A stretch of 64,000 bases of DNA from Ehretia macrophylla (taxonomy: Eukaryota; Streptophyta; Magnoliopsida; Boraginales; Ehretiaceae), in assembly GCA_037974665.1 (NCBI GenBank), contig CM075773.1, forward strand, positions 47,570,080-47,634,079. Reading direction: 5' to 3'. Position numbers and translations under genes: made by a program. The notes beneath the pieces are model-generated. The model saw only the letters and a list, made by a program, of their open reading frames with translations. It was not told where the DNA came from and did no database searches. Each line of letters begins with the position of its first letter. Position 1 is the stretch's first letter. Below are positions 1 through 64,000 of this stretch, piece by piece.

Positions 1-40
1 ATCACTGATCACCACATTCATATTTCTTCCACATCAAAGT
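1..40 (+). other. Leader remnant of the small membrane-protein gene family
   Basis: The first 40 bases closely match the 5' leader just before the intact gene at 41221 (compare 41170-41210), including the shared run ATCACTGATCACC and CATTCATATTTCTTC. No coding sequence follows, so this is a decapitated module. Duplication of the leader is seen directly; its origin from the gene family is inferred. Confidence 0.45.
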
Positions 41-1504
41 AATGGATTATATGTAAGACGAATCGGATCTTTAGCTTATATCTTATAACATTATAAAATA
101 ATTAAATATAAAACATATCTTAATAGTGTTGAATCGCCTTAAATAATACAAGATAAAATATATAAGGTTACATATGAATAACTTTTATAGTGTATAACTT
201 GAATTATATTACACACCCTATGACTAACTTGATCTTCTCTCCTTTTACTCTATACACTTTTATGTTTGCCAATTGATGGGAAAAATAAACATTAGGTATG
301 ACTGAGTGGAGAGAGAGACACCAAAATCTTTTATATAGTAATCTTCCAATTAGTTTTACCCATCATGGATTTAATTAGAAATGACCTTTTATATAGTAAT
401 CTTCCAAAGTGGCCACTAACCCTACTAAATATTTCATAATGTAGAATTATAATAAACCACTAATCCCGTAGCACATTAAAGCTACTGAAAAAGGTTAAAA
501 TTTTTACGTCACTGATGAATTGAAGATTTTTGGGGATTGTTTGTATGTGGTGTTCGAAAAATAAAAATAAATATGTCACATAGGAGTTGGAAGAAAATAG
601 AAGAAGCCACATAGGATAAATAGTGATATTCTGAGTTAAAGGTGTGTAAGGCACCCCTATATAAAAATATGAGCTCTTCAATTAAAGGTCTTGTAGTTAA
701 GCTCCAAATTTTGTACTAAAACAAGTACAAGTTCTAAAATTACCATTTTTTCGCAAAAAAAAAATGAAATAAAATACCAAGCACAAGGTTCCCCCTTAAC
801 TTTCTATACCAAGCACATCATCATTTCTTTGCCATTTAAAAATGAATGAAATATATAAAGTCGAAAAACCATGAAAAGGACTCATACAAAGTTCATTTAT
901 AATTCATATATATTCCACGTGCTTTTCTAAGAATTATGTATATCAAGGGGGGTGCATTCAATTCTTTTTTTTTTTGCTTGGCTGGAATCAAATTTTTCAA
1001 CAAGGATTATATAACGTATACTTTATAATCATTTCAATAATATATATTTTTTTAATAACTTAACCTTTTAACTAGAGTCCTTGTAATTTTAAATTTTAGT
1101 TGATCAGTAGAGCCCACTTATTCGGCCTCTTACAACTAAACATATCTTGGTATGAGGATCCTTCAGAAAATATTTTCCATTAACGTGGGAACTTATTTAG
1201 CGGAATTCGACCACCAAATTATCCTGCATATGTAACTCGATCACCAAATTATCTGAATAACGTACCTTCCTTATACAAAAATCAATTAAACATGAGATTT
1301 CATACGCAGTTTACGTAGTATGAATCTAATGCAAGCGTTGCTGAGGCTGTCCTGTGGCAACTGCTTCAATACGCAAAGAGAGGAGAAAGTTGTTTAGGTC
1401 AACACGTTGCTTTGTAAATTTCTTCGAACCTGTAATAGATTTTTAGATTTCTTAATGCAAAACATTATTTTCTTTATAGTAACGAATATATGTTCAGGCT
1501 CATG
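41..1504. other. Non-coding stretch made of old duplicated segments
   Basis: No plausible gene. Bases about 465-640 are an inverted, diverged copy of about 40790-40930, and about 780-900 match 40305-40400 in direct orientation. This links the left edge of the window to the flank of the intact gene at 41221. The remainder is AT-rich and featureless to me. Confidence 0.5.
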
Positions 1505-1514
1505 AGGACTTGAG

Positions 1515-1635
1515 TTTTTTTTATTTATTTATTTAAGGGAGGTTTAAAATCGTATAAGATAATAGGTGAGATTCAAATTCGCAACCTCTCGTATATTGCG
1601 AGTAACATTATTATTGGATCAAAAACCTTACTGAC
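1515..1635 (-). mobile_element. SINE with target-site duplication
   Basis: Read on the minus strand this is a tRNA-derived SINE. It has a B-box-like GCGAATTTGAATC near 1570-1582 and ends in an A-rich tail (plus-strand T run 1515-1534). The 10-base direct repeat AGGACTTGAG at 1505-1514 and 1636-1645 is the target-site duplication, so both ends are defined. It belongs to the same family as the SINE at 40184-40290. The A box is degenerate. Confidence 0.7.
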
Positions 1636-1645
1636 AGGACTTGAG

Positions 1646-3390
1646 ATTTTACTACGTGCAATTTCTTTTAGAAGCATGTAAACCACGCAAACCAATTGGA
1701 ATGTCGGACAAATATTAAATTTTCAGTTAAAAGAAAGTTTGGTTAATGGATCAAGTAATAACTTGAGTTAATATTATGGATTAATAGATCAGAGGCCTAT
1801 AAGCCCATTTAAAAACAATAAGCAGAATAAATTCCTATCCCACCAGAAATTCATCATAAATGACGTGAGGACTCGATGAAAGAATGAAAAAATACAAGAA
1901 CAGTAAGACCAGTCTATTAGCAATGACTCTAAATAGATAATAGAACTTCAAAAAGAAAATAGACAACGAGACAAGTATTTGTCTCTAAGGAGGCCACCAG
2001 CACGAGCAAATCATTATCTGTACGAATAAGAATCATGTGCGTGTTGACCAATTCGTGTATTATAATTCTATTTCTTCCTATGTCATCGTCTAATTTCTGA
2101 CCAAGATAAATTTTCATTTCTAGAAATTTTAATTAATTAATGCGGAAATGATCCTGTATGTTGGGGTGGATTCAAGATTTTTATTCAGTGGGAGCTAAAA
2201 ACATACAATTTAACACTCATATATGAATAATTTTTTTTTAGTGGGGACTAAATTAATTTTTTAACTCAAAAATATCTTAAAAATACATATACCTTTTTAA
2301 AAAATATAACCCTAACTCACTTGTTAATACATTTGCTTTTAAAGTCAGCGGAGGCTAACCCCAAGGTAAATCCACCCACGCCTGGTTTGTAAATAGTCCA
2401 CATGCAAAACTCAAACAAATCCGACCTCAATATGAGAGGATGTGAAAAAATAAATAAATATTGCAGCATAGTCTTGCGATTGAGACGTTTTCTTCCTTGT
2501 GGATTGCGTGATCCTTATGCTTCGTTTCTCTAGACAAGAGATGATGGAAGGTGGATAGATAGTCCTTTGTACCCAAGAAAACGCAAGGAAGGTGACACCA
2601 AGCGGTTATGTTAGAGTAGAACATTGAGACATACTTGAAAAATTTTATGAGACTCATGTTAAAATTAGCCAAAAGACTATTTTTCGTAGAATTAATCTTT
2701 AGTAAAACTTGTATTTAATTAATCCAATTATATCTTTTCTAACGAGTTCATGTCATTTAGAGTTTGAATCCTAAAATAAATTTAAATAACTTTTTCAGTA
2801 TCTTTTTTATCATTAAGAAAAGAATACGTAAAAAAGATGAACATCTAGTGTAACAATTTAGCCAACTTAAAATGACTCGGCGATGAGTATTTGTGTTGTA
2901 TCACTACCTCAAAAGAAAAAAAGAAAAAGGAAAAAGGAAGATCGAAACTTACTCTGGAGTGATTAAGTTCTGATTAGGTCATTAAAAGCTGACAAAATTT
3001 TGTAATTTTCTATTTTATAATTCCCAAAAGGTGGCAAAGATCTCAGGCCACCAGTGAATATCACATAGACTAGTAAACTTAACGTGCCAAACACAATTGT
3101 AAAAGATACTTGTAGGACAAAAATAATAATTCAAAGTTAATGCTTATTGTTAAAATAATTAAGTGGAATTTCATGTACGCCCTTTGAATTTACGAATTTC
3201 ATCTATTCCCTTTGAAAAACAATAATTCAAAGTTAATGTTTATTGTTTATCCTAGAAAATGTCTCACACTTGTTGTCATCCTATGGTAACGGAATGAGGG
3301 CTACAGGTGATTAATAAATGACACATAAATCCCAAAGTTGCCTCATACCAAAATTAAATAGCTAATCTGCACAATTTACAGATCAGACTT
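1646..3390. other. Non-coding stretch with duplicated module pieces
   Basis: No gene seen. Bases 1845-1990 contain a segment also found near 4780-4850, 17975-18040, 19354-19420 and partly 33600-33665, a recurrent part of the array module. An old interspersed repeat occupies about 2158-2390 and is listed separately. Confidence 0.5.
2158..2390. repeat. Old interspersed repeat, copy 1 of several
   Basis: A segment of about 230 bp with relatives at about 34045-34225 and 47786-47988, and a shorter one near 15783-15920. The shared signature is a start like GGATTCAAGATTTTTATTCA followed by an AT-rich body. Some copies end near GGCTCCGCC. It is probably a non-autonomous DNA transposon, but I could not define terminal repeats with certainty. 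Confidence 0.4.
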
Positions 3391-3393
3391 TTA

Positions 3394-3791
3394 GGCTCTG
3401 TTTGGCCTAGCTTTTAAACACTCAAAAGCACTTCATGTGAATTTAGAAGCTAAAATAACATGTTTGGCCCATTTTTGAAAATGCTTTTAGGTAAAAGCTG
3501 AAGTTAAAAAAAGTTAAAAATTGAGAAGTTTCAAATTGGAGCTTTTAAAAAAAAGCTTTTGCGAAGCTGTTTTACATAATGCGAAAAGCTATTTTTCTTT
3601 TCTATTTTTTCAAATTTATCCCTCTATATTTTTAAAGTTCGATATTATCCTCAAAATTTTTAAAAGCTCTACATTGTCTAACACAGCCAAACAGTCAACG
3701 GCTTTTGTTCAACAACACTTCTTACAAAAGCTCTACTCTAAAAGCTCTACAACTCAAAAGTTGAAATTTCACAGCTAGGCCAAACAGATCC
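3394..3791. mobile_element. PIF/Harbinger (Tourist-type) MITE
   Basis: A 398-bp element with inverted ends: GGCTCTGTTTGGCCTAGC on the left, and on the right GCTAGGCCAAACAGATCC, which is the reverse complement with one mismatch. It is flanked by the trinucleotide TTA at 3391-3393 and 3792-3794, the target duplication expected of PIF/Harbinger elements. It has no transposase; the apparent reading frame inside is fortuitous. Confidence 0.8.
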
Positions 3792-3949
3792 TTAACCAAA
3801 GATCTAGTCAGAAAGTCCGGAGGAGTAAGAAAACTCTGATCATAACATCATAAGGGTTGTAAACTTTGCACATTATTATATTATAATTTTATTAACAATT
3901 TGCAATCATTTTAAACTTGTTCATAATATCATAACATTATCAATACATC

Positions 3950-4226
3950 AATAGTTGTCGAATCGTGAACTGTATCATGAATCGAAATGTCATTTTTTTG
4001 AATCGTGAATCGTATCGAATCGTAAATCGTATCGAATCGTGAATTACACCGATCCACTGGTACAATATCTTGAACACTTCGCCATTAATGAGTGCAACAA
4101 CAAAGCAGGATATGCAAACAAGTTGCGGTTTGTGAGTGTGGCTTAAATCGCGAACGATTCAGCAATTTGTTACGATTCACATACGATTCCCGTTGATTCA
4201 AAATTCTCTCGTTCGATTCGTATCGA
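3950..4226. repeat. GAATCG-rich imperfect inverted and tandem repeat
   Basis: The left part repeats GAATCGTGAATCGTATC-like words. The right part carries their complement (CGATTCACATACGATTC, CGATTCGTATCGATTC). It looks like a small MITE with sub-repeated ends. It truncates the LINE fragment that follows, which continues further upstream in the sister copy at 18.5 kb. Confidence 0.4.
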
Positions 4227-4455
4227 TTCTTTATCTCTTATCTTCTAATTATCATGACCAAACATTTCGGTATGTTCGTTGACTAGCCAACTATGTGGCA
4301 AATTGATTGTTATGACAATTAGGATAGGTTCCCTTCTTCCAAGGAGATTGTAATTTTTCCTTCGATCTATTTTTGTCTTAACAATTAGATGATTAATCTT
4401 CGGACAATGGTTAGTGTTTGTGTTAATAAAGTTTTCTTTCCGGCCCAAAAAAAAA
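4227..4455 (+). mobile_element. LINE 3' end fragment (RNase H tail plus poly-A)
   Basis: This matches 18715-18945 closely. There the upstream part still encodes the C-terminal RNase H-like region of a plant LINE. This copy keeps only the last codons, the 3' untranslated region and an A-rich tail at 4446-4456. Confidence 0.6.
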
Positions 4456-4865
4456 AGAGTACGTGCTTATGGAAGCAATAATGTTTTAATAAAAAGACAA
4501 ACATGCAACTAAAACTAAACAGGTAACTTACCCGTTCAAAATTTATGGAGATGGAAGGTATTGGGAAGAGAAGGGAGAAATTATTAGTTTATGCAGAAGA
4601 AGAAGCCAAGATTGCTTGATTAATTGTAGATGAAATAAGATATTAATTCTTTACACAACTAAACAAATCAAAGTTTTGTCTAATCTTTGCTTATTATAAG
4701 TAAACCTATCTACTTCTTCATCTATTAATTAAAACATCATTCCCTGCAATTCACTTTTACTAGTACGTTGCACTCTATTAATAATGACGAAATAGATGAT
4801 AGAACTTCCAAAGGAAAATAGATAACGAGACAAGTATTTGTTTAAATCAAGTCTATCATGCTAAA
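4227..4865. repeat. Segmental duplicate of 18715-19455
   Basis: About 640 bp align nearly continuously with 18715-19455, from the LINE tail through to the tract ending in TTTGCACC. The only large difference is a retroposon tail inserted in the sister copy at 19117-19180. This copy therefore preserves the empty target site near 4613. Confidence 0.75.
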
Positions 4866-5506
4866 ATCCTTTGCACCTTTTTTTATGTTTATTTTTTTTT
4901 ACTTGGAAACTCTACTAGTTGAGTTTGATCACTGAGTTTTCTAGCGGAGTCCAACCACTAGCTTTTCCAACGAATCCCAACCACTAGTTTTTTTGACTGA
5001 ACCCAACTACTAATTGGTAAATTAACGAGTGCAGTGTTACACTCCAAAACATGCACCGATTCAGTCAAGAGTTCACTAAGGAGTTCTTCATCGAGGCATC
5101 AAAAGTCAAGAGTGAATCTTTACTTATGTAAGTCTATTGATGATGTAACTTGATATATTTTAATGAATTGATTTGTTGGACCAAGGGTTACTCCCATGGA
5201 CGTAGGCTTCACGGTTGAACCACGTTAAATATTGGTGTTCTTTATTTTGTTACAACTTTACGTTATTCCGCTGCTGTGTATGTTCTCTGTTAATGTCACA
5301 ACATTAAGTGAAACCTATTATTAAGTTACTGAGACAGATCTAGTGTTTAACTTAATGTTACAACATCGTCTGGAACAATTTTTGTTCACATCACAAACTC
5401 CATTGATTACTCAAATTATTCATATTTATTCTGCAATAACTCTTTCAGTACCCTTTCAATTTCTTGATCAAATACAAGTCCTCAATCCTATAATCACAAT
5501 TGTTAC
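4866..5506. other. Non-coding stretch
   Basis: No gene recognised. There are T-rich tracts near 4876-4901 and a loose repetition of CAACCACTAG-like words at about 4950-5010. Confidence 0.4.
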
Positions 5507-5589
5507 ATGGAAGAGGCTACAACAAGTTATTTTCTTGACCTCATCGGAGTAAACTTGTATGCCCAGTTTAATGTCATGTATATGATGAT
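5507..5589 (+). pseudogene. N-terminal fragment of the small membrane-protein gene
   Basis: An ATG at 5507 opens about 28 codons resembling the first 28 residues of the intact proteins at 13584 and 41221, including the region that in them reads LYGQSNVMYMM. Homology stops exactly where an LTR-like sequence starts (TGATGTGG at 5590). The fragment at 34761 is cut at the same point, so both descend from one interrupted copy. Confidence 0.7.
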
Positions 5590-5931
5590 TGATGTGGGAT
5601 AAATTCGGACCGAGTCGAAGTTACTATTTTACATGACAAAGAGGAATTTTATTCGGTACCCGACCTGAGTTCTCCATGAACCCAAGATTGGGGACGTCAT
5701 CATCCATTTTGTTATATAAAACCAAGGTCGGGGTCCTGAAACATTCCGAAAACCTCGGAAAAGACGGTTATAATAGAATCTAATACAATCCCAAAAAATT
5801 AGGGAAAGATTCTCTCAGTAAGCTATAATCAGTGTATAGCAGCTACGCTAGTGCTACCTCATTTTACAAGTCTTATATTTTGAAATCTTCCCTCAGTAAT
5901 TAGGTTTTGTTTTCTCATAGTGTTTCAAACA
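5590..5931 (+). mobile_element. LTR fossil inside a gene-family copy
   Basis: Begins TGATGTGGGAT and ends CAAACA, with a TATA-like TATATAAAACC near 5713-5723. It is followed by TTGGTGCT, a possible primer-binding start also seen in the element at 20916. A truncated relative lies at 34827-34915 at the identical position in the sister gene fragment. This is probably a solo or partial LTR; the second end is not certain. Confidence 0.5.
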
Positions 5932-6707
5932 CTTGGTGCTAACTATTAGTAGTCTCACACCCAAAAGTATAGAAAGCATGGAGACATTTTCCTATTTATA
6001 AAAAGGTAAGTTCAAGTCAGAAACATTGTGGGGTTCTGAAGCTTAGGAGATGAGACAATTTCGTTGTCGTTAGATTGTGTAAAATACATAATCATGTCAT
6101 TTAAATAAGACTTGTTTCAACAAAAATGTCGTCATGAGAAACTCAGTGAAAGAAGGAAGAAGGATATATGTGAAACGCTAAGAGCTCATGTTATGCTACA
6201 AACTAAGCCCACGTTACTCTGCCTCCGCTGGTCTAGTTTCGTAGCGATCCAAGACTACATCTACTGTCAAGCCTGAATGGCCCAAAACTAAGTTTATCAG
6301 AAAAGGTCGACTTGGAGGCGTTGCCAATTTCAGCAAACATCATTTTGTGTTAATGTGATGTATTGAAAATGGAAATAGATATATATATGGCTAGTTATAA
6401 TGGTCTGTGTGTTGTTACACTTTGGGACGAATGATCCGTTTCCTAAATGGGCTTTCCATATATGGACTCTGGTCAGGTTTATGGACTTCTATAACGTGTT
6501 AGATATTTTTGTGAAACTATACTATACAATCACATATGGACAACAATTTCTTTTGTGTTGGAATATGTTGTATCATTAATATTGTGGTAAATAGAGAAAA
6601 TTCAATCAATCACTTCTCAGAAGAAAATGTCACCTAAAAGTATAATTTTGTAGCGAGCCATGCCATCCAGCATGGAAAAATCCAATTTTCCTGGGACATG
6701 TGAGTCA

Positions 6708-6743
<36 letters not shown>

Positions 6744-7039
6744 TAGAATTAAGGACCCATTTCACAAATGGTCCCGAACTTTTATTCATTTTTTTAATTG
6801 TTCCAAGAAATGCCTGCTTGATATCTGTATTTACATAAAGTTACACAGTTAGTCTTTATTATCAAACTTTCATTAAAAATGATGAATTTAATTTTTTTGA
6901 GAAATAATGGGGACTAAATTGGTTAAAAAAATAATATGGATCATTTGCACGAATTTTCCTTTTTCGGCAAAGTTTTTGAAGAGATTGTTGAGTACAAATT
7001 TAAGGTTTGCATCTCTACTTTGGTTAACTGTTGGAGTTA
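5932..7039. other. Non-coding stretch with a TA microsatellite
   Basis: No gene seen. A pure TA run covers about 6708-6741. Around 6550-6600 there is a short tract also present near 35130-35165, part of the array module. Confidence 0.45.
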
Positions 7040-7582
7040 CTCTAAAATCATCTCCAAGTGCCTCATTTTCTTAGCTCTTTAATTAAAATAGGGAGCCAAA
7101 GCATGCTTTTTGTTTCCAACTTCCTCTCGATAAGGGGCTCTCTACCCTAAATTTCTATTTTGGCTCTTTAAATGTAGGGAGCCAAGTATGACTCCCTATT
7201 CAGTATTAAATATTTTCAATTAATTAAAAATATAATTAAAAGATTAAATAAATTAGAATATTATTTAAAAATTTTCAAAAAATAATATAATAACAAAAAA
7301 AAGCTTTACGTTTGAATAAAATAAACTAAACTTAATATAAAAAAAATTACAAATAATATCAATATTATCCATTTATTAATATCAATATTATCAATTATTG
7401 TTGGAACATAACTATTAATATCTAAAAAATATTTAACAATGTGTTAGTTAAAATAAAAAGTGACGCTAAAAATAGGGAGACTGTTGAAGTAAAACTGAAA
7501 TAGGGATTCTTAAAAATAAAGAGGCACATATTTCACTCTTTATTTTAGAGGAAGAAATAGGAAGACTGGTTGAGATGGCCTA
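7040..7582. mobile_element. MITE, probably hAT-like
   Basis: The left end CATCTCCAAGTGCC and the right end GACTGGTTGAGATG form short imperfect inverted repeats. Inside, both halves repeat words such as AGGGAGCCAA and its complement. I could not confirm the target duplication, so the superfamily is a guess from the end sequence. Confidence 0.45.
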
Positions 7583-8284
7583 AGCGCCAAAATGCGCTAG
7601 GCATCAAAGCAGCTACCAAGAAGAGTAAGGAATCTATAGACCCAAGTTTATTAAGGTAAACAATACTTAATTCAAGCAGAAAAAGTGACCGATACATAAT
7701 GTCAATTTTCGGATAAGTTGATACAACTTGGAAGTACTGAGATTTAGGTTAGGAATCTATAGACCCAAGCTTATTAAGGTAATCCAACAAAACTATCGAA
7801 ATGTCCCATGTTAGTGGAAAATAGGTAATAAGTGTGTGTTATGTATCTAAATAATAATTTTATTATTTTGGGTTATTAAATTTGAAGTTACGAGTAATTA
7901 TTTTTTAAATATATAACAGTAGTCTCATTTAAATGCCTGAAGTTCTATACCTAGAGTATGGTAGAATGATATTCAAATTTTGTCTCTAACAGGATGTTAG
8001 GTCCTCAACAAGGGGAGGGGGGTGAGGGTAAGTGTAATGTCCTAAATTGGTGCAATACAAGTTAAAAAACCGATGGATGTTTTGTGTTTAAATGATAATT
8101 TGAATTAACTATTACAAACAAATAAATTTGAGCACCCAAAGAATTACTTTTTAAGTGTGACACTAGTATCGAATGTTGATTTGAAACTCTAGGCACCAAC
8201 AAAAACCGAAGTATGTGTGGTCCTCTGCGTGCTTTTTTTTGGTCAATGTCGTGTTAATATTTTCTTCTTAAATTAAAGTAATTT
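7583..8284. other. Non-coding stretch, partly duplicated at 34950-35090
   Basis: No gene. Bases about 8070-8235 align with 34930-35090. In the 34.9-kb copy the sequence then jumps to the equivalent of 10467, so 8236-10466 is either an insertion here or a deletion there. Confidence 0.55.
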
Positions 8285-8985
8285 AAAACACAACCTATCA
8301 GAATACAAACACTCCACTCCTAAAACACGTAATAAAAAATCCATCCTTTCTTGGAAGTAAAATAAAATAATAAAATAAAATAAAATCCATCCTTTCTGAA
8401 AATTGGTATAAATATATCATCTCATTAGTGATATAGATGAAAAACTCACTCGTAGCTTTCTTACCTAGAATCAGAAATAAACAAATTCGTACATCAAAAT
8501 CTGGCCCCATTAATCACTTTAGTTTTTAATTTAAACTTTCACCTAACCGCAACGAAAGGATTGCAATTTGCCCTATTAAAATGCACATCCTATTTACCAA
8601 AAGGTCAAAAAATTGAGAATATATACATATATATACTAATACATTGTATATGAGTTTGTGTATGTATATATATATTTTCACAAAATTGACATTAATTTCA
8701 ATAGGCCTTCAGCTCAAAAGAAGAATATTTGATTAATATATTTAGATAAAATTACAGGATAATCAGCTGAGATACGATTGCAGACTTCAAAGGCGTAATG
8801 CGAACCCAGCCCACAAGATCATTATTCCTTCCACATCAAACTCTGCTTTCTTCCTCTCTTCACCTAAGAATTTCACTCAATTTTAGCAATAAAACCCCTA
8901 AAATTCTCAACTATAGCTTGACTTTTTATTTTTTATTTTCTCTGAAGAGAAGTCTAACCGACCGTTACAATCAACTTTAAAGATA
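8285..8985 (-). pseudogene. Partial copy of the acyl-CoA oxidase gene (exon 1 and intron 1)
   Basis: This matches 63350-63990, the first exon and part of the first intron of the acyl-CoA oxidase gene, in the same orientation. Recognisable pieces are the intron stretch at 8296-8330, the block at 8386-8640, and the exon 1 region around 8785-8870, which on the minus strand still resembles codons for KIVWAGSRHAFEV-like sequence. The segment around the usual start codon is deleted relative to the 63.9-kb copy. It is a truncated, non-functional duplicate. Confidence 0.75.
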
Positions 8986-10465
8986 ATTAATATGCACTAC
9001 CGGCCATTTATAATCCAAGAGGCAATGTTACATTATCTATTTTATCTTTCTCTAAAAAAGTGCTCAATGCTAGAGGCGCATGGCTCAATTAACATTCCTG
9101 AACTATAGCTTGACTTTTAACTATATTCGTGTGTGTATATAGGTAACTAACAATGTGTATGTATATATATAATGTGTACTTCATGCCTCCTAAATGAAAC
9201 TCGAGTGAAGAGGAAAATAAAAAATTGGTATAAAAGAACAAGAAAAGGAAAAAGAGAAACGAATAAAATATATTAGACAATAGGAATACGGCAATGAATG
9301 TCGTCTATATTCCAAGAGCATTTTTCTCAAAATTGCGTATACTATAAAGTTGTCATGAAAATATCTTCTACTAACAAAGTGGAGTTCGAGGGCATGCTGC
9401 TATTTTTTGTTTAATTTTTCATTTCCTCTGAGAATCATGCTAACCAAAATAATGGAATTACGTAGAACAAGTTTTGATCAGATGTGAAGAAGAAAATAAA
9501 TAAATATAATAAATTATTCTATAACAGTTTATTTTTAGATGAGGTGGTCATTTAACATAATATCAAAGTCTCGAATCTAGATACTAAAAGACTATAGGTT
9601 CAAATCTTTTTCTCCCACCCATTTAAAATAAAAATATTAAAACAGTTAACGTGCAAAACTCAAACAAATCTGGCCTCAACATGAGAAGATGTGAAAAAGA
9701 AAATAAATAAATATAAAAACTTCTCTCTCATGTGAGGTGATCACGTAACAAGATGCTAACCAAAATTATTGAGCTAGATTGATTTTTGTAGAGTCTTCAC
9801 TTTTAGTGCTCCTTATTTTTCCAAGTTTTTAAGTTTGCCCGCATGGCATAAGGATCTAAGACAGTATTTTTTATTTTTAAATTTAAAAGATGTCTAATAC
9901 CGTACAACATAATCAGCGATACTCGAAAAGAAACGGTTTTTGTGGCTTTGTCCATATCTTAGTTAGTAGCAAATAAACTTTTTTATTATTATTTTTTTAT
10001 AATTAAGTAATTAATGATTAGAACTTCTAACGAGTTTGTTTCCACAAGCGCCATCATATACGGCACATCTGGGCCCTGGTCTTCTAACAGTTCGCACGAC
10101 TACAGGAAGTAAAAAAGATATTCTCCTTCATTGTACACTAAAGTCCTTTCATGCTCTATGTGCTAATTAATAAAATATTATTTGCCATGAAAGTATTTGA
10201 AATTGACAACTTTCCAAGATATGTACGTTTATTGATTGAGAAAAATATTAAAAGAAAAAAAAACTTCTCATTTAGTTTAGTATTTCTGACTTTCGCCTCC
10301 CTTAAAATAAAATAAAAATTTTAAAAAATAGAGAAAAAGGAGGGAGTTGAAATTAGTGGTGTAGGGAAATATATATTGAAAAAATTGGTGACATGGAAAT
10401 ATTTGTTGCGTCCTACCAAAGAAGTTGCGTTAGATTTTCGTAGCATCTACATCCATGGCAAACAA
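8986..10465. other. Non-coding stretch with SINE-like remnants
   Basis: No gene. Bases 9525-9640 resemble a tRNA-like repeat also present on the minus strand at about 28978-29092 and 44100-44200, with a B-box-like AGGTTCAAATC. Bases 9868-9925 are a fragment of the SINE family of 40184-40290. About 10110-10320 is related to 37075-37170 and 31095-31220, further pieces of the array module. Confidence 0.45.
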
Positions 10466-11165
10466 ATAATAAGATAGCACGCAAAGAAAATATACAAAGA
10501 TAACACGTGACACGGGAGTATATGTTGTATAATTGATATTGTGGCAATTACAAAGCATTCACCAAATTCATAAAGGAGAAAGGTCCGCCAAAAGTGTAGC
10601 TTGTATACGTAGTCAAATTATTATAAATTGAACATAAATTGTACATAATTATTGTAGGACGAAGTGTACAGCCTGTCCTTATATCATGTGTTACATTGAG
10701 ACTAATCAGATGATTGAGAATATTTAAATTTATATTGATAGTATAATAGAGAATTAAAGTCATTATAAATTAAATGCAAATCTTTTAAAGAACCAATATG
10801 AGATTGAGTGTCACAAAGTGAGACCTAACTTTCATAGCAATCCACCATCTGTTTCAGCATTTTAACATCTTTTAGCATGAGAGAACTGAACCTGAATGTG
10901 ACATCGTTGATGATGGAGCTAATTTTCCAGTCGATGTGTGAGGCGCTAGGGGACAACGCTTTGATGAATTGCTCACTAATTTTCCAGTTGACAGTAATAC
11001 TAATAATGTTTACAAAATTAACATAACTTCAATATATGCGCAACAAATGATAGAATTTCAACTATTGAAGAGATATGATTAGTGCATAGCAGATAATAAT
11101 ATTGACATGATCAAATGCTTATGTAGCTTTTTGCCTCTCTAGAAAAAAAAAAATACATCTATGTC
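10466..11165. repeat. Duplicated module, sister of 35085-36070
   Basis: Aligns along most of its length with 35085-36070, including the marker around GACACGGGAGTATATGTTGT, the tract TGAATGTGACATCGTTGATG, and the motif TTAGTGCATAGCAGATAATA. The last motif recurs at about nine places in the array. Non-coding. Confidence 0.65.
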
Positions 11166-11706
11166 AAATAGATCATAAGCCATCAATAGTCAAGAAGTTT
11201 TCCCTTGCAAAGGGGCAACACGACACGTTTTGAATCAAGAATTTTATAACTGTTTAGACTTTTTTTTCTGATTCAAAAAAAATAATACAAGTTGTCTCTT
11301 ATATTTAGAATACCCATATATCTCTCAGTAATATGGAACATTACACGACGTCATAGAATAAATCCATGACGTATGTTACGCCAAATCTCTGTCTATATGT
11401 TTGTATGGACACAGACATAAATGTTGTAGTCATGTTTCAATTAATATCTTAAGGAGAAATGCTATTTGTAGCCTAGGCAACCCCTCTTTGTGTCTCTCCG
11501 ATATGTAGTGTCATATTCATATTATGTACTTTACATACATAGACGACCCGTAAACTAGAGCTATTTAAGTCATATTGGCCCCACGATTCATATACTCTTT
11601 AGTCCGGATCCAAAATGAGGCTATTTAAGCCAACCTACACAGTTGTTAAGTAGCTAGTCGTATCACTCTTTCTCATTCCATATAGTTTCATAACAAGTAT
11701 AGAATT
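11166..11706. promoter_or_regulatory. Promoter-like 5' flank of a dead gene-family copy
   Basis: It contains GGCTATTTAAGCC at 11619-11631. The same TATTTAAG box lies about 80 bases before the start codon of the intact gene at 41221 and about 80 bases before the damaged start at 24696. The following leader, with CATTCCATATAGTTTCATAA, matches the leader directly before 13584. The TATA-box role is inferred. Confidence 0.5.
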
Positions 11707-11750
11707 ATGGCTGAGACAATAAAAAACTATTTTGTTCACCAGCTACATTT
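11707..11750 (+). pseudogene. N-terminal fragment of the small membrane-protein gene
   Basis: ATGGCTGAGACA opens a stretch matching the first 14 codons of the intact gene at 13584 (MAET at the start, then FVHQL). Homology ends abruptly in AT-rich repetitive DNA. Confidence 0.7.
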
Positions 11751-12739
11751 TTAAAATACAGAGGGTATTCAACTATGTTTTTAAAACACAAGAAGATAAT
11801 AAACTACATTTTTAAAACATAAAAGGTAATTAGCTTATTTATAAAACGTAGGGATATTGTGTACTTTTGACAAAATACATGAGGTGTTAAGTCGTTTACT
11901 CATCATTACTATGTAAAAGTATTAAGTACAATTACAAAATCATTCACCTTTTATTTCCCCTACCAAAAGTCATTCAACGCAAATGATTTCCTAATCTCCT
12001 TTTTCTTTCCTTTCCTTCAAAAGTGCAATCCAAAACACCATGTTAACGACATGGAGCCAAGATTAAGAAATTCTGGATTTACAAATGAGATGAAAGAAAT
12101 GCTATCTCCACAATCTCACGCCGCTAAATTGCAGACCTCACCGTGCACAACATCTCAGAGATATATATATATATATATACGTGATGAATACGCGTTGAAA
12201 ACACGACAAGGCGACATTTCAGCAAAAGACTTGGATGAGAACAAAAAAAAGGGAAAAAAAGAAAGACATTTCTCTTTAATCCTTTGATCATGATTGATCA
12301 ATTCTCTTTAATCCTTTGATCATGATTAATCAATTCTCTTTTAAAATGGTAGAGGACTAACGTGAACCATAATGACAGATATAAGAACTAAGTTAGGACA
12401 AATGATAAAGATACGAAACTAAAAGTGTATATTTTGAAAAATAAATACTAAATTGGGACAAATACTAAAAAAGTACATTTTGAAAGATAAGGATTATATT
12501 GGAACAAACCCTAAAGATAAGAGACTAAACTGGGTATTTATCCTATAAAATAATAGTAGATGGCCACACCAACTCTAACTTGATCTCCTTAAGAAGCACT
12601 CGGGCCGACCTAGCTGAGCAAACATTCTAAGTTGAAAAGGTTGATTATATTATATATTATATATGCATTCATTCATATGTGTATATATTCTACTATTGAA
12701 GTCATCTTCATATTTCTTCTTAACAAGTGATCATCTTCC
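11751..12739. other. Non-coding stretch with short repeats
   Basis: It holds loosely repeated TTTTTAAAACA-type words at 11745-11850, a direct repeat of about 40 bp around TCTCTTTAATCCTTTGATCA at 12262-12340, and loosely repeated GGACTAAA-like units at 12345-12545 reminiscent of the fold-back elements further right. No gene. Confidence 0.45.
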
Positions 12740-12768
12740 ATGGCCGAAACAAGAATAGACCATTTTGT
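12740..12768 (+). pseudogene. Very short N-terminal fragment of the small membrane-protein gene
   Basis: ATGGCCGAAACAAGAATAGA begins a nine-codon match to the gene start (MAETR, then HF). It is preceded by the family leader with TTCTTCTTAACAAGT, as before 41221. Everything downstream is lost. Confidence 0.65.
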
Positions 12769-12899
12769 AAGCATAGTTATTGCAAAAACATTTAACAATT
12801 GAATTTATCAGAAGCTATGTAATTATAACAGTAAATAACTAAAGCTACAAGTTATTTACTTGACGTTGAAGATGAAATCATGGTAGTGATATTAATAGA

Positions 12900-13265
12900 T
12901 TTCTCTACCTTATGGGCGTAGGCCAATGAATAATTAATATGTATAAATAGGAACATGTTAGTTACTTTCATCAAGTCACTTAATGGATTTGGGCTATAAC
13001 TAGCTAATATTTTAATTTCAGTGAGTCGCCCATATCTTAATGAATCACATCAATTCTTACTGTACACAGAAAATAGGTTTTGACTAAATGGAGCTGGATT
13101 CATTCTCACTTTGTAAAACAAGTTTTGACTAAATGGAGCTGGATTCATTCTCACTTTGTCTTCGCTTAGTGCTCCTTATTTTTTCCAAATTTTTAAAATT
13201 TTCTTTCCCTCATTGCATAAATTTTCTTTCCCTCACTTAATGTTCTTCTCTTTCAAGATATTATA
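12900..13265. repeat. Duplicated flank, sister of 16940-17270
   Basis: This stretch aligns with 16940-17270. Here the tract around TTTTGACTAAATGGAGCTGG is present twice in direct order (13078 and 13124), where the sister has it once. Non-coding. Confidence 0.65.
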
Positions 13266-13270
13266 TGCCT

Positions 13271-13550
13271 AAATATATACTAGAGAGATTCATTCACACT
13301 TTATCATTCCTACCGACTAATGTTTATATAGTGAATAGTGGAAATCAAAGAAGTATATACATGGAAACAGTTATTATATTATTTATTATTTCTAAATATA
13401 TACTGGAGAGATTCGTTCACTCTTTATCATTCCTACCGACTAACGTTTATATAGTGAATAGTGGAAATCAATGGAGTAAATACATGGAAACAGTTATTAT
13501 ATTATTTATTATTTCTAAATATATACATGAGAGATTCGTTCACTCTTTAT
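13271..13550. repeat. 123-bp minisatellite in the upstream region of the gene at 13584
   Basis: Two full units (13271-13393, 13394-13516) and a partial third (13517-13550). Each starts AAATATATAC and includes CCTACCGACTAA and TTATTATATTATTTATTATT. A single unit lies near 17262-17370 and a remnant near 36690. The open frame across it is a by-product of the period being a multiple of three. The array sits where the sister copies have their TATTTAAG box. Confidence 0.8.
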
Positions 13551-13583
13551 CATTCCATATAGTTTCATAAAAAGTATAGAATT

Positions 13584-14192
13584 ATGGCTGAGACAAGAAC
13601 AAGCAGCCTTTTTGTTCACCAGCTTACTGGAGAACACTTGTATGGCCAGTCCAATGTCATGTATATGATGATAATGAACTGTCTTTCTTTGCAAACCTAC
13701 AATTTGCCTACTCTCCTTACAATTCTTGCTTTCATTGTCCCAGTGATTCTCAACTTTCTGCAGTTGAAATACCTAGCCAATAATGAATCTCCCTTCGAGA
13801 CCCATCCAGCAACAATGTTCATTGCCATAACAAGTCTCCTCATATTTTGCTTGGTATGTAATGTTTTGTCGAGAATGTCATCGACGACCAATCCCTCCCA
13901 TCGTTATGCCAAACTTGTTCAAAAAAGTATGGTCTTTTTTGGTACTCTAGCAGTGGCAAGTATTTACTCCATTTTTCTCCCAAACTCTTTCCGCCCCACT
14001 CTATATTTGATCCCCATTTGTTTTTCAGCAGGTGACATTCTATACACCAAATTTTGCTCATTCTGGAGAGCTATGGTTAACATCCTGCAGCAGCCACCCG
14101 TGCAACAAAGATATAGAAGAGTACCCTTGATTCACCAAACTAGGGTTTTGCCACGGATTGATACCTACCAAGTAGATTCACTTCTTGTGTAA
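13584..14192 (+). CDS. Small four-helix membrane protein, array copy A (intact)
   Basis: An intact single-exon gene of 202 codons whose function I do not recognise. The N-terminus reads MAETRTSSLFVHQLTGEHLY and looks cytosolic or luminal. Four hydrophobic stretches follow at about residues 40-61, 76-95, 114-132 and 138-157, so a membrane protein is likely. The tail is basic and polar (RYRRVPLIHQTRVLP) and ends in DSLLV. It has about 88% identity with the protein at 41221, with one single-residue gap on each side, and the broken copy at 24696 is its closest local neighbour. The start codon is fixed by alignment with all truncated copies. Upstream lies a 123-bp tandem repeat instead of the family's TATTTAAG box, so its expression may differ. 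Equal length and an intact frame in two diverged copies argue for selection; the function is unknown. Confidence 0.8.
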   Translation: MAETRTSSLFVHQLTGEHLYGQSNVMYMMIMNCLSLQTYNLPTLLTILAFIVPVILNFLQLKYLANNESPFETHPATMFIAITSLLIFCLVCNVLSRMSSTTNPSHRYAKLVQKSMVFFGTLAVASIYSIFLPNSFRPTLYLIPICFSAGDILYTKFCSFWRAMVNILQQPPVQQRYRRVPLIHQTRVLPRIDTYQVDSLLV

Positions 14193-15130
14193 TCAGGGTG
14201 GGCGCCACGGTTCAAATGTCAGGGCATATATTCAAATAATAAGAAAGGTCAGTATGTGTATTCATATTGTGAGAGAAGGATATAAATACTATAGTTCTAT
14301 TTTGTGGGAACATAAATAAGTATTTTCCTCCTAATAGTGTTGCAGTACAGCCTCATCAATGTACTAATTTCGCTATTGTATGTTATTGTACTAATTATAA
14401 CTGTGGTCAGTATGTATATTCATATTAATGGATAAATTATATGATTCCATGCTTTGATGGTTTGATGTATCCAATTTTTGGAACTTCTTAGTAGTTGATA
14501 GATTTCTTAGTATTTGAAGGTTTGGTTAGTTGTGCACAGCAGATAATACTAATGTGGATTTAGATCCTTAAATAAAATAATAATATTATTAGATAAATTA
14601 ATCATGATAGTGAATAACTCAAATCATTTTATTACTATCAATCTCTTTAATAATGTTATTGTTATGTTATTAGATCCTAATCTATTAACTAGTTTTCTTT
14701 TTTCTCTTAGTCTTTTATCGTTCAGGTATAGCTAGTGACTTGTGGCTAAAAATCTCAAGTTCAAATCAATGTCGTCTTATCACAAATATTACCATGGGCC
14801 TAAGCTTATTTAAGATAGGCCATATGACACTCACCAACATAAGGATTAATATGTGTTAAGAATCATGAGATTTTATCTTAAAATAAATTGATGCTAGGTG
14901 GAGTAGTCCAAAATCTTATAAAGTAATTTTTGTTGGAGGAGTTGGGTTTTGATATAAGAGAAAGAGCACTTCACACTCAATTTTTGAGTGGACCCCACTT
15001 GATAAAATGGGAAGGTCCGGGTACCACACATTCTTCATTTGGAGTAGATGAATGTTGTATATTTATATGTCAAAAACGGATTAAAGATGGATGAGAATTT
15101 AAGGGCTAAAATGAGTAACATGTGAGTGCT
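14193..15130. repeat. 3' flank of copy A, sister of 25311-26880
   Basis: This flank aligns piecewise with the flank of the broken copy at 24696. It shows the uninterrupted sites (ATGATTCC at 14441, TTCTTAGTATTTG at 14498) at which the sister copy carries a solo LTR and a MITE. Conversely, about 14660-14928 is present only here. The end of that extra piece (14850-14925) resembles a minus-strand TRIM LTR. Confidence 0.65.
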
Positions 15131-16042
15131 TTGTCATATCATGTTATTTTCATTGAGCAATTTCTCCCGTAATTATGCCAATGTTATTCGAAAAGGTTTT
15201 CCAAAAATATTCATTGAAGTATATATATATTAAGAAAAAGAACATGTCACCATTTAGAGCACATCATTTAACTATGCGTGTAGCTACATTTTGAGTCTAC
15301 TCGTATATTAAAATCAAGCATTACCATTTTTGGCAATTTTCTAGCTAGTACGTACTGACTTGGGCATACCACTTGATCATATTGAGTTGAAATAGCACCA
15401 AGTCATTAACTACTAGAGACTAGAGTGAGACACTGCTGCACTCTGTCTTATGGATGTAAGTAATAATTTGGACTAATTATTTTGAATTAGTGAATTTGAA
15501 GCCAAAGTAATTATTTTTTAAGCATATAATATTAATTTCACTTGCAACCCTGAGATTTTGGACCTGAAGTATGACAGTATGCATGCATGTATGTATTAAA
15601 TTATAGTTCTTTAGCAGGATTGGTGGTTAAATTTAAGTTAGGCCAATTAATAGAGCCTAAAAGACTAGGAGAAAACAAAATGGGATAAACATGAGAAAAA
15701 TTGATGGATGCATGTTCATGGATCCAGCAGTGTCAATTTGTAATAATTCTAACTAACTTGAGGATTCGGGTAGTGTTTTATTAAAGTGGAAGGTGATAGG
15801 GGCAGATCCAAGAATTGAAAATTGGGGGGTTGAATTTTTTTTTTTTGTACAATATTTTTGGACTAGTACAAAAATCTCCAAAATAACATAAAATTGGAAG
15901 AAGAAGATTTGATAAAAGATGGTGGAGGAAGAGGAAAGTAATGCACACATAACGAAGTATGACTTACATATATAGTTTGGTTTTCAAGGGGGAAAAAATA
16001 AAGGAAACTAGTCTTTTGATTTAAAAAATTTATAGTTACTCA
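15131..16042. other. Non-coding stretch
   Basis: No gene recognised. About 15783-15920 resembles the start of the interspersed repeat of 2158-2390. The rest is AT-rich. Confidence 0.4.
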
Positions 16043-16252
16043 GGAATTAGGTGATGGCCCAATGGCAAGAGTTGTCACCTTGGGCTCGGGAGGTCTAGTG
16101 TTTGAATCTTGTGTGGGGGAAGGACTCACGCTACAAAAGTGAACACAGCTGTTCCCAACCACCAAGTTACTTCATATATTCTTCACCTTCTAGGGGCAGT
16201 CGACCGCCCCTAGAAGGTGAAGAAGGATTCGTTGCCTTGTGCTTACTTACAC
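16043..16252 (+). mobile_element. tRNA-derived SINE
   Basis: The head has a Pol III A box (TGGCCCAATGG, 16055-16065) and a B box (GTGTTTGAATC, 16099-16109) with tRNA-like spacing. The body contains a near-perfect hairpin at 16187-16228. The sister flank near 27150 seems to lack the element, but the junctions are too diverged to define the target duplication. Confidence 0.65.
16186..16228. repeat. Perfect 17-bp inverted repeat (hairpin)
   Basis: CTTCACCTTCTAGGGGC is followed by an eight-base loop (AGTCGACC) and then GCCCCTAGAAGGTGAAG, its exact reverse complement. It lies inside the SINE body. RNA from it would fold into a stable stem. Confidence 0.85.
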
Positions 16253-17552
16253 AAGTGGGTTTTCACCTACATTTATTATGTTTAAGGATTTAAATGAAAA
16301 ATGCCGCTGTGAATCTTTCTTTTTACATGCATATTTAGTTGATAGATCATTTATTAATCACCATCTATGTCTTAGTTAAATTTGTATGTCGATTAGGTGT
16401 GCAAAAAGAATATGATAAATAAGTAAGAAAGAAAAAGTCACCATCTATGTGCTTATTAAGTTTGTATGTCGATTTGATCAATAAAATGGAAGCAGCACTG
16501 AAACCCAAATTTATTGTTTTATGTTACTTAAGTGTGCCATCCTATTCAATTAGTTTACTGATTCTATCACTGTAGTACTCATTCTGACTTTTAATGTACT
16601 TAACTCCGACACAACTTATATTGAACTAATTTAGTTAGAAGTTAGGCTAAAATTATAGAGAAAAACTTGAAAAACAAGAAAATCCCCAATTTGATTTTTT
16701 TTTCATCTAGTCCCATACTCTCCAAATTTTAAAACACAAGAGTGTCTCCCAATACAGGACAAGGTTCTAAAACACGAATATTCATAGATTTACTTTCTTA
16801 AAATAACGCCACCAAATCTTGGCCCGACCAGGTGGTCCCAAAAAGAATGGATAGTGGAGAATTGTTAGAGGGTCAATGATGATACCGATGATTTGTTGTA
16901 GGCAGATTATCTACTATATATATATATATATATATATGTATATGTAGGGGATGAATAATTAATATGTATATATAAGAACATGTCAGTTATTTTCATCAAT
17001 TAACCTGATTAGTTTGGAATATAACTAATTAATATTTTAATTTAAATAAGTCACCGATATCTTAATAGATCACACCAATTCTTACACCAATTCTTACAGT
17101 ACATACAATACATAACAAGTTTTGACTAAATGGAGCTGGATTCATTCTCACTTTGTCTTCGCTTAGTGTTCCTTATTTTTTCCAAACTTTTAAAATTTTC
17201 TTGCCCTCATTGCATAAATTTTCTTGCCCTCACTAAGTGTTTTTCTCTTTCAAGATATTATATGCCTACCGACTAAGATTTATACAGTGAATGGTGGAAA
17301 TCAATGGAGTATATACATGGAAACAGGTATTATATTATTTATTATTTCTAAATATATACAGGAGAGATTCATTTTTTTCCTTTTACCCTTGCATGTCGGT
17401 CAGTTTCAATATTTCTAAATGAATGAAGGCGAGAGTTGATAATATATTAAATTACTATATCATGTAAAACGTTAAACTATTATACACAAATTTATTATAT
17501 TATTTATTTTTTTAACAATTTATTCTAACCTTTTGCTAATTATTATAAGTAC
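16253..17552. other. Non-coding stretch, duplicated module
   Basis: Bases 16262-16320 match the flank at 27152-27210. A TA microsatellite lies near 16914-16937, and 16940-17370 is the sister of 12900-13390 with one minisatellite unit. No gene survives at the position corresponding to 13584. Confidence 0.55.
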
Positions 17553-17975
17553 ATGCTCCGTTTGTTTGCCGTAAAATAACTTGTTGTGAAAAATAATTTG
17601 CTAGAAAATAAAATATTTTACAGGGCTCCATTTGTTGACCGTAAAATAACTTGTTGGGGGAAATATTTTTCTGAAAAATAGAATACTGAAAAATATTTTT
17701 CAGGTGTTTGGATGTACCGTGAGTTCCGTAAAATGTTTTCTTCTCTCAAAGGAAATGAAAATATTTTCCAGAATTTTGTACGCAATTGTTGACTGGAAAA
17801 TATTTTATGATTGACCAATTTTCCGGTGTTACCAAATACAGTAAAATTAAGAAAAAGCAGTTGTAATTGTTGACCAAAAAATATTTTACGATTAACTAAT
17901 TTTCCGGTATTACCAAACAGCGTAGAATCTGAAAAATATTTTCCGAGAAAATATTTTACGGTAAACAAACACAGC
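17553..17975. mobile_element. MITE with CGTAAAATA-rich inverted ends
   Basis: The right end ACGGTAAACAAACACAGCC is the reverse complement of GGCTGTGTTTGTTTACCGT, and similar sequence occurs at the left twice (17556 and 17624). The interior repeats GAAAATATTTT words. A hAT-like origin is possible, but the left border is duplicated and the target site unclear. Confidence 0.55.
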
Positions 17976-18452
17976 CTAAATGGATAATAGAACTCCAAAT
18001 AGAAATAAGAAAAAGACACAAGTATATACTTAAATATAGCAAGTCGATCATGCTCAAACTCCTTGCACCTGAAATTGTCTATCTAAAGATCAATCACGAT
18101 AAATTCTGCACCTTTTTTTTAGTTTTTTTTTTTTTGGTCAGAAAGCTCTTGCACCTATTTTTGCCTATTTAAAGAGTAAAGGTCATTAATTAATATTAAA
18201 AGTGCTCAAGCACTAATTCCTAGACAGCATAATTAAATGGCTTTTGTTAACTAACTTAGGGTCACGCTGAAAAATGATAATCAGATGTAGTACTGCTTTT
18301 ATGCATGTAGACTCTAGCATGTTTGGAGTTTAAATTCGCTCCTTCATAACACGATTCAGCCCGTTTTAGTAGTGGGGCATGCTATCTATTTTCAATCGAT
18401 CATGTGGGCTCTACACATAGAAGTTTTCATTGACGATATTGCAGCTAAAATG
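17976..18452. other. Non-coding stretch
   Basis: The array module piece with GACACAAGTATATACTTAAA is at 17975-18040. T-rich runs lie near 18112-18136. No gene. Confidence 0.4.
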
Positions 18453-18464
18453 TATTGTGAGTCT

Positions 18465-18538
18465 TGATGAAGCCTTGTAAATTATTTTGAGTTTGGACTT
18501 AATGAAAATCTTTTACTTCTCCAGCCAAAAAAAAAAAG
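18465..18538 (+). mobile_element. Severely truncated LINE tail nested in a LINE
   Basis: About 75 bases ending in a run of eleven A's, flanked by the direct repeat GTATTGTGAGTC (18453-18464 and 18538-18549). The host sequence on both sides belongs to the RNase H region of an older LINE fragment. This is a target-primed insertion of a 3' end only. Confidence 0.7.
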
Positions 18539-18955
18539 TATTGTGAGTCGGCTTCTTAGGCAGAGGCATGCACTAGCTTGTCTATCAGCATGTGAGATGG
18601 TTGCATCTTGTGGTCTTCCACAGTGTTTTATAGAGTCTGATGCTTGTACAATCATCAAACCTCTTTCGGAAATTCATGATTCTAATTGGAGGATTTCTTA
18701 CATTAGTCAGAACTTTCTATATCTCTTATCTTTTAATTATCACGACCAAACATTTAGATATGTTCGTTGACTAGCCAACTATGTGGCGAATTGAATTATT
18801 ATGGCAATTAGGATAGGTTCCCTTCCTCCAAGGGGATTGTAATTTTTCCTTGGATCTATTTTAGTTTTAACAATTAGATGATTAATCTTCGGAGTTCGGA
18901 CGATGGTTAGTGTTTGTGTTAATAAAGTTTTCTTTCCAATTAAAAAAAAAGAGTA
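18539..18955 (+). mobile_element. LINE 3' fragment with RNase H-like tail
   Basis: A frame from 18543 reads like the C-terminal RNase H domain of plant LINEs: LACLSACEMVASCGLPQC, an IESDACTIIKPLSEIHD segment, then NWRISYI, and after frame loss SANYVAN-like sequence. It ends in an untranslated part and an A-rich tail at 18940-18951. The 5' end is missing and the frame is broken. The sister fragment is at 4227-4455. Confidence 0.7.
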
Positions 18956-19116
18956 CGTGCTTATGGAAGCAATAATGTTTTAATGAACAGACAAACATGC
19001 AACTAAAACTAAACAGGTAACTTGCCCGTTCAAAATTTGTGGAGATGGAAGGTATTGGGAAGAGAAAGGGGAAAATTATTAGTTTATGCAGAAGAAGAAG
19101 CCAAGATTGCTTGGAT

Positions 19117-19180
19117 TTTTTTTTTTTTGGTAAAATGAGGGGTTCTTCCTTCCTGGTATTTTATTAATATCAAAAGAAAA
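19117..19180 (-). mobile_element. LINE or SINE tail inserted into a duplicated segment
   Basis: A T run (minus-strand poly-A) at about 19118-19132 is followed by about 50 bases including ATTTTATTAATATCAAAA. The flanks carry the direct repeat AGATTGCTTGG. The sister segment at 4610-4625 has the uninterrupted AGATTGCTTGATTAATTG, so the insertion happened after the segmental duplication. Confidence 0.75.
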
Positions 19181-19589
19181 GATTGCTTGGTTAGTTGCAG
19201 ACGAAATAAGATATTAATTCTTTAAAAAACTAAACAAATCAAAGTTTTGTCTAATCTTTGCTTATTATAAGTAAACCTATCTACTTCGTCGTCTGTTAAT
19301 TAAAACATCATTCCCTGCAATTCACTTTTACTAGTATATATGTTGCACTCTATTAACAATGACTCTAAATATCTGATAGAACTTCAAAAGGGAAATAGAT
19401 AACGAGACAAGTATATGTTTAAATCAAGTCTATCATGCTAAAACTCTTTGCACCATCAAGTACTCTATGATCATGGTAACTTAATGCTAGCTCGTTTTCT
19501 TGTTCGCAAGCAAAGGGTATTTGATATCCACGAGACCACATCATCAACATGCATAATTGTCAAAGCGGCCATGTATTCTTTACAGTTAT

Positions 19590-19965
19590 GGCATAATTAG
19601 GAAACATTTTATTATAGAACAAGCCATTTTCTTCACCTGCTGCTCATTGCGTGATCTACGACTACTGCATATGCCTATCTTACCATTCGTTCGTCTTTAT
19701 ATATGTGACTTTATATGTTAGAATATAAAGTTCTACACACAAATGAACCGTATGAATTTATAAGGTAGACTTAAAATAATATAACCAACTCATCTATGAA
19801 TGAGATATCCAACATATTTTATAAATTCACGGTAACATACATAATGAAAAAATATTTCAACAGTAGGTGCAACAATGATAAAATTCTACTATTAGAAATC
19901 CAATTAGTGCATCGCAGATAGTACATAAACAATCTGCTTATGGCATAAAACATCTACATCTTCTC
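19590..19965. pseudogene. Module with a vestige of the membrane-protein gene start
   Basis: AGAACAAGCCATTTTCTTCA at 19617-19636 is the segment for residues 4-10 of the gene family, as at 30530 and 37826. No more of the gene remains. About 19790-19930 aligns with 30600-31070 and includes the uninterrupted target ATATCCAACATATTTTA for the insertion at 30625. Confidence 0.6.
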
Positions 19966-19970
19966 TCTAC

Positions 19971-20345
19971 TGTTGGAATATCTATTATTCCTTTTATATC
20001 GAAAAATCACCAACTCAAAAACCACCTTATAAGATTATGGACTACTTCAATTAGTAACAATTAGTTTTAAGATGAAAATCTATGATACTTAATATAGTAT
20101 CAGAGCTGGGCCTCCAGTCGTATTCATCTACGTGTGACCCATCTGTTTTGTTTCGTTTCGCTCTCATTGACTTATTTTTTTCTCAATGTCAGCTCGATTC
20201 TTGTTGATTGGGTCACACGTGAGGGGGTGTTGAAATATACATTTCTCTCACATTGGAAAACTAACTTAAAGATCAACTTATAAGATTATGGACTACTCCA
20301 TTTAATATTAATTGATTTTAAAATGTAAACTTATGGTTGTTAACA
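19971..20345 (+). mobile_element. Complete TRIM (terminal-repeat retrotransposon in miniature)
   Basis: The left LTR is 19971-20094 (starts TGTTGGAATAT). A primer-binding site follows (TAGTATCAGAGC, cf. the usual TGGTATCAGAGC of initiator tRNA-Met). A short non-coding interior ends in the purine run GTGAGGGGG, and the right LTR is 20228-20345 (TGTTGAAATAT to TTAACA). Direct repeats TCTAC at 19966-19970 and 20346-20350 are the 5-base target duplication. It looks structurally whole but never coded for protein. Confidence 0.85.
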
Positions 20346-20443
20346 TCTACAGTGTTGTGAAGAATTTCCGGTGAAAAAATTAAAAAGACTTCAAATGAAA
20401 GAGTACATGTCATGATGCTTTTGAAAGTAACTAACACAAGGCA

Positions 20444-20745
20444 AGGGTTTGGAAATAACACAAATCGTCCCTATTATTTTATCCAAATTTTAAATTTGTT
20501 TTTACTATTAAAAATTAATTAATTTGGTCCTTATTATTTAAAAAAAAATTAATTTAGTCCTTGCACATGATTTAATTTGTAGACTAAATTAAAATTTTTA
20601 AAAAAATAATAAAGACTAAATTGACTAATGTTGAATAATAAGGACGAATGAATTTTTTTAAAAATAATAGGAGCTAAATTAATTAATTTTGAATAATAAC
20701 AACAAATCTAAAATTTTAAGAAAACTATGGAATTGACATTTTCCA
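20444..20745. mobile_element. Fold-back element with short sub-repeats, copy 1
   Basis: The left half repeats units like TTTGGTCCTTATTATTTAAA. The right half carries the complement (AATAATAAAGACTAAATTGA), giving a long imperfect hairpin. The flank to the right (20745-20890) is shared with 32925-33075, so copies 1 and 2 were partly duplicated with their surroundings. Confidence 0.6.
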
Positions 20746-20946
20746 TTTTCCATTTTCTTTCGTGTCGTCTTATTAATTGCTTTGTTGAAAAAATCTGATC
20801 CCGGTAGTTTTGTCGAACATGCTTTCTTTGCCCAACCTAAAACATGGTTCCTCTATCCGAAACCTCTTCTAAACCTTTCCACTTAAGTGCACCATAGGTC
20901 AAAGAAAAAGATATGTGTTGATATAGACATCAACCTGCACGTAGGG

Positions 20947-21053
20947 TATAATGACTTCACGTGTCTAGTTAGTTATAACTGGAATTGGCTAATGCAATTG
21001 GTATGTGAGGTGTTGAGCTTATAAAAGGAGAAGGAAGGTACATAACAAAGGAA
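20947..21053 (+). repeat. Left 107-bp direct repeat of the gene-capturing element
   Basis: Nearly identical to 24030-24136, spanning TATAATGACTTCACGTGTC through CATAACAAAGGAA and including the TATAAAAG box. The high identity suggests the element is fairly young compared with the array around it. Confidence 0.9.
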
Positions 21054-21183
21054 GCAAACACTATCTTATTTCTATCTTGTTCTTCTTTCTTTTAATTCTC
21101 TGTAATTTTTCTTTCTTTTATGTCTTTCTATTCTTGCTCAAATTACTAGTTCGTTATATTGGTGCTTTCATTGAGAGTCGAAC

Positions 21184-21381
21184 ATGGCGGAAGGAATGAG
21201 CCTCGCTGCTAATGGTGATTTTTGCCTATACTATCCCTATCAACAAGGTGATTATCAACAATATTACCAGCAACACTACTACCCCTATCAACACTACTAC
21301 CCCTTTCACCAATACTACCCATATCAGCAATACTATTACTATCACCAGCCACAAATTACACCACCATCTTTTGATTCATAG
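21184..21381 (+). CDS. Tyr/Gln-rich short open frame at the head of the element
   Basis: A 65-codon frame begins with ATG shortly after the presumed primer-binding region. After MAEGMSLAANGDF it becomes almost pure Tyr, Gln, His and Pro (repeats like QHYYPYQ). It has no family I recognise. Low-complexity composition makes a function doubtful; it may be the start of a captured host gene or an element-specific leader peptide. Confidence 0.35.
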   Translation: MAEGMSLAANGDFCLYYPYQQGDYQQYYQQHYYPYQHYYPFHQYYPYQQYYYYHQPQITPPSFDS

Positions 21382-21420
21382 CAACCAAAAACTCCACACA
21401 CTCAGTCGGCTCTAGACGAG

Positions 21421-21888
21421 ATGGAGATCAGGTGGAAAGCTTTACAATTCAAGTACTGCCCGACCCAGTCCCTGACCCAAATCCAAGACGCCGATGATGC
21501 CGAATTTAGTGAGGAAATGTAGCGTAACAACGTGGCTGAATTGGAGAAGAAGTGTGTTGCAGGATTGAAGACTCAAACGGCGATGGCTCGGGAGATTGAT
21601 GAACTTGTAGGCGAAAAGAACGAGAGGGAAAAAAGAATCGAGAGTTTGGTCGATGAAAGGAGCTTGGTGAAGAATGATTTGAGTGAGGCATTGAAGTGAT
21701 TAGGCTAGCAGAAGTGTGAAATCGAGCAACTAGTTAATGAGAAGATTGAGTTGGCTGAGGGTGTGGAGAGACAAGAAAATGTCATTGTCGAGTTGTAGAA
21801 GAATGTGCAAGAATTTAGAGATGATATTCAAGAACTGAAAAATTCTTGCAATGGTCAAACAGAGAAAATCAAGAACTTGGAAAAGGCA
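21421..21888 (+). pseudogene. Captured coiled-coil gene fragment
   Basis: The frame reads as a charged heptad-rich sequence (AREIDELVGEKNEREKRIES, then VDERSLVKNDLSEALK and similar) typical of a long coiled-coil protein. The donor gene is not recognisable. It is intron-free and broken, inside the gene-capturing element. Confidence 0.55.
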
Positions 21889-21960
21889 CATGAACTGTTT
21901 GATAAAATGCCTAAAACGAGTTCCATTTCTTATACTTCTATGCTAATGGATTTGGCGAGT
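21889..21960 (+). pseudogene. Captured PPR-repeat fragment 1
   Basis: [20 protein letters not shown] matches the core of a plant pentatricopeptide repeat (typically ARELFDKMPxRNxxSYTSMI). Only about 24 residues are present, fused between the coiled-coil and MSH2 pieces. Confidence 0.6.
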
Positions 21961-21996
21961 GAGTTGTTTGTGAAGATTATTTATACAAATGTTGTT

Positions 21997-22500
21997 TGTG
22001 GAGTTTCAACTTGTATGCAAGAAATGCTGGAAATTGCTTCAATATTAAAAGGAGCTACAGCCAAGTCATTGATAATAATTGATGAGTTGGACAGGGGAAC
22101 ATCTACTTACGATGGATTTGGCTTAGCTTAGGCCATCTGTGAGCACATTGTTAGAGTGATTAGAGCACCCACTCTGTTTGCAACTCACTCTCATGAGCTA
22201 ACAACATTAGCTCATGGAAACGGTGGTGATGGGCAATCTTCAGGCAAAATTGGTAGTGTGGCAAATTATCATGTTAGTGCACACATTGACTCATCAAGTC
22301 GCAAGCTAACTATGCTTTACAAGGTTGAACCAGGTGCTTATGACCAAAGTTTTGGGATTCATGCTGCAGAGTTTGTCAACTTTTCAGAAAGTGTTGTCAC
22401 ACTTGCTAGACAAAAAGTTGTTGAGTTGGAAGATTTCTCACCTAGTTCTGTTACACCAAATGATGACAAAAAGGTCATATTTAAGCGGAAGAGGGTGTTT
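21997..22500 (+). pseudogene. MSH2: Captured MSH2 C-terminal ATPase fragment
   Basis: This corresponds to the ATPase end of the mismatch-repair protein MSH2. It contains [20 protein letters not shown], the Walker B region ([20 protein letters not shown]; the family has DELGRGTS), the THSHELT region and the helix-turn-helix segment with [20 protein letters not shown] and [11 protein letters not shown]. It runs uninterrupted by introns over about 165 codons, although plant MSH2 genes have introns, so it was copied from mRNA. It is a broken fragment with no N-terminal mismatch-binding domains. Confidence 0.85.
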
Positions 22501-22502
22501 GT

Positions 22503-22612
22503 GGCCTGAGAGAGATGTTATTGCAACTAATGCAATAATTTCGGTTTTGCGTAAATATGGGTACATTGAGAAGGTGAAGGAGTTGTTTGATAGTAGGACT
22601 GAAAAAAGAGGG
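22503..22612 (+). pseudogene. Captured PPR-repeat fragment 2
   Basis: The segment [20 protein letters not shown] followed by IEKVKELFDSRTEK fits one pentatricopeptide repeat of the plant PLS type. It lies between the MSH2 and alanyl-tRNA synthetase pieces and is too short to name the donor. Confidence 0.6.
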
Positions 22613-22621
22613 TTATTGGTA

Positions 22622-23427
22622 GATGTTGAAGGTTTTAATGCCACCATGAATGAAGCAAGAGAAAGATTAAGGAACGCCCAGAATAAATGAGCTGGTGGTG
22701 CTATCATTATGGATGCTGATGCTACCGCGACATTGCACAAGAAAATGATTCCTATAACAAATGATGGCTTCAAATTTACATGGTATCAGGACCATGAAAG
22801 TGTGATAAGAGTGAGTTCTTGCAAAGTACTGATAGTGGTGATGAAGTTAGAATTATCCTCGCAAGTACTAGTTTCTACGCTGAGCAAGGTGGTCATATAT
22901 ATGATACTGGACTTCTTGAAGGCTCTTCCGGATCATTTAATGTTTGTAATATTCAAATTTTTGGGGGCTATATTCTTCATATTGGTTCGTTTGATGGGGA
23001 CAGTAGTGGATTTACTGTTGGTGATAAAATGTTTGGTAAGGTTGACTATAGCAGGCGTACGCTTATTGCTAACAACCATACCTGCACTCACATGTTTAAT
23101 TTTGCTCTCAGGGAAGTTCTTGGAAATCATGTTGACTAGAAAGGTTCTATTGTTCTCCCTGAGAAGTTGAGATTCTATTTTGCACACGGTAAGCCTATGA
23201 AGCCCGAGGAACTGAGAAGAATTGAATCCATTGTGAATGAGCAAATAAAAGCTGAATTGGATTTTTTTTCAAAGGAGGCAACCTTGACTGATGCAAAGCG
23301 AATTAACAGTTTACGAGCTGTTTTCGGACAAGTCTATCCTGACCCAGTTAGGGTTGTCTCAATTGGTTGGAAAGTGGAGGATCTCCTATCTGATCCGGAT
23401 AATGAAGAATGGAAATCAATATCAGCG
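22622..23427 (+). pseudogene. Captured alanyl-tRNA synthetase fragment
   Basis: About 265 codons of the middle of alanyl-tRNA synthetase. Landmarks are GFNATMNEARERLRNAQNK, then [20 protein letters not shown] and the [20 protein letters not shown] editing-domain motif (HxxxH type), then [20 protein letters not shown]. The enzyme charges tRNA-Ala and this part includes the editing region. It is intron-free, hence derived from spliced RNA. Different parts lie in different frames, so it is broken. Confidence 0.85.
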
Positions 23428-23655
23428 AATCGTGAAGTCGGCACTGGTTCATTAGGAGTTGTCTTCCAGGCGAAGTGCTTGGAAACAGGTAATGCTATTG
23501 CTATAAAGAAGGTGCTGCAAGATAGGAGGTACAAGACCAGAGAACTTCAAGTTGTGCAGTTACTTGCCCATCCTAATGTTGTGCAGATGAAGCACTGCTT
23601 CTATTCTACTACGGAAAAGAATAAGGTCTACCTGAACCTTGTCCTAGAGTATGTA
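23428..23655 (+). pseudogene. Captured GSK3/SHAGGY-type kinase fragment
   Basis: The N-lobe of a plant GSK3-like (SHAGGY/BIN2) kinase. It has the glycine loop [18 protein letters not shown], the catalytic-lysine region [18 protein letters not shown], and [15 protein letters not shown]. It stops before the catalytic loop. It is joined in frame to the preceding synthetase piece and to the glycosyltransferase piece after it. Confidence 0.85.
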
Positions 23656-23658
23656 TTT

Positions 23659-24015
23659 GAAGAAACGAAAGAACAAGGCCTAATTGCGAGATGGTACCCT
23701 CAAGGGGAAGTCCTTAATCATCCATCGATTGCTACATTTTTTATGCATTGTGGATGGAACTCCATGATTGAGAGCTTGACTAGTGGTGTGTCGATTATAT
23801 GTTGGCCATTTTTTGCTGATCAGCCGCTTAACTGCAAATGTGCATGAACCAAATGGGGTATAGGATTGGAGATCAATAGCGATGTCAATAGGGATGAAAT
23901 AGAGAAGCTTGTGCGGGACTTGATTGATGGAGATGAAGGAAGGTTTAAGGATACTATTGAGCAGGAAATTGTTGACTCGTACTCGGGGCTAAACCTTGAG
24001 GACAAAGTTCTTTCG
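23659..24015 (+). pseudogene. Captured UDP-glycosyltransferase fragment (PSPG box)
   Basis: This shows the plant secondary-product glycosyltransferase signature: [19 protein letters not shown], the [15 protein letters not shown] core and [15 protein letters not shown]. It continues to WGIGLEINSDVNRDEIEKLV, closest in feel to UGT85 enzymes. Only the C-terminal third is present. It is broken and intron-free. Confidence 0.85.
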
Positions 24016-24029
24016 AATGAGGGAAGTAA

Positions 24030-24136
24030 TATAATGACTTCACGTGTCCAGTTAGTTATAACTGGAATTGGCTAATGCAATTGGTATGTGAGGTGTTGAG
24101 CTTATAAAAGGAGAAGGAAGGCACATAACAAAGGAA
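24030..24136 (+). repeat. Right 107-bp direct repeat of the gene-capturing element
   Basis: This is the partner of 20947-21053. It lies immediately after the glycosyltransferase piece and lacks the flanking LTR-like sequence seen on the left, so the right LTR is incomplete. Confidence 0.85.
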
Positions 24137-24160
24137 ACATGAAACAAGCATGAAACAAGG

Positions 24161-24464
24161 TCTTACGCACCAATTGACTACCAATATACATCATGAGGGA
24201 AAAAGGTTTTTGATATGTAGGAAGAAAGTTCCCACTTGAAGCTTATTTTATTTTTTTCACAGGAGAAAAAAATCACTTTACATTAACTAGAATATTATAC
24301 GAAAATAAATTTTCTTACGCACCAATTGACTACCAATATACATCATGAGGGAAAAAGGTTTTTGATATGTAGGAAGAAAGTTCCCACTTGAAGCTTATTT
24401 TACTTTTTCCACGGGAGAACAAAATCACTTTACATTAACTAAAATATTATACGAAAATAAATTT
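24161..24464. repeat. Tandem duplication, 152-bp unit
   Basis: Two adjacent copies, each starting TCTTACGCACCAATTGACTA and ending near GAAAATAAATTT, with only a few differences. Non-coding; a recent local duplication. Confidence 0.9.
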
Positions 24465-24611
24465 CAAAATTTTTTACATTTAAAGTGAGAATCATATCAT
24501 TACACCAAATGACCTTACTGTTTTCCGAAGTCTTGTTTTGTCATAGGCGTTAACCTTTTTGACTTTTTAAATAAATTGGTCCCACGATTGTTTCGTTAGG
24601 TTCCCTAATTA

Positions 24612-24622
24612 GGTCTATTTAA
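24612..24622 (+). promoter_or_regulatory. Conserved TATA-like box of the gene family
   Basis: TATTTAAGCC lies about 80 bases before the (damaged) start of the copy at 24696. It sits at the same position as the box before 41221 and the one at 11621. Its role is inferred from position and conservation. Confidence 0.45.
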
Positions 24623-24695
24623 GCCAGCCTACGTGTTCCTTAATGTACTCTTAGCTCCCCTCATCCATATAGTTTCTTAAACAAGTACTTACCAT

Positions 24696-25310
24696 ATAGC
24701 AGAAACAAGAACGTCTCATGTTCACCAGCTTACTGGAGAACACTTTTATGGCCAGTCTAATGTCATCTATATGATGATTATGAACTGTCTTTCTTTGCAA
24801 ATGTACAGTATTCTGCCTACTCTCCTTACAATTCTTGCTTTCATTGTCCCCGTGCTGCTCAACTTTTTGCAATTGAAATACCTAGCCAAGACTGAATCTC
24901 CGTTCGAGACCCATCCAGCCACTATGTTCATCTGCATAACAAGTCTCCTCCTATTTTGCTTGGTATCTTATGTTTTGTCGAAAATGTCATCGACTAATCC
25001 CTCCCCACCTTATGCCAAATTTGTTCAAAAAGGTATGGTATTTTTCGGAACTCTGAGAGTGGCTGCACTATACTCCATTCTTCTCCCAGACTCTTTCCGC
25101 GCTATTCTATATTCACTCCCTATTTGTTTTTCAGCTGGTGACATTCTATACACCAAACTTTGCCCGTTTTGTGTTTTTTTCTAGAGAGTTGTAGTTAACA
25201 TTCTACAGCAGCCACACGTGCAACAAAGGTTCAGGAATATACCCTTGATTCATCAAACTAGGGTTTTGCCACATATTGATGCGTATTCAGTCGATTTACT
25301 TCCTGTGTAA
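24696..25310 (+). pseudogene. Small membrane-protein gene, copy B (broken)
   Basis: A full-length homologue of the genes at 13584 and 41221. The start codon position reads ATA instead of ATG, although the next codons match (AETRTSHVHQLTGEH). Near 25160-25185 extra bases replace the CSFWRA-equivalent region and bring in a TAG stop. Beyond it the tail resumes in the family frame (QQPHVQQRF, LIHQTRVLPHIDAYSVD). An internal ATG at 24771 could give a 137-residue product lacking the first 27 residues and the tail. It is most likely a pseudogene, though a shortened protein cannot be excluded. Confidence 0.8.
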
Positions 25311-25558
25311 CCATGGGCCGAGCGTACACTCATATAATAAGAGTATCATAAGAGGGTCAGTATGTATATTTATACTGTGAGGATGATCTAATATAATAAG
25401 TTCTTTTTTGCGGGAACAAAAAATAATTTTCTTTTCCCTAATATGTTTCTTTTCCCTATTAAGAGTGTTCTCTCAATACACCCTCATGTTGATGTAACTT
25501 TACTATTGTGTGTAACTGTAGTATTGGTGTAACAAAGTTAATGGATAAATGATATGAT
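25311..25558. other. 3' flank of copy B
   Basis: This stretch aligns with 14193-14440 behind copy A. There is no gene. The run TTTTCTTTTCCCTAATATG is locally duplicated near 25430-25460. Confidence 0.5.
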
Positions 25559-26020
25559 TGTTGTGATAGGCCTAGACTACTTTGGAGAACTAGAACTTAT
25601 GTAGGAAATATTTAGGAAGTGGAAGAGGAGAATTTTGGAGGAACTACAGAACTTGTATTGAAGAGAAAATTTTGATTTTGGCTTGGTTACAAATGCTTGG
25701 AGTTGCCCCCTATTTATAGGTGTTTAAGGAGCATTCTACACACAAGATATTTTGAAAGTACATGGAATATTCTAGGTAATATCCCTAGATCCTTCTAGCT
25801 AGTCGAAGATATTTAGAATAAATTAATTTTCTCCTAGACTCTTCTAGATAAATTTCTAAGATATTCTTCAAGAATTCTTCTAGAATTTGGGCTAGATAAG
25901 TTTTTAACTTGGGCTCTCAATTAGACCAACATTTTCTTTCTTTTGGACCAAATAAATGTTATAACTAGCCCAATACTTGATCATGAATACTTAGCCCAAA
26001 TTCAAGTTTACTTTCCAACA
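25559..26020 (-). mobile_element. Solo LTR with target duplication (copia-like)
   Basis: A 462-bp unit from TGTTGTGATAGG to CTTTCCAACA, flanked by ATGAT at 25554-25558 and 26021-26025. On the minus strand it begins TGTTGGAAAGT and has a TATA box (CTATAAATAGG, about 25716-25726 on the plus strand as CCTATTTATAG). The sister flank of copy A shows the empty site with a single ATGAT at 14441. A whole, single LTR left by recombination. Confidence 0.85.
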
Positions 26021-26134
26021 ATGATTCCACGTTTTGATGGGTTTATGTTTCTGTTTTTGGTCACATGTTTTGATGGTTTGATGTATCCACTTAAATTTTG
26101 GAACTTCGATCAGTAGTTGATAGATCTTTTAGTA
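26021..26134. other. Flank between two insertions
   Basis: Aligns with 14441-14500 of copy A's flank, with a short local expansion around TTTTGATGG. Confidence 0.5.
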
Positions 26135-26537
26135 GGGTAATTTATCAACATGGTCCTAAATCTTTGTTTTTTTATATTTAAGTCCTCTATCTTTCATTTT
26201 TGACAGAATGGTCTTTCATCTTTCATTTTGGTGACAATCGTTAGTCGTTAGAGTAAAATCCGTCGAAAAAATAATGTTAGTGAACACGTGGATGAAACGT
26301 GGCCGCAAAATTCAAAAATCTTCAAGGATAAAATTGTCACGCGGTAAAATATTAGCATCTTAAAGTTTATGCATTTTGCGACACGTGCTCACTAACGTTA
26401 TTTTTTGATTAATTTTGCTCCAAGGATTAATGACTGTCACCAAAATAAAAGATGAAGGACCATTTTGTCCAAAATGAAAGATAGGGACTTAAATGTCAAA
26501 AAAAATAAAAATCTAGAATCATTTTGATAAATTACCC
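26135..26537. mobile_element. Mutator-type MITE with long inverted ends
   Basis: The 403-bp element starts GGGTAATTTATCAACATGGTC and ends GATAAATTACCC. The inverted repeats are about 100 bp on each side (left AAGTCCTCTATCTTTCATTT pairs with right AATGAAAGATAGGGACTT). Nine-base flanks CTTTTAGTA (26126-26134) and TTTTTAGTA (26538-26546) differ by one base, as expected of a Mutator target duplication. The sister flank at 14498 has the empty site. Confidence 0.8.
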
Positions 26538-26546
26538 TTTTTAGTA

Positions 26547-27309
26547 TTTGAAGGTTTGGTTAGTTGTGCAGTACAACAGATAATACTAATTGGGATTTAA
26601 TGCTTTAACAACATAATAACCTCAGAGATCCATGATAATGAATAACTCAAATGATTTCATCACTATTAATCTCCTCAATAACGTTATTGTTATGTTGTGA
26701 TTTTTGTTGGAGAAGTTGGGTTTTGATATAAGTGAGAGCATATTACACTCAATCTTTGAATGGGTCCTACTAGATCAAATGGGAAGGTCCGGGTACCATC
26801 ACAATTTTCTTTTAGCGTAGATGAACGTGATATATTTATATGTCAAAAACGGATTAAAGATGTATGAGAAATTAAGGGCTAAAGTGAATGATATGCGAGA
26901 TATCCCTTAGGGGAAAAAGTGTGAAGAAAAAGGTTTTTGCAATCTCACATAGAAGTGGGAACTCTCACCATAGTGGGTTCGGGTAAAATATACCGCGTGC
27001 GCGCCTGGCTTGGGTTAGGGCGAAGGTGAGGTGAGGGTAATAACACATACCATTTCTCAGTGGTTCATCACACATTTCAGAGCAATAGATAGGCACATTC
27101 TGGCATAGCATAGCATAGTTGAGAGAGTCAATGTTTGTTTTTCTTAATTACAAGGTTTGCACCTACGTTTATAATGTTTAGGGATTTAAATTGAAAGTGT
27201 CGCTGTGTTTTTTACTTTTTGCGTGCATGCTTAACAGAGAGATCTTTGTTTTAGGAATACAAAAAGAAGATGATAAACAGGTAATAAAGAAAGAGTCTCC
27301 ATCTATATA
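26547..27309. other. Non-coding module flank
   Basis: About 26547-26880 aligns with 14500-15120. A short GC-rich island at about 26985-27030 (CCGCGTGCGCGCC) stands out from its AT-rich surroundings but has no frame. A GGCATAGCATAGCATAG run lies near 27100. No gene. Confidence 0.45.
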
Positions 27310-28107
27310 TTACAACTTGTATAAATTAATAATATATGTTGAATAATAAAATAATTCAGTCCCAATTTGGGACTAGTGTAAAAAAAAATCTCTATAAACT
27401 TATAAAATAATACATTTAAAATATTTTCTTTATATTTTATAGATCCAAATATTTTATAAATTAATAATTAACTAAAAAATACATAATGAATTAATTATAA
27501 GGTTTTCTTAAAATATGAACAAAAGTAGCTTGTCTTTTACTAAAGTTTAAATCTAGTTGAATCTCATCTTTAATTGTTCACAATGTGCCTAAAAGTCCCA
27601 GGGTGACTTTTTTGTATTACGACAAAAAGTTTTGAAGTGTTATTGATTCTTTGAATGTTTTCTTACATAACACCGCTTCCAAAAAGTTGTGTATAATCAA
27701 CAACATATTGAGAACACCTCATCATTTTATCATTTATCTTATCTACGCTCAAAATCTATGTATTGGTGTCAATGATCTCATTTACACCTAAATAACATTT
27801 GCTTTGATACGATATACAATATACAAAATATTGCATGTACGTAATTGTTTTAATAAAGTTATTATTTTGTATCTTTATGCTAATTATGTATAATTTGAAG
27901 AACTCTTAATTGGTTACATAAGTATTCAGATAGTACTTTAAATCCTAACTTGATCATTTGATGTGATAATATGCGTACTTTTAAGTCAAAAAAAAATTAA
28001 AAATATATTTATAAAATAATAATTATTAATTTATTTATACATTAATATCTCGATAAATTAATAGAATCATGTGGTTCTAACACTATTAATTTAAAGAGGT
28101 TCTACTG
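27310..28107. mobile_element. Pogo-like (Tc1/mariner) element 1, non-autonomous
   Basis: The right end AATTTAAAGAGGTTCTACTG is the complement of the CAGTAGAACCTC-type end known from pogo-like plant elements such as Emigrant/Lemi1. The left end is degenerate (TATAAATTAATA near 27319). The body resembles the reverse complement of element 2. Element 1 stops at 28107 and shares the TA at 28108-28109 with element 2. Confidence 0.6.
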
Positions 28108-28583
28108 TACAGTAGAACATCTTTAAATTAATAGTGTTGGGACCACCAAATTCTATTAACTTAGCGAAATATTAATTTATCGATAAATTAATAACTATTA
28201 ATTTATAGATATATTTTTAATTTTTTTGGCTTTATAATAAACATATTATGATTATGATGTCTTTTTTTGAAAAGTAACTTGTATTTTTTCGATCCAATTT
28301 GAAAAGATAAGTAATGAGAATAGAAGACAAAATTTAATTTAGTAGTATTAAAACAAAGTTTCTCTAATCTCGTATTCAAGTTCTTGTAGGATTAAGATGA
28401 GAACTAATTTCTCTAATCTTGTATCCTAATCCTTGTAGGATTATCTCAATTTTTTCTCTTTAAATAATTAAATATAAGATTCAACTAGATTTGAAGTTCA
28501 ACAAAAGGCAAGTTACTCTTAATTCATATTTTAAGAAAATCTCGTAGTCAATTTCTTATATACTTTTTAGCTAATTATTAATT

Positions 28584-30000
28584 CACTACCACATTTTTTA
28601 GTTATTGCAACATTTGAAAATCGTTGCAGAATAACTAAAAACCGTTGCAAATGATATTAGGCAACGATTTTCTTACCGTTGAATCCGCTCTCGTTGTCTA
28701 ATCTCTATTGCAACGGTTATTTATAAATAAATAGTAACGGTCAAAAAACAATTGCAACTGATTCTTTTTGCAACGATTTTTTTTTTAAGACTACATGATA
28801 AAATTTTTCCTATTTGCAACTGTTTTCAAAAGCATAAGCAACAGTTATTTTACAGTTGTAAGTTCACCATTCTTAAAAAAAAAAAAAAAAAAAAGAGATA
28901 TATATATATAGGTAGTGATGAGATATTTTACAGATGAGAGATTCTCTTACTTTTTTCTTTATTGAGTTGCAACTTAGATAATTTTTTCTATATACGTAGT
29001 GATGAGACTCGAACCCAGGACTTTATTGAAAATGAACTCTATAACTATATCAAACTAACCATCTCATCTAATAATTAAGTTGTTAGATAAAAGCTTATTA
29101 TATTCATTTATATCTCTAATAGTCAACACTTTTGTACTAATTTTTAGAAATATAAAATAATCTTATACAACTGCAACGCTCTTTTTCATAAATTTGCCTC
29201 AAATTTTTAACTAATCCACAGTAGTTTAAAACTAAGAAACAACGAAAAATCTAAATTTTGAACAAAAAAATTGTAGAAATAAAGGGGTAAAAAATGAAAC
29301 CTAATTAATCAACTTTAAAAAAAAATTGTTTCTCTTTGATTCAAATAATTAGTTGTAATTGTTTTTCATTTTCAATAACTAAAACTCAAATTTCTTTATG
29401 AACAAAATATCACACGATGTCTCACCAAATAAATATAAAATAAGCAATAGTTTTCTTGCGTTGCATTTAACCTAATACTTTTACATACCATTGTCTAAAA
29501 CCAAATATGATACGCAACACTTAACAAAAAAGGTAGTATATCATAGATTTTGCAACTGTAAGACTCAATACTAATAAAACTGTTGCAAAAAAATTTATTT
29601 TATAAGTTGCAACTAACCCATAATGTTATAAACCGTTGCAAAAAAAGAATGAAATAAGCAACACTTCATAAAAAAATCGTTGCATATTATAGATATTACA
29701 ATAGTTTGATGCAAAGCGTTGTGAAAAGTTATAGATATTGCAACAGTTAATTAAAACCATTGCAAAATGTTATAGATATTGCAACAATTAATTAAAACCA
29801 TTGCAAAATGTTATAGATATTGCAACAATTAATTAAAATCGTTGCAAAAGGTTATAGATATTGCAACAGTTAATTAAAATTGTTGCAAAAGGTTTTATTT
29901 TTAGACAATAGCTATAAAATTGTTGCAAAATGACATTTATAGCAACGATTTTCTTACATGTTCAATTTAAGGGTTGCAAGAAGTCAAAAATATTGTAGTG
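28584..30000. mobile_element. Complete non-autonomous CACTA element
   Basis: The left end is CACTACCACATTTTT and the right end AAAAATATTGTAGTG, inverted copies starting with the diagnostic CACTA. It is flanked by ATT at 28581-28583 and 30001-30003, the 3-base duplication of CACTA transposons. Both sub-terminal regions are packed with short GTTGCAA / TTGCAAC / GCAACGATTTT motifs in both orientations, as in transposase-binding sub-terminal repeats. It encodes no transposase. Confidence 0.9.
29728..29905. repeat. 41-bp tandem repeat inside the CACTA element
   Basis: Four units beginning GTTATAGATATTGCAAC start at 29728, 29769, 29810 and 29851, exactly 41 bases apart. Each carries TTAATTAAAA followed by a TTGCAAAA motif. 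Confidence 0.85.
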
Positions 30001-30176
30001 ATTTATGAAATATTTGGGTCAATAAAATCCAAATGAATTTTTTTAATTGCATTATTTTATAATTTTATCGAATTTATCAACTTTTTACACTGGTCTCAAG
30101 TCGGGACCAGATATTTTTATTAATTAAAAAAAAATTATTAATTTATCGAGTATTAATTTAAAGAGATTCTACTGTA

Positions 30177-30522
30177 TTTGTTAAGTTTGTATGTCTTTTT
30201 AAGTATCACAAAAGACGAAAATAAACGAGTAATAAAGAAAAGTAACAGAGAATTTTTCGTAAATGAAACTACTACTCTATATTTTGAATTTTAACGAAAC
30301 TTGAAATAGAAAAAATAATGGAAAAATAAAACAAACGAAGTACATGTCAAATAAAGCCAAAACAATAATGACAAAAGCCCATGGAAGATTAAACTTGCGG
30401 GACCCATTTTTTGCGCAGGTGCCGGTCAGCTTTTGTTGTTCCGACCTTGTCCAAATTACAGTTAAGTATGTCTACTCGTTACTTCACATACTACTATAAA
30501 TCACTCCCCTCATTCATATTTC
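30177..30522. promoter_or_regulatory. 5' flank of a truncated gene-family copy
   Basis: A TATA-like CTATAAATC at about 30494-30502 and the family leader ending CATTCATATTTC lie before the ATG at 30523, as before 41221. The rest is AT-rich and featureless. Confidence 0.4.
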
Positions 30523-30612
30523 ATGGCTGAAACAAGAACAAGCCATTTTCTTCACCAGCTTACTACTGGAGAAAAATTGTATAGCCAGATACGGATTTAT
30601 CATTTATGAATC
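30523..30612 (+). pseudogene. N-terminal fragment of the small membrane-protein gene
   Basis: ATGGCTGAAACAAGAACAAG starts a frame reading MAETRTSHFLHQLTTGEKLY, an obvious match to residues 1-19 of the intact proteins. The match ends after SQ, with unrelated sequence and a stop. Confidence 0.75.
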
Positions 30613-30624
30613 AGATATTCAACA

Positions 30625-30944
30625 TGATATGACCTTAAAATGATGAATTGTGTAATTACTAAAATACCCCAAAAGAGAAAAGGAGAGCCATTAGCACCAA
30701 TCCACTTATCATGATCTTCAACATTTACTATAAATAGCATTAGGAAAGTGATAAAAGGTAATGGATAAATCCTACTTTTAAATTTGTCATCATTTCGTTG
30801 GATACTTATCCGAGCCAACACGCTAATTCTCGCCCGAGGAAGAACGCGAGAGATAACACCCATTGCCCCTTTTCTGTATTTGTGTAGGACTTCAACTCGC
30901 TCAAGGATAAGGCAGGTCAAGCTCGGCTTGGCGCATTTTATATC
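30625..30944. mobile_element. Probable solo LTR with 5-base duplication
   Basis: A 320-bp insertion from TGATATGACC to TTTTATATC, flanked by CAACA on both sides (30620-30624, 30945-30949). The sister module at 19805-19830 reads straight through this site (ATATCCAACATATTTTA). The interior is more GC-rich than its surroundings (CGCCCGAGGAAGAACGCG). The open frames within it are not recognisable. The ends do not give a perfect TG...CA pair, so the LTR identity is tentative. Confidence 0.5.
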
Positions 30945-30949
30945 CAACA

Positions 30950-31459
30950 CAACCTATTTTATAATTCAAATTATAATTAACAGAAACTCACATAATGGAG
31001 AAATATTCCAACAATACAAAATGATAAAATTCTATTATATATTAGAAAATCCAATTATTGCATAGCAGATAGTACATAAGACTTCAACAGTAACGCAGGT
31101 CATGCTTCGAGAATTGATAACCTTCCAAAATCTGTGCTATTATTAATGGAGAAAGATTTTAGAAGTGAAATATTTTTTCATTTGGTTTAGTTTCCAGGTT
31201 TTTGCCTCCCTCAAAGCAAAACGATAATAATAATAATAATAACCAACAGGATGCTGGCGATGATTACTAAGATGGTCCATAACCTAATCAGAACGCAATC
31301 AAAGAAAGCGGAACTTTCCTATGGATCATGCTTAAAAATCGATTATTACATTAGTTTAAAATTGGAAGAAAAATGGTGAGTTATACCCACTCTTGATCGT
31401 ACAGGCGTTATTCGATGTGTGGGGCCAAATCGATTATCGTCTTTTCTAGAGTCTGATGC
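30950..31459. other. Non-coding module remnant
   Basis: Bases 30950-31075 align with 19815-19930, including the GCATAGCAGATAGTACATAA marker. Bases 31095-31225 resemble 10200-10320. No gene. Confidence 0.5.
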
Positions 31460-32384
31460 TTTTTTTTTTTTTTTGCTGGGCCAGCAAGAAGATTTCATTC
31501 CACTATAAAAAAAACATGATAAACCATATACAAGAGAAAAAGAAAACCAAAAAAACCTCCTGAAACTACACAAGTAGATCACCAAGCTTCCAAATGTTAC
31601 AAATTTCTCTATTGAATCGATTGTTTCTAAAACTCCCTCTAGACATCAGTGTATATAGTATATCATTTGAGATAAATTTAATAACCTGTTCCTCATTTGC
31701 AACTGCATTTATGAAAATCCTTGCATTACGCCCCCGCCACAAATGGTAAATGCAAGCACAAAACATAAGTTTAACAATAGATCCCTACAATGTCTTCCTC
31801 TTTGCAAAAATACTGCAGCCTTGTACTATTCTATCCCATTGGACACCCAGTGTTTTGATTCTTGCTTTTTTTGCACAGCTTCTCCAAACTCTTCTACTAA
31901 ACGAACATTCAAAGAAAAGGTGGTCCCTTGTTTCCAAGACCATGTTGCAAAGAGTACAAACCCCATGAATTTTGAAAGCCCCAACACATGAGACGATACC
32001 GTGTTGGCAACCTGTCAAGGATAGCTAGCCAAGAACAAAAACTATGTTTTGGTATATGATAGTTTTTCCATAGCAAGTGAAACCAAGGCACTTTTGCATG
32101 GCATTGTCTAACTGCTTCCCAAGTAGCTTTGGTGTTAAAGCTGCCATTACAACCATCTTCCCAATAGATGTGGTCGTCCCTGTTGGGGTCAATCTCCACC
32201 TAGAAAGGATCAAGAGAAGCCAAGCATCTAGGTCAACGAAATGAATCCCTTCTAATAACCACACAAACTTTGCTTTGCAAACCAATGCGTGAGGCAGTGA
32301 TGGTATCAGGATGAATATGATGAGAAAGTTGTCCCAAGGGGTGCCAAGAATCCCACCACAAGAAAGTTGGTGTTTTCTTTCTGG
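31460..32384 (-). mobile_element. 5'-truncated LINE with zinc-binding RT tail domain
   Basis: On the minus strand, broken frames encode the reverse-transcriptase-associated zinc-binding region of plant LINEs: IYWEDGCNGSFNTKATWEAV, then LLWKNYHIPKHSFCSWLAIL and CTLCNMVLETRDHLFFECSF (the C-x2-C...H...C pattern), then HLWRGRNARIF. A T run at 31460-31474 is the poly-A tail. At least one frameshift separates the segments, near 31990-32020. The polymerase and endonuclease domains are missing. Confidence 0.85.
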
Positions 32385-32925
32385 AAACATTAGATAAATG
32401 GTCCCTATTATTTTATCAAAATTTTAAATTTATTTTTTATTGTTAAAAATTAGTGATAACGTATCAGTTTGGTTTTGTAATTTGAATTTTAAAGTGTTGT
32501 ATTTTGAGTTTTGAAAACCGTGTTTCTTATAGCTTAGGGTTATCTTTTTGATAAGATTTTATAGTCCTCTGTTAATATAAATATGTTGTACACTGTATGT
32601 TCTCAATTTAATTTTTATTATTTTTTTAAATATTTTAAATTCGTCCCTATTATTCAAAATTAGTCAACTTAATCCTTATTATTCTTCAAAAATAATTTAG
32701 ACTCTATTATTTCTTAAAAAAATCAATTTAGTCTTTACATGTGATTCCATTTGGGGACTAAACTAAATTTTTTTAAGAAACAGTAGGGACTAAATTGATT
32801 AACTTTAAATAATAGAGACGAATTTAAATTTTTTTAAAAATAATAGAGAATAAATTGACTAATTTTAAATAATAAAAATAAATTAAAATTTTAAGAAAAC
32901 AATAAACGTGACATTTTCCAATTTC
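32385..32925. mobile_element. Fold-back element with short sub-repeats, copy 2
   Basis: Related to 20444-20745, with sub-repeats such as TTAATCCTTATTATTCTTCA and the complementary AATAGAGAATAAATTGAC on the right. About 160 bp of unrelated DNA (32448-32610) interrupts the left arm. The flank to 33075 is shared with copy 1. Confidence 0.55.
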
Positions 32926-34760
32926 TTTTGTCTAGTCTCATTAATTGCTTTCTCGCGAAGAGATCTGATCCAGGTCGCTTTGTGGAACAACATGCTTTCT
33001 CTGACGAACCCAAAACATGCTCTCTTTATCCGAAAACTATTCTAGACCTGTGCTACTTGAGTGCACCATAGATCATCATGCTGACTAGTGTCCAACAACT
33101 ACTTGATGGTCTTAAAAATCTTAATTCATCAACAGAGCACTTACGGTATGTGTATATTGTGCATTAAACTCTTGCCCATAGAAGATTTTAGTTCAAAGTT
33201 ATACGGTATATTGTGCATTACACTATATGACTAGTGTAGGTTCGTGCCGGTGGAGACTGCAGCTTTGATCGATCTAAAAGAACGTTAAAAGTTTTGTATT
33301 TTTTTTTTTAAATGTCAATGTATTTTTAGCTTAAAAAATTATTTAGTGTTACTGGGAAAAAAAATGAACTCATATAATTAAAAAATAATGTGTTTTAGCC
33401 CTGAGAAAGAATTCATAACTACTCCCCTATATCTAAAGATTGAAATTTTTATGTTTTGTTTTCTCTGTCTTTTAGACACACTGAAAACTTTTAATTGTTC
33501 ACGTCCACAAAACAAGAAGCATGATGAGATTTTTCCTTTTAAAAAAAAAAAAAAATTATCATGCCATTCAAACATCAATAGAACAGAATAAGCTCCAATC
33601 CAACTGGAAATTCAACATGAATGATCACAGGCCAGACTCGGTGAAAGAATGAAGAAGATTTGATCTGTAGGAGCCCGTGTTATATTCTTGAAAATTGCTA
33701 ATTAACACACGATGTGGTCCATTAATTTAATTGAAAATTTTAAATCGTGCTATAACATCTAGCATAATATAATCAAAACATACACAAAACTTAACTTGGC
33801 AACTTTTGATGGGCAAAGTAAGCTTTTTCCTATAGATTTTATTTATCTGCGTCGGGGTTGGGTTAGCTAGCCCTTTAGGTTCCAATATGCTTGATTCCTC
33901 AATCAAAGGGGTTGAAGAAGGGATAGATGAAAGAACTTTCGAAAAGGGTAACACATGAGACACTCTCGCCTAAATGGTTTTGTAAAAAATAATTGATTCA
34001 CTACCTACACTTCAGCCTATAATGTAAAAAACGAAGAGCTGATCAGCCATATAATTTCAAAACGTACAATTTAACCCTCACATATATAAATTTCTTTTGA
34101 ACCCGTATAAATTAATTTTTTAATTAAAAAATACTTTAAAAATATACACATTTTCATAAAAACACGTAAATCATTGATCGTATTATAATTCATTGTATAC
34201 GTATGCGTCTAGTTTCAGCTGGGGCTCAACTGCATTATCCTTAACTTGTCAACAATGTTGATATTTGTCAAATAAATAAGATAACAATCTATGTAAACGT
34301 TATAAAATTGCATAAAATAACTTGGATTAATATAAAAGACATCCAACCCCTCGGAACTTATCATAATTCCTAAATATCTATCTAAAGTACCACAATTAGA
34401 TAAATTATTGCCTAAAGCTTAATGGTGTTAAAATGTTGGTCAAAGTACTAGTGAAAGACCAATCTCATTTATGTAATAAGATATTGAAAATTCATTTTAG
34501 GTTTCTGACATCATATATGTTAGCGGAAATGCTACCACCATACACGTTGCATTCAAATGAAATTCATAGTTCTGACAAAAAAAAAAGTTATAGTAGAAAA
34601 AGAAGTAAAACATCGGTAGGAAGAGAACTAGTACACTTTTTTATCTGTTAAAACAAGAGATAAAAACTTTTTAGTCCCTCAGGTTTTAGATAAGTAAGTT
34701 TTTGGTCCTTCAATTTTTGAAAAGTAACTATTTGGTCTATTTTTTACGGTTGATTGGAAA
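32926..34760. other. Non-coding stretch with module and repeat pieces
   Basis: No gene. About 33600-33665 matches 1845-1890. About 34045-34225 is a copy of the interspersed repeat of 2158-2390. About 34665-34745 contains three diverged GGTCCTTCAATTTTT-type units, a fold-back remnant. Confidence 0.45.
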
Positions 34761-34826
34761 AGTTATTTTCTTCACCTCATCAGGGAAAATATTGTATGCC
34801 CAGTTTAACGTCATGTATATGATGAT
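34761..34826 (+). pseudogene. N-terminal fragment of the small membrane-protein gene
   Basis: Sister of 5507-5589. It carries codons for roughly residues 8-28 and is cut at the same base by TGATGTGG, the start of the LTR fossil. The first codons are replaced by other sequence. Confidence 0.65.
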
Positions 34827-34915
34827 TGATGTGGAATAAATTTTGACCCGAACCAAGTTACTATTTTACATAATGAAAAGGTATTTTATTTGGTACTCGA
34901 CCCGATGTCTTCATG
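34827..34915 (+). mobile_element. Truncated LTR fossil, sister of 5590-5931
   Basis: The first 90 bases of the LTR at 5590 are present (TGATGTGGAATAAATT..., TACTCGACCCGA). The rest is lost and the sequence continues into module DNA equivalent to 8050. Confidence 0.5.
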
Positions 34916-34929
34916 ATGATTTATAAGTG

Positions 34930-36080
34930 GATGTTTTGCGTGTAAATAAAATTTGAATTAACTATTACAAACAAATAATTTGAGCACCGAAAGAATAATT
35001 TTTAAGTGTAACACTAGTATCGATTGTGGACTTAAAATTTCAGGGCGCACCAACAAAAACCGAACTATGTTTGTGGTCCTCTGCATGCAAAGAAAAAATA
35101 CAAACATAATACCATGACACGGGAGTATATGTTGTTAGAATATGTTGTATCATTAATTGATATGGTGGCAATTTCAAAGCATTCAACCAATTCTGTAGTG
35201 GATGACATTAAACGGATTGTAGATGGTTTCAATAATATTCGTTTTTTGTATAAAAAGAGGACTGCAAATCATATCGTAGATTGGGTTGTTAAATGTTGTG
35301 CGAGTAGGAACTTTGATTTGAATTGGGTTTTCAATATTCTCTCTCCTCACCCCCTCCCCCTACCCCCCTCACTGTAGGACAAAGTTTACAGCCTGCCCTT
35401 ATATCATTTGTTACGACTCAAGGATTAATAACTTAAATCATTATAAATTAAACACAAATTTCTTAAAAAACCAATATGAGATCAAGTGTCACAAAGTTAG
35501 ACCTAACTTTCCTAGCAATCCACCATCTGTTGCAGCAATTTTACATCTTTTAGCATGAGAGAACTGGACCTGAATGTGACATCGTTGATGATGGAGCCAA
35601 TTTTCCAGTTGATATGTGAGGCGCTAGGGACAAGGCTTTGATGAATTGCTAACTAATTTTCCAGTTGACAAGATTAACAGAACTAAATTATATGCACAAC
35701 AAATGATAGAAACACTATTGAAGAGATCCGAATAGTGCATTGCAGTTAATAATATTGATATGATCACATGCTTATGTAGAAATTTCAACTATTGAGGAGA
35801 TCATATGATTAGTGCATAGCAGATAATAATATTGACATGATCACGTGCTTATGTAGAAATTTCCACTATTGAAGAGATATGATTAGTGGGGAAGCACACC
35901 AAGTAATTAAGCTTGTTACTGAAGAAAACATTGGACTAATTAGTAATTACCAACCCAACTTGGCTTTGGACTTAAACCAAAAACCCAACATGACATACCT
36001 CATAGTTGTGTAATTTCAATTTTTTGGCTCCCCGGCAAAAAAAAAAAAAAATACATCCATGTCAAATAGATCGTAAGCCG
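34930..36080. repeat. Duplicated module, sister of 8070-8235 plus 10466-11165
   Basis: Non-coding DNA colinear with two blocks that lie 2.2 kb apart in the other copy. Bases 35690-35890 hold three rough copies of a 75-80-bp unit with GATCACATGCTTATGTAGAAA and GTGCATAGCAGATAATA. Confidence 0.65.
35195..35375 (+). mobile_element. LINE RNase H fragment inserted in the module
   Basis: The frame reads DDIKRIVDGFNNIRFLYKKR followed by TANHIVDWVVKCCASRNFDL, the end of a plant LINE or RNase H-like domain (family pattern: R-x-AN-x-VADWLA). The surrounding module at 10555-10655 lacks it. It ends in a C-rich run (CCCCCTCCCCCTACCCCCC), unusual for a LINE tail. Confidence 0.55.
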
Positions 36081-36184
36081 CTAATGGTCAAGAAATTTTT
36101 CCTTACAAAGGGATAACATGTCAAGTTTCTAATCAAGATTTCTATAACAATTTAGACCTTTTTTCTGATTTAAAATAATTAATC

Positions 36185-36187
<3 letters not shown>

Positions 36188-36248
<61 letters not shown>
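36188..36248. repeat. TA microsatellite
   Basis: An almost uninterrupted run of about 30 TA dinucleotides. Confidence 0.95.
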
Positions 36249-36252
<4 letters not shown>

Positions 36253-37813
36253 ACTTGAATATTAAAATCAACGATTAGCCTTTTGTCTTTATTCTAGTAC
36301 GGAACTCTCTTGGTCCCTTGACGTACCCCACTTGGTATCGAGTTGAATATGCGCCATCAAAGTCTTGTCGGGGCCCTTTGGACTTTTAAGAGTCCCCCCC
36401 AACAAGATATTATTTGAAATAAATAAATGTAAAGTTTGTTCTTCAAGATTACATACCAAAATTGTAATTAATATGCTGTCCCATTTGTTATGGATTTTCT
36501 GTAAATAGTCATTGATGAATTATTATAAATTATAACCAATATGTATTGAATAGATACAGAAAAATAGAAACTTCTCATTATTCTTGTTTCTTTTCATTTG
36601 TATTAAATTATCACCTTGTAGAAGAAATAGGATTCGGATTAAGAATAAAAAAAGTTTAAACCATTAGAGTGTAGTTTGTTATATTGTTTATTATCTCTAA
36701 ACGTACATACGAGATTCATTTTTTTTTTTTATTTAGCCTTGCATGTCAGCCAGTTTCAATAATTTAAAATAGATGGCAATGAGAGTTGATAGTATATTAA
36801 ACAATTACGTTATCTAAAAGTTTAAACTATTAGACACAAATTTATTATATTATTTATTGAGGGTGAGAACTGAAAAATGAGCTAACATTGTGGGTGAAAC
36901 AAGTCCGCGATAGCGAAATGAAACAGACAAATGGGAGACAGATGAGTCACATGTAGATGGGTATAACTAGACCAAGGCATTACTCTGATATCATAATTCT
37001 TAACATGATATCAATGTTAAGTCCTTAATTCATTTGTATTAATTCACATGTGACCTATTATCGTTTGAAATTACATACTTGTACATATGGATAAATAAAT
37101 ACATATTCTCCTTCATTGTACACTAAAGTTCACTATCCGATTTCATGCTTTATGTGCTAATTAATATTATTTGCCTCCAAAGCAGCTTTAAATTGGAATG
37201 TTTAGTGTGTTGTGTTTTAGCTGACACGTAATGGAGGAAAAACCATGAAAGTTACTAAGGATGTGATTGGAGTTTGGTAGGACCCAACAAATTCATGGGT
37301 AGCATCTTCTTTGGTAGGACCCAACAAATTCATGAGTGGTCCATGGGATATATATTTTGTGGGAACAAAAACTAAGTATTTTTCCCCTAATTAAGAGTGG
37401 TCCATGGGACGTCGATTAGTAGGTGATCTTTCTATGCTTTAAGTAGTCATTTATTTTATATCCGGTATATTTGAGGCTAAAATAATTACATTTTAAAGTA
37501 TATGATATTAATGTCACTTGCTGACTAAGATTGCTAAGCATGAGTCATGACAATTTATATTTGATGAGCTTTTTTCAAAAAATTGTGTATTCCATAATAA
37601 GAAGAAAACATGCATGTTGGGAAAGTTGAAAAGGTTACAACCTTTTACTTTTCCAGATTCTCACAGCAAACTTTTGATTCTTTAAAGTTCATTCCTTCAT
37701 TTAAAAAATATGATCTTTTATAATTAACTAAATAAATGATTTTTTTTCTGCTAATTATAAATAAATCCATCTGCATACTTTTCATCTTTCTTCTTCATAG
37801 TTGAGAGCTTTAT
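36249..37813. other. Non-coding stretch, module pieces
   Basis: A minisatellite remnant and its flank lie near 36670-36850 (compare 17330-17510). Bases 37075-37170 match 10110-10190. The tract GGTAGGACCCAACAAATTCATG occurs twice at about 37276-37340. No gene. Confidence 0.45.
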
Positions 37814-37915
37814 ATGGCAGAGGCTACAAGAACAAGCCATTTTCTTCACCACTTCGGAGAGAACTTCTATGGGCCACACTGTCTCGTGTTTATTTTTCTT
37901 CCATTGTGCCAAATA
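37814..37915 (+). pseudogene. N-terminal fragment of the small membrane-protein gene
   Basis: ATGGCAGAGGCTACAAGAAC begins about 20 recognisable codons (MAEATRTSHFLHHFGENFYG), after which similarity fades. The extra alanine codon relative to MAETRT also appears in the 5507 fragment (MEEATTS), which suggests those two form a sub-lineage. Confidence 0.7.
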
Positions 37916-38489
37916 TTCATCCATAGTCATTAATTCTGGCCATTAGATATATAGAACGTTTGTCTCTTTCTATTAAGAATTTTGATATTTCATTTTAAAG
38001 TTAATTGGTGTTAGGTGAAATAATTCAAAATCTTATATATTAATTTTAAAAACTAGGTTATCTATGTTTAACAATTGGATTCTTCAATACTTTCTTTATG
38101 TGATAACTGTGATTGATTGGTCTTATAAGAATTGCATACCAAAATCAAACTATTCTTCATTTTTGCAAAATTGACAGTAATAGTACAAAATTAACATAAC
38201 TAGCACACATGTGCAACAAAATGATAGAATTTTCACTATTTGAATATAGATTAGTGCATAGGCACATAGCAGATAATATTGCTTAGGATATGTCATGTTT
38301 ATGTCTTGTATCTAAAGATGGAAAATATTCATACAAAATACAATTAGTTATTTTGGATTTTCATAGTCTTTTAGAGACTTGCAAACTTTTAGTAGTCTTC
38401 TAGAGACTTACAATTAGCTATTTTGGTTCTTTCATGCATGTTTACTACGTCTTGTATCTGAATAGATATTTTTTCTTTCAACTCCTACA
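37916..38489. other. Non-coding stretch with a TRIM LTR vestige
   Basis: About 37985-38045 resembles a minus-strand TRIM LTR piece (TTGGTGTTAGGTGAAATAAT), as at 14880. Bases 38200-38290 carry the recurrent GCACATAGCAGATAATATTG marker. No gene. Confidence 0.4.
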
Positions 38490-38499
38490 TGACATTTTT

Positions 38500-39481
38500 T
38501 TTTTCAAGGTTGGTTTCAAGATGGAAATTCAGTTATCTTAACATAGTATCAGAATTAGGCTCATGGTCTAGTCTCATTCATCTTTCGCGTGCGACTGATC
38601 TCAAATCAGGTCCACTTGTCTTCAATCTTTCGTGTATGCATAGTCCACACACTTTCAATCTTCCACATGCGTTATCTATCACATGTGTTCAATCTTCCAC
38701 GTGTGACCCCTCTCAAATCAAGTCACACGTGAGGGAAAGTGTTAGAATATACACTTGTCTCACATAGAAAAATTATAAACTCTCAGACCACTTAATAAGA
38801 TCCTGAATTACTCCACTTGGTACCAATTGGTTTTAAGATGGAACCCCAGTTATCTTAACATGGTATCAAAGCTAGGTTCATGGTTTAGTCTAATTCATCT
38901 TCCGCGTGCGACCCATCTCAAATCAGGTCTACTTGTCTTCAATCTTTCACATGTGCATAGTCCACGCGCTTTTAATCTTCCACATGTATTATCTACCACA
39001 TGTGTATTCAATCTTCCAAGTGTAACCATCTCAAAATAAGGTCTACGCGACCCTTCTCAAATCAAGTCACATGTGAGGGGGAGTGTTAGAATATACACTT
39101 GTCCTACATAGAAAAATCATAAACTCTTAGGTAGTGATTAGTATATGGGAATGAATTGGGAATGAAATGATAATAATAATAATAATAATAAATAAATAAA
39201 TAAAATAAAATAAAAAAAATAAAAAAATAAAAGTGATTAAAATAATAATAAAAAAGAAAAAAAAAAATGATAAAAATAAAAATGAAAATAAAAATAATAA
39301 TAATACCAATTTAATAATTGTTGTTGTTATTATTATTTTTATTATTATTTTAATTTTAATTTGTTATTAATATTTATTATTTTTATATTTTTTTTTATTT
39401 TTATTATTATTATTTATTGTTATAATAATTTTTGTTGTTATTATTATTTTAATTTGTTATTAATAATTATTATTTTTATAA

Positions 39482-39537
<56 letters not shown>

Positions 39538-39888
39538 TGTTGTTGTTGTTGTTGTTATTATTATTATTATTATTATTATTTAAGTTTATATTATTTACGG
39601 TTATGTTTATATTTATTATTATTTTTAATTCTATAATAGTAAAAGGACAATTATGTCATATTATACAAGTCATTCACATTACTACTCTTAATTCTAGAGC
39701 ATACTAAACATGTCCTTTTCATTTCTAAGTTCATTCCATTCCCAATTTTATTATATTCCTTGACTCATTCTATTCATGTCCAAATCCATTACAGTGTACC
39801 AATCGCTACCTTAGACCACTTAATAAGATCTTGGACTACTCCACTTAGCACCAATTGATTTTAAGATGGAAACTCGATTATCTTAACA
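38500..39888 (+). mobile_element. Tandem TRIM: truncated LTR, interior, LTR, interior, LTR
   Basis: The LTR remnant ends at 38543. Interior 38544-38739 starts TAGTATCAGAA. LTR 38740-38860 (121 bp) runs from TGTTAGAATATAC to TATCTTAACA. Interior 38861-39083 starts TGGTATCAAAGC (initiator tRNA-Met type primer site) and ends in the purine run GTGAGGGGGAG. The last LTR is 39084-39888, which is 121 bp once the nested MITE and its TTA are subtracted. It is non-coding throughout, of the same general type as 19971-20345. Confidence 0.8.
39130..39810. mobile_element. Harbinger-type MITE inside a TRIM LTR, with AT microsatellite core
   Basis: The left end GGTAGTGATTAGTATA and the right end TGTACCAATCGCTACC are inverted copies with two mismatches. 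TTA flanks it at 39127-39129 and 39811-39813. The interior (39168-39630) is mostly ATT/AAT and TTG triplet repeats, so the predicted low-complexity proteins are meaningless. The adjacent LTR copy at 38780 gives the empty-site sequence. Confidence 0.75.
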
Positions 39889-40183
39889 CTACGTACATAG
39901 CCTTCTTTTGTTTTATTTTTCAAACATGCATCACGTAAAAATAATCCTATATCTTTTCAATTTATCAATCACATGAAAAATGTTAACCCTTCTTGAATTC
40001 ATCCAAAAAATATGAACATATATATAAAGGCATACAAACACACATATTTATATAGAATGTTGAACTCCCAACAAGTAGGTCTTTTGTATATAAGATACAT
40101 ATATAATTGTGTGAGTCTACGTATATTCACACATATCCCTCTCCCTCTCCGTATCCCTCTCCCTCTTTCTTCCTTTTTTTTTA
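39889..40183. other. Non-coding stretch
   Basis: AT-rich, with a CCCTCTCC-type pyrimidine repeat at 40137-40175. No gene. Confidence 0.4.
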
Positions 40184-40290
40184 AATTCAGGAGAGACCTA
40201 AAGTCTTACAACATAATCTTCGATATTTGAATTCGCAACCTCTTACATATACAATGAGTAACCTTACCACTAGACCAAATTCCTAGTAAC
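40184..40290 (-). mobile_element. tRNA-derived SINE
   Basis: Minus-strand A box TGGTCTAGTGGTAAGG (40262-40277 on the plus strand) and B-box-like GCGAATTCAAAT (40226-40237), ending in an A tail (plus-strand T run 40184-40192). Same family as 1515-1635. The target duplication is not clear. Confidence 0.65.
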
Positions 40291-41134
40291 TTCAACCCTT
40301 CCTTTTCAATACCAAGCATATCACCATTTTTTTGCCACTTAAAAATTGAATGAAATATATAACAAAGTCGAAAAACCAAGAAAAGGACTAATACAAAGGT
40401 TGATGATAAAAGCCTAAAATAATGTTGTCCTTGACAATATGCACCAATCTTTTCAATCCATCGATCAATTAATGCAAAGAAGGATGATCTATGGAGACAG
40501 AGATGGATTAAAAGAATCAGAAGATCAAGAATCCAAAAGGTGGAATTATCTTAAGGATGTGATCTCTTTCAACAGAGATTTAGCCGAAAAAGGTCTCACT
40601 TAAAGTTTTTTATGGAATCTTGCGGGGGTTAGGGGGCGGCGGGGGGTGGGGGGTTGTCGGGTCAACAATCATGCAACTTTATCTACTGTTACAACTTTCT
40701 TTACTTTATCTTGTATTCAAGATACGAGATACAAGATACAAGATACAAGATTTCTATATCTTGTATCTTAATTACTTGATATTTTTTTCTTTGACATTTT
40801 GTTTTTTCAACTTCTACAAGGCCTCTTTTCTTTTCTTTTCTTTTTTTTCTGTCAAACACCACATAGAAATAATCCCTAAATGTTTTCAGTCCATCAATTA
40901 CATGACAAATTTTAAAATATTTTCTCATAATATCATAACATTATCAATATACCCATCTCCGAAGAAGTGGGGCTGGGCCATATGATTTTTTTTTAGTCTT
41001 ACTAGTAATCAGAGTGCAAGAACGTCTATGCATTAGTTAACTGCCAAACCATCGTGGGGAAAAAATGTTTTTCTTTTTGGTCAAGTCTTTGTTGCGCCAT
41101 AATTGTTCAAATACGAAGCTTCCAACACTAGGGC
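40291..41134. other. Non-coding upstream region of copy C
   Basis: Bases 40305-40400 match 790-900. About 40790-40930 is inverted at 465-640. A G-rich run GGGGGCGGCGGGGGGTGGGG lies at 40632-40652. ATACAAGATACAAG repeats lie at 40720-40765 with a CTTGTATCTT complement. No other gene. Confidence 0.5.
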
Positions 41135-41142
41135 TATTTAAG
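41135..41142 (+). promoter_or_regulatory. TATA-like box of the intact gene at 41221
   Basis: TATTTAAG, 79 bases before the start codon. The same box and spacing appear before the copies at 24696 and 11707, although both of those are dead. Core-promoter role inferred. Confidence 0.5.
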
Positions 41143-41220
41143 CAAGCCTACGCATTCTTCATGTACTCATCTAAATCACTGATCACCTCATTCATATTTC
41201 TTCTTAACAAGTCATATTTC

Positions 41221-41829
41221 ATGGCCGAAACAAGAACAAACCATTTTGTTCACCAGCTTACTGGAGAACACTTGTATGGCCAGTCCAATGTCATGTATAC
41301 TATGATAATGAACTGTCTTTCTTTGCAAACCTACAATGTTTTGCCTACTCTCCTTTCAATTCCTGTTTTCATTGTCCCCGTGCTGCTCAACTTTTTGCAA
41401 CTGAAATATCCAGCCAAGAATGAATCTCCCTTCGAGACCCACCCAGCAACTATGTTCATCGCCATAACAAGTCTCCTCATATTTTGCTTGGTATGTTATG
41501 TTTTGTCGAGAATGCCATCGACAAGCAATCCCTCCCATTGTTATGCCAAACTTGTTAAAAAAAGTATGGTCGTTTTTGGTACTCTAGCAGTGGCAAGTAT
41601 TTACTCAATTTTTCTCCCAGACTCTTTCCGTCCTACTCTATATTTGCTCCCCATTTGCTTTTCAGCAGGTGACATTCTATACTCCAAATTTTGCTCATTA
41701 TGGAGAGCTATGGTTAACATCCTGCAAGAGCCACCCGTGCAACAAAGATACAGAAGAGTACCCTTGATTCACCAAACTAGGGTTTTGCCACAGATTGATG
41801 CCTACCAAGTAGATTCACTTCCTGTATAG
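41221..41829 (+). CDS. Small four-helix membrane protein, array copy C (intact)
   Basis: An intact single-exon gene of 202 codons, the same length as the copy at 13584. The open frame extends upstream to 41065, but the ATG at 41221 is the start shared by all family members (MAETRTNHFVHQLTGEHLYG) and follows the conserved leader. Predicted hydrophobic segments lie at about residues 40-61, 76-95, 114-132 and 138-157. A Pro-rich loop (NESPFETHPATMF) separates the first two, and the polar basic tail reads QQRYRRVPLIHQTRVLP. There is no signal peptide and no known motif, and I do not recognise the family. The canonical TATTTAAG box is present, so this is the copy most likely to keep ancestral expression. 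Differences from copy A are scattered and mostly conservative. Confidence 0.8.
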   Translation: MAETRTNHFVHQLTGEHLYGQSNVMYTMIMNCLSLQTYNVLPTLLSIPVFIVPVLLNFLQLKYPAKNESPFETHPATMFIAITSLLIFCLVCYVLSRMPSTSNPSHCYAKLVKKSMVVFGTLAVASIYSIFLPDSFRPTLYLLPICFSAGDILYSKFCSLWRAMVNILQEPPVQQRYRRVPLIHQTRVLPQIDAYQVDSLPV

Positions 41830-42729
41830 GTGGGCACCACGATTCTAATGTCAGGGTATATATATATACTCAAATAGTGAAGAAGTAATTTTTTTTGGTT
41901 CAGTTTCGCCAGTCTTTTATATCTAATTAATACAAATTATATCTCTTATAAGTAGGGTTATTTGTTTTAAAATCTAAATCGTATATGAAATACTTGTTCA
42001 CGACATGAATTCAAATCAATTAAGAGACAATATTTGTGGGTAAAAGTTTTGATAAACTTTATAATTAATTAACACGATCTATATTTCTTTAGACCATGTG
42101 TTTTGAAATTGAATTCTATGTAAATCCGGAAGATTTTTTAAAAATGCTGTCGTCGTCGTATAAAAAGAAAAAACGACTGGCCTGTCTTTAAGTCCGCCAT
42201 TAATATTTTATGTCAAAGAATTCAACCCACGTGCCCTTTGCTCTACAATGGAATTCTCAGCAGCATAAAGAATTGGTTAAATTCTACCAATCTGTTATAT
42301 ATCGTGCATGGCATCATCACCACATGATGCAATTTCTTCAAATCTCAGTAATTGGATTCCTGAATTCCAAGTAAAGAGGACGAGTTTACGGTTTCGACAT
42401 TTATTATACTCGTTTTTACATTTATTATACTAAACACAGAAAGAAGATAAGTTTGGACAATTGTATATTATAGTAATTGGAAAAAGATGTAGAAGAATAA
42501 CTTTTTACACAGACGAAATCTTTTGTAAATGTCGTTTTCGTCATTTACAACAACTTGGGATTAACAAAACAGCTTATTGACAGACACATTCACAACCTGT
42601 GCTCTGGAATTATTTACTCAGCAGTGGTTTGTGAAAAAGATTAAACAACAAGCTTCGAAAAGCCATCCATATTTTGCTTGATCCTTATATGTCTAGTAGA
42701 AAATACTAAGAATTAATCTCTCAAAATGC
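41830..42729. other. Non-coding stretch between copy C and the ERF gene
   Basis: The first about 60 bases align with the region after copy A (GGGTGGGCGCCACGGTTC and its relative). Then AT-rich DNA, including the 3' flank of the minus-strand ERF gene. No gene. Confidence 0.45.
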
Positions 42730-43356
42730 TTAATCCCAAGAGAAAAGCTCTCCAGGACAAAACTCACCGTAAATAGACTCAGCCTCTGCAATTTGCCATG
42801 GTGATTGATAGCAGAACTCATCAAATTGATGGCCAGAATTGAGGAAAAGATCAGGCAAGTCTAGGTAAAGATCATCATCATCGTTATGTGGTGGCGAAGA
42901 TGATGATTCTCTTGTTTGATCATCTGATGAAACCGCGCGCTCTGGCGTGCCAGGGACTAACAACTCATCTGGGCTGCAGACTGGTTCATGTTCATGGCTT
43001 GCTGGAATTTCCAGCGCCGCCGCTTCGGCTGCAGCAGATTGGATATCTTTCGGACAATTTGAGGCTGGGCGGGGCAGCAAATGAGCGAGTTCAGGGAAAT
43101 TAAGGTAAGCAGAGTGGCCTTTGATAGCAATGGCAGCAACATCATGTGCTCTGGCAGCCATTTCAGGTGTTGCAAATGTACCAAGCCATATTCTTGATTT
43201 CTTCCTCGGTTGCCGGATTTCGGACACCCATCTTCCCCAGCTCCTCTTACGGACGCCGCGATAAATGGGGTGTTTCCCATCATCGCTAATTTTCTTAGTT
43301 TTCTTATTGTTTTGGTAACCATCGTTGGTTATAACTTGGCTTTCTGAAACTTCCAT
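42730..43356 (-). CDS. AP2/ERF transcription factor, DREB group (A-4/TINY-like)
   Basis: A 208-residue, single-exon DNA-binding protein. The single AP2 domain covers about residues 31-90 ([20 protein letters not shown], then [20 protein letters not shown] and [16 protein letters not shown]). In the usual numbering residue 14 is Val, as in DREB proteins, and residue 19 is Gln rather than Glu. The SRIWLGTF and [10 protein letters not shown] stretches fit the A-4 (group III, TINY/ERF038-like) subfamily, which binds DRE/CRT-type and related GCC elements in nuclear promoters. The basic cluster NNKKTKK before the domain may be the nuclear signal. The C-terminal half is Ser- and Asp-rich with a [14 protein letters not shown] patch; LYLDL fits the EAR-like LxLxL pattern, so repression is possible. 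The tail ends GELFSWD. Length and lack of introns are typical of the family. Confidence 0.92.
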
Positions 43357-44376
43357 AATGGCCTCGTCTTTGATGATGCAAAAACCATATTTTTTTGTAG
43401 AAGAATGTGATGAAGAAGGAAGAATAATGAGGTGGTTTTTGAGCCTTATATCTCCAAAAGTGAAAGCTTCTTCAATGGTGGTCTTGGTAGAGAGGAAAGT
43501 TTAGTAGGCAAGCATGTGGGAGATAGAGCATAGATGTGGGCTACTTATAATTTCACAGAAACTGAAAATGAACCGTAAAAGAGAAAGTAAGAAACTCATA
43601 ATTTAGAGGGGGTAAAGAGAAAAGAAAAGTAAAAGAAAAAAAAAGATATAAAGAAGTGGGGCTATGATTTAAAGATACATAAATAGAAATACCAATATTT
43701 TTAATTTATTTTAACCAAACTTAATTTTAATTTTCTCTTAATAAAAAACCCAACTTGATTTGGAATGTTTAATTTGAAAATTAAGCATATGAAAATTTGA
43801 GTTCTAATATGGTTACACTCCATTGAGTCAATGTACTTGATAAAAATTAATTTACATAATTAATTGAACAAATATGCTTTCATTTAACTTTTTCAAAGAA
43901 AGGAATTTTATCTGAAACCCTTTTTCTAAACAAAGTTAATTTCAAAATAATTATGATAACATGTATTAAATAACAACTCATTCAAAATTTTAAGATGTTA
44001 CAGAAAAATTTATTATATTTATTTATTATCATCAACACATTCTCGTATGTGCAGGTGGAGTTTGTTTATTGATCTGGCACATGAAAACTTTTAGTGTCTT
44101 TTAAATGACTGGTGATAAGATTAGAACCAGAACCATTTGATAACTAAGATATGATACCATATTAAATTAGTATCTCATTTAAAAGTTAAACTAGTCCTTC
44201 ATCATGGTACTTCATATATGATATTATTAAACATGACTTTGGACTTTCATTTCATGATGTTGTTGTATCTTATTAATAGACTTATACACAAGTCAGATTA
44301 AATTACACGACTTGACTTCAAGGGTAAGAAAACAAATTTAAAAACATACATGTTTAGAATTTAGACACCTAAAATA
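43357..44376. other. Upstream region of the ERF gene and beyond
   Basis: Bases 43357-43560 are the probable leader and core promoter on the minus strand; 43541-43549 (CTTATAATT) reads AATTATAAG there. Purine-rich tracts follow at 43600-43650. About 44100-44200 resembles the tRNA-like repeat of 9525-9640 on the minus strand. No other gene. Confidence 0.4.
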
Positions 44377-44762
44377 GGGCAAATAGGGTAAATTGGACAA
44401 GTAGTCCCTATTATTTACAAGTTTTAGACAAATAGGCCTTATTATTTTAAAAGTCATACGACTAGTCTTTATTGTTTACAGAAGTCTCTCAATTGATCCC
44501 CAATATTTGCAAATATTTCACCATTAGTGGTGAGACTTTTACAAACAATAAAGACTAATGGTGAGACATTTACAAATAATAAGGACTAATAGTGACACTT
44601 TGGCAAATAATAGGGACTAACTGCGTGACTTCTGAAACAATAAGGACTAATGATGAGACTTTTACAAACAATAGAGACTAACCGCGTGACTTTTAAAATA
44701 ATAGGGACTAATTATCTAAAATAGCTAAACAATAGGGACTAATTGTGAGATTTGCCCCCTAA
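44377..44762. mobile_element. Fold-back element with short sub-repeats, copy 3
   Basis: Starts GGGCAAATAGGG and ends GTGAGATTTGCCC. The arms are built of alternating units of about 35 bp: ACAATAAAGACTAATGGTGA-type on the right and their complement (TAGTCCCTATTATTTACAAG) on the left. No coding. Confidence 0.65.
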
Positions 44763-45022
44763 AATATATGCAGAAAATCACATTTTACCCGATATTGAAA
44801 TTAGGGAGAAATCGTTGCCACTTAACATTGAAAAAAAGAAAAATTATTTACATAATTAAGCTCTAACATGTTGTCCTATATCAAATAGGATTCTTTAACG
44901 ATGCTAGGAAACATTTGGCTATTTTACTACACATACAGAATTTCAATTCTGTTAATTGGTTATGTAAATTATTGCACAGAAATATCATTAATTGATTGAT
45001 TTAAGTTCATGGAATTTATTAG
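44763..45022. other. Spacer between fold-back elements
   Basis: No recognisable feature. Confidence 0.4.
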
Positions 45023-45693
45023 GGCAAATCTCATAATTAGTCTGCATTGTTTACAAGTTTTGGACAATTAATCTCTATTGTTTTAGAAGTCACGTAGTTA
45101 GTCATCATTTTTTACAAAAGTCTCACTATTAGTCCTAATTGTTCACAAATATCTCACCATTAGTCCCTATTATTTCAAAAGTCACACGATTAGTCTTTAT
45201 TGTTTGTAAAAGTCTTACTATTAGTTTCCATTATTTGTAAATATCTCACTATTAATCCCTGTCTTCAATTAACCCTTAAAAACTTAATAGAAAAAATCAC
45301 TATTTCTGTTAAATGAACTTATCACCCTTAATTTGATGAGAAAAATTACATAATTAGCCTTACTGTTTAATTAAAAAGAAAGAAATTTTTGATAAAAGAC
45401 TATTATACCCTTAAAATCTGTTAATTTTTTAACGTTTAACTAATATTAGAGACTAATTGGAGGACCCTTTAAATAATGGGGACTAATTGTGATACTTTTA
45501 CAAATACTATGAACTAATAACGAGATATTTAAAAATATTGAGGACTAATCGTCTGACTTCTGAAACAGTAGGGACTAATAGTGAGACTTTTACAAATAAT
45601 AGGGAAGTCACATGACTTCTGAAATAATAGTGACTAATTGTCCAAAACATGAAAACAATGGGGACTAATTGTGAGATTTTCCCAATTTAGGGC
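45023..45693. mobile_element. Fold-back element with short sub-repeats, copy 4
   Basis: The ends GGGCAAATCTCATAATTAGTC and GACTAATTGTGAGATTTTCCC are inverted copies. The sub-repeats alternate CTCACTATTAGTCC- and CACACGATTAGTCT-type units, mirrored on the other arm. The flanks AATTTATTA and AATTTAGGG share six bases, a possible 9-base Mutator-like duplication. About 45290-45430 is a unique spacer. Confidence 0.65.
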
Positions 45694-47597
45694 TATAAAG
45701 TAATATTTTCTTTTGGTCGATTGTTGAATAAAATTAGCTGAAACTGGAACTGTTTTGTTTTGCCTTTTTAATTTAATCACACATCGTAAACATACATTAC
45801 AAGAATTCTTATTTCAATTTTAAATTATTATTCTAATAATTTGAATAGGTTAACCAACATAAGGCGAATATTTATTGAGGGGAGGTATGATATTGAATTA
45901 AATGGACGAGAGGAGAATTTTTTTGAAAAAATATCTTTTCTTTTAGATCTCATTCTTCTTTTTTTTTTTACAGCTCTCTAAAATCGTAATTTTTTTTTTA
46001 CTATTACGCTCAGTTGTATAAAGCCCAATTGTATATTCTCGAAATATATATTTGGCATTACATATGGTGTACACTTGTTTTTTGGCCTATCCCAATAAAG
46101 TTTCCGTGCATATGATAACGATTTTTTTCCCATTTATCATGTGGCCTATTCATCATTGTCCCACAATATAAACAAAATTATAATACCCGCCAGTTTATTG
46201 TTGATGAGATGTTGCGTGGAATTAGTTTAGTGGTCTGTCACGGAATTTACCCTTCTATTTTTGCTTGCGTCATAATTTTTCTCATAAACAGAGACTTATC
46301 CAATTATAGGGATAAATGAGATATAGATTGGGTATTTAGTTAGATGAATGTTTGAAAAGGAACTCGAAGGCCTGCTTACTTTTTAAATTTGAATCAGTCA
46401 AAAGATTAATTTTATTTGGGGCTAATTGTGGTAGTCTTTTGCATTAACTAAATTAAATTATGTCTCTCTCGGGTAAGGTTATGCATCTTAGAGTATGAAT
46501 GTCTAGTATGAGTTTGAAGGATTTTTTAGAAGTGTTTTTTGCCATAAAAAGAAGTAAAAAAACGAAAAAGAGGAACCGAAGTTTTATGCATGAACCAAAA
46601 GTCGTTAGTACATTTAATTTTCTCTTCAAGTACTTGATGATTGAGCAATAATTTCTCATGTGCAGACTGCTCATTTTGTCAATTTCAGGCACTACTAAAC
46701 GTGAAAGCCATTTTTCATGGCAATAAATATATATAGGACAAAAGAAATCGAGATAGAGAAGAGTCGACAGTGTTTACGTATACTTACAATGTGGTGTTAC
46801 ACTCAAGCCAATTAAATTGCCTCTAAATCATGTGAATGAAATGCCATGGTAGGTTTTCTCTTGATTTCCTTCTTGGTTGGTGAATGAAATGCCATGGTAG
46901 GTTTTCTCTTGATTTCCTTCTTGGTTGGTGATTGATGGTTTACTGACCATTTGATCTAATGGTATTTTTATTTTAGGTGTGAGAAATATTTAAAATTGGT
47001 TTAAACCTTTATTTAAATAAAAAATAAATTTGTTGAACAAAATGGAGCTTGAGGCTCTATTTTGATATCTTTTAAGTCAAAAGTGGTAGACCTCACGTAC
47101 TTTTTTCATGAATAGTGTTACTTTTTGGACCATAGGGCTCTAAAAATACCTAAATTAGAAAGTTTTACATTATAGAGCCTCCATTGAGGATAGCCTTAGT
47201 GTGACTGAGAGGAGTTACTATTAGGATAACTAATTGTCATGGATTGAGCGTAGATTGCCTGTGTAGAGCTTAATTTTCATAGTCTATGGAGGGGACCAAT
47301 CAACCAAAGTAGATCGACAATCTAAAATAAGTCAATATATTCAATTTATGATGCATTAACAACAATACTCACCTATATTATGAATATCACATATTGATAC
47401 ATTATATACGATACGCGCCCCTTGTGTGACTCAACCCCTTCAACTAGGCGCATGGATATAGGAGAATCGATTCATGACATAATGTTCAAATCCCCGAGTT
47501 TTATGTAAGAGAGTTTTATAAAGCAAATGGCAAACATTAAGCTTATATTTAGGGCTTAAAGAGTTATTGCCAGGGTACCATACTTTCAATCATTCTC
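45694..47597. other. Non-coding stretch
   Basis: No gene recognised; the apparent frame at 46453-46692 has no domain. A perfect 48-bp tandem duplication (GTGAATGAAATGCCATGG start) covers 46832-46927. Confidence 0.5.
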
Positions 47598-47636
47598 GTC
47601 ACTTGAAGCTTTTTTTTTTTTTGTCACTTGAAGCTT
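47598..47636 (-). mobile_element. Poly-A-only retroposon insertion with target duplication
   Basis: The 14-base direct repeat GTCACTTGAAGCTT occurs at 47598-47611 and 47623-47636, separated only by eleven T's. This is the footprint expected when target-primed reverse transcription copies nothing but the poly-A tail. Confidence 0.6.
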
Positions 47637-47785
47637 GAAACTGTGTTAGAATGTTATTTTTGTCAAGAACTACTTGATATCATCTCATTTTTATCACACA
47701 TTTATCTTGTATACTTAGCTATCATACTAACTTAATTAACAAACTATTTCTTTCTTTTCTTTTGCATGACAACTAAGTGTACTAG

Positions 47786-47988
47786 GACGGATCCATGATT
47801 TATATTCAATGAGAGCTAAAATCACACAATTTGACACTTATATATAAATATTTTTTTTTTTTTAGCAGAGCTAAATTGATTTTTCAAATTAAAAATACCT
47901 AAAAAATATACAAATTTTCAAAGAAAAAAAAAAGATTGAGTGGATGTTGCAACCTCCATCCATGCATGTATGGCTCCGCCATTGCAGG
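47786..47988. repeat. Interspersed repeat, copy of the 2158-2390 family
   Basis: It starts GACGGATCCATGATTTATAT and ends near GGCTCCGCCATTG. The GGCGGAGCC-like right end and GGATCC-like left end suggest a transposon with short inverted ends. Confidence 0.45.
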
Positions 47989-48092
47989 GCGTATACATTT
48001 CTTTTTTGGGTCAAACTAAGCGTATATATAAATAAAAAAAAAAATTAGGTGATAAAAATAAGATCGTATCTAGCAATACTCATTTTAATCTA

Positions 48093-48404
48093 CCTAAGAA
48101 GGTGAGAGGTTTCTGCAGCTAGAAGGCTGCCCTCACCAAGATTATATACAATGACTAGATTAATTAAACTATTCCACACTTCATGATATATCTCAGAAGT
48201 CTTTGTTTCAAACCTACCCCTCTAGATTTAAAGCTGATAATCTTAGAATAGCAACAAAAAAAAAAAAAAAAAAAAGCTGATAATCTTAGATATTTTTAAG
48301 GTTTTTTTTTTTTTTTTGGAATAGTTTAATTAATCTAGTCATTGTATATAATCTTGGTGAGGGCAGCTTCTAACTGCAGAAACCTCTACCAATTCTACAA
48401 GAAG
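48093..48404. repeat. Large near-identical inverted repeat (hairpin)
   Basis: An arm of about 85 bp at 48093-48178 (GAGGTTTCTGCAG ... TTAATTAAACTATTCCA) is repeated in inverse at 48318-48404 with only a handful of differences. About 140 bases separate the arms, including a separate poly-A insertion. It may be a MITE or a recent inverted duplication. Transcription would yield a long, nearly perfect stem. Confidence 0.85.
48230..48290 (+). mobile_element. Poly-A-tail retroposon insertion with 17-base duplication
   Basis: AAGCTGATAATCTTAGA at 48231-48247 and 48274-48290 flanks ATAGCAAC plus about 18 A's. It is a second severely truncated target-primed insertion, within the loop of the hairpin above. 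Confidence 0.65.
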
Positions 48405-48444
48405 GCATAAAGAATGAAATCCACATTCAAGTGCGTGTTTTTTT

Positions 48445-48998
48445 TTTTTAAAGGGAAAAATTCTACATTTAGTCTCTATTGTTTCCTTTTAGTTTTAATT
48501 TGGTCCCTATTGTTTAAAATATCTCAATTTCATTTTTATTGTTTTCCTAAAAGTTTTAATTTCATCCCTATTGTTTAAAATTTTTTAATTTCATTCTTAT
48601 TATTTTTCAAAAATTTGAATTTCGTCCCTATTATTTTAAAAAAAAGTTTTAATTTCATCCTTATTATTTTAAAAAAGTTTTAATTTCATTCATATTATTT
48701 TCTTAAAGTTCCAAATTCGTCCTTATTATTCAAGGACTAAATTAAATTTTTTTGAGAAACAATAGGGATGAATTTGAATTTGTTTAGAAAATTATAGGGA
48801 CTAAATTGATTAATTTTGAATAATAGGGACGAATTTAAAATTTTAGAAAAATAATAACAACAAAATTATGATTTTTTAAAAATAATAGAAATGAAATTGA
48901 GACTTTTTTAGAAACAATAGAGATAAAATTAAGATTTTTTAAATAATAGAGACCAAATTAAAACTAAAAAAAATAAGGATTAAATGTGACATTTTTCC
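48445..48998. mobile_element. Fold-back element with short sub-repeats, copy 5
   Basis: The left arm repeats TTTTAATTTCATCCCTATTG-like units about eight times. The right arm has the complement (AATAGGGATGAATTTGAATT and so on). The ends are close to GGGAAAAATTCTACATTTAGT and ACTAAATGT-type complement (TAAATGTGACATTTTTCC). It is the longest and most regular member here. Confidence 0.65.
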
Positions 48999-49069
48999 AA
49001 AAAATACACACTTTCCCAAAAAAAACACAATTTCCAATTGGTTTTGGTTGCAGAGCTCATAAGACAAGT

Positions 49070-50163
49070 GGGTATTTTTGATCTGGACCCCTTCGTTTTT
49101 TCGAAAAAGAGACTTAGACCCCATGTTTTTTATTAAGTGAGACACAGACCCCTTCTGTTATGGGTCTGTGAACTTTTCTGTTAAAATCATGTTAAATTAC
49201 ATTTATACCCATTATAAGACACACCATCACACAAACCACATACATACAAGATCAAACACCCTCCTCCATTCTTCTCCTTTCTCCTTCTTGTATTCATTCT
49301 CTTATACACCACCGTCACATCCAACATAAACAACAACAGAAAAAAAAAAAAAACCATAGTGTGAAGCTACAGCAAAAAGTAACTACATATATACATATAT
49401 ACATAAATATGCAGTGACAAAAATGGCTGTCAACTTTATTTTTGTAACTCAATTCAAATCATCTCAAAAGCTATCCAGCTCAGTCTTAAAGCAAGCAAAA
49501 GTCACAAAAGAAAGGCCGATAACAGATCAGATTGGTGAGTCTAAGATCATAATATATATATATATATAGCCTTCTAACGGAACGCCACCATCCTTTCTTC
49601 GATCCGACCTCGGAACGCCTTCACCGTCACCTAGCAGCTGGTGTCATCTTCAAGCTCTCGCCGGTGTCATTCTCCGACATGGCGAGATGCGGCTCAACCA
49701 CCATCACTTTCTTCTCGCATCATTCACGCGTCGTTTCGTCACCAGATTGTCCTCCAACCATCACGATCTGTAGCCGGCAAGGCTTCGTCTTCTCCAGTGA
49801 TGATAGAGGCTTCTCAGATCTGTGTTTGGGTGTGTGATTTTGTGTGGGTTTGTGTTTGTGTATGTGATGTGTAAGCCGTATGTGTTGTGTGTTTCTTTTT
49901 GCTTATGATGTTGGGTGTGTAAGAAGAACAATGAGGGAAAAGAGCGGAAGAGGAAGAACAATGAGGGAAAAGAGTTTGATCTTGTATGTGTGTGGTTTGT
50001 GTGATGGTGTGTGTTATAATGGGTATAAATGTAATTGAACATAATTTTAACAGTAAATTTCACAGACCCTTAACAGAAGGGGTGTGTGTCTCACTTAATA
50101 AAAATCATGGGGTCTAAGTCTCCTTTTCAAAAAAATGAAGGGGCCCAGATCAAAAATACCCAA
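49070..50163. mobile_element. Mutator-like element with long inverted ends and GC-rich core
   Basis: The left end GGGTATTTTTGATCTGGACC and the right end GGCCCAGATCAAAAATACCC are inverted copies. The pairing continues for more than 150 bp (CTTAGACCCCATG with CATGGGGTCTAAG; CACACAAACCACATAC with its complement). Flanks AAGACAAGT (49061-49069) and AAGACAAAT (50164-50172) match at eight of nine bases, a Mutator-type duplication. The core 49575-49835 is clearly GC-richer and codon-like, as in Pack-MULEs with captured host DNA, but I cannot name the source. Confidence 0.75.
49641..49874 (+). CDS. Doubtful open frame in the core of the Mutator-like element
   Basis: A 77-codon frame starting MSSSSSRRCHSPTWRDAAQP covers the GC-rich core and then runs into the GTGTGT-rich arm, which yields a Cys/Val-rich end. 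It has no known domain. If the core is captured host exon sequence, this frame or another may reflect the donor gene. Confidence 0.2.
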   Translation: MSSSSSRRCHSPTWRDAAQPPSLSSRIIHASFRHQIVLQPSRSVAGKASSSPVMIEASQICVWVCDFVWVCVCVCDV

Positions 50164-50172
50164 AGACAAATT

Positions 50173-51125
50173 AAATAATGTTATTGAGATAGGAATACTT
50201 TTGTTCTCTCGGTCTTTTGTCTTCTGCGAATACTATAAATCTACTGGCTGCTATACAAGTGGTCTTACATCAGTTGTCTGTTTGGTTTGAAATTGACTAA
50301 TATTCGATTATTATATTTTGATATATTTAAGGAATTTGCAGCTATTGAAGCACATTTTAGCTTACACATCAGCCAAGTGGTTTTTTTTTTTTTCCCCCTC
50401 AAACTAATGCATAATAGCAGAATAAAAAAGAGTAAAAGTTGAATATAAAAACCTCCAATTTGTACTTGTTGGCTTATAAAATAAGTACCTCTTCTTTCAT
50501 AAGAACAAACCCTTTAATGATATTGGCAGATTTTTTTTTGGAGTTGTTTTCTCATCTCATTAGTTTAGAATACATATAAATTCTTGTTAGTTGGATAAAA
50601 TCTTGATTTATATTATAGACTCAATTTATACTAAACAAATTCTCTAAACTATCTCAACTAAACTACGGAGTGTTCTTGAATTTATTCAATAATCGAATAA
50701 CCATATATATTCAACTGATACCTAAAATACTAGAACATGACAGTGGTGGTAACCTGCACTAACTTGTAACAAAAACATCATTTGTTGACCGTAACAACTT
50801 TGTTAATAGATTAAAAAATGTTTCATTACGTAGTAGCTAAGTATAGAATGAGATACATTTGCATTCAAATGTCCGGTACATCTACCACTCATATAAGTGA
50901 GTCCTACATGCATGTGAGTTTACCCATCTTTCTTTCAGTCGAACATTTAGACATCTGGATGCAAACTTTTTTCGCATAGATTCCAATGGCACAAGTTTTG
51001 CCCGATCCCTTCACTGGGATTGGATTTGATAAATAAAAAAAAAAAGTAAAACGAGGTTGGTGGGATTTGGTATAATGTTTTGAAAATTTAAATTACCCAA
51101 AAAAAGAAATAAGAACAAGTAGCTT
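50173..51125. other. Non-coding stretch
   Basis: AT-rich with a T run near 50381-50394. No gene or element recognised. Confidence 0.4.
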
Positions 51126-52464
51126 TGTCACGCTCTCAAATTCGTTGGGTCGAATTCAGAGACAAGACTACTGCGAATTTAAAAAAATAAATCTTTCTAA
51201 TCCCGCAAGGCTCTAATCCTCAATAAAATAAACTATGAATCAACTAAATAATATTAATGAATAAAAAAAAATACTATTCCCCTAAATATATGGCAAAATT
51301 TTTAAAACTCAAATTACATGTCAGAAACTCCAACAAAAAAATATACTTAAATATTTGTCTAAAATGCAAGAAATATTCTTAACATATGATATTTTCCATC
51401 TTCTCGTCATAAAGTCTACCCCAACAAAACTCGATTAAATTTTATCATCTGTAACATAAGAAAGAGAGGGGTGAGCGAAACAATGCTTAGTAAGTAAAAT
51501 ATGTCCCGAGAAAAGGTAAGGCTCAAAGACAATGTATGATAGGACAATTACAATATTATAAAGCTCTGACATAACATATACAAGTTGTGGCTGCTTAGCA
51601 GCGTACACAAAATTCATAATTCACAATACAAAGTCGATAACAGATGACGTCTTATTAACTCCCAGCCGTCTAGGATTCGATGTACAATTTGCATAGTTCG
51701 TATAGCTTGAAATATCAATAGCTCATATTTGACTTGTCAAAAGAATCGATACAAAATGAAAATCATAAAGGAATACTAGAATCACAACGAATCAAGCGAA
51801 ATCTGAAGATGAACAAATAGGGTACAAAAGAAGAATGGTATATTCTACTTATCTAAATACCCAATTTACATTAATGCGATTAAACTTATTTAGAAGTGAA
51901 AACTTTCAAAATGTTTTCTAAATTAATGACCCTTGATACTTCAGTCTCAAAACTCAAATAATAGTGTCTTGAATATCACCGTCAATGAATTTGCCAAGTC
52001 AAATCTATTTTTTTTCGCCTCTCTCTACAAAGTATGTTTGTTTATTTTTTTTTTTCTTTTCTTCTTTCTTTGTCTTTGACTCTACTCTACCGTATTTTTT
52101 TTTCCACTCAAATCTTACCCACACATTTATTTTCCTAAATATATATAAAGAGATAATAACAAACCACTAAATTAGTTGGCCTAATTTTTAGGCTTTAAAC
52201 CATACAAAATCATCAACTAAAATCTACTATTATCTCATAACTCATCCTAACCCACTTGTAACTGATTCCTATAAATTAGTCACCATTAATTTATATTACA
52301 TGATATATCAAATTGAGTCATAAATAACTCATTCTCATAATTCAGCCACTAATAAAAACACTTTAAAATGTTAAAAGTCAAAGCCTAGAATTGTGGGGTG
52401 TTACATCCTTATAAAAATACTATAAAATGTTAAAAGTCAAAGCCTAGAATTGTGGGGTGTTACA
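51126..52464 (-). repeat. LTR 1 of the tandem element
   Basis: 1,339 bp. It includes a 59-bp local duplication at its high-coordinate end (52347-52464, with CTAGAATTGTGGGGTGTTAC present twice), so its underlying length equals LTRs 2 and 3. Confidence 0.85.
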
Positions 52465-52721
52465 TCCTTTCCCCCTCAACAAAAGTTTTGTCTTCAAAAC
52501 TTAATTTCTAAGATAAAAAATCCAGAAAAGCACAATTCAAAATTTCAAAATCATTAAATACAAATCTATACATTCTTATACTCAAATTAATAAATTTATG
52601 CCTAAGCACGGTTATACTCAAACAATAAATATAAATCTAAACACTCTAATACGTAGTAAAAACTTTGCTACCCAATTCACAAGTCCTCAAATAATCATAA
52701 TATATTGCTTTGATACCATTC

Positions 52722-54011
52722 TGTCACGCCTCCAAATTCGCCAGGTCGAATTCAGAAACGAAACCGCCGCAAACCTAGAAAGACAAATCTTCTTAACCCC
52801 GCAAGGGTCTAATCCTCAATGTAATAAACTATGAATCAACTAAATAATATAAATGAATAAAAAATACTATTCTTCTAAGTACGTGGCAAAATTTTTAAAC
52901 CTCAAATTACATATTAGAAACTCCAACAAAAAAATATACTTAAATATTTGTCTAAAATGCAAGAAATATTCTTAACATATGATATTTTCCATCTTCTCGT
53001 CATAAAGTCTAGCCCAACAAAACTCGATTAAACTTTATCATTTGCAAGATAAGAAAGAGATGGGTGAGCGAAACAATGCTCAGTAAGTAAAATATGCCCC
53101 GAGAAAAGTTAAGGCTCAAAGACAATGTATAATAGGACAATGACAATATTATAAAGCTCTGACATAACATATACAAGTTGTGGCAGCTTAGCAGCACACA
53201 AAAAATTCATAATTCACAATACAAAGTCGATAATAGATGATGGCTTATTAACTCCCAGCTGTTTAGGATTCGATGCACAACTTGCATAGTTCGTAAAGGT
53301 TGAAATATCAATAGCTCATATTTGGCTTGTCAAAAGAATCGATACAAAATGAAAATTATAAAGGAATACTAGAATCACAATGAATCAAGCGAAATCTACA
53401 GATAAACAAATAGGGTACAAAAGAAGAATTGTATATTCTACTTTACCTAAATACCCAATATTCATTAATGCGATTAAACTTTTTTACAAGTGAAAACTTC
53501 CAATATGTTTTCTAAATTAATGACCCATTGATACTTCAGCCTCAAAACTCAAATAGTAGTTTCTTGAATATCACCGTCAATGAGTCTGCTAAGTCGTGTC
53601 TTTTTTTTTTTTTTGTCTCTTTTTTTCGCCTCTCTCTAAACGGTACGTTTGTTTATTTATTTTTCTTTTCTTTGTTTGTCTTTGACTCTACTCTACCGTA
53701 TTTTTTTTCCCTCTCAAATCTTACCTACACGTTTATTTTCCTAAATATACATAAGGAGATAATAACAACCCACTAAATTAGTTGGCCTAATTTTTAGGCT
53801 TTAAATCATACAAAATCAGCAACTAAAATCCACTATTATCTCATAACTCATACTAACCCACTCCTAACTGATTCCTATAAATTAGTTACCATTAATTTAT
53901 ATTACGTGATATATAAAATTTGGTCATAAATAACTTTTTCTCATAAATCAGCCACTAATAAAAATACTTTAAAATGGTAAAAGTCAAAGCCTAAAATTGT
54001 GGAGTGTTACA
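52722..54011 (-). repeat. LTR 2 of the tandem element
   Basis: 1,290 bp, colinear with LTRs 1 and 3 throughout. A plus-strand pyrimidine-rich tract lies at about 53600-53710. It is shared by the two units. Confidence 0.85.
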
Positions 54012-54268
54012 TCCTTTCCCCCTCAACAAAAGTTTTATCTTCAAAACTTAATTTCTAAGATAAAAAATCCGGAAAAGCACAATTCAAAATTTCCAAATCA
54101 TTAAATACAAATCTATACATTCTTGTACTCAAATTAATAAATTTATGCCCAAGCACGGTTATACTCAAGCAACAAATCTAAATCTAAGCACTCTAATACG
54201 TAGTAAAAACTTTGCTACCCAATCCACAAGTCCTCAAATGATCATAACCTATTACTCTGATACCATTC

Positions 54269-55567
54269 TGTCACGCCTCCAAATTTGCCAGGTAGAATTT
54301 AGAGATGAGACTGTAGCGAATCTAGAAAGACAAATATTCCTAACCTCGCAAGGCTCTAATCCTCAATAAAATAAACTATGAATCAACTAAATAATATAAA
54401 TGAATAAAAAAAACACTATTCCTCTAATTATATGGCAAAATTTTTAAACCTCAAATTACATGTCAGAAACTCCAACAAAACAATATACTTAAATATTTGT
54501 CTAAAATACAATAAATATTCTTAACATATGATATTTTCCATCTTGTCATCATAAAGTTTAGCCCAACAAAACTCGGTTAAATTTTATCATCTGCAAAATA
54601 AGAAAGAGAACGGTGAGCGAAACAATGCTCAGTAAGTAAAATATGCCCCAAGGAAAGGTAAGACTCAAAGACAATGTATAATAGGACAATGACAATATTA
54701 TAAAGCTCTGACATATTATAAACAAGTTGTGGCTGCTTAGCAGCGCACACAAAATTTATAATTCACAATACAAAGTCGATAACAGATGACGGCTTATTAA
54801 CTCCCAACTGTCTAGGATTCGATATACAAGTTGCATAGTTCGTAGAGCCTAAAATATCAATAGCTCATATTTGGCTTGTCAAAAGAATCGATACAAAATC
54901 GAAATCATAAATGAATACTAGAATCACAACGAATCAAGCGAAATCTGTAAATGTACAAATAGAGTACAAAAGAAAAATGAAATATTCTACTTTACCTAAA
55001 TGCCCAATATATATCAATGCGATTAAACTTATTTACAAGTGAAAACTTCCAATATGTTTTCTAAATTAATGACCCATTGATACTTCAGCCTCAAAACTCA
55101 AAGAATAGTCTCTTGAATACACCGTCAATGAGTTTGCTAAGTCAAGTCTATTTTTTTTGTCTCTTTTTTTTTTCACCTCTCTCTACACGGTGCGTTTGTT
55201 TTGTTTTGTTTTTTTTTCTTTTCTTCTTTGTTTGTTTCTGACTCTACTCTACCGTATTTTTTTTTCCTCTCAAATCTTACCCATACGTTTATTTTCCTAA
55301 ATATATATAAGGAGATAATAACAACCCACTAAATTAGTTGGCCTAATTTTTAGGCTTTAAATCATACAAAATCAGCAACTAAAATCCACCATTATCTCAT
55401 AACTCATACTAACCCACTCCTAACTGATTTCTATAAATCAGTCACCATTAATTTATATTACGTGATATAATAAATTGGGTCATAAATAACTCATTCTCTA
55501 AATCAGCCACTAAAAAAAATACTTTAAAATGGTAAAAGTCAAAACCTAAAATTGTGGGGGTGTTACA
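54269..55567 (-). repeat. LTR 3 of the tandem element
   Basis: 1,299 bp, the upstream (5') LTR on the minus strand. It has the same ends as LTR 2. Confidence 0.85.
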
Positions 55568-56434
55568 AACTCCTTGTATGATTTTATCATCAGCTTTTAC
55601 AAGTGAAGACAATAAGTATTTCCCGTGATTTTATTCCGTAATTGGAAGGTTTTTTCTTGATGTGATAATAAGTTGAAGCATACCTATTCCTTTTTGTGTA
55701 TATATATATATATATAAGTATTTATGCATATACACATGTTCTCAAATTTTACTTCTTGATGAGATAGTTGGCACAAAGTTTAATTTATTTTGGATTTAAA
55801 CCTTATAAAGTTTAGTTATAATAAGAGGAAAATTTACTTTTAGAACTTAGAACCAAGATCCCAAAACGCGTCCAATACCAACCAAATCAAATATAGAGTG
55901 GATAATATATATTTGACAATATTACTTATTTTTTGTCAAAAATTATATTTTTTTGTTAACTCCATACACGCCATCACGAGTTCATTATTTATTACTTTTT
56001 TTTAAGTCTTCGGGCTAGGCATCACACAAGTTTCTTGTACGGTGAAGTCACGAGGGAGAATCTGAGAGCGAAAATACTACTTTTCCAATACATTTACTGA
56101 TCTTATTTTTCATTCATCCCTATCTAAACAATTAAGCAAATCAATAATACAATTTTTAATTAAATAGCAAACTATAGCCTACTGCCCTTTTACGCTTCTC
56201 AGGGGGTGGTTATCGAACTTGATTAATGATGGTGAAGTAATAATACAATTATAATAACCGTATCTGAACTATTAAGCGCAGAAATAAAATAAATGTATAA
56301 TCACTTCACCACCATTGATCTTAACTTGTAACATTATACAAGGAATCCAATCCGTTATTATCATGGCCAAGTATATTGGCAGTACATATTCCAACATACA
56401 TGCTCATGTGATTGACATGAAGGAAGAATTACAC
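55568..56434. other. Spacer between the LTR element and the acyl-CoA oxidase gene
   Basis: Non-coding. The part next to 56435 is the 3' flank of the oxidase gene on the minus strand. A TA run lies at about 55699-55716. Confidence 0.45.
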
Positions 56435-59400
56435 TTATAATTTAGCAGTCCGGAGTTGTTGCTTCAGCATTGGCCGAACACATTCATGGTAGCCATCAGC
56501 TATGGCCGATTCATTCAGGGGATCCTTCCAAGCTGCCTCGTAAAGTTTTGGATATACATTGCCATCATAACGGCCAAGAATTGAACCAAGGAAGTGCTCA
56601 GTGTAGTTGAACGCATCAACAAGTGCGATCGCATTTGGACGAACCTTGTATCGGATCATCATCACAGATTTAGTCAGATGATAGTGTCTCCTTATGAATA
56701 CGAGCATACGAAAGAAAATATAGAAACAAACCTTGGAGTACAAGGCTCTGAGCATCTCATTAGCAAGTGAAGCCTGTTTAGAGGTAATGCAGCTGGTGGC
56801 AAGGAAATCGCCCTGATGATTGTGGAGAAGGGAGAGGTAATAGATGCCGCAAAGCACCTGTAACTGCTGTTTTAGCCCCTTCCCGGCAATATCTTGCTGC
56901 AGTTTCGCGATAAACCTAGGAGAAGAAGGAAAGTAAAACACTAAGCTTAACAATTGAAAGAAAGTAGAAAAAGAATCTTCGAGCGAATTCACCAGCACAT
57001 GGATAAAAATAGAAGGAGAAATGAAGTTCATTGCCACAGTTGTCTACCTACTTCAGTAACTATGACGTCCCTACACATAAAATTAAATTTCACTCACAAA
57101 CCAACTCCCGCATCAGATCAATAACGTGATTTTTGCATATCGAAAGACTTCAAAGAGAGGCGCTAAATTTGGTTAGACGACATCCAATAAGAAGGATATA
57201 TCAAAAAGCCAAGCACATCAAAGAGTATATCCATAATATTTTTCTCTTTGAAGTCTTCTATAAACAGGACTTAGAGAAGCTTACTTGGATACGACAATTA
57301 ACTGACAATGAGCTACTGCTGCCTCGACTAAATCAGCCGACAGTTCTGCAAATCCTGAAGATATGGAAGGAACATAAAAATATGTACAAGATTAATTTAG
57401 GAGTTTAGGATATAGGAAGAATCTTAGCACCACAGGGGATCAAAGAAGGGCAGCCATCAAGACACATATCCTAAGCCATTTGGTGGAGATCCATTAAATT
57501 CCAAAATGGAAAGTTAACAAGGAAAAGATGTAAAAAGTTCAATTCAGCATTAAGCAGGAGTACCATCTTCCGGGTTAGCAAACTTGCTCAGATTTTTGGC
57601 ACAGGCAACTGACATTCGAGCAGCCCTTGCCTCGAAAGCCTCTAAGACTGCACTAGGCTTTAGCCAATCCTCAGCTGCAAGATAGAATATCAAGGGAATG
57701 TAGAAAAACGTTAATGAAATAGATCATCTTGAATGGATATCAACATGCATATTTTGGAATTGTTGAAGTATTACAAGTTCAACCGGTAGCTTTCAAGACG
57801 AAGGTTGAAAAAACACTTCTGAGTAACATATTGCCTTTGCATTGGGTTAGGTACTTTTAAGAGAAACAACATACGCTTTTGAACATTAGAACGACACTGC
57901 ATCAGATGTTCAATCCTTCTCATATAAGCTATAGTCCCGACAGGCTGTTTGCCAGATCCCAGCTGAGATACAGTCTTCATGAGAAATCTTGCAACCTACA
58001 GGAGAAATTCTAGATTCAGTCGTATATACATAATTTCAGCATTTGGTTGGAGATACTGTGAGATCTATTCTATCCAAGTTTGCTGTAATCGACTAAAACA
58101 ACAGACCTCTGTAAGGAATCAACCAGGATACTCTAAGGATCCAACGATTTTTACACTAAACAAAGTTGTCCACCAAGCTTCATAGTATGTTATGAGAAGT
58201 GACACCAACCTGATAGTGTCCTTTTTCCATGTTATTCACATATAACAAATACGTCATTTATACAACATCAGTCGATTATAGAAGTGATATCAATCTGCTC
58301 ATCTCTACGTATGACAAAATCAATCACAAAAAAGAAAAAGAAAACATATGAACCCAGACTGTTTCAACACAATACATGTTGTTTGGCAGCATTTGGATCA
58401 GTTAATGGAAATCTTAATCAGCTTGCTGAACCAAATAGATCACATAAATCTTTCAGCTCCTTTAAGACAAAGCTATCCATTAGAGAGAATTCAAACTCTT
58501 AAATTTAACTGGTACAAGAATATACATATGAGATATTTAAGTCATACGAGAACTAATCTTTTATCATTTTTTTCCTATTAATCTACACATGAGCAATTCT
58601 TTGATTACACAATGATGAATGTGAAACTGAGAAGAAAATAAAAAACTACTTTTAAGGCTGTACAGAGAAAAGGAATGAGTATGTTTAGTACAACATAAAG
58701 GACAATCAGTGGACAAGTAAATAGTTCTGCTTGAAAAAGATTAGAAACCTGTAGAAGCAGCACAATGTTGTCGCCTTCGTATGTACATGCAGGGACATAA
58801 ACTGCAAATAATTCTGGAAGTCCACTGGCACAGAGGCAGCCATGTCCCCCACAAAATTTGCGGCATTCTTCAATCCCATCCAGAATAGCAAAAAAAGAAC
58901 AAGCAGGTTCCACGTTGTGCATTAAGAGATTCATAATAACTGTAGATCAATGACTAGAGGGAGATAATCAAATGCAAAAATATACTAAGGCACCAGTGGT
59001 GATGAGCACAAGTTTCTAAGACATAAAGTTATAGCTGGGATGGCTGAAAAATCAAACCAAGGTTTAAAAAGATTGCAAATCTTATTAATTGTGGTCTTCA
59101 AAATATTTTATTATATGATGAGCTGTCTTTCTTTTTCTTTTTCCGGTTGAAAGATGGGAATTGTAGATGTATTATAATTGGTTTTGAAGTCTGTCCTCCT
59201 AGCATTAGTACCACTGCTTTCTCACCCCCACCCCCCTGTGCCACCACCCCCACATTCTTTTTTCTGTGTGGCCAGACCATCAAGAGTCAAGAATACACTG
59301 TTTACATGATTTGCATACACACATGCAAATAGACACGCAAATGTCTGTCCAAAGCAGGGAAGGAAGGAGATTCAAACCGATACTTAACAAAAGTTGATGA

Positions 59401-62400
59401 GTACTACTCACAGCTTTGGCAGAAGTAGTCAAAGACTTCAACCCTGCAGTGCATGCATGAACCTCAGGCAATGTTGAGAAATCATTGCCTTGGAGCCTTT
59501 GGGTGACATCCTTGTATAACCATTCAAGCCATTCACCAACAAATCTGAAGGCACAAGCTGAAGCCAGCAAAGGAAAGAGCATACTTTGCTGAGTTTTGTA
59601 ATCATCACCTGAAAGCGAAAACAGGAAGGAAAAAGCATCAACTACCATCTCATAGTTGATATAAAAAACATTTCTTAAACCCAAGTTATAAATATGAAAC
59701 ATGAGAAATTAAAATTTCTATAAAGCCAACATAACTGTTTGTTCAAACTTGATCTGAGAAGTTAAACAATTTGGCCAAGCACCAAAAAGTATGCCCAGAA
59801 ACATAACATTTAAATCAGCTTCACACATACTCCATACTAAAAATGTGCCTTTTATTTAGACAATAAATGACAAAAAGATAATTCCACATTGACTTGTTGT
59901 CTTAGGCTATAGTCACCAAATGTAGCACATACAGTAAAAGGCTGACATAATAATTAAAGCAATCAAATCTTCTTCCATGGTTTATATATATCTCCTTCTG
60001 TTTTTCTTGAGACACAATAATCATAAAGATATTTATTCATCGTTCATGAGAAAAAAAATACTATTTGACCATCACTTTAGTATATCCTTGTTGAAAGTCA
60101 GAGTGCATAAATGCACCAACAAAATGGTCAAAACACAAACTACACACAACAAAGCATGTAGGTACCCATATATGAGTAGTATAATTTTGATGAGGCCTCT
60201 GCAAGATAAATATACAGGAGAGACATAAATTTTAATGGTCACTATCACACCTAAATACCCCTTATAATACCCAATTACAAGTGTTTTCTTCTCATCAAAA
60301 AGATAAAGCATGCCATTTAATTATCTTCCAGTTCGATGAACAAATAAATTATGCAAAAATGTAATAATTACTATTCAACAGCCTTGAGAATTTCATTGCA
60401 TATTACTAAATGTTAAGTAAAATTACAAATGGTGCTCAATCATAATATTAGTTGTTTTTCTTCTGTGAAAATAGAAACCTAACTTTTAGCACATAAAAAT
60501 CAAGAATTACAAGAAATCATAACCATAATATCATGCACAGTCAAAGAATTGTTGCTCCCAAGAGCTCAAATCATAGAAATTATTACATTTATAGTTTATT
60601 CTGAAAAGATTCACCTGGGTCTCAGGTCCACCATTCTGTGGTCCAAACTGTCTACGAACAGCACTATACCTTGTAGCAATACACACCGCCTTTGAAAAAG
60701 CACAAGAAGCATCTGCTACAATTTTCTGTCGGACATAAACCATAGTCCCATAAAGAAGCTGACGTGGTACATCTGATTGAACATATTTTCCTTCTTTTGT
60801 AACCTGTGAGACCCTGGACATGTGATAACAAATATAAGACGCATCATAAACCATCTAAATACTCTTGATCAATTCCAGAATTAAACATTTGGTGATCCAA
60901 AAGTAAAAGGGAGAATCAAAAGTAGAATTTGATCATCACAATTCTAGAGATGCATCCCGCATTGGATAGGATAATTAGTAAAAGTCAGTTTTTAATAACC
61001 TTTTAACTTTTTTGATGACTTGAAGACATCAGACACATCTTGAACCCAATAATTTTAACATTTTCAGAACAATGATAAGCCTCAGATTCAGAAAAAAATT
61101 TCTTTCTGTTCTGAATTACCTTTGTGATTAAGGGGCACCTAAATATAACAAATTGGAGAATCTTAAGTATGGCATTTTCTCACTTTGGTAAATGATGCTG
61201 CCTCCATTCCTATTTGAATGTGAACTTTACTTCTTTTTGGTCACCTTGAATACGTAGACCTCACAAAATTCATATTTAACCCAAAAAGTCAAAGGTAACA
61301 TTCAATTTGAGATGAAGAAAGGTTTGCACAATGTGGCAGAGATCCATTGAGCTTATGATGATCATAGTAAAATCTACTGAGTCCATATAGAGAAACACTT
61401 TGAGTTATCTTCCGCTAAGTGAAGAAAAACATATTATGGTGATGACATAAGATTTTACAATCACCTTCATTTTAATTATCATTGATCCTTAATGATAAAG
61501 GCTCGTATGCACTAATTCCAACCAAATGATTTGCAGTGAACTAAGAAATAACTTATCAGTTGTTTCCATTTCTTTTCCATACATGTGAAAATTGATGCAG
61601 ACATGCACAAGGAGGCGGCCAAATTGTTACTGATATCCATCTTCCACTCCATCTTACATGAACAACAAGTCCTCTAAATGAGGCAAGTGTCAAAATTCCA
61701 AGACAATTAAATAAGAAGAGGAATGACAATATACCTCATCAACATTTGACTTCTTGGAATATGTACATGATCAAATCTCAGCACACCATTGTCCATGGTA
61801 TTGTATGCTCCATTTCCGAATTTCATTCCAATATCACCGATCGTTATACCAGGAAGAGGCATGTGATCCTCCAAGCTCCGCAATTGGACAATGAAACCTA
61901 AAGATATGCAATTTCAAAAAAAAAAAAAAGGTTTATAGTAGCTTCGGATAGGAGAAACATACTTTTTATACATAATTATGCTATTTTTACGAACGGAAAA
62001 TATAATTCTTGCTTACCTTGGATTCCATGATCTTGACTCTCAGTTATGAGACGAGCATAGACAACAGCATGGGTGGATACCTTACCCAACCCACCAGGCC
62101 ACCACTATTTAAATAAGAAAGCCACAGGATTTTGACCAAATTAGAAAAAAATTAGCTAAATATGTATAGAGAGAAAACAGATATGACCAGCAAATAAGCA
62201 AAGAAAAAATGACCAGTAGAACTTCCTACAATAAAAGTGCCACAAGCAACCACAAAATGGGGATCATATGCTATCTGACTAAGACACAAGAAACTAGTGA
62301 AAAAGCTCAACCCAGAATATACTCACTTTGCTTGACGTCAATGTAGGGCTATGAATTACAAATTCATCTGTTTGAGGATCAAACGTTGCAGTGGTTTCAA

Positions 62401-63972
62401 GACCTTGTACATTGGAGCCATGACCAAGCTCTGTTTGTGCATAACAACCAATTATTTGCATCTTGTAGGCAAGTGGCAACCATTGTTTCTGTTGTTCCTC
62501 AGTTCCCTGTCCCTTTATGGCAGGGATAAACATTCCCTGCAGAGGTCAACCATAGCAGTTCAGCCAACACAGCAAAGAACAGAACTCGAGAATTTTGATA
62601 GTCCTGATACATTAAAAAATAGAATTGGGGACACATTATAATAGCTACCTACTGAAAATTAGGATCTCAAACAAACAACTAAAGTTCAATGCCAGATTTT
62701 GTTCACACAAATATGTGATATATATAAATGAAATAATGCAAAAAATTTATAAGCTAATATGCAATAAATCTAGTATAACAGTTTTAAACTTTAAATTAAT
62801 AGTAAAAGTTACCCAGTGAAGATCAGTAAAAGCCGGTTGATCCACAAAAAACCTTAGTTTGGATGCTTCTTTCTCTGCAAATGAAAGTTACAAAGTCATG
62901 AATGAAGCAAACATTATTATTAAGACTCAACCAAGGAAATATGTATAAAAGTACTAAACCTCAATGCTTCGAATGAAGCCTCACCAGATAGACGTAATTC
63001 ATTTATCAGTTTCCACACGTATGCTGCTTTCCTAAGCGTGTTTTTAAACAATTCCTTCCTTGCAAGCATAGTCCTGTTCTCTTTTCCGAAGGCCTGTATC
63101 CATGATAAAACATGATAAGAATGTGACACCCAGAAAACAACAAGGCTCGTGTAAAACCAATATCAAGCCGTACAGCCACCTTTCCTCGGGAATATAGAGA
63201 CACACCTAGGTACACTGTGTTCTCAAATAATCACCAGGCCCTTTCTCGTGATTTTCAACGTGATTCTGTTGAAGTATTATACTAAACACATTACAACAAG
63301 TCAATATTTTTCTTTCTACATTAAAGACAATTAATTTATCAATCAAAATCTATCAGAATAAAAACACTCCACTATAAAACACACACACACACTAATCTAT
63401 CAATCCTCTGGAAAATTCATAAGAAATATCAGGACTTGTTAATTATACAAATGCAAAACTTCATTCGCAGCTCGCTGACCTAGGATCAGCAAAAATCAAA
63501 TTTACATAAAAAATACAAAAATAAAAGTAAAAAAATTGTTCCCGTTAATCACAATATTAATTCTCGACGTAGAACAAGTATCAAAATACACATCCTATGA
63601 ACAAAAAGCCCAAAATATTGAAATACATACATATATATTCACAAACACACATACATAAAAACTGACAGTTTTTTCGCAAAATTGACATAAATTCCACTAA
63701 TTCTTCAGCTTTTACAGATGTCCTGATACGTTCAAATGGAGATTAATAATTCAGCTAAAAAAAAGAAAAATTGACTAAAAACTTGAGAAAGTTACAGGAT
63801 CATTAGCGACGAGCTTGGAAATTCGATCCGAGACTTCGAAGGCGTGACGCGAGCCGGCCCAGACGATCTTCATCTCTTCAACATCAACCTCTGCTTTCTT
63901 CCTCTCTTCAGCTAAGTAATCTATTTCTCCATTTTCACTCAATTTTAGCAACAATTTTACCACAAAAATCAT
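56435..63972 (-). pseudogene. ACX1: Peroxisomal acyl-CoA oxidase (ACX1 type), 14 exons, probably a pseudogene
   Basis: ACX1 enzymes carry out the first, FAD-dependent, H2O2-producing step of peroxisomal beta-oxidation of long and medium acyl-CoAs, also used in jasmonate synthesis. Exons in order: 63972-63796, 63093-62985, 62874-62813, 62536-62327, 62104-62017, 61897-61735, 60813-60615, 59608-59412, 58880-58749, 57995-57875, 57674-57564, 57354-57285, 56915-56732, 56644-56435. Landmarks: KIVWAGSRHAFEVSDR (exon 1), CYAQTELGHGSNVQGLETTA (exon 4), RYSAVRRQFG (exon 7), and VPACTYEGDNIVL with the catalytic Glu (exon 9). The C-terminus RTAKL supplies a type-1 peroxisomal signal. Oddities: the usual ATGGAG start (63921) is out of frame by one base, leaving an upstream ATG at 63972. 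Exon 8 is one base short after the splice (GTGATGATTAC). The exon 9 acceptor reads TG, not AG. Otherwise phases fit perfectly. It is a recent pseudogene or has sequence errors. Confidence 0.85.
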
Positions 63973-64000
63973 AAATTATTAACTATAGCTTCACTTTTCA
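63973..64000 (-). other. Upstream edge of the acyl-CoA oxidase gene
   Basis: The last bases are shared with the partial copy near 8960-8985 (AACTATAGCTT run). The promoter lies outside the window. Confidence 0.4.

Follow-up and report, generated by a model that had tools for sequence, protein, structure and literature searches.

Within a stretch of 64,000 nt from the genome of Ehretia macrophylla (GCA_037974665.1, CM075773.1, positions 47,570,080-47,634,079, forward strand; hereafter the window, whose own numbering is used throughout), pieces of several host genes lie one behind the other between direct repeats, which raises the question of what kind of element carries them and by which route they were gained. 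The structure is a non-autonomous LTR retroelement extending over 20947-24139, a decayed member of a family with further loci in the same genome, and its host pieces were very probably gained by repeated template switching during reverse transcription.

Structure and insertion of the element

The direct repeats (20947-21056 versus 24030-24139; 110 bp, 97% identity) are real and had been described in an earlier note on this DNA as 107 bp long and as delimiting an element at 20916..24136, an extent that is corrected here. As an LTR length, however, 107 bp has to be rejected, since undamaged copies measure 212 bp, and the repeat of the window copy is short because a deletion removed part of its 3' LTR. 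The LTR of the sister copy L021 ends in TGTAAC..GTTACA, thus in TG..CA, versus TATAAT..GTTATA in the window, and the PBS-like site, for which we know of no matching tRNA, as well as the purine-rich tract are seen in sister elements; those that were aligned resemble one another in the bases directly following the 5' LTR. The TG..CA ends of the sisters and the 5-bp duplications bear out the interpretation of the repeats as LTRs, with which the PBS-like site and the purine tract accord. An Rfam scan of the window gave 0 matches at the gathering score.

Five paralogous copies (L021-L025), each with a full 3' LTR, reside on the same contig as the window (C10), with TAGGG exact at both ends in L021, L022, L024 and L025 and with one mismatch in L023. 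Separate insertions are rejected, as within the stretches compared the copies have about 5-6 kb of flank in common on both sides (~3 kb upstream, 2-3 kb downstream); the six C10 copies, window included, are therefore segmental duplicates of one insertion. At seven insertion sites the outer ends of both LTRs could be resolved, and four of these sites possess an exact 5-bp duplication, namely TAGGG (C10 group), TATAC (L027), CATTA (L030/L031) and CGACA (L032); the duplication matches at 4/5 bases in L029 and L041, and in L026 none was seen.

Table 1. Features of the element in the coordinates of the window
Feature	Position	Strand	Remarks
5' TSD TAGGG	20942..20946		3' partner absent in window, present in paralogous copies
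5' LTR, 212 bp	20947..21158	+	ends TATAAT..GTTATA; TATA-like box near 21020
PBS-like site TGGTGCTTTCATTGAGAG	21160..21177	+	adjoins 5' LTR
Reading-frame start: ATG, then Tyr/Gln-rich leader	21184..21381	+	similar leaders in sister elements
Coiled-coil-like stretch	21382..21880	+	also at other family loci
PPR-like linker, short, weak	21883..21963	+	E 0.15, below cut-off; similar in L030, L038, L040
Spliced MSH2 fragment (MutS domain V)	21966..22500	+	Pfam; start approximate
PPR-like fragment, weak	22502..22598	+	E 0.012 in window, 0.002 in L023, both below cut-off
Spliced AlaRS fragment	22599..23427	+	donor C6 L034; Pfam tRNA-synt_2c
Spliced GSK3-type kinase fragment	23425..23661	+	donor C13 L035; Pfam Pkinase
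UGT fragment	23657..23943	+	donor C13 L036, 93%; Pfam UDPGT; donor intronless over span
Conserved tail (..VDSYSGLNLEDKVLSNEGSN) and purine-rich tract ahead of 3' LTR	23935..24029	+	tail also at other family loci
3' LTR, about half missing in window	24030..24139	+	full length in L021-L025

Host-gene pieces and their donors

Four host-gene pieces exceed the Pfam cut-offs on the + strand, MutS_V (in two segments), tRNA-synt_2c, Pkinase and UDPGT, and the donor genes sit elsewhere in the same genome. Aligned with their donors, the AlaRS, MSH2 and GSK3 pieces lack nine introns which the donors carry, all with GT-AG ends. Seven are missing from the AlaRS piece (22687, 22789, 22896, 23040, 23112, 23192 and 23331), one of 170 bp from the GSK3 piece (23469) and one of 902 bp from the MSH2 piece (22323), whose donor (C7, L044) covers 22120-22475 and has two further likely splice sites at ~22121 and ~22474. 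The weakest match is the AlaRS intron at 23192 with 15/24 flanking bases, while the other eight reach 21-24. The MSH2 piece recurs in L039 and L040 over 21983-22499.

The PPR matches remain below the cut-off and no donor gene was found for the coiled-coil-like stretch, so that four donors are firm and the 'five or more' host genes counted earlier depend on the weaker pieces. The identified pieces are all sense, in line with the single orientation described in the note, and among 55 antisense frames the 10 longest have no Pfam match. In the frame of the start the window copy has accumulated 23 stops ahead of the LTR, 15 of which lie inside the frame-shifted stretch 22507-22795.

A family with exchangeable gene content

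A search of the genome found other loci with the same LTR, which encloses different gene sets at different loci. Such arrays are TAF12-CSN4-cyclophilin-PRP40-UGT, a single frame of 716 aa in one element, pyruvate kinase-MIOX-FtsH-GSK3, and ribophorin II; the most seen in one element are the five genes above the Pfam cut-off in L038, where a sixth lies just under it. Elements measure ~2.6 to 4.6 kb, with the LTR elements nested in L029, L030 and L032 excluded, and that of the window ~3.2 kb. The census comprises 110 places in 101 clusters, or 60 groups once those lying within 1.5 Mb of each other are pooled; it was compiled from several searches, includes partial matches individually unchecked, and leaves out places judged to be donors.

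Loss of introns is likewise found in these arrays. Relative to the donors, four of five exon gaps could be resolved to GT-AG in the TAF12 pieces, four of five were resolved in the pyruvate kinase piece and the only one in the FtsH piece, and the ribophorin II piece corresponds to five separate exons. Blocks and joints recur across family loci, and L033 is a mosaic in which the MSH2-AlaRS block of the window is joined to the cyclophilin block of L038.

The start and the tail recur around differing middles. In elements at C16:13.745-13.748 Mb and C12:30.530-30.533 Mb they are in phase within one open frame, 1023 aa long at the first locus and 1042 aa at the second, and relatives of the tail end long frames elsewhere (C4:16.52 Mb, 1655 aa; C18:69.88 Mb, 1638 aa; C8:59.24 Mb, 677 aa). 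The tail has no Pfam match; it may resemble gypsy pol ends. Neither reverse transcriptase nor integrase domains were detected with Pfam in the segments of the window or of the family that were scanned, nor was an autonomous partner with the family LTR found in these family segments. Where Copia-type gag and pol occur, in L032 and L029, they are part of nested elements that have LTRs of their own, flanked in L032 by an exact AAGTT duplication.

Joints, reading frame and selection

At three joints, a small sample for which both donors are identified, the donors share the words GCGGAGC (7), TGAA (4) and TGGTGAACCA (10), where the chance of a shared word at least as long is 0.0005, 0.018 and 0.00001 respectively. 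L048, considered as the donor of an oxidoreductase (MDHAR) piece, was rejected, as it is itself part of another family element, composed of a block common to L026 and L028 and a piece resembling HSP70 by eye; its joint was therefore dropped and dN/dS recomputed without it.

Adjacent pieces tend to be in the same reading frame. In a strict list of 12 loci, compiled by hand from a looser list with Pfam cut-offs applied and counting each kind of pair once at its first sighting, this holds for 21 of 27 pairs versus 1/3 expected (p = 3e-6), six being out of frame, and for 15/20 gene-gene pairs alone (p = 2e-4). Repeats are thereby omitted both for (e.g. PPR-tail of L029) and against the bias, the latter being RAD9-MSH2 and MSH2-tail of L039, which are out of frame and had already been counted, in frame, from L040. 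The looser list, which takes in Pfam matches below the cut-off (S4e, Pyr_redox_2, MCM, TPR) and an HSP70-copine pair set by eye, has the same frame in 28/33 distinct pairs, or 31/38 when all adjacent pairs are counted.

Compared with the donors, dN/dS is 1.32 for the pieces of the window, 0.38 for those of L027 and 0.80 pooled over 762 codons, the part of TAF12 outside the open frame (6 stops) being excluded like L048. The middle sequences of the window copy look near-neutral. The value for L027 is not a neutral one, and the donors' own constraint pulls all such values down.

Origin of the arrays

Most probably, reverse transcription was supplied in trans by an autonomous element and, inside particles, would have switched repeatedly from the RNA of the element to spliced host mRNAs packaged alongside it, at short words common to both, as well as between element RNAs. 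The gag-pol region between the short start and the short pol-like tail would have been replaced by spliced sense-strand host pieces, and surviving joints would lie mostly in one frame, plausibly because RNAs with an early frame break suffer nonsense-mediated decay or are left untranslated or unpackaged. If this frame filter is real, it would explain how retroelements can give rise to translatable multi-gene fusions beyond pseudogenes alone, and a role of RNA surveillance becomes testable. The evidence is evenly balanced as to whether this large, recombining family is structurally specialised for in-frame arrays, its start and tail constant and its middle exchangeable, made up of spliced exons from many unrelated housekeeping genes and filtered at each round for an open frame of ~1,000 codons; were this so, the family would amount to a natural engine of exon shuffling and not to a set of rare accidents.

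The frame bias may instead stem from selection for a function of the fusion protein in the element itself, for example packaging through start and tail, and not from RNA decay. This is possible rather than probable, since the recurrence of both ends in elements with differing middles would suit it, whereas neither end has a known function and the middle of the window copy is near-neutral. That the fused protein belongs to a chimeric host gene under selection, with flanks derived from LTRs, is improbable as a general reading, though particular loci may fit it: long open frames and the low dN/dS of L027 would suit it, but the window and pooled values, which donor constraint lowers, speak against it, gene sets vary between loci and the frame of the window copy is broken. 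Hardly credible are processed pseudogenes, inserted successively into an LTR element by LINE-type retroposition, which would equally produce intron loss but not readily the uniform sense orientation of the identified pieces, the microhomology at three joints, the tendency to keep one frame and the identical blocks and joints at other loci. Capture at the DNA level through a Helitron, Pack-MULE or CACTA element, in which host gene fragments are common (PMC13317346), is the least probable route, as donor introns are precisely missing and the LTRs have TG..CA ends and 5-bp duplications.

The earlier preference for template switching on mRNA over Helitron or Pack-MULE capture is thus upheld by spliced exons within an LTR/TSD structure, and the intron retention common in such captures is not seen in the window element.

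Comparison with known systems

Few cases of several host genes captured by one LTR element are described in the literature cited here. Pieces of several host genes in one LTR retroelement are the point of likeness, by description, to maize Bs1, for which three host genes and a chimeric gene formed from the pieces are reported (PMC13317346) and exon-only capture is stated (PMC4717578). By this analogy the family appears to operate like Bs1 on a larger scale, with gene sets that differ by locus, up to five genes above the Pfam cut-off in one element and blocks shared by recombination; 'Bs1-like', as first proposed, holds for the way of working but not as a claim of kinship, and had missed the larger family and its frame bias. 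The genome holds many different arrays side by side with identifiable intron-bearing donors, and the rules of capture, such as microhomology length, sense bias, frame bias and exchange between elements, therefore become statistically measurable.

In maize B73, a survey listed 425 gene-capturing LTR elements with at least 189 captures and, under its conditions, reported no single element with more than one standard nuclear gene (PMC2774510); gene fragments are likewise held inside LTRs there, and the family described here differs by its multi-gene arrays. Pepper NLR genes were retroduplicated when LTR elements, most of them non-autonomous, took up spliced mRNAs, and two or three genes within single elements are mentioned as cases to sort out (PMC5664825); spliced-mRNA capture is the common feature, whereas the pepper case centres on one amplified gene class. 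Pack-MULEs and gene-carrying Helitrons shuffle host gene fragments in bulk as well, but as DNA transposons with capture at the DNA level (PMC13317346).

The soybean TRIM GmaRetroS15 is a small LTR element with 5-bp duplications and intron-free fragments of three host genes, and gene-carrying TRIMs in that study measure 1,172-1,449 bp (PMC4717578). The elements of this family are larger, with long and mostly in-frame arrays, and host-derived coding pieces in the window as well as long frames in its relatives set them apart from TRIMs, which are very small and have no coding capacity.

Spliced host-gene pieces between LTRs

The donor of the alanyl-tRNA synthetase (AlaRS) piece (L034, C6) has seven GT-AG introns of 70-1523 bp across the captured span, of which the element has none (0/7), bearing out the lack of introns claimed for this piece in the earlier note. 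Also missing are a 902-bp intron of the MSH2 donor (L044, C7), in which two additional likely splice sites are visible, and a 170-bp intron of the GSK3 donor (L035, C13); the UGT donor (L036) is intronless across the captured span. Related elements match exon by exon their donors for TAF12 (C15), pyruvate kinase (C12), FtsH (C2) and ribophorin II (C19). At the three joints for which both donors are known, these have 7, 4 and 10 bases in common (simulated chance of at least such sharing 0.0005, 0.018 and 0.00001 respectively), and the upstream AlaRS, GSK3 and FtsH ends lie within donor exons.

The direct repeats, previously put at 107 bp, are indeed LTRs, with a length of 110 bp (97% identity) at window 20947-21056 and 24030-24139 and of 212 bp for the full LTR; its ends are TGTAAC..GTTACA in the paralogous copy L021 and mutated in the window copy, the 3′ LTR of which is about half lost. 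Among the host genes named in the earlier note, MSH2, AlaRS, a GSK3-type kinase and UGT are recovered by Pfam, the PPR-like pieces stay under the cut-off (E 0.012 and 0.15 in the window, a sister copy reaching 0.002), and the coiled-coil stretch is without firm identity.

Five more copies, all on the + strand and 92-95% identical, lie on C10 at 44.65, 45.55, 45.80, 47.10 and 48.01 Mb (L021-L025). Because their alignment with the window runs on into the flanks of the element, upstream as well as downstream (in L021, for instance, over 17976-27175, with 9.5 kb compared), the six C10 copies are segmental duplicates of a single insertion. The sister copies keep a complete 3′ LTR, and TAGGG flanks both ends of L021, L022, L024, L025 and, with one mismatch, L023; the LTR-LTR distance is 0.034 to 0.130 in these five and 0.028 in the window, there over the remaining 110 bp. 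Directly past the shortened 3′ LTR, window 24161-24464 holds a 152-bp tandem duplication (97%), present also in the paralogous copies.

Features of the window and gene contents of family loci (assigned by Pfam)
Feature	Location	Strand	Basis
MutS domain V, two segments	between window repeats	+	Pfam, over cut-off
tRNA-synt_2c	between window repeats	+	Pfam, over cut-off
Pkinase	between window repeats	+	Pfam, over cut-off
UDPGT	between window repeats	+	Pfam, over cut-off
Gene-like frame, small membrane-type protein (MAETRT..HQLTGEHLYGQSNVMY..), three copies	window 13563-14192, 24681-25184, 41041-41829
Imperfect inverted repeat, 78%, arms 104 bp, MITE-like	window 26134-26538
Frame resembling AP2/ERF transcription factor	window 42730-43500	-	by eye
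TAF12, CSN4, cyclophilin, PRP40 FF, UGT, single 716-aa frame; MCM slightly below cut-off	L038		Pfam
Pyruvate kinase, MIOX, FtsH, GSK3	L027		Pfam
PPR, ribophorin II	L026		Pfam
Thioredoxin, PPR	L030		Pfam
Enolase, malic enzyme, UGT, PPR	L029		Pfam
RAD9, MSH2	L039		Pfam
RAD9, MSH2	L040		Pfam
Cytochrome P450, GSK3	L037		Pfam
MSH2, AlaRS, cyclophilin	L033		Pfam
Neutral invertase	L041		Pfam
HSP70, C2	L042		Pfam
eIF3d	L043		Pfam
Bromodomain, PPR	L032		Pfam
ATP-grasp domain	L028		Pfam

A family with differing gene sets

The genome search envisaged in the earlier note found the window's LTR at other loci of the genome holding the window (C10:47570080-47634079; 1.58 Gb, 20 contigs), where it encloses different genes. 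Blocks are common to many of the 13 elements compared, and in L033 the MSH2-AlaRS block of the window and the cyclophilin block of L038 are combined into a mosaic. Exact target duplications at L027, L030 and L032 show that these insertions are independent of the window's. Nested LTR elements with their own LTRs (166, ~1855 and 510 bp) lie in L029, L030 and L032, those of L029 and L032 carrying Copia-type domains. Family places form at least 101 clusters on all 20 contigs, or at least 60 after merging neighbours within 1.5 Mb, a list that takes in partial matches and indicates spread, not a count of elements.

Reading frame and constraint

The reading frame of family elements opens with ATG and a recurring leader, Tyr/Gln-rich or other, and the tail ..YPGLNLEDKVLSNGGGNVT.. 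directly precedes the purine tract and 3′ LTR, the host pieces between them standing mostly in native frames and in one phase. Frames agree in 21 of 27 strict adjacent pairs (12 loci, each pair kind entered once; p = 3e-6), in 15 of 20 without the tail (p = 2e-4) and in 31/38 when all pairs of a looser list are counted; indels after insertion work against such agreement. The window's start frame is broken by 23 stops, 15 of them within 22507-22795, and MSH2, the later part of AlaRS, GSK3, UGT and the tail are in phase. Start and tail matches are in phase at C16:13.745-13.748 Mb and C12:30.530-30.533 Mb, where the frames, recognised by these two ends, stay open for 1023 and 1042 aa. Against donors, dN/dS is 1.32 for the window pieces, 0.38 for L027 and 0.80 pooled (762 codons). 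Taken with the frame agreement, the window lineage therefore looks little constrained in amino-acid sequence, yet the frame was respected while arrays were built; in L027 there may be constraint, either on donor or on copy. The coiled-coil block also occurs at C20:33614564 and C17:38270858, there inside frames open over 1086 and 688 aa, which are possible long intact arrays.

Proposed mechanism and known parallels

If reverse transcriptase switched from one RNA to another packaged with it, one would expect spliced sense pieces with microhomology at their joints, lying inside LTRs that have short target duplications, as observed here. Pieces of spliced host mRNAs would thereby be joined in, with enzymes supplied in trans by another element, none of which was found in the present analysis. 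Blocks would be common to elements because capture took place repeatedly and element RNAs also exchanged parts with one another, and as the cause of the frame bias we favour an RNA-level filter, which could be nonsense-mediated decay or required translation through to the tail.

In its way of working the window element resembles maize Bs1, reported with three genes (PMC13317346), and the soybean TRIM GmaRetroS15, likewise credited with three genes (PMC4717578). A maize survey gives 425 capturing LTR elements, none of them reported with more than one gene per element (PMC2774510). A literature search by titles and abstract openings, with most subscription journals outside its coverage, found no such family reported, an absence thus unproven.

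Just 5′ of the element, two 87-bp direct repeats (77%) at window 19971-20346 enclose the PBS-like site TATCAGAGC and a purine-rich tract, by eye a small TRIM-like element.
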